Notes under the pieces: model-generated
What the model was told of the DNA's origin: nothing
Databases searched by the model: none
What the model saw: the letters and a program-made list of their open reading frames with translations, nothing else
Part shown: positions 1-64,000 of the stretch, in pieces
Position numbering within the stretch: the first letter of the stretch is position 1
Layout of the letters: each line of letters opens with the position of its first letter
Made by a program: the position numbers and the translations under genes
Source of the DNA: Longimicrobiaceae bacterium
GTDB lineage: Bacteria; Gemmatimonadota; Gemmatimonadetes; Longimicrobiales; Longimicrobiaceae
Reading direction: 5' to 3'
NCBI GenBank assembly: GCA_036375715.1
Contig: DASVBS010000081.1
Coordinates: forward strand, 62,001-126,000
Length of the DNA: 64,000 nucleotides

Positions 1-75
1 TCGCGCCCCGCACCAGCGACGGTCGAGAAGTGTCGGACCAGAATCGATGGCCGAATCAGGGTCAGCCCCGCGGCA

Positions 76-1029
76 TCAGCGCCACCCCGCGTCGTACCCG
101 CGCCGCATCAACCCGCGCGCCTCGCGCCGCAACGCCTGCCAACCACTTCGCACCCGACCGGGAAGATCCACGTCGATCGTGTGCCTCAGGCGTCGTCCGA
201 CGCGGCGGTCGTCGGGCGCACCCTCTCGTCCCCACCGCGGACGCGCCGGCTCGGAGATCCGCTCGATCACCTCTTCGACTTCGGTCTCGCGCTGCAGATC
301 GAGACCGGCGTAGTTCACGGCCAGATCGGCCTGTGAGATGATGCCCACCAGCGACCCGTCCCTGCCGGTGACCGGAACGCGACGCACGCGCTCGCGCTTC
401 ATCAGCGCGAAGACATCCCGCACATGATCGTTCTCGAAGACGGTGTGCGGATCCTTCGACATGATCTCGCGGACCGCCGTCTTCTTCAGGTCCTTCCCTT
501 CCGCGGCGGCCCGGATGGCAATGTCCCGGTCGGTGACGATTCCCTCGAGGCGCTGCGATTCTTCGCTCTCGATCACCGGCATCACCCCCACGTCGAGGTC
601 GCGCATGCGCTGGGCAACCTCCTGAACCGGAGTGTCCGCTGTGACCGCCTCCGGATTGCGCGTCATGATTTCAGCGGCACGAACCGTGTCCGCCGTTTCG
701 CCCCGGACAGGCTCCTCCAGCTTCCGACGCCATCCTCCCCCTCCATACCACTCCATCCTTCCGGGCTCGGGTTCGAACGCCTGATCGCGGACCGGTCCAT
801 GTGACCGCGCCTCGTAGCGCGATCGGCTGCCCGTCCGGAAGGGCGCATCGTAGCTGGCGGCGTAGCCGAACCTCTCTCGCCGCAGGGCGCCCCGGAACGG
901 CCGATCGTACTCCTGCCAACGCCGATGGTACTCCTGCCACGGCCCCGCTTCACGGCTCCGTCCGAACCGAGCGCGGCCGCTGAAAGACTCGTCGTACCGA
1001 CCGCGATAGTCTCTCGCATAGCGCTGCAT
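76..1029 (-). CDS. CBS-domain pair protein with disordered Arg/Tyr-rich N-terminus
   Basis: 317 aa. Residues about 120-180 and 185-240 form two CBS repeats; 'IMTRNPEAVTADTPVQEV' opens the first and 'IMSKDPHTVFENDHVRDVF' the second, followed by 'VGIISQADLAV'. Such Bateman modules bind adenine nucleotides and act as energy sensors or regulators, so the protein is probably a cytoplasmic signalling protein. The first ~110 residues are Arg/Tyr/Gly/Phe-rich and low-complexity, which is unusual for the family and suggests disorder. I chose the ATG at 1029 because GGAGGT sits 4 nt upstream; a longer reading from 1101 lacks such a site. Divergent from the membrane protein at 1179. Function beyond nucleotide sensing is unknown. 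Confidence 0.85.
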   Translation of the reverse strand: MQRYARDYRGRYDESFSGRARFGRSREAGPWQEYHRRWQEYDRPFRGALRRERFGYAASYDAPFRTGSRSRYEARSHGPVRDQAFEPEPGRMEWYGGGGWRRKLEEPVRGETADTVRAAEIMTRNPEAVTADTPVQEVAQRMRDLDVGVMPVIESEESQRLEGIVTDRDIAIRAAAEGKDLKKTAVREIMSKDPHTVFENDHVRDVFALMKRERVRRVPVTGRDGSLVGIISQADLAVNYAGLDLQRETEVEEVIERISEPARPRWGREGAPDDRRVGRRLRHTIDVDLPGRVRSGWQALRREARGLMRRGYDAGWR

Positions 1030-1178
1030 CGCCACCTCCGAAGCCTCGATTTCGTCCGACTTCGCCCGACTTCGCGCGGCCGCAACTTCTCGGCCATCCA
1101 CGGCGAACGTCCGGCGTCCCTTTATCGTGGCGAGGTGGCGGAATATCTTGGTACTTTCACAATCGACGAGAGAGGTGG

Positions 1179-1871
1179 ATGGCTACGCTCGCAAAACCCG
1201 GAGGATCCGCCGTGGATCGCAAGCTGGTAAAACGGTGGATCCAGTTGATGGCCGGGCTATTCGGGTGTGGCCTCGCCGTCGCGCTCATGATTCGGAGCCG
1301 CCTGGGGCTCGGTCCCTGGGACGCGTTCCACGTCGGGCTGCATCGGATCACTGGCCTTACCGTCGGCACGGTCAGCATCCTGGTCGGGGTGGCCATCCTC
1401 TTCGGAACCTGGTTTCTGGGAGTACGGCCCGGGTTGGGGACGCTGGTGAACATGGTGATGATCGGCGTCTTCATGGACCTGCTGCTGCTGGTCACCCCTG
1501 AGGCCGGAGGCATCCTGACGGCTTTCGTTTACTACGGGGCGGGGATCATCGTCTTCGGGCTCGCCACGGGGATGTATCTCGGCGCGGGGCTCGGAAGCGG
1601 CCCCCGGGACGGGCTCATGATCGCCGTCAGCGAGATCAGAGGGCTGAGCGTCCGTCGGGTGCGCACCTTCATCGAGCTGGCCGTTCTGGTCGCGGGCTGG
1701 TTGATGGGCGCTCAGGTTGGTATCGGAACCATCGTGTTCGCGCTGACAATCGGGCCCGCCACACAATGGGGAATGCAGCTCGCGGGCGTGACGGTCCACC
1801 CGCGGGCGGCGTCGTCTGCTGCCATTGCCGAAGCAGCGCGTAACTCGACTGGAGATCGCCGCGTCGCCTGA
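1179..1871 (+). CDS. YczE/YitT-type integral membrane protein
   Basis: 230 aa (219 if translation starts at GTG 1212). Five or so hydrophobic helices, with the repeated glycine-rich signatures 'RSRLGLGPWDAFHVGL' and 'GAGLGSGPRDGLMIA', which are hallmarks of the YczE-like membrane family (COG2364). Substrate and function of this family are unsettled; a transport or secretion-related role is only guessed. Two starts are possible: ATG 1179 preceded by GAGAGGTGG, or GTG 1212 preceded by GGAGGA with ideal spacing. The homologous region begins after the GTG, so the shorter form is quite possible. The C-terminal tail (Ala/Arg-rich) is probably cytoplasmic. Confidence 0.8.
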   Translation: MATLAKPGGSAVDRKLVKRWIQLMAGLFGCGLAVALMIRSRLGLGPWDAFHVGLHRITGLTVGTVSILVGVAILFGTWFLGVRPGLGTLVNMVMIGVFMDLLLLVTPEAGGILTAFVYYGAGIIVFGLATGMYLGAGLGSGPRDGLMIAVSEIRGLSVRRVRTFIELAVLVAGWLMGAQVGIGTIVFALTIGPATQWGMQLAGVTVHPRAASSAAIAEAARNSTGDRRVA

Positions 1872-1926
1872 TCTCCCTCGCCGTCCCCCCGCGATTCCCA
1901 TCACCGACTGGGCACGGAGGCAATCG

Positions 1927-3273
1927 ATGAGTGAGACATCGCTGGTGGCCCTTCCCGCCGCGAGCACGAAAGCCATCCGCACCACCACGGCCTTCCTCAA
2001 CCGGGTCTTTCCGCCCCCTCGCAGATTCGGCATCCGCCTCTGGACGGGTGAGACACTGCCGGTCGAAGGGACGCCTGCCTTCACGCTGGTGTTGAACTCG
2101 CCGGGCAGCCTTCGGCGCATGTTCACCCCGCCTGTGGAGCTTTCGATGGGGGAAGCGTACCTGCGGGGGGATTTTCATGTCGAAGGGGACATGAGCGCCG
2201 CCTTCGACATCGTCCCCGCGGCGCGGGCTGCCTTCAGCTCGCCCTCCGAGGTCGCCTCACTAGCCGTGCGGTGGCTACGCCTCCCGGATGGCAGGAATGA
2301 CATAGAGTACGGAATTCATCCGCCGGCGCGGCTGAGAGGCCGTCGTGGCACGCGGAGCCGGGACCAGGCGGCGATCCAATACCATTACGATGTAGGCAAC
2401 GACTTCTACCAGCTCTTCCTGGACCGGCGCATGGTGTATTCGTGCGCTTACTTTCCCACAGGAACGGAGGATCTCGACGCCGCTCAGGAAGCCAAGCTCG
2501 AGTTGATCTGCCGGAAGCTCAGGCTGAAGCCTGGCGAGCGGCTGCTCGACATCGGCTGCGGATGGGGTGGGATGCTGATCTACGCCGCGGAGCGCTACGG
2601 CGTGGAAGGCGTGGGGGTTACGCTCAGTCGCGCGCAGCTGGAGCTGGGAAGGGAGAGGGTCCGGCAGGCGGGTCTGGAGAAGTTGATTCGCCTCGAGCTG
2701 CTCGACTACCGCGACCTCACCGGCCCGCCCTTCGACAAGATCGTGAGCATCGGAATGTTCGAGCACGTCGGTCGGCAGGGGCGCGCAGAGTACTTTTCGC
2801 AGGCGTTTCGACTGCTGAAGCCCGGTGGCCTCTTCCTGAACCACGCGATCTCAGACCGCCCACACATTCCGCCGCGGGGTCTGACCGACATGGTCTCCAG
2901 AGCGCTGGAGACGGTGATGGTCGGGAAGCAGCACTTCCGCAAGCGCTACATCTTTCCGGATGGCGAGCTGATGCCGGTAAGCGAAGCGAACCTGGAGGCG
3001 GAGACAGCCGGATTCGAGGTCCGCGACGTGGAGAATCTGCGGGAGCACTACGCCGAGACGATCCGGCACTGGCTGCGACGGCTCCGGCAGCGCCAGAAAG
3101 AGGCGATCGAGATCGCGGGCGAGCCGCTCTACCGGCTGTGGGAGCTGTACCTGGCGGGGTGCATCTACCACTTCGACACCGCCCTCATCAGCGTCAATCA
3201 GTCCCTGCTGGTGCGCCCGGTGGATGGGCGCGCGGGGCTCCCCTGGTCACGAGCGGATCTCTACAGGGAGTGA
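1927..3273 (+). CDS. cfa: Cyclopropane-fatty-acyl-phospholipid synthase family methyltransferase
   Basis: 448 aa. It transfers a methylene group from S-adenosylmethionine to unsaturated acyl chains of membrane phospholipids, at the cytoplasmic membrane. SAM motif I 'LLDIGCGWGGM' lies at residues 206-216; 'YHYDVGNDFYQLFLD' and 'YSCAYFPTG' just before it, and 'SIGMFEHVG' after, are diagnostic of CFA synthases. The N-terminal ~130 residues are the lipid-binding domain. Start ATG 1927 is chosen for the upstream GGAGG; an in-frame upstream ATG at 1825 would overlap the preceding gene. Its 5' spacing from the YczE-type gene (55 nt) permits co-transcription. Related SAM enzymes with other lipid products cannot be excluded. 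Confidence 0.93.
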   Translation: MSETSLVALPAASTKAIRTTTAFLNRVFPPPRRFGIRLWTGETLPVEGTPAFTLVLNSPGSLRRMFTPPVELSMGEAYLRGDFHVEGDMSAAFDIVPAARAAFSSPSEVASLAVRWLRLPDGRNDIEYGIHPPARLRGRRGTRSRDQAAIQYHYDVGNDFYQLFLDRRMVYSCAYFPTGTEDLDAAQEAKLELICRKLRLKPGERLLDIGCGWGGMLIYAAERYGVEGVGVTLSRAQLELGRERVRQAGLEKLIRLELLDYRDLTGPPFDKIVSIGMFEHVGRQGRAEYFSQAFRLLKPGGLFLNHAISDRPHIPPRGLTDMVSRALETVMVGKQHFRKRYIFPDGELMPVSEANLEAETAGFEVRDVENLREHYAETIRHWLRRLRQRQKEAIEIAGEPLYRLWELYLAGCIYHFDTALISVNQSLLVRPVDGRAGLPWSRADLYRE

Positions 3274-3357
3274 GGGCGCCGTCCGAAACTTCTCCAATGG
3301 GGGTGGGTAGAATCCGCATCCGCTCCCCCGACCATTCCCGTGTTGGAGAAGTATGGG

Positions 3358-3621
3358 ATGAATCATCGCGACGTCTGGTTCGTCGGTCTGCTCGCGCTCG
3401 CGTACCTTTACCTCGATGCCGCCAGCCTCGCACCGCGGCGGGAGGCCCTCGCCCGAGGTCGTGCTTTCCTGCCCCCGCCCGAGGAGGCGCCTGAGCCGAG
3501 CGGCTTCGCCCTTTCGGAAACCTGCCCGCGGGATCTGACCCACCCGGTCAAGCTCCGCCCCGCCGACGGAGCCAAGTGGTGTCTGGTCTGCGATGAAGGT
3601 TTCTACCCGGCCCTGAGTTGA
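3358..3621 (+). CDS. Small membrane-anchored protein with C-terminal Cys pair
   Basis: 87 aa. One N-terminal hydrophobic helix (about residues 8-25, 'VWFVGLLALAYLYLDAASL') followed by a Pro-rich linker and a conserved-looking tail 'DGAAKWCLVCDEGFYP' in spirit: the visible motif is WCLVC with an earlier lone Cys (SETCPRD). The cysteines could bind a metal or form a disulfide. The start ATG 3358 has GGAGAAG 5' of it; GTG 3340 would add six residues. I do not recognise a family. It ends 7 nt before the convergent ATPase gene. Confidence 0.55.
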   Translation: MNHRDVWFVGLLALAYLYLDAASLAPRREALARGRAFLPPPEEAPEPSGFALSETCPRDLTHPVKLRPADGAKWCLVCDEGFYPALS

Positions 3622-3628
3622 TCCTCCC

Positions 3629-5083
3629 TCACTCCAGATCCAGGCCGTAAGGAAAATTTGAGCTTCCGCCCTTGCCCCGCCGCTCCTGCCGGGCGCGGGT
3701 GAAGACCCCGCTGTCCGCCCGGGAGATGCGCCGATGCGCGGCAAGGCCTTCCAGTATCAGCTCTACCGCGGCAACGTCGGCGGCTCGACTTTCCTGAGGG
3801 TAGAGAGCGGACTCGCGGTACGCGTCCTCCAGCCCCGGCACAGCAACCAGGGCTTTCCAGCAAACCTCAGCGCCGGCAGTATCCGAGATCTGGAGGACGC
3901 CGCCCCGGTCGAAATAGTCGATGACCTCCCCGAGTAGATCGGGGTCCCAGTACTGGTCGAAGAGATCCCTGGCCGCCGCGGCGATCAGGTCGCGGGCGAT
4001 CCTGTCGGCACCCTGCAGCTCCCCCTCATACTCCAGCTCCACCTTGCCGGTGATGGCCGGCAGTGCAGCATAGACGTCGGCCACGCGCGGGACGATGACC
4101 TCTTCGCCGGTGATTACCGCCCTGCGCTCCGCGTTGGACACGGCGGTCTCCATCATCGTAATCGGCATCCGCTGCGAGACGCCGCTCCGGCGATCGATGC
4201 GTTTGTCCTCCCGGGCGAGGAAGGCGGTGCGTTCGATCAGCTCGGCAATGAAGGGCGGAATGTCGATGTGCCGACCGTCGCGATCGAGCCAGGCCTCCTG
4301 CAGGGTGATCCCGATCCCGTCCTCGATCGAGCGCGGGTAGTGGGTGAGGATCTCCGTTCCGATCCGATCCTTGAGGGGAGTGATGATCTTTCCGCGCGCC
4401 GTGTAGTCTTCAGGGTTGGCGCTGAAGACGAGCAGCACGTCCAGAGGTAGGCGAACGGGATAGCCTTTGATCTGGATATCCCCTTCCTGCATGACGTTGA
4501 ACAGGGCCACCTGTACGCGCCCGGCCAGGTCCGGGAGCTCGTTCACGGCGAAGATGCCCCGGTTCGCGCGCGGGAGGAGGCCGAAGTGGATGGTGAGCTC
4601 GTCAGAGAGAAGATGGCCTCCCCGCGCGGCGCGGATCGGGTCCACGTCTCCGATCAGGTCGGCCACGGTCACGTCGGGGGTGGCGAGTTTCTCCACGTAG
4701 CGCGAGTCGCGCCCGATCCACTCGATGGGAGCGTCGTCGCCCTGCTGCTCGAGCAGCAATCTGCCCTGCTTGGAGATGGGGTTGAAGGGGTCGTCGTTCA
4801 CCTCCGAGCCGGCCAGCACCGGGATCTCGGGGTCGAGCAAATCGACGAGCTGGCGGAGGATTCGGCTCTTGGCCTGCCCGCGGAGCCCCAAGAGGATGAA
4901 GTTGTGCCGCGAGAGAATGGCGTTGACGAGCGCCGGCACCACGGTGTCCTCGTACCCGATGATGCCGGGCAGGACCGGCTCCCCCGACCGGAGGCGCTGG
5001 ATCAGGTTCTCGCGCAGCTCCTGCTTGACCGTGCGCGGACGATATCCGGATCGACGGAGCTCACCGACAGTGGTGGGACGCAT
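3629..5083 (-). CDS. MoxR/ChlI-type AAA+ ATPase (magnesium-chelatase-like)
   Basis: 484 aa. The central AAA+ module contains a P-loop at residues 66-73 (GLRGQAKS), the segment 'RGIFAVNELPDLAGRVQVALFNVMQEG' region corresponding to the Walker B/ChlI-specific insert, and 'VFSANPEDYTARGKIITPLKDR' around the sensor-1 position. This layout matches ChlI-like chaperone ATPases rather than a true Mg-chelatase: no ChlD/BchH partner is nearby and no VWA gene follows. Such proteins usually remodel or load metal centres. The P-loop is degenerate (RGQAKS instead of GxGKS/T), and the Walker B Glu context is ENELPD-like rather than DE. Divergent from lon, separated by 427 bp. Exact role unknown. Confidence 0.85.
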   Translation of the reverse strand: MRPTTVGELRRSGYRPRTVKQELRENLIQRLRSGEPVLPGIIGYEDTVVPALVNAILSRHNFILLGLRGQAKSRILRQLVDLLDPEIPVLAGSEVNDDPFNPISKQGRLLLEQQGDDAPIEWIGRDSRYVEKLATPDVTVADLIGDVDPIRAARGGHLLSDELTIHFGLLPRANRGIFAVNELPDLAGRVQVALFNVMQEGDIQIKGYPVRLPLDVLLVFSANPEDYTARGKIITPLKDRIGTEILTHYPRSIEDGIGITLQEAWLDRDGRHIDIPPFIAELIERTAFLAREDKRIDRRSGVSQRMPITMMETAVSNAERRAVITGEEVIVPRVADVYAALPAITGKVELEYEGELQGADRIARDLIAAAARDLFDQYWDPDLLGEVIDYFDRGGVLQISDTAGAEVCWKALVAVPGLEDAYRESALYPQESRAADVAAVELILEGLAAHRRISRADSGVFTRARQERRGKGGSSNFPYGLDLE

Positions 5084-5510
5084 CAGCGAATCGGTTCAGG
5101 GTACGATCGTGTCCGGGCGCGAATCGTTTCGGACGAAGTCGTTCCGCAATCGCTCTCCCTTCGAGCAGCGGCGAACAGGTTCCAGGGACAGGATAGGCGC
5201 AGCGCTGTCCGCTTGCAAACGCGCGCGGCTCGCGGAGACCGGCCTGCCACGAACGCGCGCTTCCATGCCGTTGCGGCACGGTTATCTTGCTGGTTCCGCC
5301 GATACGGCAGAACCGGCGGGAATGCACTTAAATTCAAGAAAATCAGTGTGTTTCGGCCCGGCACAACACCTGTGAGGGAGGGTACGACGGTGGCAGCGAT
5401 TGTGCTATGCACTTGCTCCGGGACACGCCGCCCGGGCCAGAAAGAATGGCGAAGGTGCACACGACGTCCGGTGAAGGTTGCCGGAAGTCGACTGTGAGAA
5501 AGGATAGATC
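5084..5510. other. Intergenic region between divergent ATPase and lon genes
   Basis: 427 bp. It must hold both divergent promoters, but I find no convincing -35/-10 pair, no CIRCE heat-shock dyad and no terminator. It is locally less GC-rich around 5310-5350, just upstream of lon, which is where a promoter would be expected. Confidence 0.4.
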
Positions 5511-8195
5511 ATGAGCGAAAGAATAATGCTTCCCGTCCTGCCTCTGCGGGAGACCGTGGTCTTCCCGGGGGTCGCCGTGCCGATCTCGGCCGGCCGGCCG
5601 GGGACGCTGAAGGCGATCGAAGCGGCACTCGGCGCGGATCGCAGGGTCTTCGCCGTGGCTCAGAAGGAGAATCGCGACGAGGTAGAGATCGACAACCTCT
5701 ACACCGTCGGTACCATCGTGCGGATCGCTCAGGTCCAGCGCGGCGTCGGCGGCATGCAGCTCCTCATCCACGGCGAGGAGCGAGCGCTGGCCCTCAACTA
5801 CACCGATACGCCGGACCAGGGGCTTCGCGCGGGCGTGGTGCCGATGGAGCAGCTCGACCCGGTGGCGCCGGAGGACGCGGCGTTCCAGGCGCTCTTCCGC
5901 GAGGTACGCGAGCGCGCGGCCGAGCTGGGCAAGCGGAGGGGAATTCCGCCCGAGATGCTCCAGCAGTTCCTGGACGGGGTGACGGAGCCGGGACCGTTTG
6001 CGGACCTGGTCACGTTCTACCTGGAGGTCGATTCCGCGACCAAGCAGCGTCTACTGGAGATGCTCTCGGTGGAGGAGCGGCTGCGCACCTTGCTGGTCCT
6101 GATCGAGCGGCAGCTCGCCCTGATCGAGGCGCAGGAGGACATCCAGCAGCAGGTGCAGGAGGAGCTGGGCGAGCGGCAGCGAGAGATGCTGCTGCGCGAA
6201 CAGCTCAAGGCCATTCAGCGCGAGCTGGGTGAGGACGAGGAGGGACGCGAGTCAGAGGAGCTGCGTCGTCGCCTCGAGGCGCTGCAGCTCCCCGAGGCAG
6301 CGCGGGAAGAGGTCGAGCGCGAGCTCGGGCGCCTGGAGCGCACCAGTCCGCAGAGCGCGGAATACCAGGTCATCCGCACCTACCTCGAGACCGTCGCCGA
6401 CCTGCCCTGGAACGAGCGGACCGAGGACAAGCTGGACCTCAAAGCCGCCGAGGAGATCCTCGAGGAGGATCACTACGGCCTGCAGGACGTCAAGGACCGG
6501 GTGCTCGAGTTCCTGGCGGTGCGGCAGCTCGCCGCGCGGCGGGCGGTCGAGGAGGTGGACGAAGAGCGCGCCCGGGCGGAGGCCGAGGCTGCCGATGCGG
6601 CTGGCGAAGCGGCAGCGTCCGAAGCGGCGGCTTCCGCGGACCGCTCGGATGGCGCCTACAGTGAGGCGGAGAAGGAGGACCAGCCGGTGGAAGAGCAGGC
6701 TCCGGCGGCAGAGTCCGAGCCGAGCGACGGTACCCGGGAGCGCGTCGAGGCCACTTCGCGGGCCACGGCCAAGGGGCCGATCCTGCTCTTCACGGGGCCT
6801 CCGGGCGTTGGTAAGACCTCCATCGCCAAGAGCATTGCCCGCGCGCTGGGACGAAAGTACGTGCGCATCGCTCTGGGCGGTGTGCGTGACGAGGCAGACA
6901 TCCGCGGCCACCGGCGGACGTACGTGGGTGCGATGCCGGGGCGTATCGTGCAGGCGCTGAAGCAGGCGAAGTCGCGCAACCCAGTGATCCTGTTGGACGA
7001 GGTGGACAAGTTGGGTGTGTCGCTGCAGGGCGATCCGTCGAGCGCCCTGCTCGAGGTGCTCGACCCGGCGCAGAACCACGAGTTCACCGATCACTATCTG
7101 GGCGTGCCGTTCGACCTGTCCGAGGTCCTGTTCATCGCCACGGCGAACTACGTCCAGAACATCCCGGCGCCGCTCCTGGACCGGATGGAGACGGTCGACT
7201 TCCGTGGCTACACGGAGCAGGAGAAGCAGCAGATTGCCGAGCGGTACCTGATTCCGCGCCAGCGTGAGGAGGCAGGGCTCGAGGCCGACGAGTTCAGCAT
7301 CAGCCCCAAGGCACTGAGTCTGGTGATCTCGGAGTACACCCGTGAGGCGGGCGTGCGGCAGCTCGAGCGGGAAATCGGGAAGCTGGCCCGCAAGGCGGCC
7401 CGTCGCATCGCCGCCGGGCGGACGAAGCGCGTGCGCGTCAGTGAGAAGCAGGTGCGGGAATTCCTGGGTCGCTCGCGCGTGCACCCCGAGAAGGCCGGTG
7501 GGGAGAACCTCGTCGGGGTGGCTACGGGCATGTACTACACGCCCATGGGTGGTGACATCATGTTCATCGAGGTCAGCGCCTCGCAGCGGAGTGCTCAGGT
7601 TGCCGGGGAGGCCGAGAGCGGTGCGACCGGCATGGGTAACCTGGTGCTCACCGGGCAGCTCGGGGACGTGATGAAGGAGTCCGCGCGTGCAGGACTTACC
7701 TACGCAAGGGCGCACGCCGTGCGGTACGGAATCGATCCCCGGAAGGCCTGGGGATCTGAGATCCACATCCACGTGCCGGCCGGTGCGATTCCGAAGGACG
7801 GACCGTCCGCCGGTGTGGCCATGGCCACGGCGCTGGTGTCGGCGCTCTCCGACCGTCCGGTGCGTTCGGACGTCGCCATGACCGGCGAGATCACGCTCAC
7901 CGGGCGCGTCTTGCCGATCGGCGGGGTGAAGGAGAAGCTGCTGGGCGCCTATCGCGCGGGGATCAAGACGGTGATCATCCCCAAGGCGAATACCGCGGAC
8001 CTGGAGGATCTGCCCTCTGAGGTCCTGAAGGCTCTGGAGATCCACCCCGTCGAGACGATCGATGAGGTGCTGGCCCTGGCGCTGGAGGGAGCCTCCTTCA
8101 GCGCCGAGGGGACGCTCCGCTTCCCGCCGCTGGCGGGGAGTGGCGGCCCGCGCGCGGCCGAGTCGGAGCCGCGTCTGCACGGCCCGAGAGGGTGA
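5511..8195 (+). CDS. lon: ATP-dependent Lon protease with acidic insertion before Walker A
   Basis: 894 aa; the usual length is about 800. Cytoplasmic ATP-dependent serine protease that degrades damaged and regulatory proteins. N-terminal LON substrate domain (residues 1-200), long coiled-coil segment (200-300), AAA+ module with Walker A GPPGVGKT at 429-436 and Walker B '[10 protein letters not shown]', and a C-terminal protease domain with catalytic Ser766 in 'PKDGPSAGV' and Lys809 in '[10 protein letters not shown]'. Unusual: about 78 residues, Ala/Glu-rich and apparently disordered (about 343-420), are inserted between 'LAVRQLA' and 'KGPILLF', where typical Lon has none. The C-terminal ~30 residues are also extra. 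All catalytic residues are intact, so it should be active. Confidence 0.97.
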
Positions 8196-8219
8196 TGCGA
8201 TGGTAATCCGCTGATCGGA

Positions 8220-9209
8220 ATGCGAGCCGTCGTCATCACCCGGCCGGGTGGGCCGGAGGTCCTGGAGATCCAGGAAAGGGAGGTGCCGGAGCCGGGGCCC
8301 GGGCAGATCCGCGTGCGGGTACGCACGACGGCGCTCAACCGGGCCGACCTTCTGCAGCGCCGGGGCGGCTATGCCGCCCCGGCCAATTTTCCACCCGACA
8401 TTCCGGGGCTGGAGTACGCGGGCGTCGTGGACGCGCTCGGGTCTGGAGCAGGCTTGTGGGCGGTCGGGAGTCGGGTGATGGGCATCGTCGGTGGGGGCGG
8501 ACACGCGGAATACGTCTGCGTGCACGAACGAGAAGCGATGCGGATCCCCCACAACCTCTCCTGGGAGGAAGCCGGCGCAATTCCCGAAGCCTTTCTCACC
8601 GCGTACGACGCCCTCTTCCGACAGCTCGAAGTGCAGATGGGCGACCGGTTGCTGATCCACGCCGTCGGGAGCGGGGTCGGCACCGCCGCGGTGCAGCTCG
8701 CCAGGGCCGCCTCGGTGCGCACGATCGGGACCTCGCGCACCGCCTCGAAACTGCAGCGTGTGCTCGAGCTCGGCCTCGACGTGGGGATCGACTCCTCGCA
8801 GCAGGACTGGAGGGAGCAGGTGAAGGTGGCGACCGAAGGGGAAGGGGTCAACGCGGTCCTGGATCTGGTGGGCGGCAGGTTCATCCAGGACGACCTGAGA
8901 GTGCTCGCGCCGCGCGGGAAGGCGATCGTGGTGGGACTGGTCGGCGGAGCTTCTGCCGAGCTCGATCTCGGGCTGCTCCTGCGGCGTCGACTGACCCTGA
9001 TGGGGACCGTTCTGCGCACCCGCCCGGTCGAGGAGAAGATCGCTCTTGCGCGAGAGTTCTCGGACAGCGTGTTACCACTGTTTGCGTCCGGACGGATCAA
9101 GCCGGTCGTAGACCGCGTGTACCCGATTGAGGAGATCCGTCAGGCCCACGCCGTGATGGAGGCCAACCAGACGTTCGGCAAGATCGTGCTGCGCTGGGAG
9201 GAGGAGTAG
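8220..9209 (+). CDS. NAD(P)H:quinone oxidoreductase, PIG3/Qor type
   Basis: 329 aa, a medium-chain dehydrogenase/reductase without catalytic zinc ligands. N-terminal GroES-like fold opens with 'MRAVVITRPGGPEVLEI'; 'NRADLLQRRGGYAAP' is the signature of the TP53I3/PIG3-like quinone oxidoreductases. The Rossmann nucleotide motif is 'AVGSGVGTAAVQLA' near residue 145. It reduces quinones or enone electrophiles in the cytoplasm, a detoxification role. It lies 24 nt downstream of lon on the same strand and may be read from the same transcript. The ribosome binding site upstream of ATG 8220 is weak. Confidence 0.9.
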   Translation: MRAVVITRPGGPEVLEIQEREVPEPGPGQIRVRVRTTALNRADLLQRRGGYAAPANFPPDIPGLEYAGVVDALGSGAGLWAVGSRVMGIVGGGGHAEYVCVHEREAMRIPHNLSWEEAGAIPEAFLTAYDALFRQLEVQMGDRLLIHAVGSGVGTAAVQLARAASVRTIGTSRTASKLQRVLELGLDVGIDSSQQDWREQVKVATEGEGVNAVLDLVGGRFIQDDLRVLAPRGKAIVVGLVGGASAELDLGLLLRRRLTLMGTVLRTRPVEEKIALAREFSDSVLPLFASGRIKPVVDRVYPIEEIRQAHAVMEANQTFGKIVLRWEEE

Positions 9210-9241
9210 CAGCACTCACGGCGGCTGCCGGCGCCGCGGCC

Positions 9242-9270
9242 GGGATTACGAATTACGAATTACGAATTAC
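9242..9270. repeat. Tandem GAATTAC heptamers, copy 1
   Basis: GGGATTAC followed by three exact GAATTAC units. The same 29-nt string occurs at 50790-50818, and an inverted array lies at 50892-50922. It is much more AT-rich than the surroundings and lies just downstream of the quinone oxidoreductase gene. Dispersed intergenic repeat of unknown function. Confidence 0.8.
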
Positions 9271-9310
9271 TAATTGCCGGATACCGGCTGGGGGTGCGGG
9301 TGCGGGTTAC

Positions 9311-9478
9311 TCTGCAGGGGCGCCTCTTGTGGGTGCCCCCACGGAGATGCTGGGGGCGAGCGCAGATTGGCTCTTGCCCGGGCGGCGAGCCCTTGGGCGG
9401 TCGACCGGATTGGAGATGGCGTCCCGGAACCCTCATTTCCTGCAGTGCGGGCGCCCACAAGGTGACGCCCCTACAGGC
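9311..9478. repeat. REPIN-like element with imperfect inverted ends
   Basis: The left end (9311-9340; core GGGGCGCCTCTTGTGGGTG) is the imperfect reverse complement of the right end (9449-9478; core GGGCGCCCACAAGGTGACG). Two inverted REP-like sequences enclosing about 110 bp make a REPIN-style or MITE-like unit. A single related copy occurs at 21904-21937. It occupies the space between the convergent quinone oxidoreductase and protease genes. No transposase is present in the window. Confidence 0.6.
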
Positions 9479-9524
9479 GGATCTGGTTGCCGACTGCGGA
9501 CCCCGGGGTTCCTGACGGCGTCAT

Positions 9525-12023
9525 TCACGCCGTAGGGCGCAGGATCCTCTGAATGCGCACGCGTGCGTCTTCGAGGTGCAGGCGGGTAGTCCGATCGGCG
9601 GAGCGGGAGATCGCGTTGCGGATTTCCGTGTCCAGCGTGCGCAGCTCTCCGCGTAGCAGCGCGGGGATGTCTCCCGGCGCCGGCGAAGCAGTCAGGGGCA
9701 TGGACGAGCTGTTACCGCCGGCGGGAGGATTCAGCTTCGAATCCACCTCGTCCAGGTACGCCCGCTGCAGGTTCCGCCGGAAGGGATCGATTTTCACCGA
9801 CCGGGAACGCAGCTCGCTCCAGATGCCGCGCCGCAGGTCGGTGAGCATCTCGGCCGGGGTGTACGCTTCTTCCGGATCCTCGGCTAGCGCGGCGAATTCG
9901 GTCATCCGCTGCAGCCGCGGGTTGCTCAGCAGTTGCGACAACAGCCGCGCCTGCGCCCTGCCGATCCGAGTCAGCGCTCCATCGACCTCGATCCGCCGGA
10001 GCACGTCCGGGTCGAGGAAAAAATCAGGGGTGGTGAATGCCTCGCGGTTGAGGAACTCCACTGCCTCCTCCTGACGCTCTCGCGGCAGCGGGGCAAAGCG
10101 GGGACCCTCCTGCCCCCAGTACTTCTCCTGCGATTCCACGCCTCCCACCAGGCTGACGACGTGGCTCAGCTCGGTGGTCCACTGGCCGATCAGTCGCTCG
10201 TACAGCTCGGCCAGATCCGAATAGTCATATCCGGGCCGCTCCGTGGCCGGGATCAACATCGGCACGGTCCGGCGGATGTTGCGCAGCCCCAGCTCGGTGG
10301 ACCGGACCGCATCGGCGTCGCCCACCGCCTCGGTGTGGTCGGCGATGTCCGCGCCGTTCGTATCGGTGGTGGAGAACCGAAGCCACGGCTCATGGTCCTG
10401 GCGACGAGCCCAGGCATCGAGCGTCGGCAACTCCTCCTCGGGCGTGCGGGCTCCCGGAACCGGACGGTAGCCCCACATGGTGGCGAAGCGGTCGTACGGC
10501 CCCACGCCCGGAATGAGCGTGTGGAGAGGAAGGCTATCCTCGGGCTGGGCAACGTAGTTGAAGCGCGAGTAATCCATGATCGACGGCGTGTGCCCCATCC
10601 GCTCGACGAACGAGCGACTGCGGACGCTGTCGGCGGGGTACATGGAGCTCGCCTTCTGGTTGTGCGGGAAGCCGAGCGTGTGCCCCACCTCGTGCGCAAC
10701 CACGAAGCGGATCAGACGCCCCATCAAGCTGTCAGGGAGGGGCAGGCGCTGCGCCCGCGGGTCGAGCGGCGCCACCTGCGCGAAGTACCAGTTCCGTAAC
10801 AGGTTCTGGACGTTGTGATACAGCATGATATCCGCCTCGAGGATCTCGCCCGTACGCGGGTCGTGCACGTGCGGCCCTACGGCGTTCTCGATGGTCGAGG
10901 GGAGCCAGCGAACCACCGAATAGCGGGCGTCCTCGGGCGACCAGTCGGGGTCCTCGGCGGGGGAGGGCGCTTCGCGCGCGACGATCGCCTGGTGGAAGCC
11001 GGCCGCCTCGAAGGCCGCCTGCCAGTCTTCGATCCCCTGCCGGATGTACGGGCGCCACTTCAGCGGTGTGGCCGGATCGATGTAGTAGACGATCGGACGG
11101 ACCGGATGGCACGGGATCGACTGCTCAGGCGGGCATTCCAGGCGCCAGCGGGTGATGAAGGAGCGTTGGGCGGTGCGGTGCTCTTCGCTGCCGTAATCCT
11201 GCTGGGTGACGGAGAAGAAGCCCACCCGGCTGTCGTGGAGGCGCGGCTGCATCGGCTCGGCCGGCAGCTCCACCATGCTCCAGTGGACGAGCACGCTGGC
11301 GGTACGGGATTGTGAATCGGTTCCCGGGGCGCCGGACGAGCGCGGAGGCACGACGAAGGTGTGTGTCGCTTCCACCTCGATGTTCGTGGGGAAGACCGAC
11401 ACACGTTCTATATACGATCTCTCACGGTCGAGATTGCCACGCAGGACCCCGCTCACGCTCATCTCGGGGGGCGGATAGGTGTACAGTCGTGTCACCTCGA
11501 TCACCGCCGCGCTGTCGGGGCCCATCGCCTCGATGGGGAAGCTCGCGAGCACGGGACTGTAATTCGCGGCCTCCACCGCCTGGTAGATGGCCCGTGAAGT
11601 GTCCGCGGTGAGCACAAAGGAAGGGCTGCGAAGCAGGATCCGGTTCTCACGCCGTTCCCAGCGCAGGACGCGGTTGCCCACCGGCTGCCCGCCGTACCCC
11701 TCGCCCAGCGTGTTCTTGGCAATGTGCGTAACCAGCAGCAGGTCCTTGCCGAGAACCTCGCGAGGAATCTCGTAGAAGAGCCGGTCCCCAATTCGATGTA
11801 CCTTGAAGAGGCCCTCCTGCGTGACGGCGCGGGAGGTGATCACCTGCCGGTACGGACGCAGACGGGTCTCATCCGGCGGACGCCGGTCGAGGTTCTCCGC
11901 TTCGGCGCTGTCAGCGGCGATGACGCGAATCGGCGGTGGAGGCGGGGGCTCCGGGCGAGCGATGCGAAACGCCGGCGAACAGCCGGCCGCTAACAGAAGC
12001 AGGCCGATGAGGCGGATCTTCAT
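9525..12023 (-). CDS. Secreted zinc metalloprotease lipoprotein (DUF5117/DUF4953 type)
   Basis: 832 aa. Lipoprotein signal 'LIGLLLLAAGCS' with Cys15, so it should be anchored in the outer envelope or exported. Metzincin-like zinc site HEVGHTLGFPH at residues 444-454 supplies three histidines and the general base Glu445; 'SSMYPADS' and 'PSIMDYSRFNYVAQPED' follow, the latter giving the Met-turn (SIMDY). The order N-terminal DUF5118/DUF5117 regions, then the zinc-dependent DUF4953 catalytic domain, is typical of large secreted proteases in Bacteroidota and Gemmatimonadota. Substrate unknown. Convergent with the quinone oxidoreductase. Confidence 0.92.
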   Translation of the reverse strand: MKIRLIGLLLLAAGCSPAFRIARPEPPPPPPIRVIAADSAEAENLDRRPPDETRLRPYRQVITSRAVTQEGLFKVHRIGDRLFYEIPREVLGKDLLLVTHIAKNTLGEGYGGQPVGNRVLRWERRENRILLRSPSFVLTADTSRAIYQAVEAANYSPVLASFPIEAMGPDSAAVIEVTRLYTYPPPEMSVSGVLRGNLDRERSYIERVSVFPTNIEVEATHTFVVPPRSSGAPGTDSQSRTASVLVHWSMVELPAEPMQPRLHDSRVGFFSVTQQDYGSEEHRTAQRSFITRWRLECPPEQSIPCHPVRPIVYYIDPATPLKWRPYIRQGIEDWQAAFEAAGFHQAIVAREAPSPAEDPDWSPEDARYSVVRWLPSTIENAVGPHVHDPRTGEILEADIMLYHNVQNLLRNWYFAQVAPLDPRAQRLPLPDSLMGRLIRFVVAHEVGHTLGFPHNQKASSMYPADSVRSRSFVERMGHTPSIMDYSRFNYVAQPEDSLPLHTLIPGVGPYDRFATMWGYRPVPGARTPEEELPTLDAWARRQDHEPWLRFSTTDTNGADIADHTEAVGDADAVRSTELGLRNIRRTVPMLIPATERPGYDYSDLAELYERLIGQWTTELSHVVSLVGGVESQEKYWGQEGPRFAPLPRERQEEAVEFLNREAFTTPDFFLDPDVLRRIEVDGALTRIGRAQARLLSQLLSNPRLQRMTEFAALAEDPEEAYTPAEMLTDLRRGIWSELRSRSVKIDPFRRNLQRAYLDEVDSKLNPPAGGNSSSMPLTASPAPGDIPALLRGELRTLDTEIRNAISRSADRTTRLHLEDARVRIQRILRPTA

Positions 12024-12432
12024 GCTGGAACGACGTTTAGCCTGACGCGAACAGCGCTGAGGGAGGAGCGGAAGGGGCTACTACTCGTGGCGAGACCCGT
12101 TTGTGCCGAGAATTACCGGAAGCTGAGAATTTACCGGAAGTGTATCATGAATAGTACGTCCGGATTCGAATTCTGGCAAGCCGGAAGAACTGCTGTAACG
12201 TGGGAACCTGGCCCACCTTCAGCGGTACACAGCCCTGCATCCCAAACACACATGGTGGAGGCGTGACTGCAGGGGGGAGCGAAAACCGCTTGCCGTGAAG
12301 GAAGCGTGCAACTATACTGCGCGCCCTTTGCGAGCGCCCCCCGGCAGAAGACTTGCAGGGTTGCACCCTACGTCACGCGCTGCGAACGCGGGCGTTCACT
12401 GAAAAAAGTCCACGGAAGTGGCGAGTTGATAC
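12024..12432. other. Divergent intergenic region, protease/sigma factor
   Basis: 409 bp. Holds a near-direct repeat (GAGAATTACCGGAAG at about 12109 and GAGAATTTACCGGAAG at about 12125, spaced 17 nt) close to the protease start, and the sigma-factor promoter at 12290-12318. A short dyad AGGGT-TGC-ACCCT lies near 12357-12369 in the sigma-factor leader. No small gene is supported. Confidence 0.5.
12290..12318 (+). promoter_or_regulatory. Sigma-70 type promoter of the sigma factor gene
   Basis: -35 TTGCCG (12290-12295), 17-nt spacer, -10 TATACT (12313-12318). This gives a transcript start near 12325 and a leader of about 110 nt before ATG 12433. Confidence 0.7.
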
Positions 12433-13341
12433 ATGGCAACGGCTGAACGGAAAACCCGGAGACGGAAGCGGCAGACCCCGCGCCTGCGCGAGGGCTTCGC
12501 AGAGGTCGCCCAGGAGGATCAGTCCAGCCTCGATCAGTACCTGAAGGAAGTCAGCACGCACGACCTGCTGACGCCGCCGGAGGAGATCGAGCTGGGCCAC
12601 CGCGCGCGCAGCGGTGACGAGGAGGCGGTGCAGGCGCTGGTGCGGGCGAATCTGCGCTTTGTGATCTCGGTAGCGAAAAAGTACCAGAACCGGGGCGTGA
12701 GCCTCTCGGATCTGATCCAGGAGGGTAATGTAGGTCTGGTCACGGCGGCCCGGAAGTTCGATCCAGACCAGGGCGTGAAGTTCATCTCCTACGCGGTCTG
12801 GTGGATCCGGCAGGCCATCCTCTCGGCGCTGGCGAACCAGGGTCGGGCGGTGCGCGTGCCCCTGAATCGTGCGTCCGACCTGGCTAAGATCTTCCGTGAG
12901 AGGGAGCGGCTGAAGCAGGAGATCGGCCGTGACCCCTCCCCGCAGGAGTTGTCGGAGGCGACCGGTCTCTCTCCCGAGATCGTGGAGAGCCTGCAGACGC
13001 TCAACGCGGCGGAGATCCGGCTGGACGCGCCGATCGGCGATTCGGAAGATTCGCAGCTGATGGACCGCTTCATCGCCGAGGAGGCAATCCTCACCGAGGA
13101 GGAGGTAGAGGAGCACCTGTTGACGGAGCGCATCGGCCGTGCGCTGGAGACCCTTCAGCCGCGGGACGCGAAGGTGCTGCGGCTCTACTTCGGCCTCGAG
13201 GGCGGGCGCGAGCACACGCTCGAGGAGATCGGTGACATTCTGGGCGTCACGCGGGAGCGGATTCGACAGCTGCGCGACCGCGCCCTGAAGCGGCTTCGCG
13301 AGGGAGAGGAAGGCGAGGCGCTGGCGTCGTTCGCGGCCTGA
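12433..13341 (+). CDS. rpoD: Primary-type RNA polymerase sigma factor (RpoD/SigA-like)
   Basis: 302 aa. Region 1.2 starts near 'SSLDQYLKEVSTHDLLTPPEE'; region 2 holds 'NLRFVISVAKKYQNRG', 'LSDLIQEGNVGLVTAARKFDPDQG' and the -10 recognition helix 'FISYAVWWIRQAILSAL'; region 3 follows, and region 4 ends with 'TLEEIGDILGVTRERIRQLRDRALKRLR'. Region 1.1 and the non-conserved insert are absent, so it is much shorter than E. coli RpoD and resembles the compact primary sigma of Bacteroidota-type lineages. It could instead be a group 2 (RpoS/HrdB-like) paralogue; the window cannot tell. Own promoter upstream, strong intrinsic terminator directly downstream: a monocistronic unit. Confidence 0.9.
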   Translation: MATAERKTRRRKRQTPRLREGFAEVAQEDQSSLDQYLKEVSTHDLLTPPEEIELGHRARSGDEEAVQALVRANLRFVISVAKKYQNRGVSLSDLIQEGNVGLVTAARKFDPDQGVKFISYAVWWIRQAILSALANQGRAVRVPLNRASDLAKIFRERERLKQEIGRDPSPQELSEATGLSPEIVESLQTLNAAEIRLDAPIGDSEDSQLMDRFIAEEAILTEEEVEEHLLTERIGRALETLQPRDAKVLRLYFGLEGGREHTLEEIGDILGVTRERIRQLRDRALKRLREGEEGEALASFAA

Positions 13342-13647
13342 GCGACGATACGTCTCCCGCGACTGCGGCACCTCCGAGAGGGGGTGCCGCTTTCTTTTTC
13401 CGGTCAGGTGCCGCCCGGAGATTGGGTCTGCTGCAATCCGCGTCTCCTGCAATCCGTCCCCGCGGAACGAGACGCCCCTGTACCTGGCCGGGACCCCGCT
13501 GTCGATAGACCTGCGCCCTCCCGCGGCCGCTCTCGCCCGTCGCAGGGGCTACTCTCGGAATCGCTTCCGGTCATTGCAGCGATGACACGGTCGCGGAGTC
13601 TACGCGGCAGTTGCCCTCCTCCACGCCCCGGCGGTAAAGTCGTTCGC
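13342..13647. other. Intergenic region, sigma factor to rsgA
   Basis: 306 bp. Begins with the terminator at 13365-13399. The rest shows no supported gene; a fragment around 13468 (GACGCCCCTGTACCTGG) loosely resembles the outer end of the REP-like element at 9461-9478. The rsgA promoter should lie here but is not clear. Confidence 0.4.
13365..13399 (+). terminator. Rho-independent terminator of the sigma factor gene
   Basis: Stem GCGGCACCTCC / GGGGGTGCCGC (11 pairs, one G-T wobble) with a GAGA tetraloop, followed by TTTCTTTTT. It starts 24 nt after the stop codon. One of two hairpins in the window with a genuine T-tract. Confidence 0.95.
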
Positions 13648-14571
13648 ATGAGAACCACCACCGGCATCGTTCTCCGCGCGCAGGGCGGCGTCTATCAGGT
13701 AGAGACGCCGACCGGCGTGCGCGAGGCGGTGCTGCGTGGCAGGTTGAAGCAGGAGCAGCGGCCGGATGAGCGAGTGGTGGTGGGCGACCGGGTGGAGGTG
13801 GCTCCGCCGGACGCAGGGGAAAGCTCCCCGTGGACGATCGAGAAGGTGCACGAGCGGCACAGCGCCCTGGTTCGCCGCGCTCCTGGTCGAGCCAACCGGC
13901 CCAAAGTGATCGCGGCGAACGTCGACCAGGTGCTGGTGGTCTTCGCCACGGCCGAGCCGAGTCCGCACCTGCGCATGCTCGATCGCTTTCTCGTGCTGTG
14001 CGAGAGCAGCGGTCTGGACGCGGTGGTGGTGGTCAACAAAGTCGACCTTGTCGGCGAGGCGAAAGCCCGGCGCACCTTCTCGCTCTACGAGACAATCGGT
14101 TATCCGGTGCTCTATACCTCCGTGGTGAGCGGACTCGGGCTGGACGATCTGCGGGCGCGGGTGCGCGACCGGGTCTCCGCCCTCACCGGCCCCTCCGGGG
14201 TCGGCAAATCCAGTCTGCTGAACGCTATCGAGCCCGGGTTGAGGCTACGCGTCGGGGCGATCAGCGAGGCGGTGCGCAAGGGGCGCCATACCACTGTCAC
14301 CGCCGAGCTCATCCCGCTCAAGGAAGGGGGATACGTCGCCGATACGCCGGGTCTTCGGGAGCTGGGACTGTGGGCAATTCCGCAGGAGGAGCTGGACCGT
14401 TTTTTCCCGGAGTTCGGCCCTCTCCTCGGGCGGTGCCGCTACGGTAACTCGTGCACCCACTCGCACGAGCCGGACTGCGCTGTACGGGATGCGGTCGAGG
14501 CGGGCGAAGTGAGCTGGGAACGCTACGACAGCTACCTGCGGATGCTCCGCGGCGACGAGGTCTCCGGGTAG
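13648..14571 (+). CDS. rsgA: Ribosome small subunit-dependent GTPase RsgA
   Basis: 307 aa, a circularly permuted GTPase that assists late maturation of the 30S subunit. N-terminal OB fold (from 'TGIVLRAQGGVYQV'), then the GTPase motifs in permuted order: G4 'NKVDLV', G1 'LTGPSGVGKSSLLNAI', G3 'DTPGLRELGL'. The C-terminal zinc-binding knuckle is 'CRYGNSCTHSHEPDCAV', with the family's Cys/Cys/His/Cys ligands. Start ATG 13648 matches the family N-terminus; the in-frame region upstream overlaps the terminator and is not coding. The next gene begins 21 nt downstream on the same strand and may be co-transcribed. Confidence 0.96.
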   Translation: MRTTTGIVLRAQGGVYQVETPTGVREAVLRGRLKQEQRPDERVVVGDRVEVAPPDAGESSPWTIEKVHERHSALVRRAPGRANRPKVIAANVDQVLVVFATAEPSPHLRMLDRFLVLCESSGLDAVVVVNKVDLVGEAKARRTFSLYETIGYPVLYTSVVSGLGLDDLRARVRDRVSALTGPSGVGKSSLLNAIEPGLRLRVGAISEAVRKGRHTTVTAELIPLKEGGYVADTPGLRELGLWAIPQEELDRFFPEFGPLLGRCRYGNSCTHSHEPDCAVRDAVEAGEVSWERYDSYLRMLRGDEVSG

Positions 14572-14592
14572 GCGACTCCTGCGGACCGGGCA

Positions 14593-15645
14593 ATGGAAAT
14601 CGGAATCTACTCCTTCGTCGAGCGCACACCCGATCCGGAAACCGGCGCGCTGATCAGCGAGCAGGAGCGCATGCGGAACCTGCTCGAGGAGATCGAGCTG
14701 GCAGACGAGTTGGGCCTCGATGTCTTCGGGATCGGAGAGCACCACCGTCCCGATTACATCTCCTCTGCGCCGGCTGTGATCCTTGCGGCCGCCGCCGCGC
14801 GCACCAAGCGGATCCGCCTGACCAGTGCCGTCACCGTCCTCAGCTCCGACGATCCGGTTCGGGTCTTCCAGCAGTTCGCCGCGCTCGACCTGATCTCCGG
14901 TGGGCGAGCCGAGATCATGGCGGGACGCGGCTCCTTCATCGAATCCTTCCCGCTCTTCGGCTACGACCTCGACGACTACGACGCGCTGTTCGCGGAGAAG
15001 CTGGAGCTGCTTCTCAAGCTCCGGGAGGATACCCACATCACGTGGCGTGGCCGGTACCGCCCTCCGATCGAGGGGCTGGGGATCTACCCGCGCCCGGTCC
15101 AGAACCCGCTGCCAGTGTGGATCGCAGTGGGCGGCACGCCTCAATCGGTGGTGCGGGCGGGGACGCTGGGGATCCCCATGGCGCTCGCGATCATCGGGGG
15201 AACGCCCGATCGCTTCGTCCCCTTCGTCGAGCTGTATCGCGAGGCGCTCCAGCGAGCCGGGCACGATCCGGAGAAGGTGCCCGTCAGCATCAACTCACAC
15301 GGGTACATCGCCGATGACGCTCGGCAGGCGATCGACGACGCCTATGGGCCTTACTCGATCACCATGGGACGCATCGGTCGGGAGCGCGGGTGGGCGCCAC
15401 CCACGCGTGCACGCTTCGAGGCGGAGTGCTCGCCGCACGGGGCGCTTCTGGTGGGCGATCCGCAGCAGGTAATCGACAAGATCCTCTACGAGCACGAGCT
15501 GTTCGGACATGAGCGATTCCTGATGCAGGTGACGGTCGGCACGATGCCGCACCAGAAGGTGTTGCGGTCGATCGAGCTGTTGGGAACGGTGGTGGCGCCT
15601 GCGGTCCGGGCGGCGCTGGCCCGGGGAAGCGAGACGCCGGGTTGA
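14593..15645 (+). CDS. LLM-class flavin-dependent oxidoreductase
   Basis: 350 aa. Bacterial luciferase-like TIM barrel: '[18 protein letters not shown]' at the start, '[15 protein letters not shown]' (the EHH signature), '[38 protein letters not shown]' region as in the family with the flavin-contact Gly/Arg-rich loop, and '[14 protein letters not shown]'. Proteins of this type use reduced FMN or F420 for mono-oxygenation or hydride transfer; the substrate cannot be read from sequence. Cytoplasmic; probably shares a transcript with rsgA. Confidence 0.9.
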
Positions 15646-15697
15646 TCGTCCCGCCGGACCATGCCATGAACCTCCAGTCGCCAAGAACGCGGAGAAG

Positions 15698-16351
15698 ATG
15701 CTGATGAGAGTAGCGACCCTCGCGCTGCTGATGGTGATGATGGGTAGTTGCGCGGCGAGCTCTTCCGGACAGGAGGAGTGGATCTCACTCTTCGATGGAG
15801 CGACGCTGAGCGGCTGGGAGGGGAACGAGGAGTATTTCCGGGTCGAGAACGGCGTCATCGTGGGAGGAACCACCGCGGCTCCGATACCGCAGAACGAGTT
15901 CCTGTGCAGCGAGAATTCGTACGGGGACTTCGAGATGGAGCTGGAGTTCCGACTGGATGAGGGGGTGAACTCGGGCGTGCAGATCCGCTCGGAGCGAATT
16001 CCCGACTCGCACGAGACGATCGGCTATCAGGCGGACCTGGGCGCCGGTTACTGGGGCGCGATCTACGACGAATCACGACGGAACCGCGTGCTGATCGCGC
16101 CCGAGGACAGCCTGATCGAGCGCACCCTCGATCCCACGGGATGGAACCACTACCGCATCCTGGCGCAGGGCCCGCGCATCCAGCTCTTCATCAACGGCGA
16201 GCGCACCGTCGACTACACCGAGACCGAGCCCGACATAGCCCAGAGCGGCCTGATCTGTCTGCAGATCCACAGCGGACCGCCGGGGGAGGTGCGCTTCCGC
16301 GAGCTGCGCATCCGCGAGCTCGACGCGGCTGGAGGAGATCCGGCGGAGTAA
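15698..16351 (+). CDS. DUF1080 (3-keto-disaccharide hydrolase type) lipoprotein
   Basis: 217 aa. N-terminal lipoprotein signal 'LALLMVMMGSCAASS'. The rest is a single concanavalin-like beta-sandwich: 'WISLFDGATLSGWEG', 'FRVENGVIVGG', 'NEFLCSENSYGDFEMELEFR' in the middle and 'NSGVQIRSER' are family hallmarks of DUF1080. Members have been linked to keto-sugar glycoside cleavage, acting outside the inner membrane. A second, larger paralogue lies at 46271-47077. No neighbouring oxidoreductase that would make 3-keto-sugars is obvious. Its stop codon lies just before the thiC promoter. Confidence 0.88.
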   Translation: MLMRVATLALLMVMMGSCAASSSGQEEWISLFDGATLSGWEGNEEYFRVENGVIVGGTTAAPIPQNEFLCSENSYGDFEMELEFRLDEGVNSGVQIRSERIPDSHETIGYQADLGAGYWGAIYDESRRNRVLIAPEDSLIERTLDPTGWNHYRILAQGPRIQLFINGERTVDYTETEPDIAQSGLICLQIHSGPPGEVRFRELRIRELDAAGGDPAE

Positions 16352-16360
16352 TAGAGCTTT

Positions 16361-16389
16361 TTGCCTTTCCAACCTCCTTTGGCTATGTT
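16361..16389 (+). promoter_or_regulatory. Promoter of the thiC transcript
   Basis: TTGCCT (16361-16366), 17-nt spacer, TATGTT (16384-16389). Each hexamer matches 4 of 6 consensus bases. The predicted start at about 16396 falls just before the riboswitch aptamer, which supports the call. Confidence 0.6.
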
Positions 16390-16399
16390 GCGAGCAGCC

Positions 16400-16478
16400 G
16401 CCAGGGGTACTCCGGTCGATGCCGGGGTTGAGAGAGTCCCTTGGAACCTGATCCGGTTCAGACCGGCGTAGGGAGCGC
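16400..16478 (+). ncRNA. TPP riboswitch aptamer (THI element)
   Basis: Contains the conserved elements in order: GGGGTAC (16404 onward), TTGAGAGAGTCCC (variant of the CTGAGA box), GGAACCTGATCCGG, and GGCGTAGGGAGCG. It senses thiamine pyrophosphate in the mRNA leader of thiC. An intrinsic terminator follows at 16527-16562, so control is by transcription termination. Confidence 0.95.
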
Positions 16479-16488
16479 GGTGGCGTAG

Positions 16489-18333
<1,845 letters not shown>

Positions 18334-18339
18334 GTGGCC

Positions 18340-18369
18340 GCGCCCGCACGCTTCACCGCGCGCGGGCGC
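18340..18369. terminator. Hairpin between convergent thiC and esterase genes
   Basis: Perfect 8-bp inverted repeat GCGCCCGC / GCGGGCGC with a 14-nt loop, starting 6 nt after the thiC stop and overlapping the last codons of the esterase gene. No T-tract. Possible bidirectional terminator. Confidence 0.4.
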
Positions 18370-19243
18370 ACTCTCCCGGCGGGTAAGGCACGGCGCGGCG
18401 ACGGCCTTCGCCCGCGTCCGGGTCGGTCGACTCGAGGTACGCGCGGGCGAAGCGGCGGCCCAGCTCGCGTGTCGCGGGGGAATCGAAGTGAACGCTGTCG
18501 CCCTTGTGACCCAGCCCGTCGGCTGGGACGAAGACGACGTTGTCGAGGATGGTGGGCAGGGAGCGGTGCACGCTATCCACAGCGGCCCGATACGGTGACC
18601 ACGGCACACCGGCGAAGCACCCCAACCCCCCGACCAGGAAAGGGAGGTCCGGCGCACCCAGGTCACCGCGGAACCGTTCGACCAGCCGGATGAGCCGCTC
18701 GCCGTAGAGTGGCGCCCTCTCGGCATTCGCGTCGCTCTCGCCCTGGTGCCAGAGAATCGCCTTGAACTCGCCCCGCCTCGCCGCGATTCGGGCGCGGGCG
18801 AGCGCGTCGTCGTAGGGATGGGAGTTGGTCTGGTCGTGCCATCCGCCAGGCTCCCAGGTCGAGATCGGCGACCCGCCGACAGCCGTCGGCACCAGTCCCA
18901 CCACCACCGCTGGATCGCTCTCCACCAGCACGCGCGCGAAGGCGAGTCCAGGCCCCACTCCGGCGACCGGCTTGTCGAAGTGTAGCGGCTCAGCCGCCGG
19001 TACCCACGCACCGCGCTGGTCGAGCATCCAGATACGGGGGTGGGTGGCGCGGTCCTTCGCCTTCACCTCACCCCGCCCCGCCATGTTCGACTGCCCCGCA
19101 AGCAGGAAGAGGTGCATCGGCGCCGGAGCGTCCGCGGAGGGCGGCGCGGGCGTGGATGTGGTGGCGCAGCTCGCGGAGAGGATCATCGCCGCCAGTGCGA
19201 CCAGGCAGCTGAGTTGGCTGCGCGGGCGCAGGGATTCGTTCAT
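18353..19243 (-). CDS. Secreted SASA-domain carbohydrate esterase (sialate O-acetylesterase-like)
   Basis: 296 aa. Lipoprotein-type signal 'LVALAAMILSASCAT'. SGNH-fold hydrolase of the SASA/DUF303 family: block I 'LFLLAGQSNMAGRG' carries the nucleophile Ser, 'VGLVPTAVGGSPISTWEPG' is block II/III, 'ILWHQGESDAN' is the typical QGESD block, and 'HFDSPATRELGRRFA' holds the catalytic His. Members deacetylate sugars or plant polysaccharides. Start ATG 19243 places the signal at the N-terminus. The gene lies 67 nt downstream of the YVTN propeller gene on the same strand. Confidence 0.88.
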   Translation of the reverse strand: MNESLRPRSQLSCLVALAAMILSASCATTSTPAPPSADAPAPMHLFLLAGQSNMAGRGEVKAKDRATHPRIWMLDQRGAWVPAAEPLHFDKPVAGVGPGLAFARVLVESDPAVVVGLVPTAVGGSPISTWEPGGWHDQTNSHPYDDALARARIAARRGEFKAILWHQGESDANAERAPLYGERLIRLVERFRGDLGAPDLPFLVGGLGCFAGVPWSPYRAAVDSVHRSLPTILDNVVFVPADGLGHKGDSVHFDSPATRELGRRFARAYLESTDPDAGEGRRRAVPYPPGECARAR

Positions 19244-19310
19244 GACCGCCGTGTCGAAAGGGTTGTGGGCAGGGATGCACCCGGGAGGGCGATGGGGTGA
19301 ACGGCGCACC

Positions 19311-20300
19311 CTACCGCCCCGCCACCCAGGCGAGCCCGTCCGGCTGGCGGCCCGCCGAAATCCGACCCACCACCTCGAGCGTAGAGAGGTCCAGAACGGC
19401 GACGTAGTCGTCCGGCGTGGCCGCGACGTAGGCGCGCGCCCCGTCGGGCTGGATCTCGATGCCGGCTGCGCCGCTGCCCACCTGCACGCGCTTCACCGGT
19501 TGCCGCGACGCCACGTCGAAGATCGCCACCTCCGGGTTCCGCAGCATGGACACGATCGCCCGCCTCCCGTCCGGCGTGATCTTGAGTCGGTTGGCGCTGC
19601 GGACGTCGGCGTCGATCGTCTGAGCGACTCGCTTTCCGGGGAGGTCTATGACCGTGATCGTTCCATCGCCCGCGTTCGCCACCCACACCTCCTGTTCATC
19701 GGGCGAGATGTCGAAGCCTTCGGCCCCCGGCCCGGCGGGGACGACGGTCTGGGCGGGGCCACCCGGTGCTCCCAGCTCGACGATGCTCACGCTCCCGGAC
19801 CCGGTGTTGGTGGCCACGGCCAGTCCGGCGTCGGCGGTCATCTCGATCATATGGGTGCGGTCCTGGCCGGTGCGGAAGGTCCAGTCGACGCGGTTGGTCT
19901 CCGGGTCGTAGCTGCCGATGGCGCCGGCACCTTCTGCCGTGAACCAGACCTTGCCGTCGGCGTAGGCCAGCCCGTGCGGATTGCGTAGCTCGCCCAGGTC
20001 GATGACGGGGAGCACCTCCCGGTTCACCAGGTCGACGACCGTGAGGGTGTTGTGGGGGGTGTAGTTCGAGATGTAGGCGCGCGTGCCGTCGTCGGAAGCG
20101 ATCACCTCGTGCGGGTTGGGCCCCGAGGGCACCCGCCAGAGGACGTCACCGGTGGCGGGATCGACGACGCTCAGGGTCTCGTCGCCCTTGGAGAGTACCA
20201 GCAGGCGGCCGGGAGCCTGAGCTACCAGGGGCATGGCGAGGGCGACCAGCCCGATCACGGGCATGATGCCGCGGAGTGTGGTGCGGCTGAGGAATCGCAT
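19311..20300 (-). CDS. Exported YVTN-family beta-propeller protein
   Basis: 329 aa. Signal peptide 'GIMPVIGLVALAMPLVAQA'. Repeats typical of the 40-residue YVTN propeller: 'DETLSVVDPATGDVLWRVPSGPNPHEV', 'GTRAYISNYTPHNTLTVVDL' and similar, about seven blades; each such segment is a strand set ending in a Val-Asp pattern. Periplasmic or surface binding protein with no assignable ligand or enzyme site. ATG 20300 is chosen because GGAGGTGCCC lies directly upstream (a GTG at 20306 overlaps this site). Confidence 0.85.
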   Translation of the reverse strand: MRFLSRTTLRGIMPVIGLVALAMPLVAQAPGRLLVLSKGDETLSVVDPATGDVLWRVPSGPNPHEVIASDDGTRAYISNYTPHNTLTVVDLVNREVLPVIDLGELRNPHGLAYADGKVWFTAEGAGAIGSYDPETNRVDWTFRTGQDRTHMIEMTADAGLAVATNTGSGSVSIVELGAPGGPAQTVVPAGPGAEGFDISPDEQEVWVANAGDGTITVIDLPGKRVAQTIDADVRSANRLKITPDGRRAIVSMLRNPEVAIFDVASRQPVKRVQVGSGAAGIEIQPDGARAYVAATPDDYVAVLDLSTLEVVGRISAGRQPDGLAWVAGR

Positions 20301-20427
20301 GGGCACCTCCGGTACCGGGTGCGTGGGCGGTGGCGGGCACGATCGGGAAAGTAGACGCGGTGCAGCCGCTTGTCACCACTCCTGTGCCCGTATTCAGAGA
20401 GACGCTGGGCAGAGGCATTGCTGGCTC

Positions 20428-20909
20428 TCACCTTACCCGGATCGTCGCCTCGATCCGGATGGGAACGCTACACGAGGCAGCGATGAAGCACCGCTCGTGT
20501 GCAGCCTCGTCAGTGCCTGCGCCCGTCGCACCGATTGGGCGTCCGCGACTGTGACGACAGGTCGTAGGACGATTGCACTGAAGCGCCCACCACCGCCAGC
20601 CTCGAGCATCAGGGTTGCGCGGGCATTGTCCTGGTAGGCGGTCACCCGTACTCCCTCCCGCGCGCAGAGCGACAGGTAGGAAAGCATGTGACAGGAGGCC
20701 ACCGCTGCGACGAAGAGGTCCTCGGGGTCGTGTCGCTCGGGCCGACCGCGGAAAGCGGGGTTGGCGCTGCCGGCGATCGTCGGTTTCCCTTCGATCTCCA
20801 CAACATATTCCCGGTCATAGGCGAAGTAGCTCTCCGTGCCGCTGCCGCGGTTGCCCGTCCAGGTGATGCGTGCGGCATACGAGTGGCCAGTGACGGCGGT
20901 GGTGGTCAC
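20428..20909 (-). pseudogene. OsmC-family peroxidase gene, frameshifted near its 3' end
   Basis: The first ~135 codons read as a normal OsmC protein: 'SYAARITWTGNRGSGT', 'RPERHDPEDLFVAAVASCHMLSYLSLCA' segment with the first catalytic Cys in ASCHM. OsmC proteins reduce organic hydroperoxides with two cysteines. As written the frame then runs into 'LTRLHTSGASSLPRVAF' and stops at 20433, lacking the second Cys. The missing end is present in another frame: 'TDEAAHERCFIAASCSVPI', then 'RIEATIRVR', stop at 20428-20430. A one-base loss near 20513-20520 explains this. It is either a real inactivation or an assembly error. Divergent from an ArsR-type regulator. Confidence 0.85.
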
Positions 20910-20979
20910 GTTTTCCTCCGAAATCAGAAAGGCGTGTGGATATTAGCAATCCCACGAGACAACCTGGCCCGGCTTTGCT

Positions 20980-20993
20980 TCGGTCGCGGCCGA
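20980..20993. promoter_or_regulatory. Candidate operator palindrome between osmC and the ArsR gene
   Basis: TCGGTCGCGGCCGA, 12 of 14 positions self-complementary, 71 bp upstream of the osmC start and 152 bp upstream of the regulator. Palindromes of this size suit a dimeric winged-helix regulator, but this is a single site in GC-rich DNA. Confidence 0.25.
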
Positions 20994-21145
20994 AAGGTCC
21001 CTGCCTATCTTTGGGTGTTGAGGACCGGCTGTCTCCCGGACGCTCGTGGTGCACCGGGGGCGCGAACCTCTTACTAGCGGACCCCGGGAGGTCAGGTGAA
21101 GAGAGTCGCGAGCGGGCCAACACGCATATTCAGCGGGAGGGGTAG

Positions 21146-21853
21146 ATGATCAGTGATGCTTCCATCGCGCCTGTAGCCGCGTTGATCGCGGATCCGACGC
21201 GTGCGGTAATTCTCTGCGCCCTCGCGGACGGGCGGGTGAGACCCGCCGGAGAGCTCGCCCGGGAGGCGGGGGTGAGCGCGTCGACTGCGAGCGAGCACCT
21301 GAGCCGGTTGCTCGAGGGAGGGTTGGTCGAGGTCGAGCGGCATGGACGACATCGCTACTACCGCGTGAGCGGAGAGCGGGTGGTCACGGCGCTCGAGGCC
21401 ATCGGTGCGCTGGCACGCCCGGGACCGGCCCTGCCCCATCGACGCGCCGCCGTCGCGCGAGACCTGAGGCACGCCCGCGCCTGCTATGACCACCTCGCTG
21501 GCACTCTCGGCGTCGCCCTCGCCCGCGCCCTCGTGGAGCGGGGGGTGCTTCATAGCCACAACGGGCATTATGAGCTTCCCGAGGCGGGTTCCAGGTTCCT
21601 CGCCGACGGGCTGGGAGTGGACGTGGCCCGAGCGCGTGCCTCCAGGCGGCAGTTCGCCCGTGCCTGCCTCGACTGGACCGAGCGCTCGCATCACATTGCG
21701 GGGGCGCTCGGCGCGGAGCTCCTGCGCCGGCTGCTCGAGCTGGGGTGGCTCGAGCGCTCGGCCGGAAGTCGGATTCTGCGGGTGACGCACGCCGGAAGGC
21801 GCGGGTTCCAGGAGTCCTTCGAGATCGACGCTCTGGCTCTGCGTTACCAGTGA
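21146..21853 (+). CDS. ArsR-family winged-helix transcriptional regulator
   Basis: 235 aa. N-terminal winged helix-turn-helix: 'ALIADPTRAVILCALADG', 'ELAREAGVSASTASEHLSRL' (recognition helix) and the wing 'LVEVERHGRHRYYRV'. The C-terminal ~130 residues form a second domain with scattered His/Cys ('RHARACYDHLAGTLG', 'ERGVLHSHNGHYEL'); this longer ArsR form is common in actinobacterial and related genomes. Ligand unknown. The start has GGGAGGGG upstream. Divergent from the osmC locus, which it may control. Confidence 0.88.
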   Translation: MISDASIAPVAALIADPTRAVILCALADGRVRPAGELAREAGVSASTASEHLSRLLEGGLVEVERHGRHRYYRVSGERVVTALEAIGALARPGPALPHRRAAVARDLRHARACYDHLAGTLGVALARALVERGVLHSHNGHYELPEAGSRFLADGLGVDVARARASRRQFARACLDWTERSHHIAGALGAELLRRLLELGWLERSAGSRILRVTHAGRRGFQESFEIDALALRYQ

Positions 21854-22161
21854 GGATGGAGCCGCCACAGTACCCGCCCCAGGGTGCCCGTCCCGCCGAT
21901 TTCTAGTGCGGGCGCCCACAAGGGGCGTCCCCACGGGCTGGTCTCGTGCCAGGCGCCGGGCCCTTGCCATCCGAGGAAGCCCGGTAGCCGCCGAACGCCG
22001 CGGAGTGTCCGGTCGCATGACGCGGATACAGCGAGGCGCCCCCCGCGACCTCTCCCGCCGCCCGAATCCGATTTACCTTTCAGAGACCAGGGCGCTTGCG
22101 AAAGCTCGATCGCCGATATCTCCTTTCCTAACTCCCTCCTCCCTCAGCGGACGGCCGTCCC
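21854..22161. other. Intergenic region with one REP-like copy
   Basis: 308 bp between two genes on the plus strand. Contains the REP-like sequence described at 21904-21937. The remainder shows no supported gene, promoter or terminator. Confidence 0.45.
21904..21937. repeat. REP-like sequence, single copy
   Basis: The core GTGCGGGCGCCCACAAGG is identical to the right end of the element at 9311-9478 (9446-9462), followed by GGCGTCCCCAC. No inverted partner is near, so it is a solo copy. Confidence 0.65.
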
Positions 22162-22938
22162 ATGTCCAGAACGCTGAAGTACCGCCAGCAGGTCGGTGAT
22201 TTCCGGGCACGCATCGAGCGCATCCTCCGGACCGGGCCGACCTCGCCCGGCTCGCGCCGCATCCACATCGACACCACGGGAACCCGGACCAGGCGCGTCC
22301 CCTTCCGCACCACGGAAGAGCACCTCGCCCTGTACGGTCACGCCCGCCACTACTCGGTGGCGCGAATCCTCGCGCTTCTCGCCCTCGTGCGCGAGGTGGA
22401 GAAGACCCACCTGCGACCACACCGCGTGAGCGTGCAGCCGACCGGCGCGATCTGGCAGGCCTACAAGGGCACAGCCGAGTACAACGCCTGCCACACCTGC
22501 CCCTCGTTTCTGCTGTTCGACGGACAGCTTCCCAGCCAGATCACCACCAACCGCGCGCTCCAGCGCCACCTGGTGGTCGAGTTCTCCGACTGCATGTTGA
22601 TGCCTCGCTCGGTGAACGAGGTCGACATCTTCCTGGACGAAGCTGCGGGGCGAGCAGGCTTCGCTACCGCGGCCGAGCAGGTGCTGAACGACCGCAGCAT
22701 CGACTGGCAGGAAGGCGTCGAGATCTTCCGCGAAGAGGTACGCTCCGTGCTCGGTCCCATCGGCGAGCTCTACCACCTCCCGCCGGGCCGCGACCTGCAG
22801 CTCCGCGATCCGGAGGCACAGCAATTCCTCGATGCCCTCACCGCCTACTTCGAGGGCCTGTTCCTGCGCCGGGTGGGGGAGAACGAGATGCGAAACTTCA
22901 TCGGCCAGGTGCTCGCCGAGATGGGCAGCGGCCAATAG
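22162..22938 (+). CDS. Unrecognised cytoplasmic protein with CxxC motif
   Basis: 258 aa. No signal peptide or membrane helix. I do not recognise a family. Visible features: a basic N-terminus ('SRTLKYRQQVGDFRARIERI'), a central CHTC motif in 'EYNACHTCPSFLLFDGQLP' that could bind a metal or act in redox chemistry, and an acidic, amphipathic C-terminal half. Coding quality is good: codon use matches neighbours, the whole frame is open, and it starts shortly after a clean ATG. The next gene begins 35 nt downstream on the same strand. Confidence 0.75.
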   Translation: MSRTLKYRQQVGDFRARIERILRTGPTSPGSRRIHIDTTGTRTRRVPFRTTEEHLALYGHARHYSVARILALLALVREVEKTHLRPHRVSVQPTGAIWQAYKGTAEYNACHTCPSFLLFDGQLPSQITTNRALQRHLVVEFSDCMLMPRSVNEVDIFLDEAAGRAGFATAAEQVLNDRSIDWQEGVEIFREEVRSVLGPIGELYHLPPGRDLQLRDPEAQQFLDALTAYFEGLFLRRVGENEMRNFIGQVLAEMGSGQ

Positions 22939-22973
22939 CGCATCTTCCCGGCGCATCCTCCCCCGACTGCCGG

Positions 22974-24548
22974 ATGACGCAGCTGCGAGCCCGACGCCGA
23001 CGGACGTATTCCGTTCGCCGTGGCGCGATCACCACCGCTGTGGGCATTGCGGCTGCGGCAATGGTGGCAGTCCTCGCCGGATGCGACGCCCTCGCGCCGA
23101 CAGGTGACGACGCGCCCGAAGCGCGCGTCCGACCTCGCGTGGTGGTCACCACCGATCCCGAGCTCGACGACTACAACTCGCTCATCCGCTTCCTTCTGTA
23201 CGCCCCCGATTTCCGCATCGAGGGGCTGATCTACGCGAGCAGCCAGTTCCACTGGAAGGGGGACGGCAAGGGAACCAAATGGTACGTGCCCGGACGCGAA
23301 TACACCCGCTTCGGCCTCGACCTGTGCCCGTGCGAATCGTGGCGCTGGCCGGAAGAGGAACGCTTCATCCACGACGCCGTGGAAGCCTACGCGGAGGTGT
23401 ACGACAACCTCCGCGTTCATCACCTCGGCTACCCTGACCCGCAGGAGCTGCGATCCAAGATCCGGATCGGCAACGTCGAGTTCGACGGCGACATCTCGCG
23501 CGATTCGCCAGGATCGAACCTGATCCGCTCGCTCCTGCTCGACGAAGGGGAGGGACCCATCCACCTGCTGGCCTGGGGCGGCCAGAGCACGATCGCCCGG
23601 GCCCTCAAGTCGATCCAGGAGGAGTTCGAAGGAACTGCCGACTGGCCGGCACTGCATCAGAAGATCTCGCGGAAGGCGGTCATCCACGCCTTTGGTGACC
23701 AGGACGACACCTACGCGACCTACATCGGCCCGAACTGGCCCGAGATCGAGTTTCGGGAGGTGTCCACGCAGACGTGGGGGTACAGCGCGCGGTCGGCCGT
23801 CCTGCGTGAGGACCAGGTCTATCTGAGCGCGGAATGGACGCGGGACAACGTGTCCAGGCAGGGGCCGCTGGGGGCGCTGTACCGGGTCTGGGGCGACGGC
23901 AAGCAGATGGTGCCCGGCGATCGCTTCGACTACTTCGGCCTGGCCGGCGACCGCACCGGGGAGGAGCTCCGCGCCATGGGCTACATCGTCTGGATGCCGG
24001 TCCAGGAGCCGGGCTCCTGGATTTCCGAGGGTGATTCCCCCACCTTCCTGAACCTTCTGGACAACGGCTTGCGCGCCGACGAGGATTCTGCCTTCGGTGG
24101 TTGGGGAGGCCGTGCGGGAGTCGATATCGGGCCGGAGGGGCCCAGTTCGCAGTACCCCTCCGCCCGCTTTTTCGCGGTGGCGCAGCGTGACTTCGCGGCA
24201 CGGCTTCGCTGGTCGGTGACGGAGCGGTACGAGGACGCCAACCACCCGCCGGAGATACGGGTGCGAGGAGGATTGGACCGCCGAGCCCGTCCCGGAGAGG
24301 TTCTGCGAATCGAGGGCGCGGCCAGCGACCCGGATGGGGACCGAGTGTCGTTGCGATGGTGGCAGTACTCGGATGCGGGCACCTATGATGGGACGGTTCC
24401 CCTCGGCCCCGAAGGGCGCGAGGTCATCATCCGCATTCCCGACGACGCGCGGCCGGGTGACACCATCCACCTCGTCCTCGAGGCGAGCGACGACGGGGAT
24501 CCGGCCCTCACCCGGTACCGGCGAGTGATCGTCGTGGTGGCGGGTTGA
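22974..24548 (+). CDS. Secreted DUF1593 (nucleoside-hydrolase-like, Sde182-type) lipoprotein
   Basis: 524 aa. Basic N-terminus then hydrophobic 'TTAVGIAAAAMVAVLAGCD', a lipoprotein signal. The N-terminal domain begins with 'VVVTTDPELDDYNSLIRFLLY', the Asp-rich metal/ribose-binding start of the nucleoside-hydrolase fold, and 'FRIEGLIYASSQFHWKGDG' is the DUF1593 signature. A C-terminal Ig-like domain follows ('PPEIRVRGGLDRRARPGEV', 'EASDDGDPALTRYRRV'). The family includes a cellulose-binding protein of Saccharophagus; the enzymatic substrate is unknown. Probably extracellular glycan-related. Confidence 0.88.
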   Translation: MTQLRARRRRTYSVRRGAITTAVGIAAAAMVAVLAGCDALAPTGDDAPEARVRPRVVVTTDPELDDYNSLIRFLLYAPDFRIEGLIYASSQFHWKGDGKGTKWYVPGREYTRFGLDLCPCESWRWPEEERFIHDAVEAYAEVYDNLRVHHLGYPDPQELRSKIRIGNVEFDGDISRDSPGSNLIRSLLLDEGEGPIHLLAWGGQSTIARALKSIQEEFEGTADWPALHQKISRKAVIHAFGDQDDTYATYIGPNWPEIEFREVSTQTWGYSARSAVLREDQVYLSAEWTRDNVSRQGPLGALYRVWGDGKQMVPGDRFDYFGLAGDRTGEELRAMGYIVWMPVQEPGSWISEGDSPTFLNLLDNGLRADEDSAFGGWGGRAGVDIGPEGPSSQYPSARFFAVAQRDFAARLRWSVTERYEDANHPPEIRVRGGLDRRARPGEVLRIEGAASDPDGDRVSLRWWQYSDAGTYDGTVPLGPEGREVIIRIPDDARPGDTIHLVLEASDDGDPALTRYRRVIVVVAG

Positions 24549-24578
24549 AGGGATTGCATTGCTTTGACCGGCGGGACT

Positions 24579-25616
24579 ATGCGAAACCCCATGATCCTCC
24601 TCCGCTCCATCACACGGCGACAACTGCCGTTGGCCACACTCCTCCTGACAGCCGGGTGCGCGTCCTCACCCGAGCCCGCTCAAGCGCCCGATCCAGAACC
24701 GGCCCCTCCTGTGGCGACCGTCCCGGTGGACCTGCCGGCCGTGCCGTCAGCGCCCGCTAATCCCCCACAGGAGGAAGATCGACGGGAGCCAACGGCGGAG
24801 CCGTGGACGGGCCCAGGCCCGGCGCCTCTGCCAGGCGCAGTGCTCCCCGCCCGCCGCATTGTCGCCTATTACGGCAACCCGCTATCCAGGGGGATGGGGA
24901 TCCTGGGCGCGCTGCCGCCGGAGCAGATGCTGGCGCGCCTCGACGGCGAGGTTGCAAAGTGGAATGCGGCCGATCCTGGCACGCCCGCCGTCCCCGCCCT
25001 GCACCTGATCGCGGTGGTTGCCCACGCCGACCCGGGTTGGGACGGCAAGTATCGCGGGCGGGTGTCGGACGAGGTCGTGGAGCGGGTGGCGGGCTGGGCC
25101 GAGGATCACGATGCCCTGCTCTTCCTCGACATTCAGCCGGGGCTGAGCACCGTTCAGGACGAGTTGCCGCGACTCGAGAAGTACCTGCGGCGGCCGACGG
25201 TGCACCTCGGGCTCGACCCCGAGTTCTCGATGAAGCAGGGGCACAGGCCGGGCACTCGCATCGGCACCATGAGCGCGGACGACATCAACTTGGCCATCGA
25301 CTTCCTGGCAGCGCTCGTTCGGCGCTATGACCTGCCTCCCAAGGTGCTGGTTGTGCATCGCTTCACCCGCAACATGATCACCAACACGGACGACATCCGG
25401 CTGCGGCCGGAGGTCCAGGTGGTCATCAACATGGATGGATTCGGCTCCCCGTCGCTCAAGCGGCGGAGCTACCAGGCGTTCGTAGCCAACGATCCGGTCC
25501 AGTTCACCGGATTCAAGCTCTTCTATCATAACGACACGAAGGCGGGCCACCCCTTGATGACGCCCGAGCAGATCCTGGAGCTGGAGCCGGAGCCGGTTTA
25601 CATCCAGTACCACTAG
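24579..25616 (+). CDS. Unknown secreted lipoprotein with TIM-barrel-like pattern
   Basis: 345 aa. Lipoprotein signal 'LPLATLLLTAGCASS', then a 60-residue Pro/Glu-rich linker, then a globular domain with alternating strands: 'RRIVAYYGNPLSRGMGILG', 'ALHLIAVVAHADPGWDGKY', 'DALLFLDIQPGLS', 'VHLGLDPEFSMKQG', 'KVLVVHRFTRNM', 'VQVVINMDGFGSP' and 'FTGFKLFYHNDTKAGHP'. Acidic residues at strand ends suggest a glycosidase-like barrel, but I cannot name the family. ATG 24579 is chosen; TTG 24564 would add five residues. It starts 30 nt after the DUF1593 gene. Confidence 0.75.
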   Translation: MRNPMILLRSITRRQLPLATLLLTAGCASSPEPAQAPDPEPAPPVATVPVDLPAVPSAPANPPQEEDRREPTAEPWTGPGPAPLPGAVLPARRIVAYYGNPLSRGMGILGALPPEQMLARLDGEVAKWNAADPGTPAVPALHLIAVVAHADPGWDGKYRGRVSDEVVERVAGWAEDHDALLFLDIQPGLSTVQDELPRLEKYLRRPTVHLGLDPEFSMKQGHRPGTRIGTMSADDINLAIDFLAALVRRYDLPPKVLVVHRFTRNMITNTDDIRLRPEVQVVINMDGFGSPSLKRRSYQAFVANDPVQFTGFKLFYHNDTKAGHPLMTPEQILELEPEPVYIQYH

Positions 25617-25938
25617 CGCGTACCATCCCCTTCTTCTCCCGACGGGGCGATTATCGGAAAGCCATCGATTTCGCGGGCCTTGATCGGCTCGGTCTGCCGC
25701 AGGCGCCCCTTGCGAGTCCGCGTCCGGTCCGGCCGCGCCGTCGCCGTCTGTCGCGGGCGCCGCAGCTCACCCACCGCTCACCGGGGAGAGGCTGATGCCG
25801 GATACCGATCAGATCGCCGGGCCCGAGACCCGAATCCGGGTCGGACGCATCAGGCGACGCCGCTGTTCGCGGTGCTCGGCGTGTTGACGACCTACACTCA
25901 GGTGCCGCTACTGCTCAGCTAGGAGGACGACGATATCC
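25617..25938. other. Intergenic region upstream of the GH95 gene
   Basis: 322 bp. A 30-codon frame (25795-25887) has a good GGGGAGAGG site but no recognisable product. AGGAGG at 25921-25926 is the likely ribosome binding site of the GH95 gene. No clear promoter or terminator. Confidence 0.35.
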
Positions 25939-28500
25939 ATGGGCTCGATCGACAGCGGTCGGACGCGGCGAGGTGACGGAGTGGGACAGCCCGCGAAGCG
26001 GGCCAGGGCTCGGCGCAGGGCCCGCAAGCCGTCGGGTCGACGCTCAGCACCCGGCGGAGGCGGGCTTACCGCGCGTCCAGGCCCTGGCATCCGGCATACG
26101 CTTCGGAGCCTCTACGCTGTCGCAGTCTGGGGCTTCCTTTCGGCCTGCGGCGAGGATGCCGGGAGCGTATCGCTGACTTCGCAGCCACCCCGGGAGGCGC
26201 GGGTCCTCTGGTATACCGAGCCCGCACACGAGTGGATCGAGGCCCTTCCGGTGGGCAACGGACGCCTGGGCGCCATGGTCTTCGGCGATACCGGCCGCGA
26301 GCGCATCCAGCTCGACGAGGAGACGATCTGGACCGGGGCGCCCATCCATGAGCTGAACCCGCGCACCCGCGAGCTCATCGACGAGGCCCGGCGGCTGCTC
26401 TTTGCCGGCCGTTACGTGGAGGCGGAGACGCTGGTCAACGACAGCATTCTCCGCCCGGGAGGAACTCGCAGCACCCACCAGACGCTGGGGGATCTCTGGC
26501 TGGACTTCGGGGACGCAGGGGAGATCACCGAATACCGACGCGAGCTCAGCCTGGATTCCGCGATTGCGCGGACCACCTATCGCACCGGCGGCGTGGAAGT
26601 CCGACGCGAGGTGTTCGCCAGCAAACCGGACGAGGTGCTGGTGGTGCGGGTGGAGTGCGGTGACCCGGGGTGTCCGGCGTTCGACATCGAGCTGAGCCGG
26701 CCGGAGGCCACCGCAACAGTCGAGGCCGTCGGATCGGATGGTCTGCGCATGTACGGCCGCGCCACGAACGAAGGTCATCCCCCGGGGGTGCACTTCGAGG
26801 CCCGCCTGCGGACGCACACGGACGGAGGCCACGTCACCGCGACCGGGAGATCCCTTCGCGTGGAGGGCGCCCGCTCGGCGACCATCCTCCTGGCCGCCGC
26901 GAGCGACTACGGTGGGGGTGATCCAGCCGACTCCGAGGCTGCGCTGGAGCAGGCCGCGGCGCGCGACTACGCGGAGCTGCGCGCGCGGCACGTCGCCGAC
27001 CATCAGCGCCTCTTCGACAGGGTTCACCTCTCGCTGGGCACCACCGACTCAATCACTGCCGCCCTTCCGACCGACGAGCGCCTCGCGAGGGTGAGGGAAG
27101 GTGCCTTCGATCCCGACCTGGTGGAGCTCTACTTCCAGTACGGCCGCTACCTGCTCATCGGCAGCTCCCGCCCGGGAGACCTGGCGGCCAACCTCCAGGG
27201 GATCTGGAACGAGCACCTCGACGCCCCATGGGGAGCCGACTACCACGTCAACATCAACATCCAGATGAATTACTGGCCCGCCGAGGTGACCGGCCTCGGC
27301 GAGCTGCAGGCCCCGTTCTTCGACCTGGTGGACAGTCTGCGGGTGAGTGGCAGCCGCACCGCGCGCGAGGCCTACGGCGCCGACGGCTTCGTGGCTCATT
27401 ACACGACCGACGCCTGGTGGAACACCGAGCCGGAGGGGCGTGCCCAGTGGGGGATGTGGGTGATGGGTGGCGCCTGGTCCACGCGCCACTTCTGGGAGCA
27501 CTGGCTCTACACGCGCGACCGCGAGTTTCTCCGCAACCGCGCCTACCCCGTGCTGCGGGAGGCCTCCGCCTTCCTGCTCGACTGGCTGGTACCCCACCCG
27601 GAAACCGGCAAGCTGGTCAGCGGCCCGGCCGTCTCGCCGGAGAACACCTTCATCACCCCGGACGGGCAGCAGTCGCACCTGGTGATGGGTCCCTCGATGG
27701 ACCAGCAGATCGCCTGGGACGTCTTCACCAACACCCTCACCGCCGCGGCTGAGCTGGGAGAAGACGACGAGCTGCTACGCCGGGTCCGTGAAGCCCGGGA
27801 GAAACTGGCAGATCCGGTGCGCATCGGCCCGGACGGTCGGTTGATGGAGTGGCCGGAGCCCTTCGAGGAGGCGGAGCCGGGACACCGCCACGTCTCTCAT
27901 CTCTACGCCCTGCACCCGGGCGAGCAGATCATCCCGCGCCGTGACCCGGAGGCCGCGGCCGCCGCACGCCGCACGCTGGAATACCGCCTCGCCCACGGCG
28001 GGGGGCACACCGGCTGGAGCCGGGCCTGGTTGATCAACTTCTGGGCACGCCTGGAGGACGCGGAGAAGGCCTTCGAGAACGTGCAGCTCCTGCTGCAGAA
28101 GTCCACGCTCGACAACCTCTTCGACAATCACCCTCCGTTCCAGATCGACGGAAACTTCGGAGGCGTGGCCGGCATCGCCGAGATGCTGCTGCAGAGCCAC
28201 GGCGGCGAGGTCCACCTGCTGCCGGCGCTCCCCTCCGCATGGGGCAATGGGTACGTGACGGGTTTGCGCGCCCGCGGGGGCTTCGGCGTGGACATGCGCT
28301 GGCAGGAAGGCCGTCTCGTGGAGGCGATCATCCGTTCCGACGCTGGAGAGCCGTTGCGGCTGCGGGCCGCCCAGCCGGTGCGCGTCACGCTCGAGGGGAA
28401 GGAGATCGAGACACGTTCGACCGAGCCGGGGGTGCTGGAATTCGAGACGCGGGCGGGTGGGGTGTACCGGGTAATTCCGGCAGGGCAGGGCACGCAGTGA
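25939..28500 (+). CDS. GH95 alpha-L-fucosidase-type glycoside hydrolase (lipoprotein)
   Basis: 853 aa. Family hallmarks: '[19 protein letters not shown]' and '[12 protein letters not shown]' in the N-terminal beta domain, then the (alpha/alpha)6 barrel with '[19 protein letters not shown]', '[16 protein letters not shown]', '[11 protein letters not shown]', '[14 protein letters not shown]' and '[17 protein letters not shown]'. GH95 enzymes remove fucose (or galactose) from glycans by inversion. Odd: the lipobox '[10 protein letters not shown]' is at residues 64-73, preceded by about 50 very basic residues. No later in-frame start exists after residue 15, so the long n-region is real or the 5' end is damaged. 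AGGAGG lies 12 nt before the ATG. Confidence 0.93.
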
Positions 28501-28543
28501 CGTCCGTACGTGCGGCGGATGAGGCGGGCTGAACAGCGTGGCC

Positions 28544-28576
28544 GGCCGCCCAGTTCCACCAGGGCGCTGGGCGGCC
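28544..28576. terminator. Hairpin between convergent GH95 and flavoenzyme genes
   Basis: Perfect 10-bp inverted repeat GGCCGCCCAG / CTGGGCGGCC with a 13-nt loop. No T-tract on either side. Plausible bidirectional terminator. Confidence 0.5.
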
Positions 28577-28601
28577 TCCATCTACAACCGAGCCGCGCGC
28601 A

Positions 28602-30068
28602 TCAGGAGCTGCCGCTGGCCGCTATCGGGCGATGCAGCGCTGGCGTGACGTTGCGGTTGCTGCGGAAGATGTTGTCGGGATCGTACTTCTCCTTCAAGGC
28701 GAGGAGGCGTTCGAAATTGCTGCCGTAGGTCGCTCGAATCCTCTCGTCCCCCTCGTCGGCCGTCTGGAAGTTGATGTAGGTGCGGCCGGTGGAGAAGGGT
28801 CGAACGCGTGTCCAACAATTCCGCACCCAGACCGGGTACTCGCTCCCGGCCGGATCGTCCGGTGCCCACAACGCCTTCGCGCCGATCACGTACCTGGCGT
28901 TCCGGTTGCCGACCGCCCCGTCGTCTTCCGGGCGCTCGTTGAGCGCTCCCTCGAGGTGGAGGATGCCCACCTCCGCCCCTTCGAGCTCGCAGGCGGCGAA
29001 CTCCGAAACGATGGTGTCGAAGAGCTGGTCGCTGAGACCGGGCAGGAATTCGGTCTTCCAGTAGTTGTGCATCCCCGCCGGCTCGGTGCCGTCCAGGTAG
29101 GACTGCAGCTCCGTGTACGGCTGCTCGCGCAGGAGGTCGAAGACGGGGTCTCCAAGCCGACGTATCGGCGCGGCCGCCGCGTCTGCTCTCGCGGGGTCGC
29201 CCGTGTAAGTCACCGCCATCGCGCAGATTTTCTTGCCGACCCAGTCGGCGGGGACAAAGGGAGTGGGCGGAGCGTGGAGTAGTACCATCCAGACCGCCAG
29301 CTCTCTTGGAGCCCGAGCGGTGGTCTCGCGGTAGACGTCCAGCACCTCCCGGACGCGGTCGAAAGGCCACGCGATCAGCCCACCGAAGGCCGTGGGTCCC
29401 ACCCGGTGCAGCCGGAAGGTGAAGCGAGTGACCGCACCGAGGTTGGCGCCGGCCCCACGAATTCCCCAGAACAGGTCCTCGTGCTCCCGGCGATTTGCCA
29501 GGCGCACCCTGCCGTCGGCGGTGACGATCTCGACTTCCTCGAGGTTGTCCACCGTCCAGCCGAACCGCCGTGCGAGGTAACCGAGGCCCCCACCCAGCGT
29601 CAGCCCGGCGACGCCGGTCTCAGAGATGAAGCCAAGTACGGTCGCGAGGCTGTGTTCCTGGGTCGCCCGGTCGACGTCGGCAATGCGGCAGCCGGCACCG
29701 ACGTCTGCGAGGCGCGCTGCCGGACGTACGCGCACCTCACGGAGCCCGATCAAATCGAGCAGCACGCCGTTCTCGGCGATGGCGGTGCCCGCGATGTTGT
29801 GCCCTCCACCCTTGACCGAGAGAAGGAGGCCCCGCTCGCGGACGAAGTCTATGACCTCGGCAACGTCCCGAGTGGAACCAGGCCGTACCACGAGGGCAGG
29901 CTCCTTCCGAACCATCCCGTTCCAGAGCCGCACCGACTCGGCCCACTCCGGCTCCGTGCGGCGCAGCAGCCTGCCCGCGATCCGTCCCTGCAGTCTTTCG
30001 ATCTCGGTGGCAGGAACCTCCCTGAATTCACCGTCCCGTGTGGAGATTCGCAGCGCTTGCATGCCCAT
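28602..30068 (-). CDS. FAD-linked oxidoreductase, berberine-bridge-enzyme type
   Basis: 488 aa. VAO/PCMH flavoprotein: 'ALVVRPGSTRDVAEVIDFVRE', 'LLSVKGGGHNIAGTA' with the His that carries covalent 8-alpha FAD, 'GFISETGVAGLTLGGGLGY', 'RRFGWTVDNLEEVEIVTADG' and 'NLGAVTRFTFRLHRV'. The BBE C-terminus is 'KYDPDNIFRSNRNV'. The second covalent link of bicovalent members needs a Cys where this protein has Ala (GVAG), so FAD is probably attached once. Such enzymes oxidise sugars or secondary metabolites; no signal peptide is seen. GGAGGTG precedes ATG 30068. Divergent from the LuxR-type regulator at 30314, a likely controller. Confidence 0.92.
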   Translation of the reverse strand: MGMQALRISTRDGEFREVPATEIERLQGRIAGRLLRRTEPEWAESVRLWNGMVRKEPALVVRPGSTRDVAEVIDFVRERGLLLSVKGGGHNIAGTAIAENGVLLDLIGLREVRVRPAARLADVGAGCRIADVDRATQEHSLATVLGFISETGVAGLTLGGGLGYLARRFGWTVDNLEEVEIVTADGRVRLANRREHEDLFWGIRGAGANLGAVTRFTFRLHRVGPTAFGGLIAWPFDRVREVLDVYRETTARAPRELAVWMVLLHAPPTPFVPADWVGKKICAMAVTYTGDPARADAAAAPIRRLGDPVFDLLREQPYTELQSYLDGTEPAGMHNYWKTEFLPGLSDQLFDTIVSEFAACELEGAEVGILHLEGALNERPEDDGAVGNRNARYVIGAKALWAPDDPAGSEYPVWVRNCWTRVRPFSTGRTYINFQTADEGDERIRATYGSNFERLLALKEKYDPDNIFRSNRNVTPALHRPIAASGSS

Positions 30069-30254
30069 CGAAACACCTCCTTGCTCGGGGGGCTCGCCAG
30101 CCTCCCGGAACTTGATTCGGCCGGCGGTTGGGTGAGGCTGGCAACGCGGTGATTTTGTCGAGGCGGGGTGACCGCTCCGCCCCGCTCGCGGAGGTTAGTG
30201 CACGGCAGCATCGCGCACATCGGCGAAATCCCCCAATTTGCAAGTGGGATCGAC

Positions 30255-30274
30255 CGTGGGTATTTCCACCCACG
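30255..30274. promoter_or_regulatory. Candidate operator dyad in the regulator leader
   Basis: Perfect 7-bp inverted repeat CGTGGGT-ATTTCC-ACCCACG, 40 bp before the regulator GTG and about 190 bp before the divergent flavoenzyme start. It may be an operator or an mRNA hairpin. Confidence 0.35.
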
Positions 30275-30313
30275 TCGCGGTGGGGAGGGCGTATCCAGCC
30301 ACCGGGAGGCGAC

Positions 30314-31948
30314 GTGACCGGATCGGACCTGCTCGAGCGTGCGCGCACCGCGTTCGCCGGCCGTCAGTGGGCGGAGGCCTTCAGTGCCCTCTCCAACGTC
30401 GATCGGGAGCGAGGGCTCGATGCGGAGGATGTGGAGCGGCTCGCCACGGCTGCCTACCTCGTCGGCAAGGAGGTCGAGAGCGAGGCGGCCTGGGCGAGGG
30501 CACACCAGGAGCGGCTACAGGCCGGAGAGCCTGCAGGCGCCGCCTCCTGCGCCCTCCGGCTGGCCTTCCTCCTCATGGAGCGCGGCGAATCCGCCCCGGC
30601 GAGCGGGTGGATCGCTCGCGCCAGCCGCATCCTCGATGAAGTCGAGGGCTGCGTGGAGCAGGGCTATCTCTTGCTACCGTCGGCGGTGCGCCACGTGTAT
30701 GAGGGCGATTATGCGCGCGCCTTCGACACGTTCGTCGCGGCGGCAGAGTTGGGTGAGCGGTTCGCGGATCCGGAGCTGGTCGCCTTTGCCCGGCACGGGC
30801 AGGGGCGCGCGCTTTTGCGGATGGGCCGGCGCGAGGAGGGGGTGGCCCTGCTCGACGAGGCCATGGCTGCGGTGGAGGCCGGGGAAGTAGGCCCGATCTT
30901 CGCCGGTGACATCTACTGCAGTGTCATCGAGGCGTGCCACGAGAGCTTCGACGTGCGGCGCGCGGCGGAGTGGACGAGCGCCCTGACCCGCTGGTGTGAG
31001 GCCCAACCCGATCTGGTTCCCTACCGTGGTCAGTGCCTGATCCGTCGCGCGGAGATCCTACGGCTGCGGGGGCAATGGGAAGACGCCGCGTCCGAGGCGA
31101 GCCGTGCGCGCGAGTGGCTGCTCAATCCACCCCCGAAGCGCGCCGTCGGGGCCGCGTACTACCAGCTCGGTGAGCTCCACCGCGTGCGCGGTGAGCAGCG
31201 TGCTGCGGAGGTCGCCTACAGGGAGGCGAGCCGGTGGGGCCGACGCCCCGAACCGGGAATGGCACTGCTTCGTCTGGAGCAGGGCGAGGTGAAGGCGGCA
31301 GCCTCGACCATTCGGGTCGCCCTCGACCAGGCGCGTGAGCCTCGCGACCGGTGCGCTTTACTGCCCGCGGCCGTCGAGATCGCGGTTGCTAACTCCGATC
31401 TCGAGACCGCGAGGCTCGCCTCCGAGGAGCTTGCGGAGATGGCGAAGGAGTTCGATACGCCTCTGCTGCACGCCCACGCCAGTCGGTCGACCGGGGCCGT
31501 ACTGATGGCCGGGGGCGATGCCATGGCCTCCCTCCCCCTCCTGCACCGATCGGTGGCCCTTTGGGAGGAGCTCGGGGCGCCTTACGAGAGCGCGCGGGCT
31601 CGGGCGCTATGCGGGCTTGCGAGCCGCGCGTTGGAGGACCACACCACCGCCGAGCTGGAGCTGGAGGCGGCGCGAGCCACCTTCCAGCGACTGGGCGCCA
31701 CTCCCGATCTCGCCTGGTTAGCCCGGCTGACGCGCAGCGAAGACCCGATGCGCGGCCGTAGGCTGACCGCCCGCGAGCTGGAGGTGCTTCGCCTGGTGGC
31801 GGCCGGCCACACCAACCGGGCCATCGCCGCCCAGCTCCATCTCAGCGAGCGCACCGTGGAGCGCCACGTAAGCAACATCTTCGCTAAGCTGGGACTTGCC
31901 AGCCGCTCGGCGGCGACGGCGTATGCCTATGAGCACCAGCTCGTTTGA
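30314..31948 (+). CDS. LuxR-type regulator with N-terminal TPR-like domain
   Basis: 544 aa. The C-terminal 65 residues are a LuxR/FixJ helix-turn-helix: 'LTARELEVLRLVAAGHTNR', 'AIAAQLHLSERTVERHVSNI', 'FAKLGLASRSAATAYAYEH'. The N-terminal ~470 residues are all-alpha with repeated 'A..L..A......' patterns like TPRs, e.g. 'ARAFDTFVAAAELGERF' and 'ASEASRAREWLL'. There is no P-loop, so it is not a full MalT/LAL protein. Start GTG 30314 has GGGAGG 4 nt upstream, far better than the in-frame ATG at 30128. Divergent from the FAD oxidoreductase, a pairing that suggests local control. Confidence 0.88.
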   Translation: MTGSDLLERARTAFAGRQWAEAFSALSNVDRERGLDAEDVERLATAAYLVGKEVESEAAWARAHQERLQAGEPAGAASCALRLAFLLMERGESAPASGWIARASRILDEVEGCVEQGYLLLPSAVRHVYEGDYARAFDTFVAAAELGERFADPELVAFARHGQGRALLRMGRREEGVALLDEAMAAVEAGEVGPIFAGDIYCSVIEACHESFDVRRAAEWTSALTRWCEAQPDLVPYRGQCLIRRAEILRLRGQWEDAASEASRAREWLLNPPPKRAVGAAYYQLGELHRVRGEQRAAEVAYREASRWGRRPEPGMALLRLEQGEVKAAASTIRVALDQAREPRDRCALLPAAVEIAVANSDLETARLASEELAEMAKEFDTPLLHAHASRSTGAVLMAGGDAMASLPLLHRSVALWEELGAPYESARARALCGLASRALEDHTTAELELEAARATFQRLGATPDLAWLARLTRSEDPMRGRRLTARELEVLRLVAAGHTNRAIAAQLHLSERTVERHVSNIFAKLGLASRSAATAYAYEHQLV

Positions 31949-32035
31949 GGGTGCCGGCCTCGAATCGATGATCCTCGGGCACATGCCCCGCCAGCGGCGC
32001 GCACGTCGGCGCGGCATTCTCCCCCGCCGCGGCTC

Positions 32036-33568
32036 TCAGCGACCGCGGAAGCGGTTCCAGTCGATCCCCAGCTTCCGCATACGCGATCGCAGCGTGTGCG
32101 GGTTGACCCCGAGGATCGCCGCCGCGCCCGACGGACCCTCGATTCGGCCGCGGGTCTCCGCCAATACCGTCTCAATGTGCCGGCGAACCGCCTCGTCGAG
32201 CGTGGCGAATCGCCGGGTCGCGGCCTCCGCGATCGGCTCGCTGCGATCCCCGGCAGGAGTGGATGTCCGGCCGGATACACCCAGCGCCGCTGCGATCTCC
32301 AGCCGATGACCTCCCCCCAGGATGGCGGCACGCTCGATCACCGCGGCCAGCTCACGCACGTTTCCCGGCCAGTTGTATTGCAGCAGCAGCTCCAGGTCCT
32401 GGGGCGTCGGGACCAGACCGGACCCACCCAGACGCTTGCCCGCTCGTTGAGCGAAGTGCTCGGCCAGTGCAGGAATGTCGCCGGGGCGATCGCGGAGCGG
32501 AGGAAGCGGAATGGGGAAGACGCTGATGCGGTACCAGAGATCCTCGCGAAAGGTGCCCTCGCGCACCATGGCGTGGAGGTCCCGGTGAGTGGCCGCCACG
32601 ATGCGCACGTCCACCGTGTGCGTCCGGCGTCCCCCCACCCGCTCGAAGGTGCCGTCCTGCAAGACGCGCAGCAGCCGCACCTGCGCATCCGGGGGTAGCT
32701 CCCCGACCTCGTCGAGGAACAGGGTCCCGCCGTCGGCGCGCTCGAACCAGCCGGCCCGGTCGGCGATGGCGCCTGTGAAGCTCCCCCGCTCGTGTCCGAA
32801 CAGTTCGGAATCAATGAGTCCGGGAGGGATGGCGCCGCAGTTCACCCGGACCACCGGCCCGGCGGCACGCGCCGAGCGACGGTGAATCTCGCGGGCAATC
32901 ACCTCCTTGCCGGTGCCCGTCTCTCCCAGGAGCAGGACCGGTACGTCGGTGGCCGCCACCTGCTCCACACGGTCCACCACATCGCGCAGACCACCCTGCG
33001 CCCCGATGATCGCCTCGGTGATCTCCTGCCGGCCCAGGCGAGTGAGCAGCGCCTGCTTGTCTGCTTCCAGCGCCTCCCGATAGCGGATCAGCTCACTGCG
33101 CTGCAGGTCCGCGCGCAGCGCCGCGGCGAGCGGCTCACGCAGCTGCCTCCACAGCTCCGCGTGTGCATTGCGAAAGGGCCCAACCGACGCCAGCGCGACG
33201 GCAAAGCCGATCACCCGATCCTCACTGAGCAGCGGCTCCACCAGCCTCTCCCCCGCGGATCCCACCGCCACCACCAGGGCCTCCAGCTCCTCCTTCCCGG
33301 GCTCCGGGGGGCTCCCTCTCCGACCCCACGCCACCAGCGCCTCCAATTGACCGGCCGAGAGCTCCGTGCGCGGAACGCGCAGCGGACGCGCCGACCCCAC
33401 CAGGCCGATCGCGACCGTGTCCAGTCGCTGCCTCTCAGGCTCCAGGCGGCGGATCACCAAAGCGCGCAACGGTAGCTCCGACGCCACCCGCTGAGCGATC
33501 CGCTCCGCCGTCTCCCCTAGCGGCCTGGAGGCGCTCGCCTCCCTCCATGCATCGAGCAGCAGCAGCAT
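32036..33568 (-). CDS. Sigma-54-dependent enhancer-binding transcriptional activator
   Basis: 510 aa. N-terminal GAF-like sensor (1-165), then an AAA+ domain: Walker A GETGTGKE (Lys221), sigma-54 contact loop GSFTGA at 262-267 (Ala to Ser variant of GAFTGA), Walker B '[12 protein letters not shown]', '[18 protein letters not shown]', '[21 protein letters not shown]'-type arginine finger region ('[20 protein letters not shown]') . The C-terminal Fis-type HTH is '[19 protein letters not shown]'. It activates sigma-54 RNA polymerase by ATP hydrolysis. ATG 33568 has GGGAGAG upstream. Its 5' flank carries four dyads, and the divergent sulfate operon has a -24/-12 element, so that operon is the likely target. 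No receiver domain; the signal is probably a small molecule. Confidence 0.93.
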
Positions 33569-33576
33569 CCGCTCTC

Positions 33577-33644
33577 CCGTGAAATATCCTGGCGTCGAGC
33601 AAGGGCCATGAAATATCCCGGAAAATATCCGCGAAATATCACGG
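33577..33644. promoter_or_regulatory. Array of four dyads (putative upstream activating sites)
   Basis: Four 16-bp elements with the shared core GAAATATC (AAAATATC in one) lie at 33577-33592, 33606-33621, 33618-33633 and 33629-33644. The best is CCGCGAAATATCACGG, which fits the dyad CCG-n-GA-n-AT-n-TC-n-CGG. Starts are spaced 29, 12 and 11 bp, so the last three lie about one helical turn apart. The array ends 74 bp before the -24/-12 promoter and abuts the activator gene, so it may also serve autoregulation. Confidence 0.7.
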
Positions 33645-33717
33645 GGCACCAGGCCCTCTCACTTCAGGCGATCGCCCAAGAGGCGTCATATGAACGGGTT
33701 ATGAAAATCGAGCAGAG

Positions 33718-33734
33718 CCGGCACGGCGGTTGAC
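33718..33734 (+). promoter_or_regulatory. Sigma-54 (-24/-12) promoter of the sulfate operon
   Basis: CCGGCACGGCGGTTGAC, compared with YTGGCACGRNNNTTGCW: GGCACG and TTG are present at the exact spacing. Mismatches are T to C before GG, and GA instead of GC at -12. Predicted start about 33746, leader about 88 nt to the porin ATG. The neighbouring sigma-54 activator gene strengthens the call. Confidence 0.6.
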
Positions 33735-33833
33735 TTAGCCGGTGCGTCACTCCGGCCGCCGCGAACGCTTCGGCCGGCAAGGTGGGGGACAGCCAGCCCG
33801 GGCCGCGTGCAACCCCGCTCTCCCGAGACCTCG

Positions 33834-35201
33834 ATGACAACGACGATGAATCTCATTACGGGTCCGCGCGCTCGCCACCTGCTCGCATTTGCCACGGTGA
33901 TGACGCTGGCCTCGGCCACGCCGGGGGCGGCACAGGACCGGTCTACCCTGGTTTCCCCGGCCCCCGCGCCGGAGCCGCAGCGGACCTCCGCGGCCACCGC
34001 GGACTCAGCCGCAGCTTCGGTGATCGCAACAGCGGATGAAAGTGGCTTCGGTCTGCGCTCGAGCGACGGCGCCTTCGCGCTCCAGTTCCGCGGTGGGGCG
34101 CAGTACGACGGCCGCGTCTTCCCCGACGACCCGGAGGATGCCGCCATCGATGGTTTCGAGCTCCGCCGCCTGCGTGCCGACCTGCGCGGTACCGTCTACC
34201 ACATCTACGACTTCCGCGTGAACCTGGACTACGCGGGAAATCGCGTGGAGGTGCTCGATGCCTACCTGGACGCCCGCTTCGCTCCTGCGCTCCAGATCCG
34301 GGCCGGCAAGTTCAAGGCTCCAGTGGGTCTCGAGCGACTGCAGAGCCTCTTCGCCCTGACCTTCGCTGAGCGGGGCTTTCCCACGGCGCTCGCCCCGAAC
34401 CGAGATGTCGGCATTCAGCTCTCCGGGTCTCTGGGCGGATCAATGGCTAGCTACCAGGTCGGTGTCTTCAACGGCGTCGCTGATGGGGCTAGCGGCGACC
34501 AGGACCTCTCCGACAGCAAGGACCTCGCTGCTCGGATCTTCCTGCAGCCCTTCTCCAGGTCAGGAGTCGAGGCCCTGAGCGGCCTGGGAATTGGCATCGC
34601 GGGGACCGTTGGCGAGCAGGAGGGCACAGCCGACTCACCGGGACTCGCTGCCCCGCGCACACCGCTGGGACGCCTCACCTTCCACCGCTTCCTCGGCGAT
34701 GGCACGCCCACGGGAACGGTGATCGCCGACGGCCGCCGCACGCGCCTCTCCCCGCAGGGCTACTGGTACTGGAGGAATCTCGGTGTGCTCGGGGAATACA
34801 TCCGCTCCCAGACGGAGGTAAGCCTCGAGGCACAGCAGGCGGAGGTGAGCCAGAGCGCCTGGCAACTTGCCGCTTCCTGGGTCCTGACCGGTGAGGATGC
34901 CTCCTATCGCGGGGTGATTCCGTCCCGTCCGCTGGATTTCTCCCGTGGTGGGTGGGGTGCGTGGGAAGTCGCCGGCCGCTTCCAGGCTCTCGAGACCGAT
35001 GACGACGCCTTCCCCGCCCTGGCCGATCCGCTTCGGGCCGCGCAGCGGGCGAAGAGCTTCACGCTCGGTTTCAACTGGTACCTCAACCGCAACGTCCGCT
35101 TCCTGACCAACTACGAGCGGACACGCTTCGACGCCGCCCCCGGCGGGACGCATCTGCCGACCGAGTCGGTCTTCGCGAGCCGCATCCAGGTGGCTTTCTG
35201 A
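33834..35201 (+). CDS. Outer-membrane porin, OprO/OprP (phosphate-selective) family
   Basis: 455 aa. Signal peptide '[18 protein letters not shown]'. The C-terminus ends in a beta-strand with terminal Phe (SRIQVAF), as outer-membrane barrels do. Family signature: '[22 protein letters not shown]' region, '[19 protein letters not shown]', '[17 protein letters not shown]' and '[14 protein letters not shown]'. OprO/P proteins pass phosphate or other anions; here the porin heads a sulfate ABC operon, so sulfate or thiosulfate is the likelier anion. ATG 33834 is chosen; 33846 is an alternative. The next gene starts 52 nt downstream. Confidence 0.9.
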
Positions 35202-35253
35202 TCTCGGCCGAACGGTACGCTTCAACCACGATCGACCTCACGTGGAGACTGCA

Positions 35254-36354
35254 ATGACCAGAAAACTGCACGACCTCTCTTCGCTGCTCTCGTTATCGCT
35301 GGCAGCGGTGCTCACCGGCTGCGCCTCGGAGAGCCAGGGAGCCGCCCGCGATGGAGCCGCGTCGGTGGAGATCCTCAACGTCTCCTATGATCCGACGCGC
35401 GAATTCTACGCGGAGTTCAACGCCGACTTCGCTCGCGTGTGGAAGGAGCGGACCGGCCAGACGGTAACGGTGAAGCAGTCGCACGGCGGCGCCGGCAAAC
35501 AAGCGCGCGCCGTCATCGACGGCCTCGAGGCGGACGTGGTCACGCTCGCACTGGCGTACGACATCGACGCGATCGGCAAACAGGCTGGCCTGCTGGACCC
35601 CGACTGGCAGAGCGAGCTCCCGCACGGCAGCGCGCCGTACACCTCCACCATCGTCTTCCTGGTCCGCAAGGCGAATCCCAAGCAGATCCGCGACTGGGAC
35701 GACCTCATTCGCCCCGGCATCGAAGTCATCACTCCGAACCCGAAAACCTCGGGCGGCGCGCGTTGGAACCACCTGTCGGCCTACGCCTACGCGCTGAAGA
35801 AGGAGCTCGGGGACCTGAGCCTCCTCAACGATCCGGCGCACAGCCAGGAGGTGGAGCGGGCACACCACGCCGCGCGCGAATTCATGGCCGAGCTCTACCG
35901 GCACGTGCCGGTGCTGGACACGGGCGCCCGCGGTGCCACCAACACCTTCGTGCAGCGCGGTATCGGCGACGTCCTGCTGGCGTGGGAGAACGAGGCGTTC
36001 CTGGCGGTGGAGGAACTGGGGCCGGACAAGTTCGACATCGTCGTGCCGCCGATGAGCATCCTTGCTCAGCCGCCGGTCGCGGTGGTGGACAGAAACGTCG
36101 ACGCTCACGGGACCCGCGAGGTCGCGACCGCCTACCTGGAACACCTCTACTCACCCGCCGGCCAGAGGCTCGCGGCGAAGCACTTCTACCGTCCGGTCCT
36201 GCCGGAGTACGTCGACCCCGCAGACCTGCAGCGCTTCCCCGAGCTGGAGCTGGTGACCGTCGACGAAGTTTTCGGGGGCTGGCAGAAGGCGCAAAAGGAG
36301 CACTTCGACGACGGTGGTCTGTTCGACCGGGTCTACGCACCGAGTACCGAGTGA
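35254..36354 (+). CDS. sbp: Sulfate/thiosulfate ABC transporter substrate-binding lipoprotein
   Basis: 366 aa. Lipoprotein signal '[15 protein letters not shown]'. Family blocks: '[20 protein letters not shown]', '[16 protein letters not shown]', '[16 protein letters not shown]', '[17 protein letters not shown]', 'GARGATNTF' and '[11 protein letters not shown]'. In Salmonella sulfate-binding protein, sulfate is held by Ser45, Ser130, Gly131, Gly132, Ala173 and Trp192. All correspond here except Ser45, which is Ala (SHGGAGKQ). The protein delivers the anion to CysT/CysW. Start ATG 35254 has GGAG 6 nt upstream. Confidence 0.94.
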
Positions 36355-36365
36355 GAGGCCAGTCG

Positions 36366-37208
36366 ATGAGACATATCCTGCGCAGAGAGTCGGTGTTGCC
36401 AGGCTTCGGCCTGACGCTCGGCTTCACCCTACTCTACCTGAGCCTGATCGTCCTGATCCCGCTATCCGCGCTGATCCTGAAAACGGCCACGCTGGATTGG
36501 GACGCCTTCCTGAGGGCCGTCACGGAGCCAAGGGTGATGGCCGCGTATCGCTTGAGCTTTGGAGCGTCCCTGGCGGGGGCGCTCCTGAACCTCGTTTTCG
36601 GGTCCATCGTTGCCTGGGTGCTGGTGCGCTACTCCTTCCCCGGACGACGGGTGGTGGATGCGATGGTCGACCTTCCCTTCGCGCTACCGACAGCGGTCTC
36701 CGGCATCGCACTGACCTCTATCTTCGCTACCAACGGATGGGTGGGGCCGTGGCTGGAGCCGCTCGGAGTCCGGGTTGCCTTCACCCGCCTGGGAGTGGTG
36801 GTGGCTCTGACCCTCATCGGCCTGCCCTTCGTGGTGCGCACCCTTCAGCCCGCGCTCGAGGAGCTGGAGGGAGAGCTGGAGGAGGCCGCGGCGAGTCTCG
36901 GCGCGAACCGCTGGCAAACGTTCCGGCGGGTGCTGCTCCCCGCCGTCCTACCGGCGCTGCTCACCGGGTTCTCGATGGCGTTCGCCAGGGCGCTCGGCGA
37001 GTACGGCTCAGTGATCTTCATCGCCGGCAACCTGCCGATGAAGACGGAGATCGTGCCGCTCCTCATCGTGACCAAGCTCGAGCAGTACGACTACGCGGGA
37101 GCCACGGCCATCGCCGTGGTGATGCTGCTCGCCTCCTTCGCCCTGCTGCTCGTGATCAACGGGCTGCAGTGGTTGACCCTACGCCACCAGATCGCGGGAG
37201 GGGGCTGA
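36366..37208 (+). CDS. cysT: Sulfate ABC transporter permease CysT
   Basis: 280 aa, six membrane helices. Signature loop '[21 protein letters not shown]' is the EAA motif that docks with CysA. Further family blocks: '[19 protein letters not shown]', '[23 protein letters not shown]' segment typical of CysT/CysU, and '[16 protein letters not shown]'. Forms the inner-membrane channel with CysW. ATG 36366 follows sbp by 11 nt, and the stop codon overlaps the cysW start by one nucleotide (TGATG), which implies coupling. Confidence 0.95.
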
Positions 37209-38098
37209 TGGCTGGAGGCATCGCGACCCTTTCCCACCGCACGGAGGGTGTGGCCCGCCCGGCGACCACGGAGAGCCGGGCGGTGCAGGTACTGCTGATC
37301 ACGGTCGCCCTGGGGTTCCTGGGCCTCTTCCTCTTCCTTCCGCTGCTGGCGGTCTTCGCCCAGGCGCTGCAGAGCGGCTTCGGCGTCTACCTGATGGCGA
37401 TCACCGAACCGGACGCCCGCGCCGCCGTCCGCCTCACCGTGCTGACCGCCGCGATCGCCGTACCGTTGAACACGATCTTCGGCCTGGCCGCTGCGTGGGC
37501 GATCAGCAAGTTCGAGTTCACCGGCAAGAGCCTGCTGATCACCCTCATCGACCTGCCGTTCGCGGTATCCCCGGTGATCTCGGGGTTGATCTACGTCCTG
37601 CTTTTCGGGCTGGGGGGCTGGCTCGGTCCGTGGTTGAGGGAGAACCAGATCCAGATCATCTTCGCCACGCCGGGGATCGTGCTGGCCACGATCTTCGTGA
37701 CCTTCCCGTTCGTCGCCCGCGAGCTGATCCCGCTGATGCAGTCCCAGGGGACCGAGGAGGAACAGGCCGCTCGCGTGCTCGGCGCGAGCGGGTGGCAGAC
37801 GTTTGGGAGGGTGACGCTCCCCAATATCCGTTGGGGGCTGCTTTACGGGGTGATCCTCTGCAACGCCCGAGCGATGGGAGAATTCGGCGCCGTCTCGGTG
37901 GTATCCGGCCACATCCGCGGCCGGACGAACACCATGCCGCTGCACGTGGAGATCCTCTACAACGAGTACAACTTCACCGCGGCCTTCGCGGTGGCTTCAC
38001 TCCTGGCCATGCTGGCGCTGGTCACCCTGATCGCGAAGAGCCTGGTGGAGCGGAAGCTCACCCCATCAGAACTCCATGAGCCCTTGATGCAGCCATGA
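37208..38098 (+). CDS. cysW: Sulfate ABC transporter permease CysW
   Basis: 296 aa. Six helices and the EAA loop '[22 protein letters not shown]'. Family blocks: '[20 protein letters not shown]', '[20 protein letters not shown]', '[18 protein letters not shown]' and '[14 protein letters not shown]'. Partner of CysT. Overlaps cysT by 1 nt upstream and cysA by 4 nt downstream (ATGA). Confidence 0.95.
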
Positions 38099-39237
38099 GC
38101 ATTACGGTTCGTCATATCAGCAAGTCGTTCGGACCCGTCGAGGTGCTGCGCGACGTGAGCCTCGAGGTTCCGACCGGCGAGCTGGTGTCTCTGCTCGGCC
38201 CGTCGGGCTCCGGGAAGACCACGCTGCTGCGGATCATCGCGGGGCTGGAACATCCGGACCCCGGCGGTACGATCCTCTTCCGGGACGAGGACGTGGCACG
38301 GCGCCCGGTAGCGGAGCGGCGGGTCGGCTTCGTCTTCCAGCACTACGCGCTGTTCCGCCACATGACCGTGTTCGAGAACGTGGCGTTCGGGCTGAGGGTC
38401 ATGCCCCGGCGGTTGCGGCCTTCGCGGGAGGAGATCGCGGAGCGTGTGCGGCGACTCCTGGAGCTGGTTCAACTCGACGGCTTCGCTCAGCGCTACCCGA
38501 ACCAGCTATCGGGTGGCCAGCGTCAGCGGGTCGCGCTCGCGCGGGCGCTGGCGGTCGAGCCGAAGGTCCTGCTCCTGGACGAACCCTTCGGGGCGTTGGA
38601 CGCCCGCGTGCGGGTCGAGCTGCGGCGCTGGTTGCGGCGGCTGCACGATGAGATCCATGTCACCAGCGTCTTCGTTACACACGATCAGGAGGAGGCGCTG
38701 GAAGTGGCCGACCGCGTGGTGGTGATGAACAAGGGTAGGATCGAGCAGGTGGGTTCGCCGCAGGAGGTGTACGACCGGCCCGCGACGCCGTTCGTCTACG
38801 ATTTCATGGGCACAGTGAACCGTTTCCCGGCGAGGGTCGACGCCGGGCGGGCATACATCGCACCGGGAGAGGCCGTGAATGTCCCGGCGGGGGCGGGCAC
38901 TTCCTACGGGGAGCAGATCGGCTACGCCCGCCCCCACGAGATCGAGATCTCCCGCGAATGGACCGACGGGGTAGCGATTCCCGCGCGCGTTCGCACCGTG
39001 CACAACGCCGGGCCGATGGCGCGGGTGCAGCTGGAGCGTGAGGAAGGCGGGGCGACGGTGGAGGTAGTGCTCTCCCGTGACCAGTTCGACCGCCTGGCCC
39101 TGCAGGCGAACGAGCGTGTTTACCTCACGCCGCGGCGGCTCCGGCTCTTCCCCAGCGAAGGCGGCGAGCCGCTGGAGGTCGCACCTGTGCAGGCCCTCCC
39201 GGAATCCCCTCTTCCTCTACGCCTGGAGAGGGCGTAG
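38095..39237 (+). CDS. cysA: Sulfate ABC transporter ATP-binding protein CysA
   Basis: 380 aa. Walker A '[11 protein letters not shown]', Q-loop '[20 protein letters not shown]', ABC signature '[15 protein letters not shown]', Walker B '[12 protein letters not shown]' and H-loop '[16 protein letters not shown]'. The residue block '[16 protein letters not shown]' is the CysA-specific start of the C-terminal TOBE domain (about 240-370). Powers uptake through CysTW. Last gene of the sulfate operon; a 12-bp inverted repeat follows. Confidence 0.96.
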
Positions 39238-39268
39238 GCCCGCCTTTTCCATTGCCTCGAGATCCCCA

Positions 39269-39328
39269 ACGGCCGGGTCGACCGACGAGCGTGCTTCGCG
39301 GCGCCACGGGTTGTTCCGACCCGGCCGT
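39269..39328. terminator. Long perfect inverted repeat between convergent genes
   Basis: ACGGCCGGGTCG (39269-39280) and CGACCCGGCCGT (39317-39328) are perfectly complementary over 12 bp, with a 36-nt loop. It lies between cysA and the convergent small-protein gene. No T-tract. Probable bidirectional terminator. Confidence 0.5.
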
Positions 39329-39337
39329 CACCCTCCT

Positions 39338-39715
39338 CTATCCTTCTGCCGTCGGATCTTTGGGCGCCGGCCGCGCCGTGAAGTAGCCGCTCACGTCGAA
39401 CGGTTGCACATTGATCGTGCCGCGGACCTCCGTCGGCGAGTGGATGGTGCCCGTGTACACCACGGTGAGTGGCTGGCCCTCGTAGTCGCCGGCATGCTGA
39501 AAGGTCACGCTCTGGTCCTTCACCGACCCGGTGATCTCGTAGGTTGAGCCGTCGCTCGAGGTGCAGTGACCGGTCAGCGCGGTATCGGCCACGACCACGT
39601 CGCAGACGCTGTTCACGGGATAGCCAGATACGTCGCCCTGGATCTGCCAGGTCCCGGTGATCGTATCCGCGGGGACGGCACCGACGAGGGACGCGAGTGC
39701 GAGTGTGAGCAGCAT
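39338..39715 (-). CDS. Small exported beta-rich protein of unknown function
   Basis: 125 aa. Short signal peptide 'MLLTLALASLVGAVPAD' then a repeated beta pattern 'ITGTWQIQGDVSGYPVNSVC', 'YEITGSVKDQSVTFQHAG', 'VVYTGTIHSPTEVRGTI'. Two Cys (SVCDV and GHCTS) could form a disulfide. It looks like a small lipocalin-type or immunoglobulin-like sandwich, but I do not recognise it. ATG 39715 has AGGAGCC upstream; earlier in-frame starts give an implausible leader. Confidence 0.65.
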   Translation of the reverse strand: MLLTLALASLVGAVPADTITGTWQIQGDVSGYPVNSVCDVVVADTALTGHCTSSDGSTYEITGSVKDQSVTFQHAGDYEGQPLTVVYTGTIHSPTEVRGTINVQPFDVSGYFTARPAPKDPTAEG

Positions 39716-39992
39716 GTTCTGGCTCCTGAAACGGGGGCGGGCTTCGTCCCGCAGGTCTCCCGGCGGGATCGGTGGGATGGGAACGACCGGCCGATGGTGA
39801 CGTCCAGTATATCTGGAGGTCATCCGGCCGTCGAGATCACCGTTGCGCCGAGCGTCGGGTGAAATCGCAAGCCGAGGGTCAGGGCGAAATCACGAATCGC
39901 CCGCCGGAGACAGAGGCTCTATCCGACGGCTCTATCCGCTCGCCGGCCGCGGCGACCTTCGTACCCCCCGATCCTCCCGAGTTCGTGCGCTC

Positions 39993-41186
39993 TCAGACCT
40001 TCACGAAGATGCCGCGCTTGTAGAATCCCCACATCACTATCGCCCAGAAGGCAACGAACGTCAGCGCAAACGCCAGCGACGCATTCACCGGCGATAGCCA
40101 GGAGGCGAACAGGTTCTGGTAGACCCACGGCTTGATGCCTATTGCACCGTCCGGGGAGGAGATCCAGGGCGTGTCGATCACGTCTGCCATCAGGCTCGAG
40201 AGGAAGTAGGCAGCGATCGCATTCATGCCGAGAACCAGGAAGGGGAATGCCCAGCGGCGGCTCCCCTTCACGTCGATCACCCAGTAGCAGGCCGCCAGCA
40301 GAATCGCGCCGGCGCCCCCCGTGAAGAGGACGTAGGAGCTGGTCCAGAGACCTTTGTTGATGGGGAAGACGGCATTCCAGGCCAACCCCGCGATCACGCC
40401 CACCATCCCTGCCAGGAACAGTCGTCGCGCGATCACCTCGCGCGGCCGCCCCGAGCGCAGCCATTCACCCGCGAACACACCCAGCAGCACGGTGGCAATG
40501 GCCGGTAGAGTGCTGAGCAATCCCTCCGGATCCCAGGTGCGGCTGTTCGCGTACAGGTGATCGATCCCGAACACCGCCCGGTCGATATACGCGCCGAGGT
40601 CGCGGCCTGGCTCGAGCACGCCTGCTTCACCACCTGGGACCGGCACCCAACTCAGCAGCGCCCAGTAGCCGAGCAACAGGGTGGCCGCGGCGACTGCCCG
40701 GCCTCTCGGGGCCAACCACAGGACCAGCACCGCCGCCGCCAGGAACGCGAGGGCGATCCGCTGCAGGACTCCCGGAATGCGAAGGTGACTGTAGTCGAAT
40801 CCAATCCACGGGTAGCTGTGTAGGACCAGGCCGAGCCCGAACAGGATCGCCGCACGTCTGGCCGACTTCGCCAGGATCGCCGTTCTGGCCTGCCCCCGAG
40901 AGATCAGCTTGCCAAACGAATAGGTCATCGCCACGCCGACGATGAACAGGAAGAAGGGGAAGATCAGGTCGGTGGGCGTCCATCCGTGCCATTCCGCGTG
41001 CCGGAGCGGCGGATACACCGCGGACCACGTCCCCGGGTTGTTCACCAGCAGCATCCCGGCGATGGTGATCCCGCGAAAGACGTCGAGCGACTGAAGCCGA
41101 CCGTCCGCCGGCGGGGATACGCGGGAGATCTCGACCCGATGGGCAGGGGCCTCCACATAGGGATCGCGCAGGACGGGTTCGGACAT
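39993..41186 (-). CDS. Membrane acyltransferase-like protein (HGSNAT/DUF5009 family)
   Basis: 397 aa with about ten membrane helices. N-terminal signature 'RLQSLDVFRGITIAGMLLVN' followed by 'NPGTWSAVYPPLRHAEWHGW' and 'TPTDLIFPFFLFIVGVAMTY', the blocks typical of heparan-alpha-glucosaminide N-acetyltransferase-like and NagX proteins. The His in 'LRHAEWHGW' is in the region where the human enzyme has its acetyl-accepting His. It probably acetylates amino sugars at the inner membrane, linking it to glycan metabolism. ATG 41186 is chosen; upstream in-frame sequence is not convincing. Confidence 0.85.
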   Translation of the reverse strand: MSEPVLRDPYVEAPAHRVEISRVSPPADGRLQSLDVFRGITIAGMLLVNNPGTWSAVYPPLRHAEWHGWTPTDLIFPFFLFIVGVAMTYSFGKLISRGQARTAILAKSARRAAILFGLGLVLHSYPWIGFDYSHLRIPGVLQRIALAFLAAAVLVLWLAPRGRAVAAATLLLGYWALLSWVPVPGGEAGVLEPGRDLGAYIDRAVFGIDHLYANSRTWDPEGLLSTLPAIATVLLGVFAGEWLRSGRPREVIARRLFLAGMVGVIAGLAWNAVFPINKGLWTSSYVLFTGGAGAILLAACYWVIDVKGSRRWAFPFLVLGMNAIAAYFLSSLMADVIDTPWISSPDGAIGIKPWVYQNLFASWLSPVNASLAFALTFVAFWAIVMWGFYKRGIFVKV

Positions 41187-41226
41187 GTGGTCTCCGTGGG
41201 CAGGGGTTAGAGGAAGGTAGCCGGGG

Positions 41227-42402
41227 TTACAGGAAGGCGACGCAGACCGGAGTCGGCACTTCGACCGGGTCGCCAACGGGTGAAAGGCGGCCGCTGACCG
41301 GGTCGATTGCGAAGGTCACCAGCGAGCTCGAATCCTGGTTGGCCGCCACGAGGAACTCCCCACCCGGCGCAATGGCGAAGTTGCGCGGAGTGCGCCCGAG
41401 CGTCGACTGGTGCTGTACCAGCGTCAGCCGGCCATCGTCGCTTATGGCAAAGACCGCGATGCTGTCGTGACCGCGGTTGGAGCCATAAACGAAGCGACCC
41501 GAGGGCGCAACGTGCACGTCCGCACAGGTGTTGGTACCAGTGAACTCCTGCGGCAGCGTGGACACGGTCCCGAGCGATTCCATCGATCCCGATTCGGAAT
41601 CGTACGACAGCGGCGTCAGAGTGGAATCGAGCTCGTTGATCAGGTACGCCCGGCGACCATCAGGGTGGAAGGCGAGATGCCGCGGCCCCGCCCCCGGTCT
41701 GGTCGTCACGCCCGCGCCGTCGGCTGCCGGTACCAGCCGGGCACCCTCGCGATCGAGCACGTATCCCACCACCCGGTCGATCCCCAGATCCACCACGAAG
41801 ACGTACCGGTGCTCCGGTCCCATCGCGATCCAGTGGGCGTGCGGCCCCTCCTGCCGCTGCGCATCTGGACCCGAGCCGCGATGCTGCACCACGTCCGCAG
41901 CTGGAGGGAGCGAACCGTCCGCCTCCAGCCGGAAGAGCGCGGCATTGCCGCTGGAGTAGTTGGCAACCATCACGAACTCCCCGGCCGGGTCGACACTCAC
42001 GTAGCACGGGTGGGCACCGTGAGTCGGCTGCCGCCCCAATTCCCGCAGGCCGCCGTCGGCCTCGATGGCGAAAGCAACTACGCCGCCGCCATCCGTCCCC
42101 TGGAAGTCATCCACCTCGCTGACCGCGTAGAGCCTCGAGCGATCTGGATTCACCGCCAGGTACGACGGGTTCTCCAGCTCGGCCGCGACTCCGTCGAGAC
42201 GGATGGCCCCGCTGGCCGGATCGAAGGAGGCGCGGTAGATACCCTGGCTGCCCCCTCTGGTATAGGTGCCGATATACATGCTCGAGGCTGCCTGCCGCGC
42301 CGAGGTCGGAGAGCACGCGCCGGCGAGCGTAGCATAACCGGCCAGCCCACCCGCGCCGGCGCTCAATCGCACAACGAAGTCTCGCCTGGAAATGGGTCGC
42401 AT
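41227..42402 (-). CDS. Lactonase-family beta-propeller (6-phosphogluconolactonase-like), exported
   Basis: 391 aa. Twin-arginine-like N-terminus 'ISRRDFVVRLSAGAGGLAG' and a Cys in 'LAGACSP', so exported and possibly lipidated. Seven-bladed propeller of the YbhE/Pgl type: 'MYIGTYTRGGSQGIYRASFD', 'NPSYLAVNPDRSRLYAVSEV', 'HGAHPCYVSVDPAGEFVMVA', 'PHAHWIAMGPEHRYVFVVDL', 'GPRHLAFHPDGRRAYLINEL'. Family members hydrolyse sugar lactones; the exported location argues against the pentose-phosphate role. Lies 40 nt upstream of the acyltransferase-like gene in the same direction, so probably one operon. Confidence 0.88.
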   Translation of the reverse strand: MRPISRRDFVVRLSAGAGGLAGYATLAGACSPTSARQAASSMYIGTYTRGGSQGIYRASFDPASGAIRLDGVAAELENPSYLAVNPDRSRLYAVSEVDDFQGTDGGGVVAFAIEADGGLRELGRQPTHGAHPCYVSVDPAGEFVMVANYSSGNAALFRLEADGSLPPAADVVQHRGSGPDAQRQEGPHAHWIAMGPEHRYVFVVDLGIDRVVGYVLDREGARLVPAADGAGVTTRPGAGPRHLAFHPDGRRAYLINELDSTLTPLSYDSESGSMESLGTVSTLPQEFTGTNTCADVHVAPSGRFVYGSNRGHDSIAVFAISDDGRLTLVQHQSTLGRTPRNFAIAPGGEFLVAANQDSSSLVTFAIDPVSGRLSPVGDPVEVPTPVCVAFL

Positions 42403-42465
42403 GGGCATAGGCTAGGAGTGACAGTGGCACGGGTGGGCGGTGCCGCTCGTGCCACGAGGCGAAGA

Positions 42466-42567
42466 TCAGGCCAGGCCATCCTGGTTGATGGGGAGCGCGG
42501 TCTCCAGCCGGTAGGCCATCAGGCCGCGGATGCCTGGGAGATCGTCCGGGATCGGAATGTGCGGCAT
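42466..42567 (-). pseudogene. 33-codon remnant of a second AhpD-like gene
   Basis: Reads MPHIPIPDDLPGIRGLMAYR, then LETALPINQDGLA, stop. It aligns with the N-terminus of the gene directly upstream ('YVPVQENLPGITGLLEYR', 'LDTGKPIRE'), sharing LPGI-GL--YRL-T--PI. ATG 42567 is 2 nt after the stop of that gene. No downstream frame continues the homology (no CxxC region), so it is a 5' fragment of a lost paralogue or a very small coupled peptide. Confidence 0.65.
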
Positions 42568-42569
42568 GC

Positions 42570-43154
42570 TCAGGCTGGCGTTGGGGGCGGAGAAGGCAGG
42601 GGGAATCCCCCTTCGGGCCGGAGGTACCCTCGATGTACGATCCGCTCTGCGAGCGTCCGATAGTAGGCCGGATCTTCGGGGGTAACCGCTGCCAGGCCGT
42701 CCACGTAGCGGTTGTACATGCAGAATAGCGCCGCAATCAGGACCGTATCGTGGATCTCCCGGTCCGTTGCGCCTTCCGCCCGTGCCGCAGCCACGTCGTT
42801 GTCGGTGACCAGGCGGCCGTTCTCCTGGACCTTTGCCGCGATCCGCAGCAGTGCCCGCATCTTGGGGCTCACCGGCGCGGTTTCCGGATTGTGCTTCACC
42901 GCTTCCACCGTGTCCGACTCACCGAGCAGCAACTCGGCGGCGGCGGTATGGGCGGTGGTGCAGAAGCGGCAGGAGTTGCGGTGAGAGACGAGTGTGGCGA
43001 TGAGCTCCCGCTCGGCCTGGGTGAGGGTCGAGGGCCCTCGAAGCAGAATCTGCGTCAGCTCGCGAATCGGCTTGCCGGTATCGAGCCGGTACTCCAGCAA
43101 CCCGGTGATACCTGGCAGGTTCTCCTGCACCGGAACGTACGCACTGTTTCTCAT
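42570..43154 (-). CDS. Carboxymuconolactone decarboxylase/AhpD-like protein
   Basis: 194 aa. Alkylhydroperoxidase-like core: 'LTQAERELIATLVSHRNSC' and the redox motif 'SCRFCTTAHTAAAELLLG' (CxxC then His three residues on), as in peroxidase-related AhpD proteins. C-terminal half 'MRALLRIAAKVQENGRLVTD' and 'EIHDTVLIAALFCMYNRYVDG' completes the helical fold. It should reduce peroxides in the cytoplasm with a thiol partner. ATG 43154 is chosen for the AGGA 6 nt upstream; ATG 43160 is equally in frame. Confidence 0.88.
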   Translation of the reverse strand: MRNSAYVPVQENLPGITGLLEYRLDTGKPIRELTQILLRGPSTLTQAERELIATLVSHRNSCRFCTTAHTAAAELLLGESDTVEAVKHNPETAPVSPKMRALLRIAAKVQENGRLVTDNDVAAARAEGATDREIHDTVLIAALFCMYNRYVDGLAAVTPEDPAYYRTLAERIVHRGYLRPEGGFPLPSPPPTPA

Positions 43155-43499
43155 GGGCATTCCTGGGTTGGAGGGTGAGGAGAGAACCAGTGGCTGACGA
43201 CTTCCCACCGGCCACGATCGCCTCCCACAGCACCCCTCCGCGCAGGCAGACGGCCGCTAGAAAGCAGCCGCAAGCCACGATGAGCACCAGCCGCGTACGG
43301 GGAAGAACCCCCGGGCCGGGGCGCGGGCGGTCGCGGTTCGTCGCGTTCGGAGGGGGTTCCGGGCTTCCGGCGGATTGTCAGGACCCGGCAGGAAAGCGAC
43401 TCAGCGTGGACGGTACTTCTACTATGTCCGCCGGCTGGGCGGTGCACAAGCCTCTCGTCGGCTACCTGCCAGCGTCGGGCGAGACCGTATAAAAAAGGA
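43155..43499. other. Intergenic region between two minus-strand genes
   Basis: 345 bp. A run TTTTTTATA (minus strand, 43488-43497) follows the regulator's stop codon by a few bases but has no good preceding stem. A hydrophobic minus-strand frame starting at 43287 is short and unsupported. Otherwise nothing recognised. Confidence 0.35.
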
Positions 43500-44120
43500 T
43501 CAGGCGGCCTCGATGAGGAACGAACACCGCGGCCGCTCGCCCCGCTCGCAGCATTCCCGCGCAGGCAGGCCGCTGACCCGCTCGACGAGCGACTCCGCCA
43601 GGGAGCATGCCTCCTCGTGTTCCCTAACGACGCCGGACAGGGGGCACCCGAAGCCGCGGATTCGCCATCCTTCGGGAACCCGCTCCACCTCCACATCCCC
43701 GCCGAGCCGGCGCAGCACGTCCGCCGCCAACTGCACCCGCTCCTCCTCCGACCCGTCAGGCGGCGCGACCCCCGCCGCGCGGATGCCCGCCTCACGCAGC
43801 AGCTCGCGCACCTCCTCGGGACCGATCCGCTCCTGCAGGAGATCGAGAAGTAGATTCAGGATGGTCCCGTACGCCTTCGGAAACATCTCCTCCGCCTCGG
43901 GCGTGATCTCGTAGAGCTGCGCCGGCTTCCCCCCGGTGCCCCGCTCCACCCCCGCCGAGCGCACCATCCCGTCGCGCTGCATCGAGGCGATGTGTGTGCG
44001 AACGGCGTTGTCCGTGATCCCCAACCCCGCCGCCAGCTCGTTGATGCTCCGTCGGGATCGCCTCAGCAGTCGCAGGAGCTGCGCGCGCGTTCCCCCGAGT
44101 AGACGACCGATCCAGTCCAT
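43500..44120 (-). CDS. HTH transcriptional regulator with Fe-S-type C-terminal cysteines (SufR-like)
   Basis: 206 aa. Winged helix at the N-terminus: 'GTRAQLLRLLRRSRRSINEL', 'AAGLGITDNAVRTHIASMQR', 'GMVRSAGVERGTGGKPAQLY'. The C-terminus has Cys159, Cys172, Cys190, Cys191 and Cys199; the C-x12-C pair matches SufR-type regulators, which bind a 4Fe-4S cluster and sense iron, sulfur or redox state. No suf genes are in the window, so the target is uncertain. Divergent from the DUF4142 gene; the interval has a dyad and a promoter. Confidence 0.85.
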   Translation of the reverse strand: MDWIGRLLGGTRAQLLRLLRRSRRSINELAAGLGITDNAVRTHIASMQRDGMVRSAGVERGTGGKPAQLYEITPEAEEMFPKAYGTILNLLLDLLQERIGPEEVRELLREAGIRAAGVAPPDGSEEERVQLAADVLRRLGGDVEVERVPEGWRIRGFGCPLSGVVREHEEACSLAESLVERVSGLPARECCERGERPRCSFLIEAA

Positions 44121-44181
44121 TGAGGTCTCCGTTGAAAGGCGTCCGGTCCCTTCAAGCTAAGGTGGAAAGCAGCATTTGTCT

Positions 44182-44197
44182 ACTTTCACAATAAAGT
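44182..44197. promoter_or_regulatory. Candidate operator dyad upstream of the DUF4142 promoter
   Basis: ACTTT-CACAAT-AAAGT, perfect 5-bp arms, in an AT-rich patch (44175-44215) that stands out from the GC-rich genome. It ends 3 bp before the -35 box, a position suited to a repressor such as the divergent SufR-like protein. Confidence 0.4.
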
Positions 44198-44199
44198 TA

Positions 44200-44228
44200 T
44201 TGACTTACTGGAATAGGCATTGCATGAT
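44200..44228 (+). promoter_or_regulatory. Promoter of the DUF4142/cytochrome transcript
   Basis: -35 TTGACT (44200-44205), 17-nt spacer, -10 CATGAT (44223-44228). Start near 44235, about 40 nt before ATG 44277. Confidence 0.55.
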
Positions 44229-44276
44229 GGATGGCGCCGCGAAGGGGCGGCGCTCTTTCCTCAACCGGAGGTCGTC

Positions 44277-44822
44277 ATGTTTGCCAGGATTCTCCTTTCT
44301 CTCGCCGGCTCGCTCCTCCTCCTCGTCGTTCCTCGTGGAGCGAATGCTCAGGAGGCAGCCAAGTTGGGCGATCCCGCCATCGCTCACATCGCAGTCACCG
44401 CCAACACCATCGATGCGGACATCGCGCGGCTCGCCGAGGGCCGCACCACGAACGACGACGTACTGGCGTTCGCTCGCGTCATGATCTCGACGCACACCGC
44501 CGTCAACGAGAAGGCCGCCGCGTTGGCAAAGCGCTTGGGCGTGACCCCACAGGACAACGACGTCAGCCGCACTCTCAATCAAGGAGCGGAGGAAGCGAAG
44601 AAGAAGCTGTCGTCGCTACAAGGTGCCGCCTTCGACGCCGCCTATCTCCAGCGCGAGGTCGAATTCCACCAGGCGGTGCTGGACGCGCTCGACCAGACGC
44701 TCATCCCCGGCGCCAGCAACGCCGAGCTGAAAGCCCTGCTGCAGGAGGTGCGACCGGTGGTTGCGGCACATCTGGAGAACGCAAAGGCCTTGCAGAAGGG
44801 AGGAACGACCGCACACAGATAG
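44277..44822 (+). CDS. Exported DUF4142 protein
   Basis: 181 aa. Signal peptide 'ILLSLAGSLLLLVVPRGANAQ'-like with cleavage after ANA. The mature part is an all-helical bundle: 'DPAIAHIAVTANTIDADIAR', 'DVLAFARVMISTHTAVNEKA', 'AAFDAAYLQREVEFHQAVLD', typical of DUF4142, a ferritin-like fold with His/Glu residues. Function unknown; stress-related in some bacteria. ATG 44277 has GGAGG upstream. The diheme cytochrome follows 36 nt downstream and is probably co-transcribed. Confidence 0.9.
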   Translation: MFARILLSLAGSLLLLVVPRGANAQEAAKLGDPAIAHIAVTANTIDADIARLAEGRTTNDDVLAFARVMISTHTAVNEKAAALAKRLGVTPQDNDVSRTLNQGAEEAKKKLSSLQGAAFDAAYLQREVEFHQAVLDALDQTLIPGASNAELKALLQEVRPVVAAHLENAKALQKGGTTAHR

Positions 44823-44858
44823 CTCTCGACGGCCGGCACGCTCATCCACGGAGGCTTC

Positions 44859-46112
44859 ATGAACCCATTACGTCGCGGACCAGCTCGTGATCGCCGGCCG
44901 AGGGCGCTCTCCCGCGCTTCGCTCACCTCGATTACGGCGGCGGCCGTATCTCTGGTCGCCGCCGGCTGTGTCGATGTGGGAACAGGCCCGGGGAAGCACG
45001 GAGACCGCCCATTGAACCGCCGCCTCGTCGCCGAAGGGCAGGAGATCTTTCGCTTCGACACCTTCGGAGACGACGTCTACTGGACGGATACCCTGCGCCT
45101 GCACGAGGTGATTGCGAGCACGGTCAGCCCGGCACTCGCCCTCGACGTGGGGCTGAAGGTCGATGTGGACGCACTGCCCGATGAGGTGCTGGACGCGATT
45201 GTCTCGGGAGACGTCGACCTTCAGGATCCGCAAACCACGGTGACCCTGCTCAAGCTGGGCTCGGTGGTGGGAGTGCAGGGGACGGTCGAGAACATCGACG
45301 GCCGGGACACGCTTACCAGCGTGGGAATCACCTGCGCGCTCTGCCACTCCACCGTAGACAACTCGTTCACTGCCGGAATCGGTAGGCGGCTGGACGGCTG
45401 GCCGAACACCGATCTCAATGTGGGAGCGATCGTCGCACTGTCACCGGCAATCGACCCGGGACTCAGGGCGATCCTCCAGAGCTGGGGGCCGGGCAGGTAC
45501 GACCCACGCATCAACATCGATGGCAAGAACACACCGCTCGTGATCCCGCCGGCCTTCGGCCTGCGCGGCGTGGAGCTCGAAACCTACACCGGAGACGGAC
45601 CGATCTCCTACTGGAACGCCTACGTCGCGGTGACCCAGATGCACGGGAAGGGTACCTTCGTCGACCCGCGGCTGGGAATCCGGGTGATCAACGTTCCAGA
45701 CGAGGTAACCCCGAAGTTGAGGGCACTGCTGGAGTACCAGCTCAGCCTGACCACTCCGAGACCCCCGCCTGGCAGCTTCGACCCCGTCGCGGCCGAGCGC
45801 GGGAAGAAGCTGTTCCGAGGCGTGGCCCGCTGCAGCAGCTGTCACCTTCCGGGCGATCACTTCACCGACGTGAACCGCGGGAAGCTGCACCGACCCGAGG
45901 AAACCGGAATGGATCCGGCCTATGCCCGGCGTACCGCCACGGGCAGATACCGCACCACCCCGCTGCGGGCGCTATGGCAGCACCCGCCTTACTTCCACGA
46001 TGGTAGCGCCGCGACCCTGGAGGAGGTCGTGGAGCACTACGATGCCGAGCTCGACTTGCGATTGACGGAGAGGCAGAAGGCGGATCTGGTGGAGTATTTG
46101 AGGACGCTATGA
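44859..46112 (+). CDS. Diheme cytochrome c, MauG/cytochrome c peroxidase-like lipoprotein
   Basis: 417 aa. Basic N-terminus and lipobox 'VSLVAAGCVD'. Two heme-c sites: 'GITCALCHSTVDN' (CALCH) and 'VARCSSCHLPGDHF' (CSSCH). C-terminal block 'TTPLRALWQHPPYFHDGSAA' followed by 'TLEEVVEHYD' is characteristic of the diheme peroxidase/MauG superfamily, and the Tyr/His in 'PYFHDG' is a usual part of the active site. Periplasmic electron transfer or peroxidase activity is likely. Follows the DUF4142 gene. Confidence 0.9.
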   Translation: MNPLRRGPARDRRPRALSRASLTSITAAAVSLVAAGCVDVGTGPGKHGDRPLNRRLVAEGQEIFRFDTFGDDVYWTDTLRLHEVIASTVSPALALDVGLKVDVDALPDEVLDAIVSGDVDLQDPQTTVTLLKLGSVVGVQGTVENIDGRDTLTSVGITCALCHSTVDNSFTAGIGRRLDGWPNTDLNVGAIVALSPAIDPGLRAILQSWGPGRYDPRINIDGKNTPLVIPPAFGLRGVELETYTGDGPISYWNAYVAVTQMHGKGTFVDPRLGIRVINVPDEVTPKLRALLEYQLSLTTPRPPPGSFDPVAAERGKKLFRGVARCSSCHLPGDHFTDVNRGKLHRPEETGMDPAYARRTATGRYRTTPLRALWQHPPYFHDGSAATLEEVVEHYDAELDLRLTERQKADLVEYLRTL

Positions 46113-46137
46113 GGAGGAGTTAGGAGCTAAGAATAAA

Positions 46138-46228
46138 GAAGCCAGGAGCCAGAAGCCAGAAGGGGCCGGCACGAATCCCCGGTGCGCACTTCAGCCCCTG
46201 TTCATTCTCGCTTCTGGCTCCTGGCTTC
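46138..46228. repeat. 18-bp perfect inverted repeat between convergent genes
   Basis: GAAGCCAGGAGCCAGAAG (46138-46155) and its exact complement CTTCTGGCTCCTGGCTTC (46211-46228), 55-nt loop. Flanks are also purine/pyrimidine biased (AGGAGTTAGGAGCTAAGAA and its approximate complement). It occupies the whole gap between the cytochrome and DUF1080 genes; it could be a terminator or a mobile-type repeat. Confidence 0.7.
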
Positions 46229-46270
46229 CCTTCTCCCAACTTCTTTACTCCTGACTTCCAGCCCCTTCCT

Positions 46271-47077
46271 TCAATCCAACTCCCGCACCCAGATATTCCT
46301 GAAGCTCAGGGGCGGGCTGGGGTCTCCATGCGCCTGGAGTTTGATGGGAGTCCGGCCGTGCGGCTTGTAGCTCGGCTGCCCGATGTACAGGGTGGGACCC
46401 TTGAGCTCCACGTTGTTCTGGATGAGCACTCCGTTGTGGAAGGCGGTCACCCGCGCCGGCGTCTTCACGCTCCCATCGTCGTTGAAGGTCGGCGCGGTCC
46501 AGATCACGTCGTAGGTCTGCCACACCCCCTGCGGTAACGACGCGTTCACCAGGGGCGGGTACTGCTTGTAGATGCTGCCCGCCTGGCCGTTCACGTAGGT
46601 CTCGTTCTGGTACGAGTCGAGGATCTGCAGCTCGTACCCCGCGTCACCCGGTCCCGTCGATGCCAGGAAGAGACCGCTGTTCCCGCGCGACTGGCCGGTT
46701 TGCGTGGTGCCCTCGGGAATCCGGTACTCGAGATGGAGCTGGTAGCTCCCGAAGGTCCGCTTCGTCTCGATGTTCCCGGCCGATTTCTCGACCACCAGCA
46801 CGCCGTTCTCGATCTTCCACCCCGCCGGTCCCTTGTCCCGCACCGACACCCATTCGTCCAGGTTCGTTCCGTCGAAGAGCACGATCGCATCCGACGGAAC
46901 GCCATCGTGGCTGATCTGCGGCGGCGTGACGACCGGCGGTACCGGCTCCCACACCTCCGTGTCTTCCGGTCGTGGCCGGTTCTGACCCTGCTGCTGAGCG
47001 TGCGCAACGATGGGCACGAGCAGGAGCGCCGGCACGATCAGCACCCTGGCCCAAATCGACGAAGCTGGCTTGTTCAT
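46271..47077 (-). CDS. Exported DUF1080 (3-keto-disaccharide hydrolase type) protein
   Basis: 268 aa. Signal peptide 'RVLIVPALLLVPIVAHAQQ'. DUF1080 sandwich: 'SDAIVLFDGTNLDEWVSVRD', 'WKIENGVLVVEKSAGNIETK', 'YQLHLEYRIPEGTTQTGQSR', 'GNSGLFLASTG', 'YELQILDSYQNETYVNGQAG', 'VTAFHNGVLIQNNVELKGPT'. Larger than the paralogue at 15698 because it carries the QAGSIYKQYPP insert typical of the best-known clade. Periplasmic glycan or keto-sugar processing is inferred. Confidence 0.92.
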   Translation of the reverse strand: MNKPASSIWARVLIVPALLLVPIVAHAQQQGQNRPRPEDTEVWEPVPPVVTPPQISHDGVPSDAIVLFDGTNLDEWVSVRDKGPAGWKIENGVLVVEKSAGNIETKRTFGSYQLHLEYRIPEGTTQTGQSRGNSGLFLASTGPGDAGYELQILDSYQNETYVNGQAGSIYKQYPPLVNASLPQGVWQTYDVIWTAPTFNDDGSVKTPARVTAFHNGVLIQNNVELKGPTLYIGQPSYKPHGRTPIKLQAHGDPSPPLSFRNIWVRELD

Positions 47078-47133
47078 GGTGGTCCGTGTGTGAGAACTCT
47101 GTAAGGTGACGAGAGATCCTGCCCGCGGCGCGC

Positions 47134-47817
47134 TCAGCTGTCAACCTCGACAGGCGCGGGAACGATCTCAACCGGAACGGCCTCCGTCCGCGCGCCGACA
47201 CCCTCCAGCAGCGAGCGGTACCAGTGCTCCGCCTCGGCCAGGCGGTCGGCGAGCGCCTGGGTTCCCCACACCACGGAGAGGGTCTCCACCGTCTCCGGGC
47301 GCGTCTTCGTACGCTGAGCGTCGCGCACCGGGTTGATGCAGGGACCCTCGGCGTCATAGAGGCAGATCAATCCGCTGAGCGACATCTCCTGACCGGAAGG
47401 GTTGAAGACGTACGAGCTCCCCTTGGGGGCAATGCGGATGCGGTATGGCGGCCTGGCGAGCGCGCAGTCCACCACACCGATGGGAAAGCCGCTGTGGAGG
47501 GAGATCACGTTGCAGATATCCACCGCCAGGTTGATCGACCGCAGCGAGCCCTCCTCGACCGCCCGGACGAGGTACTCCGAGGCGGGTTTGCCGATTCCGC
47601 TGGGACGATGCCCTCCGAAGCGTAGCAGGTCCCGGATCGCCTTACGCACAGCTTCGTCGCGCTGGAGCGGAACGTCGGCGTCCAGACGCAGCAGATCCAG
47701 GATCTCACCTGGCGTGGAGAGCTCTCCGAGCGGAGCTGGAAAGCGGGTGATGAACGGCGCGATCCGGAGGAGCGGGTGCTCGCGGACCCGGATCACCGGT
47801 AAGTCGGAGCGGGTCAT
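47134..47817 (-). CDS. Stand-alone B3/B4 (PheRS-beta-like) domain protein
   Basis: 227 aa. The core resembles the B3/B4 editing-type domain of phenylalanyl-tRNA synthetase beta: 'AVRKAIRDLLRFGGHRPSGIG', 'KPASEYLVRAVEEGSLRSIN' and 'LAVDICNVISLHSGFPIGVV'. Stand-alone copies may trans-edit mischarged tRNA or bind sugars or amino acids; function is unproven. ATG 47817 is the first start near the homologous region. The frame stays open much further upstream but reads Arg/Pro-rich noise antisense to the oxidase gene. Confidence 0.8.
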   Translation of the reverse strand: MTRSDLPVIRVREHPLLRIAPFITRFPAPLGELSTPGEILDLLRLDADVPLQRDEAVRKAIRDLLRFGGHRPSGIGKPASEYLVRAVEEGSLRSINLAVDICNVISLHSGFPIGVVDCALARPPYRIRIAPKGSSYVFNPSGQEMSLSGLICLYDAEGPCINPVRDAQRTKTRPETVETLSVVWGTQALADRLAEAEHWYRSLLEGVGARTEAVPVEIVPAPVEVDS

Positions 47818-48004
47818 TCCTGCAGGGGTTCGATGTTCCGACGAGTGGATGCGGCCCCGGGGCAGCCACCACGCCCGGCGCCATTCCCTGTCGAATGAAT
47901 ATGCGTTCGCCGAGAGCTTGGATACCACCGGCCCATCGGCAGAGGTCCCTGCAGAGGCGTGGCCGCGCCCGCTGAAATCAGTAGAAAACTCCCGCAGCTG
48001 ACCC

Positions 48005-49675
48005 TCAGTAGAGCCTGAACCCGGGAGAAACCGGCACGACGTCGTACCCGATAAGCCAGGGACCGTAGGCGATAAGGATGAGCGCGATCGCGGCGGCGAC
48101 CCACACGCCCAGACGGTCGAGGGCCGGCTCCCACCCGGTCTGCGCTGGAGCGGTGAGGGTTCGAGACACCGGCACGTCGCGCGGAGCACCCTGCTGGCGG
48201 CCCGCCACGATCGTCAGACCGATGACCAGGAAGAAGAGCATCACGCCCGCGAACATGATGCTGCCGCCGACGCCGGTGAGGATCCCCGGCAGCCGCCAGG
48301 CCTCGCTCGAGTAGGTTGCTTCCGCCATGAAGGTCCGTCGCGGCATCCCCTCCAACCCCCCCGAGATCATCCCCCGAGCAAAGATGAGGAGGCCGATCGT
48401 ATACGTCCACGCGGATGCGAGGGCGAGTCGCCGGCTGAAGAGGGAGCGTCCAGTCAGGTAAGGGATCAGCCAGTACGCCACTCCCATGAAGGTGAGGGCG
48501 ACCGCGCTTCCCACCGTCATGTGAAAGTGGCCGGGCACCCAGGTGGTATTGTGGACCACCTGATTCATGGTGAAGCTGGCGTTGATCAACCCCGTCGCCC
48601 CGCCGAGCACGAAGGTGATCATCGCCAGCAGCTGCGCCACAACGGACGGATCACCCCAGGGCAACTTACGGATCCAGCCCAGCAGCCCTCGCCCGCCCGC
48701 GCGCCTGCCGCCGATCTCCAGCGCCGCCATCACCGAAAAAGCGGTGGCGAGGCTGGGGAAGAAGACACCAAACGTCAGCACGCCGTGAATGGCCTTCATC
48801 ACGTTGCTGATCCCCGGATCGGCGTACTGGTGATGGAATCCCGTGGGGATGGAGAGCAACAGGAAGAGGATCCACACGATCCGCGTGTAGGAATCGCTGA
48901 TCAGCACGCCTCCCACCTGCCGCGGAATCAGGGCATACCAGGATACGTATGCGGGTAGCAACCAGGCATATACGATCGCATGTCCGGTGAACCAGAAGAG
49001 GGTCCGCGTGAGCAGCGGATCCACCTCCGCGCGAAGGCCCAATGTCCAGGGGAGAAGGAAGACCAGGAACTCCACCGCAATGGGGATGGAGGCGAGCAAC
49101 CACATCAGGTACGAGGTCACGGAGATGTACCCGAGCAACGGGATCCGCTGACCGGGGTGCTCCCGCCTCCATCCCCTGAGCGCGATGAGCATGTTCGCCA
49201 GCGCCAGCCAGGTGCTGACGACCACGAGAGCCAGGCCCAGGTAGTAGGTCCAGTGCGCCTGCAGCGGTGCGTAGGAGGTGTACAGGACGCTGGCACGGTT
49301 CCCTACGACCGCGTAGATCACGAGGATGTTGCCGGCTACCAGGGCGGCAAGCGAGCTCCAGAGCAGGCCGCTGTGGAGCGGTCGAGCCAGAGCGCGCGCC
49401 GTCATCAAGGGCAGGAAAGCGTTGGAGAAGGAGAAGGTGAAGATGAGGACGTTGGCCACGCCGTGGGCCGTGAGTCCCTGATAGTACGTACGCAGCCCGG
49501 GGAACCACCCCAGGATGCTGATCCCCGCGTAGGAAAGGGCGTTGGCGAGGCCGTGGAAGACTCCGGCGATCAGAGCCGCATAGCCGATGTACACTGTCCA
49601 CCGCAGCACCCGCCGCTGTGCGGCAGGCAGATCGTAGCCCTCGGGATCGAGGACGATCGAGGTCAGAGAGGCCAT
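48005..49675 (-). CDS. Cytochrome c oxidase subunit I, ba3 (type B) family
   Basis: 556 aa with about 13 membrane helices; pumps protons while reducing O2 to water. Low-spin heme His in 'TAHGVANVLIFTFSFSNAF'; CuB site 'FWFTGHAIVYAWLLPAYVSW', where His and Tyr four residues on form the cross-linked pair; 'PTGFHHQYADPG' gives two more CuB His; 'VPGHFHMTVGSAVAL' carries heme ligands. The D-channel motif of type A is absent, as expected for ba3. Last gene of a four-gene operon (50684 to 48005) with subunit II 19 nt upstream. Confidence 0.94.
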   Translation of the reverse strand: MASLTSIVLDPEGYDLPAAQRRVLRWTVYIGYAALIAGVFHGLANALSYAGISILGWFPGLRTYYQGLTAHGVANVLIFTFSFSNAFLPLMTARALARPLHSGLLWSSLAALVAGNILVIYAVVGNRASVLYTSYAPLQAHWTYYLGLALVVVSTWLALANMLIALRGWRREHPGQRIPLLGYISVTSYLMWLLASIPIAVEFLVFLLPWTLGLRAEVDPLLTRTLFWFTGHAIVYAWLLPAYVSWYALIPRQVGGVLISDSYTRIVWILFLLLSIPTGFHHQYADPGISNVMKAIHGVLTFGVFFPSLATAFSVMAALEIGGRRAGGRGLLGWIRKLPWGDPSVVAQLLAMITFVLGGATGLINASFTMNQVVHNTTWVPGHFHMTVGSAVALTFMGVAYWLIPYLTGRSLFSRRLALASAWTYTIGLLIFARGMISGGLEGMPRRTFMAEATYSSEAWRLPGILTGVGGSIMFAGVMLFFLVIGLTIVAGRQQGAPRDVPVSRTLTAPAQTGWEPALDRLGVWVAAAIALILIAYGPWLIGYDVVPVSPGFRLY

Positions 49676-49694
49676 GCTTGCGCGCGAATCAGAA

Positions 49695-50237
49695 TCAGTG
49701 AGTGGCCAGGTGGGCGGCGCCTCCGTCGCTCGCAGACGCAGTCTGCACGAGCGGGATGTCGGTTCCGGGTTCTTCCACCAGCACCCGACCGTACATCACG
49801 TGGTGACCGAGGCCGCAGTATTCGTGGCAGAGTAGCAGGTGCTCCCCCGGTTCGGAGAACCGGTAGGTATTCCGGGAGATCTGACCCGGTATCAGCATCA
49901 GATTGAGCCGCGTGCCCTCGATGTGGAAGCCGTGAATCACGTCCGCGCTGGTGGCCGTGAAGGTGATCTCGGCGCCCGCGGGCACCCGGATGTCCGCCGG
50001 GTGAAAGCTCCATGCGCGCCCGACCACCACCACCTCGTATTGCCCTTCGCCACGCTGGTAGACTCCCGGCCGGTCGAAGGGCGGCGTCGTGGCGACCTCG
50101 GCAGGATCGATGCGTCCGGCCTCTCCCGGCAGGTGAAGCCCGTGCACCACGGTGGCGTAGACGAGCGCCAGGGCGCATGCCGCCAGCACGAAGATTCCCA
50201 CGGTGAGAAATGCCTTTTCGTAAACGTGGATCTTCAT
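49695..50237 (-). CDS. Cytochrome c oxidase subunit II (CuA), ba3 type
   Basis: 180 aa. A single N-terminal membrane anchor ('KAFLTVGIFVLAACALALVY') and a periplasmic cupredoxin domain. CuA ligands: His in 'ATSADVIHGFHIEG', and 'LLLCHEYCGLGHHVMYG' providing Cys, Glu, Cys, His and Met. One transmembrane helix and the short length are typical of ba3 oxidases. Accepts electrons from cytochrome c. Confidence 0.95.
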   Translation of the reverse strand: MKIHVYEKAFLTVGIFVLAACALALVYATVVHGLHLPGEAGRIDPAEVATTPPFDRPGVYQRGEGQYEVVVVGRAWSFHPADIRVPAGAEITFTATSADVIHGFHIEGTRLNLMLIPGQISRNTYRFSEPGEHLLLCHEYCGLGHHVMYGRVLVEEPGTDIPLVQTASASDGGAAHLATH

Positions 50238-50244
50238 CCTCTCC

Positions 50245-50427
50245 TCACCGCTCGAGCAGCCGGACGTAGAGAATGATCCAGATCGCCGCGATGATCATGA
50301 GGATGATCATCACGAGAAAGAGCGTTCCCGTGGTGGTCGGCTCCTCCTCGGGCAGGAGCTCGGTATCCGCCGGATCGCTGGAGCCCGTGGCCGGAATGAG
50401 GCCGGCCTCGTCCTGATCGTCTCGCAT
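50245..50427 (-). CDS. Small oxidase subunit, IIa-like
   Basis: 60 aa. Acidic Pro-rich N-terminus then one membrane helix 'TLFLVMIILMIIAAIWIILY'. Position immediately before subunit II, and the length, match the single-helix subunit IIa of ba3 oxidases. ATG 50427 overlaps the previous stop by one nucleotide (TGATG), with GGGAGG upstream. Confidence 0.8.
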   Translation of the reverse strand: MRDDQDEAGLIPATGSSDPADTELLPEEEPTTTGTLFLVMIILMIIAAIWIILYVRLLER

Positions 50428-50684
50428 CACGGCCTCCCGGTTCGAAGGCTCTCACGGTCTTCGTCCCAGCTCTGCACGGTACGCCCCATGACCCGCAGCA
50501 GGAGATAGAAGAGAATGCCCGCAGGCAGGAGGCCGACCAAACGCCAGGGCCGCACGATCCCCGCGAAGAGCAGGTTCAGGGTATCCCAGAGGAAAGCAAC
50601 GAGCGGGGTGCCCAGGAGGATGAACAGCGCGATCCCGACCACGGGCCCCCACGTCCGGCGGGGAAGGGGGTTCTCGAGATTCAC
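50427..50684 (-). CDS. Two-helix membrane protein, first gene of the oxidase operon
   Basis: 85 aa. Two hydrophobic helices ('WGPVVGIALFILLGTPLVAF' and 'LVGLLPAGILFYLLLRVMG') with an acidic Arg-rich tail. I do not recognise a family. Coupled to the IIa-like gene by a 1-nt overlap, so it is probably an oxidase assembly factor or accessory subunit. Confidence 0.75.
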   Translation of the reverse strand: MNLENPLPRRTWGPVVGIALFILLGTPLVAFLWDTLNLLFAGIVRPWRLVGLLPAGILFYLLLRVMGRTVQSWDEDRESLRTGRP

Positions 50685-50789
50685 GGTTCACAAACCTTGA
50701 GAGCAGCAGAGAAAACTGCTCCCCAGAGCGCGGCAAAAACCGTGCAGCGCGGGCGGCGGGGGGGTGCGGGGGAGGAAGGCGGGGCGGGA

Positions 50790-50818
50790 GGGATTACGAA
50801 TTACGAATTACGAATTAC
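50790..50818. repeat. Tandem GAATTAC heptamers, copy 2
   Basis: GGGATTAC plus three GAATTAC units, identical over 29 nt to 9242-9270. Confidence 0.8.
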
Positions 50819-50891
50819 GGACGAGTGTTCACAGGGTCAGGACAACGCAAGAGAGCAGAGAACGAGCCGATATCTCCTGAGGACGCCCTAG

Positions 50892-50922
50892 GTAATTCGT
50901 AATTCGTAATTCTTCGTAATTC
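50892..50922. repeat. Inverted GAATTAC array (GTAATTC x4)
   Basis: Four GTAATTC units (three contiguous, then TTC and a fourth). Reverse complement of copy 2, so 50790-50922 could form a stem of about 26 bp around a 73-nt loop, placed upstream of the oxidase operon and downstream of the dehydrogenase gene. Confidence 0.8.
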
Positions 50923-50935
50923 GTCGTATGGAGCA

Positions 50936-51805
50936 TCAGCTCCGAAACTGCTCGACCACCGCTGCCATGTCCCGCTCGCCGTGGCCAGCCTCAGCGCCGC
51001 GCTCCATCACCCGCTGGGCGGCTGGCGCAGTCTCGAGCTCGACACCCACCCGACGCGCCTCGCCGGCCGCGTAGCGCAGGTCCTTCGCCATCAGCTTGAG
51101 CGCGAAACGCGGATCGTAGTCGCGGGTCGCCATGCGCTCACCCACCTGCTTGATGATCGGGCTCGCGCACGCGCCGTTCAGTAGCATGTTGATCGCGCGC
51201 TCCCGGTCGAGGCCGGCTCGCTCCACCATGGCGAAGGCTTCGGCCATGGAGGCCACCTGCACACCGCACAGGAAGTTGTTGACCAGCTTCAGCGTCGCTC
51301 CGCTGCCCGCTGGACCGACGTACAGGATCTCCCGCGCCATCGGCTCGAGCACCGGTCGCACTCTCTCCAGCACCTGCGTCTCACCCCCGACCAGGAAGAG
51401 CAGCTGTCCCCCGGCCGCCTGGTCGCGACTGCCGGTGACCGGCGCATCGAGAACCTCCACCTGACGGCTCGCCGCCGCCGACCGCAGCTCGCGCAACCAC
51501 TCGAGCGACACCGTGCTCGATTCGACCGCCACCGAGCCCGGCGACATTGCCGCCAGCGCCCCGTTCTCGCCGAGCCACACTGCCCGCGCCGCGACGTCGT
51601 CGGAGACCATGCTGACCACCACCTCCGCCCCCTCCGCCGCCTCCGCCGGTGTGGCGGCGACCCGGGCCCCTTCCCGCCCCAGCTCCTCCGCCTTGCCTCG
51701 GCTCCGGTTATAGACGACGGGCTCGTAACCGGCACGCAAAAGGTTCCGTGCCATTCCGGAACCCATGATGCCGAGCCCGAGAATGGCTACCTTTGTCTCG
51801 CGCAT
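50936..51805 (-). CDS. Beta-hydroxyacid dehydrogenase (3-hydroxyisobutyrate dehydrogenase family)
   Basis: 289 aa. N-terminal NAD(P) fold: 'VAILGLGIMGSGMARNLLRA' with GxGxxG; 'DAPVTGSRDQAAGGQLLFLV' substrate loop; 'GSGATLKLVNNFLCGVQVAS' carrying catalytic Lys, then the helical C-terminal domain. Family members oxidise 3-hydroxyisobutyrate, tartronate semialdehyde or related acids. It could serve the acid-sugar pathway of the neighbouring locus, e.g. tartronate semialdehyde reduction, but that is inference. ATG 51805 is chosen (51808 also possible); AGGGGTG lies upstream. Confidence 0.9.
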   Translation of the reverse strand: MRETKVAILGLGIMGSGMARNLLRAGYEPVVYNRSRGKAEELGREGARVAATPAEAAEGAEVVVSMVSDDVAARAVWLGENGALAAMSPGSVAVESSTVSLEWLRELRSAAASRQVEVLDAPVTGSRDQAAGGQLLFLVGGETQVLERVRPVLEPMAREILYVGPAGSGATLKLVNNFLCGVQVASMAEAFAMVERAGLDRERAINMLLNGACASPIIKQVGERMATRDYDPRFALKLMAKDLRYAAGEARRVGVELETAPAAQRVMERGAEAGHGERDMAAVVEQFRS

Positions 51806-52051
51806 CATTCACCCCTGGTTCAGTTTCTGACCTCTGTCTCCCGATGGTCTCCCGATCCGAAGTTGCCATTGTAGATCGCGACCGCCCCGAGTGCCAGGCA
51901 ACCGACTCGCGCGGCACGCCCCGCCCCGTCGCCCATCGCATCAACGCCGTCAGCTTAGGTCCGGTAGATCAAAGGCGCGCCTCCGATATTGGATCGTTCG
52001 ATCTATAAACGGACGAGTCGAAGCCCCTGCGGATATTCCCACGGGATCCGA

Positions 52052-52633
52052 CTATGGTTCGATCAGCGACAGGGCCACGAGAGCCGCGTCATGGAGGCGG
52101 TCGGCATCGGGCGCCTTCGCCATGACACGGATCCCCTGGAGAAAGGTCAGGATGAACCGGGCCGCGCTCTGAGGCTTGACCCCTTCGGCCAGCTCTCCCT
52201 GCGCCCGCGCCCGCATGAACGTCGAAGTGAGCGCGGCCTCCAGCTTATCCCAGCTCGACTCGACCAACCTCGCCATCGTCCGGTCCTCGGGGAGCAGCTC
52301 GGTGGCCGTGTTGACCACCAGGCAACCCTTCCGGGAGGCATCGTGGATCGACTCTTCCACGTACTGGTGGACCAATTGCCGGATGGCGGGCAGCACGGGG
52401 CCAGGTCGGGAAAGTAACTCCAGCGGATCCAGGCCGCGCGTCTCGAGGTACCGCTGGAGCGCCAGTCGGTAGAGCTCGCGCTTGTCGCCGAACGTCGCGT
52501 ACAGGCTGGCGCGGCCGATCCCGAGATGACCCGTGAGCATCGCCAATGAGGTGCCCTCGTAGCCGTGCTCCCAGAACAGCTCCATCGCGGCATCCAGCGC
52601 CGCATCGGGGTCGAACTCCTTGGGTCGAGCCAT
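52052..52633 (-). CDS. TetR-family transcriptional regulator
   Basis: 193 aa. HTH 'TSLAMLTGHLGIGRASLYAT' followed by 'FGDKRELYRLALQRYLET', the TetR_N pattern. The ligand domain resembles the AcrR/YxaF type with C-terminal helices 'SAARFILTFLQGIRVMAKAP'. Upstream (plus coordinates about 52645-52675) the minus strand shows TTGACT with an 18-nt spacer to TAACGT, a weak promoter. Position between the dehydrogenase and the glycan locus suggests control of one of them. Confidence 0.88.
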   Translation of the reverse strand: MARPKEFDPDAALDAAMELFWEHGYEGTSLAMLTGHLGIGRASLYATFGDKRELYRLALQRYLETRGLDPLELLSRPGPVLPAIRQLVHQYVEESIHDASRKGCLVVNTATELLPEDRTMARLVESSWDKLEAALTSTFMRARAQGELAEGVKPQSAARFILTFLQGIRVMAKAPDADRLHDAALVALSLIEP

Positions 52634-52910
52634 GAGAATACGTTAAGCGATTCTATACCGATCAGTCAAGAACGCTCAGCACCCGAATGCGGGCAACTCC
52701 CACTGGAGTCCCCTGCGCCTGCAAGCCCCGCAGGCGGATTCGCCGCGGGGCTTGGTCTCCGTTCCGTCCCGCCCGCTCGAGCCGACCCGGATCTGCTCAC
52801 TCGACCTAACCGGGGCGGTCAACCGACGACACCGCCGCGGCGGCAGAGGCATCGAGCAACTCCGCTCGCCGGGTCTGGCGCTCTTCACCGCCGCGCCCGG
52901 CGAGCGGGCA

Positions 52911-54083
52911 TCACTCGATGACCTCGAACTCCCGCAACGCGTCCTCGTCGATCTCGATTCCCAGGCCGGGACGATCATCGTCGAGCTCGATGAAGCCCTC
53001 CCGTGCTCGCGGCTCGCCCTTGCACAGGTACCAGAACAGCTCGTTGCCGACCTCGACCTCCACGGGCGGAAAGTACTCAGCCATGGGGGAGTTCAGGCTG
53101 GCCATTACCACGTGGTAATTGTGCATCTGCCCGGCGTGCGGGATGACCGGAACCGAGTACGCTTCACCCAGCGCCGAGATCTTGCGCGCCTGCGAGATCC
53201 CACCCACCCGGTTGGTGTCGAACTGGATGTAGTCCACCGCCCGCCCCTCCAGCAGCTCGCGAAAGCCGTGCAGGGTGAACTCGTGCTCGCCACCTGCGAT
53301 GGGGATCCGGCTGACGCGACGCAGCTCGGTGTACCCATGGATGTCGTCGGGAATGACCGGCTCCTCCAGCCAGCGCAGATTGAAGGGCTCCAGCAGGGGG
53401 AGCATCCGGCGGGCGTAGTCGAGGTTCCAGCCCATGTACGCATCGGCCATGATGTCGATCTCATCCCCCACCGTCTCCCGCACTGTGCGCACGAGGTCCA
53501 CGTTGCGCTGCATCCCCGCTGCCCCATCCGCCGGCCCCCAGCCGAAGCGGAGCTTCATCGCCCGGTACCCTTCGTCGCGGTAGCGCGCCGCCTCTTCCGC
53601 CAGCTCGTCCAGCGGCACGCTGTACAGACGGCTGGCGTAGACCGGGATGCGATCCTTGGTGCGCCCGCCCAGCAGTCGATACACCGGCTGTCGGGCCGCT
53701 CTCCCCAGCAGGTCCCAGATCGCGATGTCGACCGCGCTGATGGCGACCATGCCGATCCCCTTGCGGCCGAAGGCCATGGTGCGGCGATACATGTGCTGCC
53801 AGAGGAACTCCACGTCCCAGGGATTCTGGCCGAGCAGCACCGGCTTCAGGTACAGGTCGATGATCTGCTTGCTGACGCGCGGCGCGAGGGCGGCGTTGCC
53901 GATCCCCACGTTACCATCGCTGGCGAAGACCTCAACCACCAGCCAGCCATGAAAGGTGAAGGTGCTCATCGTCGCCTCGGAGCGCGTGAGCAGGTCCATC
54001 GGGTTGGTGCAGAAGTGCGGCGGCAGTTCTGCAGTCTTGCCGCGCCACTCCACCACGCGAGTGCGAATCTCGGTGATCTTCAC
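52911..54083 (-). CDS. Enolase-superfamily acid-sugar dehydratase, L-rhamnonate-dehydratase-like
   Basis: 390 aa. Mandelate-racemase/muconate-lactonizing fold. Metal ligands are suggested by 'MADAYMGWNLDYARRM' (Asp), 'RWLEEPVIPDDIHGY' (Glu) and 'PIAGGEHEFTLHGF' (Glu); the base dyad by 'IQFDTNRVGG' (Asp) and 'VIPHAGQMHNYH' (His). The GGEHE and PHAG blocks and the N-terminal 'ATMSTFTFHGWLVVEV' segment resemble L-rhamnonate dehydratase (RhmD). It removes water from an acid sugar to give a 2-keto-3-deoxy acid; the exact substrate is unproven. Start is GTG 54083 (AAGGAG 7 nt upstream), overlapping the MFS gene by 4 nt. Confidence 0.85.
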   Translation of the reverse strand: MKITEIRTRVVEWRGKTAELPPHFCTNPMDLLTRSEATMSTFTFHGWLVVEVFASDGNVGIGNAALAPRVSKQIIDLYLKPVLLGQNPWDVEFLWQHMYRRTMAFGRKGIGMVAISAVDIAIWDLLGRAARQPVYRLLGGRTKDRIPVYASRLYSVPLDELAEEAARYRDEGYRAMKLRFGWGPADGAAGMQRNVDLVRTVRETVGDEIDIMADAYMGWNLDYARRMLPLLEPFNLRWLEEPVIPDDIHGYTELRRVSRIPIAGGEHEFTLHGFRELLEGRAVDYIQFDTNRVGGISQARKISALGEAYSVPVIPHAGQMHNYHVVMASLNSPMAEYFPPVEVEVGNELFWYLCKGEPRAREGFIELDDDRPGLGIEIDEDALREFEVIE

Positions 54084-55378
54084 GGGGCGACTCCTTGAGC
54101 GACGGGCTGACTCAGCCGCACCTCGATCGGGCGTACCTTGCGAATGGTCGCCAGGATCAGCAGGAAGGCGAGCACGTGAAAGGTGCTGACGGCGGCGAAG
54201 ACGGGCCCGTAGCCGGTGCCGGCGTCGAGCATCCGCCCCGCGACCATGTTGAAGACCACACCCCCCATCGCTCCCCCGAAGCCGACCAGACCCGCCACCG
54301 AGGCGACCACACGGCGCGGGAAGATGTCCGTCGGCAGGATCATGACCAGGGTGGACCAGGCCTGCTGGCCAAAGAAGGCGATGCTGAAGAGGACGATGGT
54401 GAGCTGGATCGGTGAATAGGTGACGAAGATGATGAGCGGCATCAGCGCCGCGCTCAGCCCCAGCGTGAGCTTGCGCGAGAAATCGACGGACCGCCCCCGG
54501 TTCAGCAGCCAGCTGGAGAACCAACCCGCCAGCATAGCCCCGACCCCCGCCGCGGCGTACGGAATCCAGGCGAAATAGCCCACCTGGTTGGTGTCGAAGC
54601 CGCGCACGTCGTAGAGGTATTTGGGCAGCCAGAAGAGATAGAAGTACCAGGCGGCATCGCTCAGGAACTTGCCGATCACCAGCCCCCACGTCTGCGGATA
54701 GGCGAACAGACGAAGCCAGGGGATGGCGGCTTCAGCCTGCGCAACTTCGTCCGCGGTCCCGGCCAACTCCGCGCGCTCCGCTTCGGAGAGCCGGGGATGA
54801 ACTGCCGGCGGGTGGTAATCGCGCAGCCACCACGCCGTCCAGAGGAGGCCGGAGGCACCGGTGACCACGAAGACCCAGCGCCAGTTGGAGAGGTTGAGGA
54901 TCAAAGCGATCAGCGGCGGGGCGGCGACCGCACCGATGGCCGTGCCCGCGTTGATCATCCCCATGGCCGAAGAGCGCTGGTTCACGGGGAACCACTCGGC
55001 CACCGCCTTGGTCGCCGCGGGGAACCCGCCACCCTCCCCCATGCCGAGGAGAAAGCGGCTCGCGGCCAGCGCCAGGAATCCGGTTGCCAGCCCGTGGGAG
55101 GCACAGGCCAGGGACCACCAGACCATGATGACGAAGAAACCGCGGCGCGTCCCGAGCGCGTCCACCAGGCGACCGCCACCCGCGTACATCAGCGCGTAGG
55201 CGACCAGGAAGGCGGCGTTCAGCGTCGAGAACTGCGTGTTGGTGATGGGGATGTCTTCCTGCACGGCGGCAATGGCGACCGCCAGTGTCTGCCGGTCCAG
55301 GTAGCTGATCCCGATCGCCACAGTGAGCAGAATCGCGATCTGCCAGCGGAAGGACCCGTCCTTGGTCAGTGCAGTCAT
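54080..55378 (-). CDS. MFS transporter, hexuronate/anion-cation symporter type
   Basis: 432 aa, 12 membrane helices. 'GISYLDRQTLAVAIAAVQED' and 'GGGFPAATKAVAEWFPVNQR' with 'SSAMGMINAGTAIGAVAAPP' are typical of the ACS family (ExuT, GarP, DgoT). These bring hexuronates or aldonates into the cell. It overlaps the GH39 stop by 4 nt (ATGA) and the dehydratase start by 4 nt (GTGA), so the three are made together, consistent with import of the acid sugar that the dehydratase consumes. Confidence 0.92.
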   Translation of the reverse strand: MTALTKDGSFRWQIAILLTVAIGISYLDRQTLAVAIAAVQEDIPITNTQFSTLNAAFLVAYALMYAGGGRLVDALGTRRGFFVIMVWWSLACASHGLATGFLALAASRFLLGMGEGGGFPAATKAVAEWFPVNQRSSAMGMINAGTAIGAVAAPPLIALILNLSNWRWVFVVTGASGLLWTAWWLRDYHPPAVHPRLSEAERAELAGTADEVAQAEAAIPWLRLFAYPQTWGLVIGKFLSDAAWYFYLFWLPKYLYDVRGFDTNQVGYFAWIPYAAAGVGAMLAGWFSSWLLNRGRSVDFSRKLTLGLSAALMPLIIFVTYSPIQLTIVLFSIAFFGQQAWSTLVMILPTDIFPRRVVASVAGLVGFGGAMGGVVFNMVAGRMLDAGTGYGPVFAAVSTFHVLAFLLILATIRKVRPIEVRLSQPVAQGVAP

Positions 55379-57111
55379 CGGCCGGTCCCTCGGCTGTCAT
55401 CCTCCCATTCCAGCCGCAGCAGGGAGACGGCCTGTCGTGGAAGTGGGAACTCCAGTACCGCCACGCCGTTCTCGACCTTCACCCAACGGGGCGCTCCCAG
55501 CATCTCCAGCTTCCCGGCGCGCTCCAGCTCCGCGTACTGCCCGCGGGATACCTGCTGAGGCGAGCCCATGCTCAGCCACTTCGTGTACGAGTTGCTGTGC
55601 TCCTGATCGATGCGGTAGTGGTGGAGCAACACCCGCTCGGCCGGGATATTTCGGATGGCGATGCGCACTGGCGCGTCCGGAGCGGGCAGGTCGTCGTCGT
55701 GATAGTTCCACACCATCACCGCCGCTTCGCGCTCCTTGCGGCTGGCCAGCGCGCTGATGTCGGGCCGATCTCCGCGCACGCCGTTCTCGATGATCTCGCG
55801 CGCGTTCATGCTGTTCCCCTGCACCGCCACCCGGTCGCCCCCCATCATCCCGAACATCCGGAAGACGTTCAGCACGGGCTTGCCCACGCCGTTCGTCGCC
55901 ATCTCCCGGAAGCCGTCGAACCAGGGGACGTTCTCGAAGGTGAACGACCAGCTCGTCGCACCCTCGAAGTTGACCCCGTGCTGATCCGCGAGCTCGTACA
56001 TTCGCGCAAAGGAAGCGGCAGTGTAGCTCGAGTACATCGTGCCGTTCCGATACGCGTTCTGCCGTGATCCCGATGCAACGGAGCAGGCGGCGCAACCCTC
56101 CGGATCCGCCTCACCGATGATCACCGGGAGGTCGGCGAACTCCGGGAACGAGCGGATGATCTCGAAAAAGCGATCGATGCTGCGCAGCTCGGGCGCCATG
56201 TTGGTGCGGACCCGGCCGTCGACGAAGGAGGGCGAACCCTTCGCGTGGAAACTGATGAAGTCGAGCGGGGAGCCGCGTTCTCCGGTGACGTAGTTCGTAC
56301 CGCTACGCACATGCTCGAGGAAGGTCCGCATCAGACGGTATCCGCCGCCGGTCACGGTGGGCCCGCCTATGCGAGCAGTGGGTAGGGCCCGCTTCACGGC
56401 GTCGGCCGTATAGTCGTACAGCTTCAGGTACTCCTCGTCGGTGCCCTGCCAGTAGGCGATGTCCGGCTCGTTCCACAGCTCCCACCACCAGCTCTCCACC
56501 TCCTCCCGTCCGTAACGCTCGACCGAGTGGCGAACCCACTGGTAGACGAGCTCCGCCCACTTCTCGTAGTCCGTCGGAGGGTACGCCCAGCCAGTGTAGA
56601 TCTCGTTGTACGGATCGCCCGGCTGCCAGTGGTGCCGATAGGGCTCCGGGTGCGTGCTGAGCGCCTTTGGCATGAAGCCGATCTCCATGAGCGGCTTCAT
56701 GCCCCGCTCGACCCAGGTGTCCACGATGCTGTCCACGAAGGTCCAGTCGTAGACGGGGTTGCCCTGTTCGTCCTCGGTGTAGGCGTTGGTGGAGCCCCAT
56801 TTGAAGGCGGAGGGAGGACCCTCGTGCGTGTTGAGCATGTTGTGCGCACGGACGTGCACGGCAACCGGGCTCAGCTCGGAGAACTCCGTGAGCAGCTTCT
56901 TCCCCTCCCAGCTATAGGTGTAGTTCGGTTCGTCGTACCCGATGTACGCCCACATCGGGTACATCTCGCCGATGCGCTGCTCGAGGTCCACCTCGAGGGT
57001 GTGAGGGGCCCCGGGGTTCGGCCACTGAGCGTCAGCGGGTATGGCCAGGCCACACAGCAGGGCGGCCACCAGAGAGCCGGTCGCTCTTCGATCGCGGATG
57101 GGTAAGGTCAT
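55375..57111 (-). CDS. GH39-type glycoside hydrolase, copy A
   Basis: 578 aa. Signal peptide 'SLVAALLCGLAIPADAQ'. GH39 (clan GH-A) barrel: 'MWAYIGYDEPNYTYSWEGKK', 'KPLMEIGFMPKALS', acid/base Glu in 'ESWWWELWNEPDIAYWQG', and nucleophile Glu in 'DLPVIIGEADPEGCAA'. The C-terminal beta domain ends in 'PLPRQAVSLLRLEWE'. GH39 includes beta-xylosidases, alpha-L-iduronidases and enzymes on galactosides or rhamnosides; the substrate cannot be assigned. Very close relative of copy B upstream. Confidence 0.88.
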   Translation of the reverse strand: MTLPIRDRRATGSLVAALLCGLAIPADAQWPNPGAPHTLEVDLEQRIGEMYPMWAYIGYDEPNYTYSWEGKKLLTEFSELSPVAVHVRAHNMLNTHEGPPSAFKWGSTNAYTEDEQGNPVYDWTFVDSIVDTWVERGMKPLMEIGFMPKALSTHPEPYRHHWQPGDPYNEIYTGWAYPPTDYEKWAELVYQWVRHSVERYGREEVESWWWELWNEPDIAYWQGTDEEYLKLYDYTADAVKRALPTARIGGPTVTGGGYRLMRTFLEHVRSGTNYVTGERGSPLDFISFHAKGSPSFVDGRVRTNMAPELRSIDRFFEIIRSFPEFADLPVIIGEADPEGCAACSVASGSRQNAYRNGTMYSSYTAASFARMYELADQHGVNFEGATSWSFTFENVPWFDGFREMATNGVGKPVLNVFRMFGMMGGDRVAVQGNSMNAREIIENGVRGDRPDISALASRKEREAAVMVWNYHDDDLPAPDAPVRIAIRNIPAERVLLHHYRIDQEHSNSYTKWLSMGSPQQVSRGQYAELERAGKLEMLGAPRWVKVENGVAVLEFPLPRQAVSLLRLEWEDDSRGTGR

Positions 57112-57163
57112 CCCGTTGTTCGGTTGAAGTCGGGGGAGGAGATCCTGGGAACCTGGCAGGGAT

Positions 57164-58891
57164 CTATTCCCAGGTCAGTCTGACCAGCGACACGCCCTGT
57201 CGGGGCAAGGAAAACTGCAGGGTCGCGGTACCGCCTTCGACACCGATCCAGCGGGGGGCGCCCAACAGCTCCAGCTTTCCGGCCCTTTCGAGCTCGCGGT
57301 ATTGCTCGCGCGAGACCTGCTGCGGGGCGCCCATCTCCAGCCAGCGCGAGTAGGAGTTGCTGTGCTTGTCGTCGATCCGGTAATGGTGCACCAGCACCCG
57401 CGTCGCCGGCACGTTCCGCAAGGTCAGCCGGATGGGCGCGTCAGCCGTGGGGAGATCGTCGTCGTGGTAGTTCCAGACCATTACCGCGGCCGCCCGATCG
57501 TCCCGGCTCGCCAGCGCTCCGATATCCGCCACCTCCCCGCGCACCCCGTTCTCGATGATGTCCCGCGCCCCCATCCTGTTCCCCCGCACCATGACCCGCT
57601 CGCCCGTCATCATGCCGAACATGCGGAAGACGTTGAGCACGGGCTTGTCCACTCCGTTCGTCGCCAGCTCACGGAAGCCGTCGAACCAGGGGACATTCTC
57701 GAAGGTGAAGGACCAGCTGGTGACCCCTTCGAGGTTCACGCCGTGTCGATCGGCGAGCTCGTACATGCGGGCGAAGGAGGCGGCGGTATAGCTCGAGTAC
57801 ATGGTCCCGTTCCGGTACGCGTTCTGGCGTGAGCCCGAGGCAACGGAGCATGCGGCGCATCCCTCCGGATCGGCTTCGCCCACGACGATCGGGAGGTCCC
57901 GCAGCTCGGGATAGGACGAGATGATGGCAAACGCACGGTCGAAGTGGCGTAATTCGGGAGCCATATTCATCCGCACGTGGCCGTCGATGAAGCGCGGCGA
58001 GCCCTTCGCATGGAAGCCGATGAAGTCGATCGGGGAGCCACGCTCGCCGGTGACGTAGTTGGTGCCGCCGGACACGTGATCCAGGAAGGCGCGCAGGAAG
58101 GTCTCCTGGCGCTCGTTCGAGGCGCCAGTGACGTTCGGTCCGCCGACCTTCGCCCCGGGGAGCGCCCGCTTGATGGCGTCGGCGGTGTAGTCGTAGAGCT
58201 TCAGGTACTCCTCGGTGCTCCCCTGCCAGTAGTCGGCGTCCGGCTCGTTCCAGAGCTGCCACCACCAGCTCTCCACTTCCTCCGCGCCGTAGCGCTCCAC
58301 CGAGTGGCGGACCCACTCGTGGATGAGCGCGGCCCACTTCTCGTAATCGGTCGGGGGATAGGCCCACCCGGTGTAGATGTCGCTGTAGGGATCGCCCGGC
58401 TGCCAATCGTGCCGGTACGGCTCGGGGTTGGTGCTCAGCGCCTTGGGCATGAAGCCGATCTCCATCAGGGGCTTCATCCCGCGGCTGATCCACTCGTCCA
58501 CGATCCGGTCCATCACCTCCCAGTCGTAGACGGGATTTCCCTTCTCGTCCTCTGTGTAGACGTTGGTGGAGCCCCATTTGAAGGCGGAGCGCGGCCCCTC
58601 GTCGGTGTTGAGGAGGTTGTGCGCCCGAATGTGGACCGGCACGGGGCTGAGCTCCGCCAGCTCCGTGAGCAGCTTCCTTCCTTCCCAGCTATAGGTGTAG
58701 TTCGGCTCGTCGTACCCGAAGTACGCCCACATCGGCTTCATCTCGCCGATGGGCTCGTTCAGATCCACTTCGAGCGCGACGGCGCCATCCGGGGTGGCCT
58801 GCCCTCGTGCAGGAGTGGTTTCCGCGGCAGGAGCGCAGGCGAAGAGTGTGAGCGTGCAGGCGGTACGGAATAGGAGGTCGGACCGGATCAT
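57164..58891 (-). CDS. GH39-type glycoside hydrolase, copy B (lipoprotein)
   Basis: 575 aa. Lipoprotein-type signal 'TACTLTLFACAPAAE'. Same architecture and motifs as copy A: 'MWAYFGYDEPNYTYSWEGRK', acid/base in 'WWWQLWNEPDADYW', nucleophile in 'PIVVGEADPEGCAACS'. The two proteins match along almost their whole length, diverging at the signal sequence and in scattered positions. Differing signals suggest periplasmic copy A and membrane-attached copy B. Separated by 52 bp. Confidence 0.88.
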   Translation of the reverse strand: MIRSDLLFRTACTLTLFACAPAAETTPARGQATPDGAVALEVDLNEPIGEMKPMWAYFGYDEPNYTYSWEGRKLLTELAELSPVPVHIRAHNLLNTDEGPRSAFKWGSTNVYTEDEKGNPVYDWEVMDRIVDEWISRGMKPLMEIGFMPKALSTNPEPYRHDWQPGDPYSDIYTGWAYPPTDYEKWAALIHEWVRHSVERYGAEEVESWWWQLWNEPDADYWQGSTEEYLKLYDYTADAIKRALPGAKVGGPNVTGASNERQETFLRAFLDHVSGGTNYVTGERGSPIDFIGFHAKGSPRFIDGHVRMNMAPELRHFDRAFAIISSYPELRDLPIVVGEADPEGCAACSVASGSRQNAYRNGTMYSSYTAASFARMYELADRHGVNLEGVTSWSFTFENVPWFDGFRELATNGVDKPVLNVFRMFGMMTGERVMVRGNRMGARDIIENGVRGEVADIGALASRDDRAAAVMVWNYHDDDLPTADAPIRLTLRNVPATRVLVHHYRIDDKHSNSYSRWLEMGAPQQVSREQYRELERAGKLELLGAPRWIGVEGGTATLQFSLPRQGVSLVRLTWE

Positions 58892-58951
58892 TGCCTCGTG
58901 CTTGGGGTGGATGGTCGGAAGCGTGAGCGGATGCGGGCCCGGACGGGGTGA

Positions 58952-59638
58952 TCAGAAAGTGATCCGCTCGACCGAGGTGTACAACATCTCGGACACTCCC
59001 ACCGTCTTCACTCCCACCCGCGCATAGGCCCAACCGCTCTCCTCGAGTTCGTCCGGTACGTTCACGCTGAGGGTGATCGGAGCGGTCAGATCGGCGATGT
59101 CTGTACCGGACAATTCCGTGCTCGCCGCCTGGTTGATCCGGTCTACGAAGGAGGTATTGGACAGGTACAGGCCCACGTACTCTACCGCGCGGCTCGGCTC
59201 TACCGCGCTCACCTGGAAGTTCGCCTGGACCGCGCCCCCGGCCTGCCCCACGGAGAGGTTCTCGATGACGTAGTAGGGCGTCACGCGAACCTCCACCTCC
59301 GTGTCTCCTCGCACCTGGATGTAGATGGTGTCCTGGCTGTCGACCCAGGGTCCGTTTCCCGCCAGCAGGTTCAGCTTGTAGTCGCCATCGAAGAGCATGG
59401 CCGAGAAGGACCCATCCTGGGCCACATGGACCGGGATTTTCTCGTTCAACTCATAGCTGGGCTGCCAGAGCTCCAGCTCCACGCCGTTGCTACGCACGCC
59501 GACGGGTTCGCCCTGGTAGACGACTCGTCCCGTGAGCTGCGAGCGCGGAGGGTCGTAGTTGTCGAACGCCCCGTAGTCACAGGCCGTCAGCAATAGGACG
59601 ATCGCCAGGGATGCCCGCCGGGAAATGCATCGAGTCAT
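58952..59638 (-). CDS. DUF3823 lipoprotein (SusE/F-like position)
   Basis: 228 aa. Lipobox 'LAIVLLLTACDYG'. Two beta domains: N-terminal 'LTGRVVYQGEPVGVRSNGVE' with a repeated transthyretin-like pattern, and C-terminal 'PYYVIENLSVGQAGGAVQAN' with 'VEYVGLYLSNTSFVDRINQA'. DUF3823 proteins sit beside SusC/SusD pairs and are thought to help bind glycan at the cell surface. Placed between susD and the GH39 pair, in one direction. Confidence 0.88.
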   Translation of the reverse strand: MTRCISRRASLAIVLLLTACDYGAFDNYDPPRSQLTGRVVYQGEPVGVRSNGVELELWQPSYELNEKIPVHVAQDGSFSAMLFDGDYKLNLLAGNGPWVDSQDTIYIQVRGDTEVEVRVTPYYVIENLSVGQAGGAVQANFQVSAVEPSRAVEYVGLYLSNTSFVDRINQAASTELSGTDIADLTAPITLSVNVPDELEESGWAYARVGVKTVGVSEMLYTSVERITF

Positions 59639-59665
59639 GGTCGGTCACCGGTTGATCGGGGCGAA

Positions 59666-61585
59666 TCAGTGGAACGGGTTCCGCACGAGCTTGGGGTTGT
59701 TGTCCAGAGCGCTCTGCGGGATCTGCGAGTAGTAGTTCCCCATGCGGAAGTACCGCGGGGCGGTCTGGCGGTCCGACTGGAACTTGTCGAAGACGTACTT
59801 GTTGTGCTGCGGGGTCCCGGGACAGACGATCCGGTAGGGGAACAGCACGTAGATGTTCGCCGTCTCGCTCGTCTCGGTGCCGTCCCAGAGCTGGTGGGCG
59901 ATTCGCCAGCGCTTGAGGTCCCACAGGCGGTGATCCTCGAAAGCCAGCTCTGCCCAGCGCTCGCTACGAATCTTCTCCCGTGTCAGGGAGGTGAGGCTGT
60001 TGGGCGGGAAGCCGGCCCGCTCGCGCAGGGTGTTGATGTAGCCGAGCGCCTCCTGCTCGAGCCCCAACTCATAGGCGGCCTCGGCCGCGTTCAGGTAGAC
60101 CTCACCCAGGCGGAACCAGACCCACCACATGTCGCTGCCGGTGGCGCTGGTGGCGGCGGCGGGATTGGTGTCCAGGTACTTGCGGAGGTAGAAGCCGGTG
60201 GCGGAGAGATAGTTCTCGGCCCGGATCGGGCCGTCGGCTCCGGTCAGCACCCCGCCATCCTCGTAGTCGGTGTCCCGCTGTCCCTCGATCCGCTGGTATA
60301 CAGCGCTGGGAGTGCAGCGGTAGACGCCCGCCTGGATTTCCAGCTGCTTGCCGGCGAAGGAGGCTCCGGGATAGATGATCGTGCCATAGAGGCGGGGGTC
60401 CTTCCCCTCGAAGATGTCGTCGGGCTCGTCGTAGAAGATCCAGTTCTTCTGCCCCGCCACGGTCCCATCGCCCACTCCGCGCAGCTCGCCCGACGATCCG
60501 TCCAGGTAGTCGTAGGTCTCCACCAGGTTCAGCGACGGCGAGAGGGCGGAGCCGCCGGAGACGTTGTCCTGGTCGACCCGCAACGAACGCGGGATGTTCT
60601 CAAGGGTGAAGCGGTGGCTGCGACCCTGTGAGGCGAGGTAGTCGATGGCCATGATGACCTCTCGGTTCCCCGTCTTGTGGCTCACCGCCTCGTAAAAGTT
60701 CTCGCCCGGATCGGGATTTCCGCGGTAGAGCTCGTACGGTCCGTTCTGTATGAGCTCGCGGGAGGCGTCGAGCGACGCCTGGTAGTAGCCCTCCGCCCGG
60801 TCGGCGGGGATGCCGACCTCGCCGCCGGGCAGGGTGATGGGGGAGGCCATCTCGCTGTTGTGCCGCGCGATCGAACCTGCGTACAGCATCGCACGGCTCT
60901 TCAGCGCAAGCGCGGTCCAGCGATTAGCCCGCGTGTAGCTGCCCTCGTTGCCGAGCTTCGGGCCGATCTCGTCGAGCTCGGCAGCGATGAAGTCGTAGAC
61001 TTCCGCCTCGGTGTTTCGCGGGTGCTGCAGCGGAGAGGGATCTCCACTGAAGTCATAGATCAATTGGGTGGTGATGATCGGCACCCCACCCATGCGGATA
61101 ACCAGCAGGAAATAGTTGAAGGCCCTCAGGAAGCGGAGCTCGGCGATGAACTGCTCTTTCAGCGCCGGAGACAGCTTGGGGGACTCGACCTCCTGGATCT
61201 TCTCGATCGCCAGGTTGATGTCCCGGATCAGGTCGTAGTTCCATTCCGACCAGCGTTCATAGGGGTAGTTGATCAGCGAGTTGCGGAACTCGTAGTCGAA
61301 GTTGCCGACCCCCGACCAGAGCGCCTCGTCGTACGCCGCGTAATCCTTCCAGCCGCAGTAAGCGTCCGGCGGGTTGTAATCACAGTTGCCGTTGACTCCG
61401 AAGTCGGTATGGCGGGGCAGGCGGTTGTAGTAATCCGCCAGAACCGAGACGATCAGGTTCGGGTCTCCCCAGACCTGCTCGTCGGTGAGGATCGTCTGCG
61501 GCTCGGTGTTGAGCGCATCATCGCCGCATCCCACTACAGGAACCGCTAGCGCGGCCAGTAGCAGGGATCGGAAGAGTCTCTTCAT
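59666..61585 (-). CDS. susD: SusD/RagB-family glycan-binding outer-membrane lipoprotein
   Basis: 639 aa. Lipobox 'LLAALAVPVVGCGDDAL'. SusD features: the TPR-rich N-terminal part, 'FIAELRFLRAFNYFLLVIRM' with 'GGVPIITTQLIYD', 'YTRANRWTALALKSRAMLYA', and C-terminal 'MWWVWFRLGEVYLNAAEAAY', 'YINTLRERAGFP', 'EKIRSERWAELAFEDHRLWD'. SusD caps the SusC barrel and captures oligosaccharides. ATG 61585 is chosen so that the signal starts the protein; upstream in-frame sequence is Ala/Arg-rich and unconvincing. Confidence 0.95.
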   Translation of the reverse strand: MKRLFRSLLLAALAVPVVGCGDDALNTEPQTILTDEQVWGDPNLIVSVLADYYNRLPRHTDFGVNGNCDYNPPDAYCGWKDYAAYDEALWSGVGNFDYEFRNSLINYPYERWSEWNYDLIRDINLAIEKIQEVESPKLSPALKEQFIAELRFLRAFNYFLLVIRMGGVPIITTQLIYDFSGDPSPLQHPRNTEAEVYDFIAAELDEIGPKLGNEGSYTRANRWTALALKSRAMLYAGSIARHNSEMASPITLPGGEVGIPADRAEGYYQASLDASRELIQNGPYELYRGNPDPGENFYEAVSHKTGNREVIMAIDYLASQGRSHRFTLENIPRSLRVDQDNVSGGSALSPSLNLVETYDYLDGSSGELRGVGDGTVAGQKNWIFYDEPDDIFEGKDPRLYGTIIYPGASFAGKQLEIQAGVYRCTPSAVYQRIEGQRDTDYEDGGVLTGADGPIRAENYLSATGFYLRKYLDTNPAAATSATGSDMWWVWFRLGEVYLNAAEAAYELGLEQEALGYINTLRERAGFPPNSLTSLTREKIRSERWAELAFEDHRLWDLKRWRIAHQLWDGTETSETANIYVLFPYRIVCPGTPQHNKYVFDKFQSDRQTAPRYFRMGNYYSQIPQSALDNNPKLVRNPFH

Positions 61586-61686
61586 GGCACGGGGTCGGGT
61601 CCTTGATGACGATCCGGCCGCGGACGTCGCGTCGGCGCGGGCAGCGGAATTGACCATCGGTGCATGGAAGTACTGCCGCCGCGCGC

Positions 61687-64000
61687 TCATTGCCCCACCT
61701 CCGTGCTGAATCCGATGGTCCAGACCCGCTGGGGTGGATACCGCAGCCCCGAGTCGAAGGCGACCTCGGGGTCGAGCTTGATATGGCCCAGGTTGTCGAA
61801 GGAATGGAGGTTAGTTCCGCTGATATAGATACGGGTGTTGGAGAGGCGTAGCAGATCCTGCAGCGCGTCCGGCAGGGCATAGCCGATCTCCAGGCGGCGT
61901 ACGCGCAGGTAGTGAACGTTGGTGCGCCAGAAGGTGCTGTTGCGGTAGCTCGAGTGGCTCGTGAGTCCTCGGCGGATGGGCGGATATCTACCCGGGATCC
62001 ACTCGCTGCGATCGTCGTAGGGGTCGGCCCGGTGCCAGCGGTCCACCAGCATCCACTCCGGCGAGTTGTGGTCCGCCTGGAAGGGATATTTCAGCTCGAG
62101 GTTCTGGTTGAACGAGTACATGGTGCCGCCGGCGAGGTCCAAGCTCAGGCTCACGCCGCGGTAGCCGATGCTCGCACTGCCCCCGAAGGCGAGGAGGGGG
62201 TTGGTGTTGACCGCGTACCCGATGGGCCGCTCGTCGAGCTCGTTGATGATCTTGTCGCCGTTGACGTCCTTGTAGATCAGGTCGCCGGGAAGCAGGGTGC
62301 GGTTGCCCTGTCCGTCGATATCCACGTCGTGCTGGGCGATCTCCTCCATCGAACGAAATTGCCCGATCACCTCGTAGCCGAAGGCCACGTTCGCCCAACG
62401 GTTCTCGGTGGCGTTCCGGTATTCGTCCCAGGAGTTGCCGTACCTCGGTTTGTACTGGTCGAGGATGCGACGTCGGGCGAAGGTGGCGTTCGCGCCGATG
62501 GAGTAGTCGACGCCGCCGAAACGGTCGCTGAAGGTGATCATCCCCTCGAGCCCCCGCGTCGCCTCGCTCTCGAGGTTCTCTTCGGGCAGCTCGTATCCGA
62601 CCTCGCTGGGGACCAGCACGTCGTAGCGGTTCTCGGGCAGCCCCGTGAGCTTCCGCTCGAACAGATCGAACTGCCCCGTCACCCGGTTGCCGAAGAGGGT
62701 GAAATCCAGGCCGAGATTGCGCGAGGTGCTGGTCACCCAGGTCAGGTTGGTGACCGGCAGGCCGCGCGGGCGAGCGCCGGTCACCACCTGACCGTCGAAC
62801 ATGTAGCCACCGCCAATCCCGTAGGTGGCGCCGCCGATGAAGTCCCAGGGCGCCACCCCCAGCTCCATCCCCGCCTGCCCCCACGAAGCCCGCAGCTTGA
62901 GGTCGTCGAGGAAGGTCAGGCGGTCACGCAGGAAAGGCTCTTCGGAGACGCGCCACCCCAACGAGACCCCGGGGAAGAACCCCCACCGCTTTCCCGGCGC
63001 GTAGAGGTACGATCCGTCGTACCGGCCGAGCAGCTCGAGCAGGTAGCGCTGATTGTAGTCGTAGTTGAAGCGGCCGATGTACGAGGCCCGCGCGGTGGTG
63101 CTCCAGGTGTTGGTGAGATCGTTCTGCTCGACGAAGCTGATCAGGTGGCTGTAGTTCGATGGCGGGACCGATTGAATGCCGGTGAAGTCCGTCTCGCTCT
63201 TGGAGATCTCGAAGGCCGCCACCCCCGCCAGGTTGTGCTTGCCAATCGACAAGGAGTGGGTGACCCGCAGCTGCCCGAACCTCTCCTCGTCCTCGCGCCG
63301 GTTGGAGTTCCGTAGCGGGCTGTAGAAGCCCGCGCAGACTTTGTAGGTATTCGTTTCGGGATCGTAGCAGTACGCGTCGTAGCTGTACCGCTGTCGGTCG
63401 AAGGTGTTGAGGCTGAACCCACGCGAGTACGTCCCCTGGATCTGGGTTCCGAAGGGGAAGGTGTACTCGGCGAAGAAGTTCCCCGTCAGCCGCCGGGTGA
63501 CGTCCTCCTGCCATCCGGCGATCTCTCGGCGGTAGGTGGAGCCGAGGCGGGTCAGGTAGCGAACGTCGCCGTTGATGTAGTCCCGGTTCCCGTTGGCGTA
63601 CGGGTTGTCCATCGGCCAGGAGCTGTTGATGCCGAGGAAGCCGTTCCACATCGGGTCGTCGCGGCCAGGGATAGCGACGTTGTCCCGATTCTCGATGCGG
63701 GCGCTGAGCTGTGTGCCGACGACGATTCCGGCTCCGAGGTCTGCGCGCAGGTTCGTCTGCACGTTGGTGCGGTCGAAGCTGTGCCCCTGCATCACGTACT
63801 CCTGCTTCACGTGCCCGACGGAGAGGTAGTAGCTGCCCGCGGGACCGCCACCCGATGCGCTCGCGTTGATGTTGTACTGCGGCGCATTCGGGTTGTTGAT
63901 CACCACGTCGTACTGGTTGAAGCTCTCGTAGCCAGGCGCCTCCGTGCGCCATAGCTCCAGCTCTTCGGGCGTGATGCTACGCGGCTGACCTCGGTTCTGC
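61687..64000 (-). CDS. susC: SusC/RagA-family TonB-dependent receptor, C-terminal part (truncated at window edge)
   Basis: The last 770 codons are visible; the start lies beyond the right edge. Barrel-type sequence with repeated strands, 'LSVGHVKQEYVMQGHSFDRT', 'LRASWGQAGMELG', 'LRVRRLEIGYALPDALQDL' and 'NTRIYISGTNLHSF' typical of SusC C-termini, ending 'VWTIGFSTEVGQ'. The fragment entering the window reads NRGQPRSITPEELELWRTEA, as in full-length homologues. Imports glycans through the outer membrane with SusD. 101 nt separate it from susD. Confidence 0.95.
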   Translation of the reverse strand, partial: QNRGQPRSITPEELELWRTEAPGYESFNQYDVVINNPNAPQYNINASASGGGPAGSYYLSVGHVKQEYVMQGHSFDRTNVQTNLRADLGAGIVVGTQLSARIENRDNVAIPGRDDPMWNGFLGINSSWPMDNPYANGNRDYINGDVRYLTRLGSTYRREIAGWQEDVTRRLTGNFFAEYTFPFGTQIQGTYSRGFSLNTFDRQRYSYDAYCYDPETNTYKVCAGFYSPLRNSNRREDEERFGQLRVTHSLSIGKHNLAGVAAFEISKSETDFTGIQSVPPSNYSHLISFVEQNDLTNTWSTTARASYIGRFNYDYNQRYLLELLGRYDGSYLYAPGKRWGFFPGVSLGWRVSEEPFLRDRLTFLDDLKLRASWGQAGMELGVAPWDFIGGATYGIGGGYMFDGQVVTGARPRGLPVTNLTWVTSTSRNLGLDFTLFGNRVTGQFDLFERKLTGLPENRYDVLVPSEVGYELPEENLESEATRGLEGMITFSDRFGGVDYSIGANATFARRRILDQYKPRYGNSWDEYRNATENRWANVAFGYEVIGQFRSMEEIAQHDVDIDGQGNRTLLPGDLIYKDVNGDKIINELDERPIGYAVNTNPLLAFGGSASIGYRGVSLSLDLAGGTMYSFNQNLELKYPFQADHNSPEWMLVDRWHRADPYDDRSEWIPGRYPPIRRGLTSHSSYRNSTFWRTNVHYLRVRRLEIGYALPDALQDLLRLSNTRIYISGTNLHSFDNLGHIKLDPEVAFDSGLRYPPQRVWTIGFSTEVGQ

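Follow-up and report, generated by a model that had tools for sequence, protein, structure and literature searches.

The osmC-like gene in the window, the whole 64,000-nucleotide stretch of DNA that was analysed, is shifted by a net one base near position 20510, and its second conserved cysteine is displaced into the neighbouring reading frame. We estimate a probability of roughly 0.94 that this is a lone, non-programmed one-base indel in a normal two-cysteine osmC, caused either by an assembly or sequencing error or by a very recent inactivating mutation, with the odds between these two origins about even. The frameshift is truly present in the sequence as assembled and is biologically ordinary.

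Table: Features of the osmC-like locus (window coordinates)
Feature	Coordinates	Strand	Remarks and basis
osmC-like open reading frame as encoded, 158 residues	20433..20909	(-)	GTG start; 25 out-of-frame C-terminal residues; partial PF02566 match
Conserved body, 133 codons, with first conserved cysteine at 20693-20691	20511..20909	(-)	alignment, tblastn, codon usage
Likeliest site of the frame change, net one base	20505..20513	(-)	overlap of tblastn pieces at 20508-20493; codon-usage switch at 20511-20512
Displaced intact C-terminal tail with second conserved cysteine at 20490-20488, TGA stop	20428..20505	(-)	neighbouring frame, codon usage
Divergent ArsR-family regulator, open frame	21146..21853	(+)	NF033788, 65.5 bits

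The start codon of the gene is preceded, on inspection of the sequence, by a Shine-Dalgarno-like GGAGG. The encoded protein scores 35.9 bits with the Pfam family OsmC (PF02566), above the cut-off of 27.5, although the match is partial and covers just positions 6-77 of the 100 in the profile. It resembles the OsmC/Ohr thiol peroxidases, specifically the subgroup with the motifs PED...CHM and AHxxCFIA, in that its body matches and the region of the first cysteine is conserved; it differs from the family in that the encoded frame ends the PF02566 match at position 77 and lacks the second cysteine. The first cysteine (TGT, residue 73) forms part of a CH motif in a long helix and is invariant in an alignment of 24 sequences. 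The second (TGC) is found only in the neighbouring frame. By sequence, the nearest relative of solved structure is 2d7v (VCA0330), which matches positions 7-153 of a profile built from five intact relatives, including both cysteine regions, with an E-value of 3.1e-25. Matches of the window protein and of the relatives L007 and L009 to the NCBIfam models SACOL1771, OsmC and, for L007, Ohr were below cut-off or absent, and the gene is therefore not filed under those named subfamilies.

In an alignment with the five relatives, the encoded frame tracks them through the residues AQAL, at about position 20511, whereas the last 25 encoded residues do not align except for a chance RLH after a gap. The C-terminal end typical of the family, AAHERCFIAASCSVPIRIEATIRVR, is open one frame over, and reaches just five bases beyond the encoded stop. 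When the intact relative L007 is the query, tblastn recovers the gene in two frames, at 20909-20493 with 57% identity and at 20508-20413 with 67%. Of the 23 aligned residues of the displaced tail, 17 are identical to L007, a similarity that is far beyond chance. A codon-usage model trained on the source genome places the optimal switch at 20511-20512, the score being 19.87, compared with 10.75 when the encoded frame is kept throughout, although this optimum is shallow (a switch at 20537 scores 19.66). The 25 codons of the tail score 0.67 in their own frame and −1.76 and −5.8 in the other two. The placements by homology and by codon usage agree to within some 20 bases.

The initial annotation had described a frameshift in osmC, the loss of the second cysteine from the encoded frame and an intact lost end, open in the neighbouring frame down to 20428. 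All of this is borne out, the first by the two-frame tblastn match together with the codon-usage switch and the second by the location of the cysteine beyond the shift. Its placement at 20513-20520 needs a small correction: the shift is nearby, but the best site lies at about 20511, a few bases 3' of that range.

In comparison with each of seven relatives, conservation of the displaced tail equals or exceeds that of the body; identities in tail and body are, for example, 17/23 and 76/131 with L007, 17/21 and 65/115 with L008, and 12/16 and 71/124 with L014. Since third-position GC is also similar (0.76 in the tail, 0.77 in the body), no decay is visible in the tail, with the qualification that 25 codons around a conserved cysteine offer little power. 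The same observation, with the same qualification, speaks against an old pseudogene.

As assembled, the gene would give the cell a protein that has the first, peroxidatic-type cysteine but lacks the second and the C-terminal segment of the family. In the AlphaFold model of this protein, built on an alignment of 24 sequences, block means of pLDDT are 80-97 up to residue 140, and residue 73 lies in the helix 62-84. The first few altered residues are predicted to lengthen a helix, and the last 17 of the 25 have pLDDT below 50 and appear disordered. In the Ohr/OsmC enzymes covered by PMC8945050, mutagenesis showed that both cysteines are critical for catalysis; the encoded form is therefore very probably inactive as a peroxidase.

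Related loci were collected in several ways. Used as the sole query in a scan, the window protein detected no relatives. Among 61 genomes from the family and the order, 8 had a match to the body, the source genome counted, and 9 of 154 genomes of the order, again including the source, matched at an E-value of 1e-30. With A2, which aligns five intact relatives, as query, at least 576 loci were obtained, the best 80 of which were kept. In plasmid DNA, a search turned up two partial matches, which added little. The final set comprised 89 loci, no two of them identical, after removal of duplicates (L094-L098), of loci from the source genome (L001-L006 and L101) and of L013, a weak match judged to be spurious. 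As 80 of the 89 are the best 80 of at least 576, the selection favours intact genes.

In all 89 loci a single tblastn piece covers both cysteine regions, with both cysteines in that frame, and in 88 there is no stop between them. Nine other loci have a stop within the aligned piece, but always far past the second cysteine, at query positions 156-163. Motif patterns, in looser and stricter form, recognised 74 of the 89 loci and 69 of 93 with duplicates included; across these sequences, the cysteine motif varies while the frame is constant. The one locus with a stop between its cysteines is L099:1495-1974, in genome G111 from a different genus within the order; the stop is an in-frame TAG, and frame and tail are kept. 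This is apparently a second, different lesion in this osmC subfamily. A locus from the same genus as L099, L100, is open.

The initial annotation had offered three origins for the shift, namely a very recent event, a sequencing error or a programmed frameshift, and had suggested looking for the same shift in relatives. The first two of these fit the data. Under the third, a programmed −1 frameshift would yield a short and a full-length form. Such a −1 move at the junction would indeed give a protein of the usual length for the family, both frames are open across a long overlap, and the sequence after the junction folds into a hairpin with z-scores of −2.15 (91 nt) and −2.73 (41 nt) relative to shuffled sequence. 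Yet no X XXY YYZ heptamer occurs in 20609-20440, even with relaxed (2-of-3) re-pairing, and five Shine-Dalgarno-like patterns matched only at 20658 over 20909-20401, with none near the junction. The hairpin is modest, and the intact relative L008 folds alike (z −2.47); z-scores for the other relatives, in stretches that are only roughly matched, were −1.50 for L007 and near zero for L009 and L010. Finally, the shift recurs in none of the 89 loci (a set weighted towards intact genes by the retention of the best 80 of at least 576), all of which are unshifted between the cysteines. Programmed frameshifting is unsupported, and we rejected it for the missing recoding signal and the unshifted relatives, considering it highly improbable. 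We regard as just as improbable the more specific proposal of a real, used shift, by which the cell would make mainly a one-cysteine OsmC, with a portion of two-cysteine enzyme arising from inefficient −1 slippage ahead of the hairpin. Only marginally less remote is the idea that the truncated form is itself under selection as a one-cysteine OsmC that serves another role. Its body is predicted to fold with confidence, but the model shows the new tail as largely disordered, and this tail does not align with the five relatives, and on these grounds this candidate was rejected as well.

The hairpin at 20465-20505, just past the junction (z −2.73 over 41 nt), may be a by-product of codon constraints and, speculatively, might also be prone to deletion or sequencing trouble. 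Runs of at least four equal bases occur over 20909-20401 only at 20760 and 20727, with none at the site of the shift.

To gauge the frameshift background of the assembly, a draft in 87 contigs with an estimated contamination of 3.48%, we surveyed 464 kb (the window and 20 further stretches) by two-frame tblastn against open reading frames taken from two relatives (1.6 Mb) and ran the reciprocal comparisons as controls. Footprints were counted at E-values below 1e-10 and with half of the query covered. Apart from osmC, no two-frame gene was found in 53 homology-covered footprints (61,168 bp), and the reciprocal controls gave 0 of 57 (G007) and 0 of 52 (G022); stricter limits left just 15, 17 and 15 footprints. 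By the rule of three, this bounds the rate at about one frameshift per 20 kb, a bound that is weaker near gene ends. The sensitivity of the survey is limited: of three osmC relatives added as queries, only L007 exposed the known shift, which means that short displaced ends can escape it. This result speaks against an assembly grossly riddled with frameshifts, though it leaves room for a rare error.

We also tried ab initio codon-usage scans for frameshifts as a measure of assembly quality, but dropped them, as overlapping neighbour genes give the same picture there as a frameshift does; the two-frame tblastn survey took their place. The osmC gene itself, with its displaced end just five bases longer than the encoded frame, was not among the genes they listed. 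They returned 29 pairs without a nearby start codon; among five checked with Pfam, none represented one family split over both pieces, a result of little information in that four of these pairs lacked Pfam matches in both pieces.

The reading we prefer is that of a normal two-cysteine OsmC-family gene with one isolated indel of a single base, some 80 bases short of its end. Whether this happened in the data or in the organism is close to a coin toss. If it is an assembly or sequencing error, for which we see even chances, the living organism has an intact gene. The state of the draft, in 87 contigs, the tail without visible decay and the open frame of the neighbouring ArsR-family regulator are consistent with an error, and so is the report in PMC11017572 that assembly errors account for many putative pseudogenes in bacteria. 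In the large survey of PMC3711429, homology-validated singleton frameshifts are likewise expected to be sequencing errors. Against an error stand two absences, that of a second frameshift in the 53 homology-covered footprints and that of any homopolymer of at least four bases where the shift occurs. The latter points bring us to a genuine recent loss-of-function mutation, fixed or polymorphic and perhaps tolerated via the remaining OsmC-family proteins, to which we give slightly less than an even chance. It would be in keeping with the apparently low frameshift background, with the presence of four other open OsmC-family genes and with the position near the 3' end, where shifts are likelier to be real indels according to a speculation in PMC3711429. 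The absence of visible decay in the tail argues against it, as does the lack of close similarity between this gene and the four others; moreover, the 61 searched genomes include no second one from the source genus. The case resembles the singleton frameshifted genes and assembly-derived pseudogenes of PMC3711429 and PMC11017572, being a lone, homology-confirmed one-base shift absent from the relatives examined, and no difference is evident from what those reports say of such genes. The shift carries little biological weight, and a single draft genome cannot separate an assembly slip from a fresh mutation; the gene is best annotated as osmC with a frameshift, its status unconfirmed, rather than as a one-cysteine variant or as recoded.

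The four further OsmC-family genes in the source genome are open over their match, and each has, by eye, two cysteines placed as in the family. None matched the osmC body at an E-value of 0.001, which is why we do not regard them as close copies.

A homologue of the ArsR-family regulator was detectable at 7 of the 89 loci, whose flanks were short, and in five of them (L007, L008, L009, L015, L019) it is divergent and adjacent to osmC; the arrangement is thus common to some relatives with an intact osmC. At 235 residues, the regulator is much longer than its matched HTH part, which extends to residue 91, and no match was listed for its C-terminal half in profile searches. An open reading frame for a YNCE-like β-propeller (PF21783, 19311-20306) follows osmC immediately downstream and shares its strand.

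Follow-up and report, generated by a model that had tools for sequence, protein, structure and literature searches.

What does the run of AT-rich dyads at positions 33577–33644 do, situated as it is between the gene for a sigma54-dependent activator and a divergent sulfate-uptake operon in the 64 kb stretch of DNA analysed here (the window)? A preliminary description had read it as one motif occurring four times in 68 bp, with three of the copies 11–12 bp, or one helical turn, apart, and had assigned it to the activator encoded at 32036–33568.

The cluster is real and unusual, but it comprises three sites and not four. The sequence GAAATATC occurs on the plus strand at 33581, 33610 and 33633, exactly three copies in the array, which account for three of the five found on both strands of the window against 0.27 expected. 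The motif is a 16 bp dyad of about CCGTGAnATnTCACGG, for which we derive the consensus CCRTGAnATnTCAYGG across genomes, with CCAGCA as an alternative half. All three sites are given on the plus strand: site 1, proximal to the activator gene, is CCGTGAAATATCCTGG (33577–33592), site 2, in the middle, is CCATGAAATATCCCGG (33606–33621) and site 3, proximal to the promoter, is CCGCGAAATATCACGG (33629–33644), and their starts are separated by steps of 29 and 23 bp, with an outer distance of 52 bp. The imperfect palindrome previously proposed, CCGnGAnATnTCnCGG, fits site 3 exactly and no other position of the array, and sites 1 and 2 depart from it by one mismatch each. The genome (4.37 Mb in 87 contigs) contains no matches to CCGnGAAATATCnCGG with zero or one mismatch other than these three sites, site 2 being itself unique at that stringency. 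When the window was scored with a matrix built from the sites of other genomes, its own sites left out, the three ranked first to third in 64 kb (22.2, 22.2 and 19.0 for sites 1, 2 and 3), and the best score in each of 60 first-order random windows averages 12.9, the highest being 20.7.

The supposed fourth copy at 33618–33633 (plus strand), CCGGAAAATATCCGCG, derives from the 7 bp spacer AAAATAT and the adjoining edges of sites 2 and 3. It reads GGAAAATATCC, lacks GAAATATC and has AAAATATC in its place, and matches its own reverse complement at just 8 of 16 positions; with the same matrix it reaches a score of 4.6, 19th in rank within the window, and it is not a site by the conserved motif. 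Array spacers show no conservation in the other loci. As distances of 11–12 bp require this spacer to be counted as a site, the one-turn phasing vanishes with it, and we reject a four-site arrangement of that kind.

The activator gene (32036–33568, minus strand) encodes a bacterial enhancer-binding protein (bEBP) with a GAF-like N-terminus, an AAA+ domain and a Fis-type helix-turn-helix, in the order common to proteins of the NtrC, NifA, NorR and FhlA type. The AAA+ sigma54-interaction domain (PF00158, 1.2e-69) is present in 9 of 9 relatives, as is the C-terminal helix-turn-helix (HTH_8), for which the window protein is barely over the cut-off; the GAF model is matched by five of the nine relatives, with the window protein below the model threshold. 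Both the window protein and its close orthologues have GSFTGA as the sigma54-contact loop, a one-residue variant of the GAFTGA found in NtrC/NifA/NorR/FhlA-type proteins. The profile of the family matches the NifA structure 9qq6 along its entire length. The protein scores below the equivalog cut-offs for NifA (338.7 bits against 528.85), NorR (332.6 against 476) and FhlA (334.1 against 830). Its orthologues begin at the same methionine, and rpoN is present in the genome (PF04552, 1.6e-65). A gene encoding a LuxR-type regulator that has a TPR region (30128–31948) adjoins the activator gene in the window and was not seen next to the orthologues examined.

On the other side of the array, a plus-strand operon spanning 33807–39237 is of the sulfate type according to NCBIfam models matched over their cut-offs. 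Its first gene encodes a Porin_O_P-type outer-membrane porin (33807–35201; PF07396, E 3e-31), the start of which may be a later ATG, for example 33833 or 33845. This is followed by sbp for the sulfate-binding protein (35242–36354; TIGR00971 and NF008022), the ABC permease genes cysT (36399–37208; TIGR02139) and cysW (37208–38098; TIGR02140, with the frame open from 37208), and cysA for the ATPase (38095–39237; TIGR00968). Each region was scanned with a sigma54 matrix, TGGCACG-N4-TTGCW, whose frequencies were set from general knowledge. The best rightward match in the gap, the predicted promoter CGGCACGGCGGTTGAC at 33719–33734 (plus strand; −24 GG, −12 GA), points towards porin-sbp-cysTWA and starts 90 bp past the start of site 3; it predicts a transcription start at about 33744 and site centres at about −160, −131 and −108. 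Its −12 element is imperfect, with TTGAC for TTGCW, and its score is not rare on its own, as 9 of 127,970 window positions score as high.

To judge whether these elements belong together we turn to the related loci. Queries with the N-terminal domain identified the activator family in 8 of the 395 sampled genomes of the phylum, and a denser family sample supplied one further member, G468; plasmids gave no match to this domain. A wider orthologue scan with patterns in the shared AAA+ domain returned mostly paralogues among the matches listed, and one locus carrying cysTW (L157) was rejected because its similarity to the activator is confined to the shared domains. Sulfate-transport or porin genes adjoin the activator in the window and at five further ortholog loci, namely G033, G010 (where the porin is adjacent and the contig then ends), G027, G326 and one copy in G385, so that the suspected link to sulfur genes is borne out. 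At G106 and G468 a TonB-receptor gene takes the place of the porin and sulfate operon, and at G115 the array lies beside the activator with no recognisable transporter. The TonB-dependent receptor genes (L076 3964–6330 and L186 5147–7573, respectively) are next to the activator, immediately downstream of the array, and might possibly encode outer-membrane importers of a sulfur compound.

The dyads travel with the activator across genera. We find CCGTGACATGTCACGG, CCGTGCAATGTCACGG and CCGTGACATTTCACGG at G033, CCGTGACATGTCACGG again at G115, CGGTGATATATCACGG at G326, CCGTCAAATTTCACGG and CCGTGATATGTGCTGG at G106, and CCGTGATATTTCCCGG at G468, and among the loci fetched, site pairs within 60 bp are confined to the activator orthologues and a single contig of G027, whose genome also encodes an orthologue. 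This co-conservation, together with the fixed distance to a sigma54-like element described below, makes it very probable that the activator encoded at 32036–33568 binds the three dyads, as had been suggested. The dyads might instead serve a different regulator, such as the nearby LuxR-type protein with its TPR region or an unlinked global regulator. We consider this very unlikely, since the motif accompanies the sigma54 activator while the genes flanking the activator vary among the other genomes, and no arrays are found elsewhere in the genome.

The arrangement of the dyads is also shared. Counted from the side of the activator, the sites are spaced by 29+23 bp in the window, 30+22 in the second array of G033, 31+21 in G010, 29+22 in G115 and 29+20 on contig C776 of G027, near an amt gene, giving outer distances of 52, 52, 52, 51 and 49 bp respectively; G106 and G468 have site pairs 22–23 bp apart, and at G326 site 1, the outer one, and site 2, the middle one, are degenerate and score 6.6 and 9.9. 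What is conserved across the loci is thus not a step of 11–12 bp but a geometry of 29–31 plus 20–23 bp, in which the outer distance is mostly 51–52 bp, close to five turns of B-DNA, and the middle site slides. These spacings bear on the notion that the array is a chance or structural AT-rich repeat, or a hairpin in a leader RNA, for which it may be said that the palindromes are able to form hairpins and that the sites lie in the 5' flank of the activator gene. Such an origin is extremely unlikely and strongly disfavoured: the score null is exceeded, and an RNA element would fit neither the conservation of spacing at loci whose sequences diverge nor the position of the array relative to the activator gene, which varies from 8 to more than 250 bp or is beside another gene altogether.

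The array also keeps a fixed distance to the promoter. In 7 of 7 checkable loci (the window, G033, G010, G326, G115 and G106, together with G468, which was found after the rule had been noticed) a sigma54-like element starts 89–92 bp past the start of the site nearest the promoter, and in the first six it is the best or near-best match to the sigma54 matrix. The elements are CGGCACACCCCCTGCT in G033, CGGCACGTCGGGTGCC in G010, CGGAACGCTCCCTGCC in G115 and CGGTACGCGGCGTGCC in G106, while G326 has a perfect match, TGGCACGGGCGTTGCT, and G468, fetched only to enlarge the set, has GGGCACAGGGTGTGCC at +91. The promoters of G115 and G106 are weak, and a stronger lone match is found at +147 in G115. 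Summed over the six loci the sigma54 scores peak at 90 bp, a peak that independently rotated score profiles reach in 0 of 20,000 trials; omission of the perfect G326 promoter gives p = 0.0001. Dyads acting as an upstream activating sequence (UAS) are expected about 80–200 bp upstream of a −24/−12 promoter, and the 89–92 bp seen in seven loci falls within this range. We therefore propose, with high confidence, that the three dyads constitute the enhancer, or UAS, of a dedicated sigma54 switch for the porin-sbp-cysT-cysW-cysA operon.

There is another way in which sites bound by the activator could be used, namely chiefly as operators through which the activator gene is repressed or autoregulated, another promoter then serving the porin-sulfate operon. 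Site 1 starts 9 bp upstream of the activator ATG and abuts its ribosome-binding sequence, the G115 array adjoins the activator in the absence of a recognisable transporter, and a paralogue in G385 with a degenerate loop still keeps an array, all of which would suit such a role. We nevertheless regard it as unlikely, as the arrays of G106 and G468 precede the TonB receptor gene rather than the activator gene, and the fixed offset of 89–92 bp to the sigma54 element makes sense for activation only.

Three loci show further arrangements. The paralogous activator of G385 (second copy, L075 6200–7804) has GAQTGG as its sigma54-contact loop instead of GSFTGA, a degeneration seen in this paralogue only, and keeps its own three-site array with spacings of 27+27 bp; it may now be a repressor or an inactive partner. 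G033 (L056) has two separate arrays within a single intergenic region, namely two sites close to the activator (2466–2502) and a complete set of three, at the promoter spacing, close to cysA (2665–2732), possibly reflecting separate autoregulation and activation. In G027 the region upstream of the activator contains no sites, and three dyads of the same motif, with steps of 20 and 29 bp, are found at the end of contig C776 (L165 75–139), directly upstream of an ammonium transporter gene (amt) and the start of glnK. The polarity of this array suggests a sigma54 promoter outside the contig, perhaps in the direction of cysA on contig C701. A general role in nitrogen metabolism suggested by the amt link is unsupported, as amt homologues in the family of G027 have no sites nearby.

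A genome-wide motif scan had been proposed as a means to define a regulon, and none emerges. A broad form of the motif, CCRNSANATNTSNYGG, has three occurrences in the array and five others that are scattered and unclustered, eight in the genome altogether, while the strict form occurs at the array only; all five of the two-mismatch places examined are inside an open frame. Neither scan of the 4.37 Mb genome found clustered sites elsewhere. The outcome that would have spoken against the earlier reading, a motif dispersed at random and unconnected with sulfur genes, did not occur, as clustered sites in this genome are restricted to the array. Because the remaining broad-motif places are scattered, the switch looks local and appears confined to one operon.

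In the mechanism that we envisage, dimers of the activator would occupy the three 16 bp dyads centred at about −160, −131 and −108, and the GAF-like N-terminal domain would sense the inducing condition, most likely sulfur shortage, a signal that we infer from the target genes. The AAA+ domain would then assemble and, with ATP, remodel sigma54-RNA polymerase at 33719–33734, and sulfate uptake would be switched on. Occupation of dyads by three dimers, an AAA+ oligomer and ATP-driven remodelling make up the standard mechanism of the class (PMC7057263), and oligomeric binding is plausible here by analogy with the activator family. As the G106 and G468 arrays precede a TonB receptor gene and not sulfate genes, the signal may not be sulfate limitation everywhere. 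Binding at site 1 would probably also limit synthesis of the activator itself, autorepression being suggested by the position of this site against the ribosome-binding sequence.

In general, UASs lie some 100 bp or further upstream of the promoter (PMC4641369). Like those of NtrC/NifA/NorR/FhlA-type activators, the array has multiple sites, here 16 bp dyads some 100–160 bp upstream of a −24/−12 promoter. The NifA site is TGT-N10-ACA, and the dyad differs both from this and from the NtrC site; the orthologues also differ from known bEBPs in their sporadic occurrence as a family next to sulfate or TonB-receptor genes. Among known systems the closest in function is SfnR of Pseudomonas, a sigma54 activator in sulfate starvation (cited in PMC8234197) that likewise serves sulfur acquisition. 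SfnR controls sulfone and organosulfur genes under CysB, whereas the window activator has a sensing-type domain of its own and lies beside a sulfate transporter.

In enterobacteria, CysB, a LysR-type regulator linked to sigma70, controls cysPTWA and sbp, the same kind of sulfate ABC operon as the predicted target here, whereas in the window we predict a sigma54 activator with distant dyads. Sulfate uptake is usually ascribed to CysB-like or other sigma70-linked regulators, and in the open-access literature searched we found no description of a sigma54 activator of cysTWA or of sigma54 control of sulfate transport; the switch is of a known type, yet apparently not described before. A broader and distinctly tentative proposal is that a GAF-type sigma54 activator family, undescribed so far, governs sulfate uptake and, in some genomes, uptake mediated by TonB receptors by means of a strict three-dyad enhancer with a five-turn outer distance and a fixed 90 bp step to the promoter, which would imply a defined oligomer-DNA assembly and not a flexible loop. 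Here a sigma54 activator appears to be dedicated to sulfate uptake; the rigid spacing across genera (mostly 51–52 bp between outer sites and 89–92 bp to the promoter) offers a testable model of oligomers on three dyads, and the compact motif could be used to annotate uncultured genomes.
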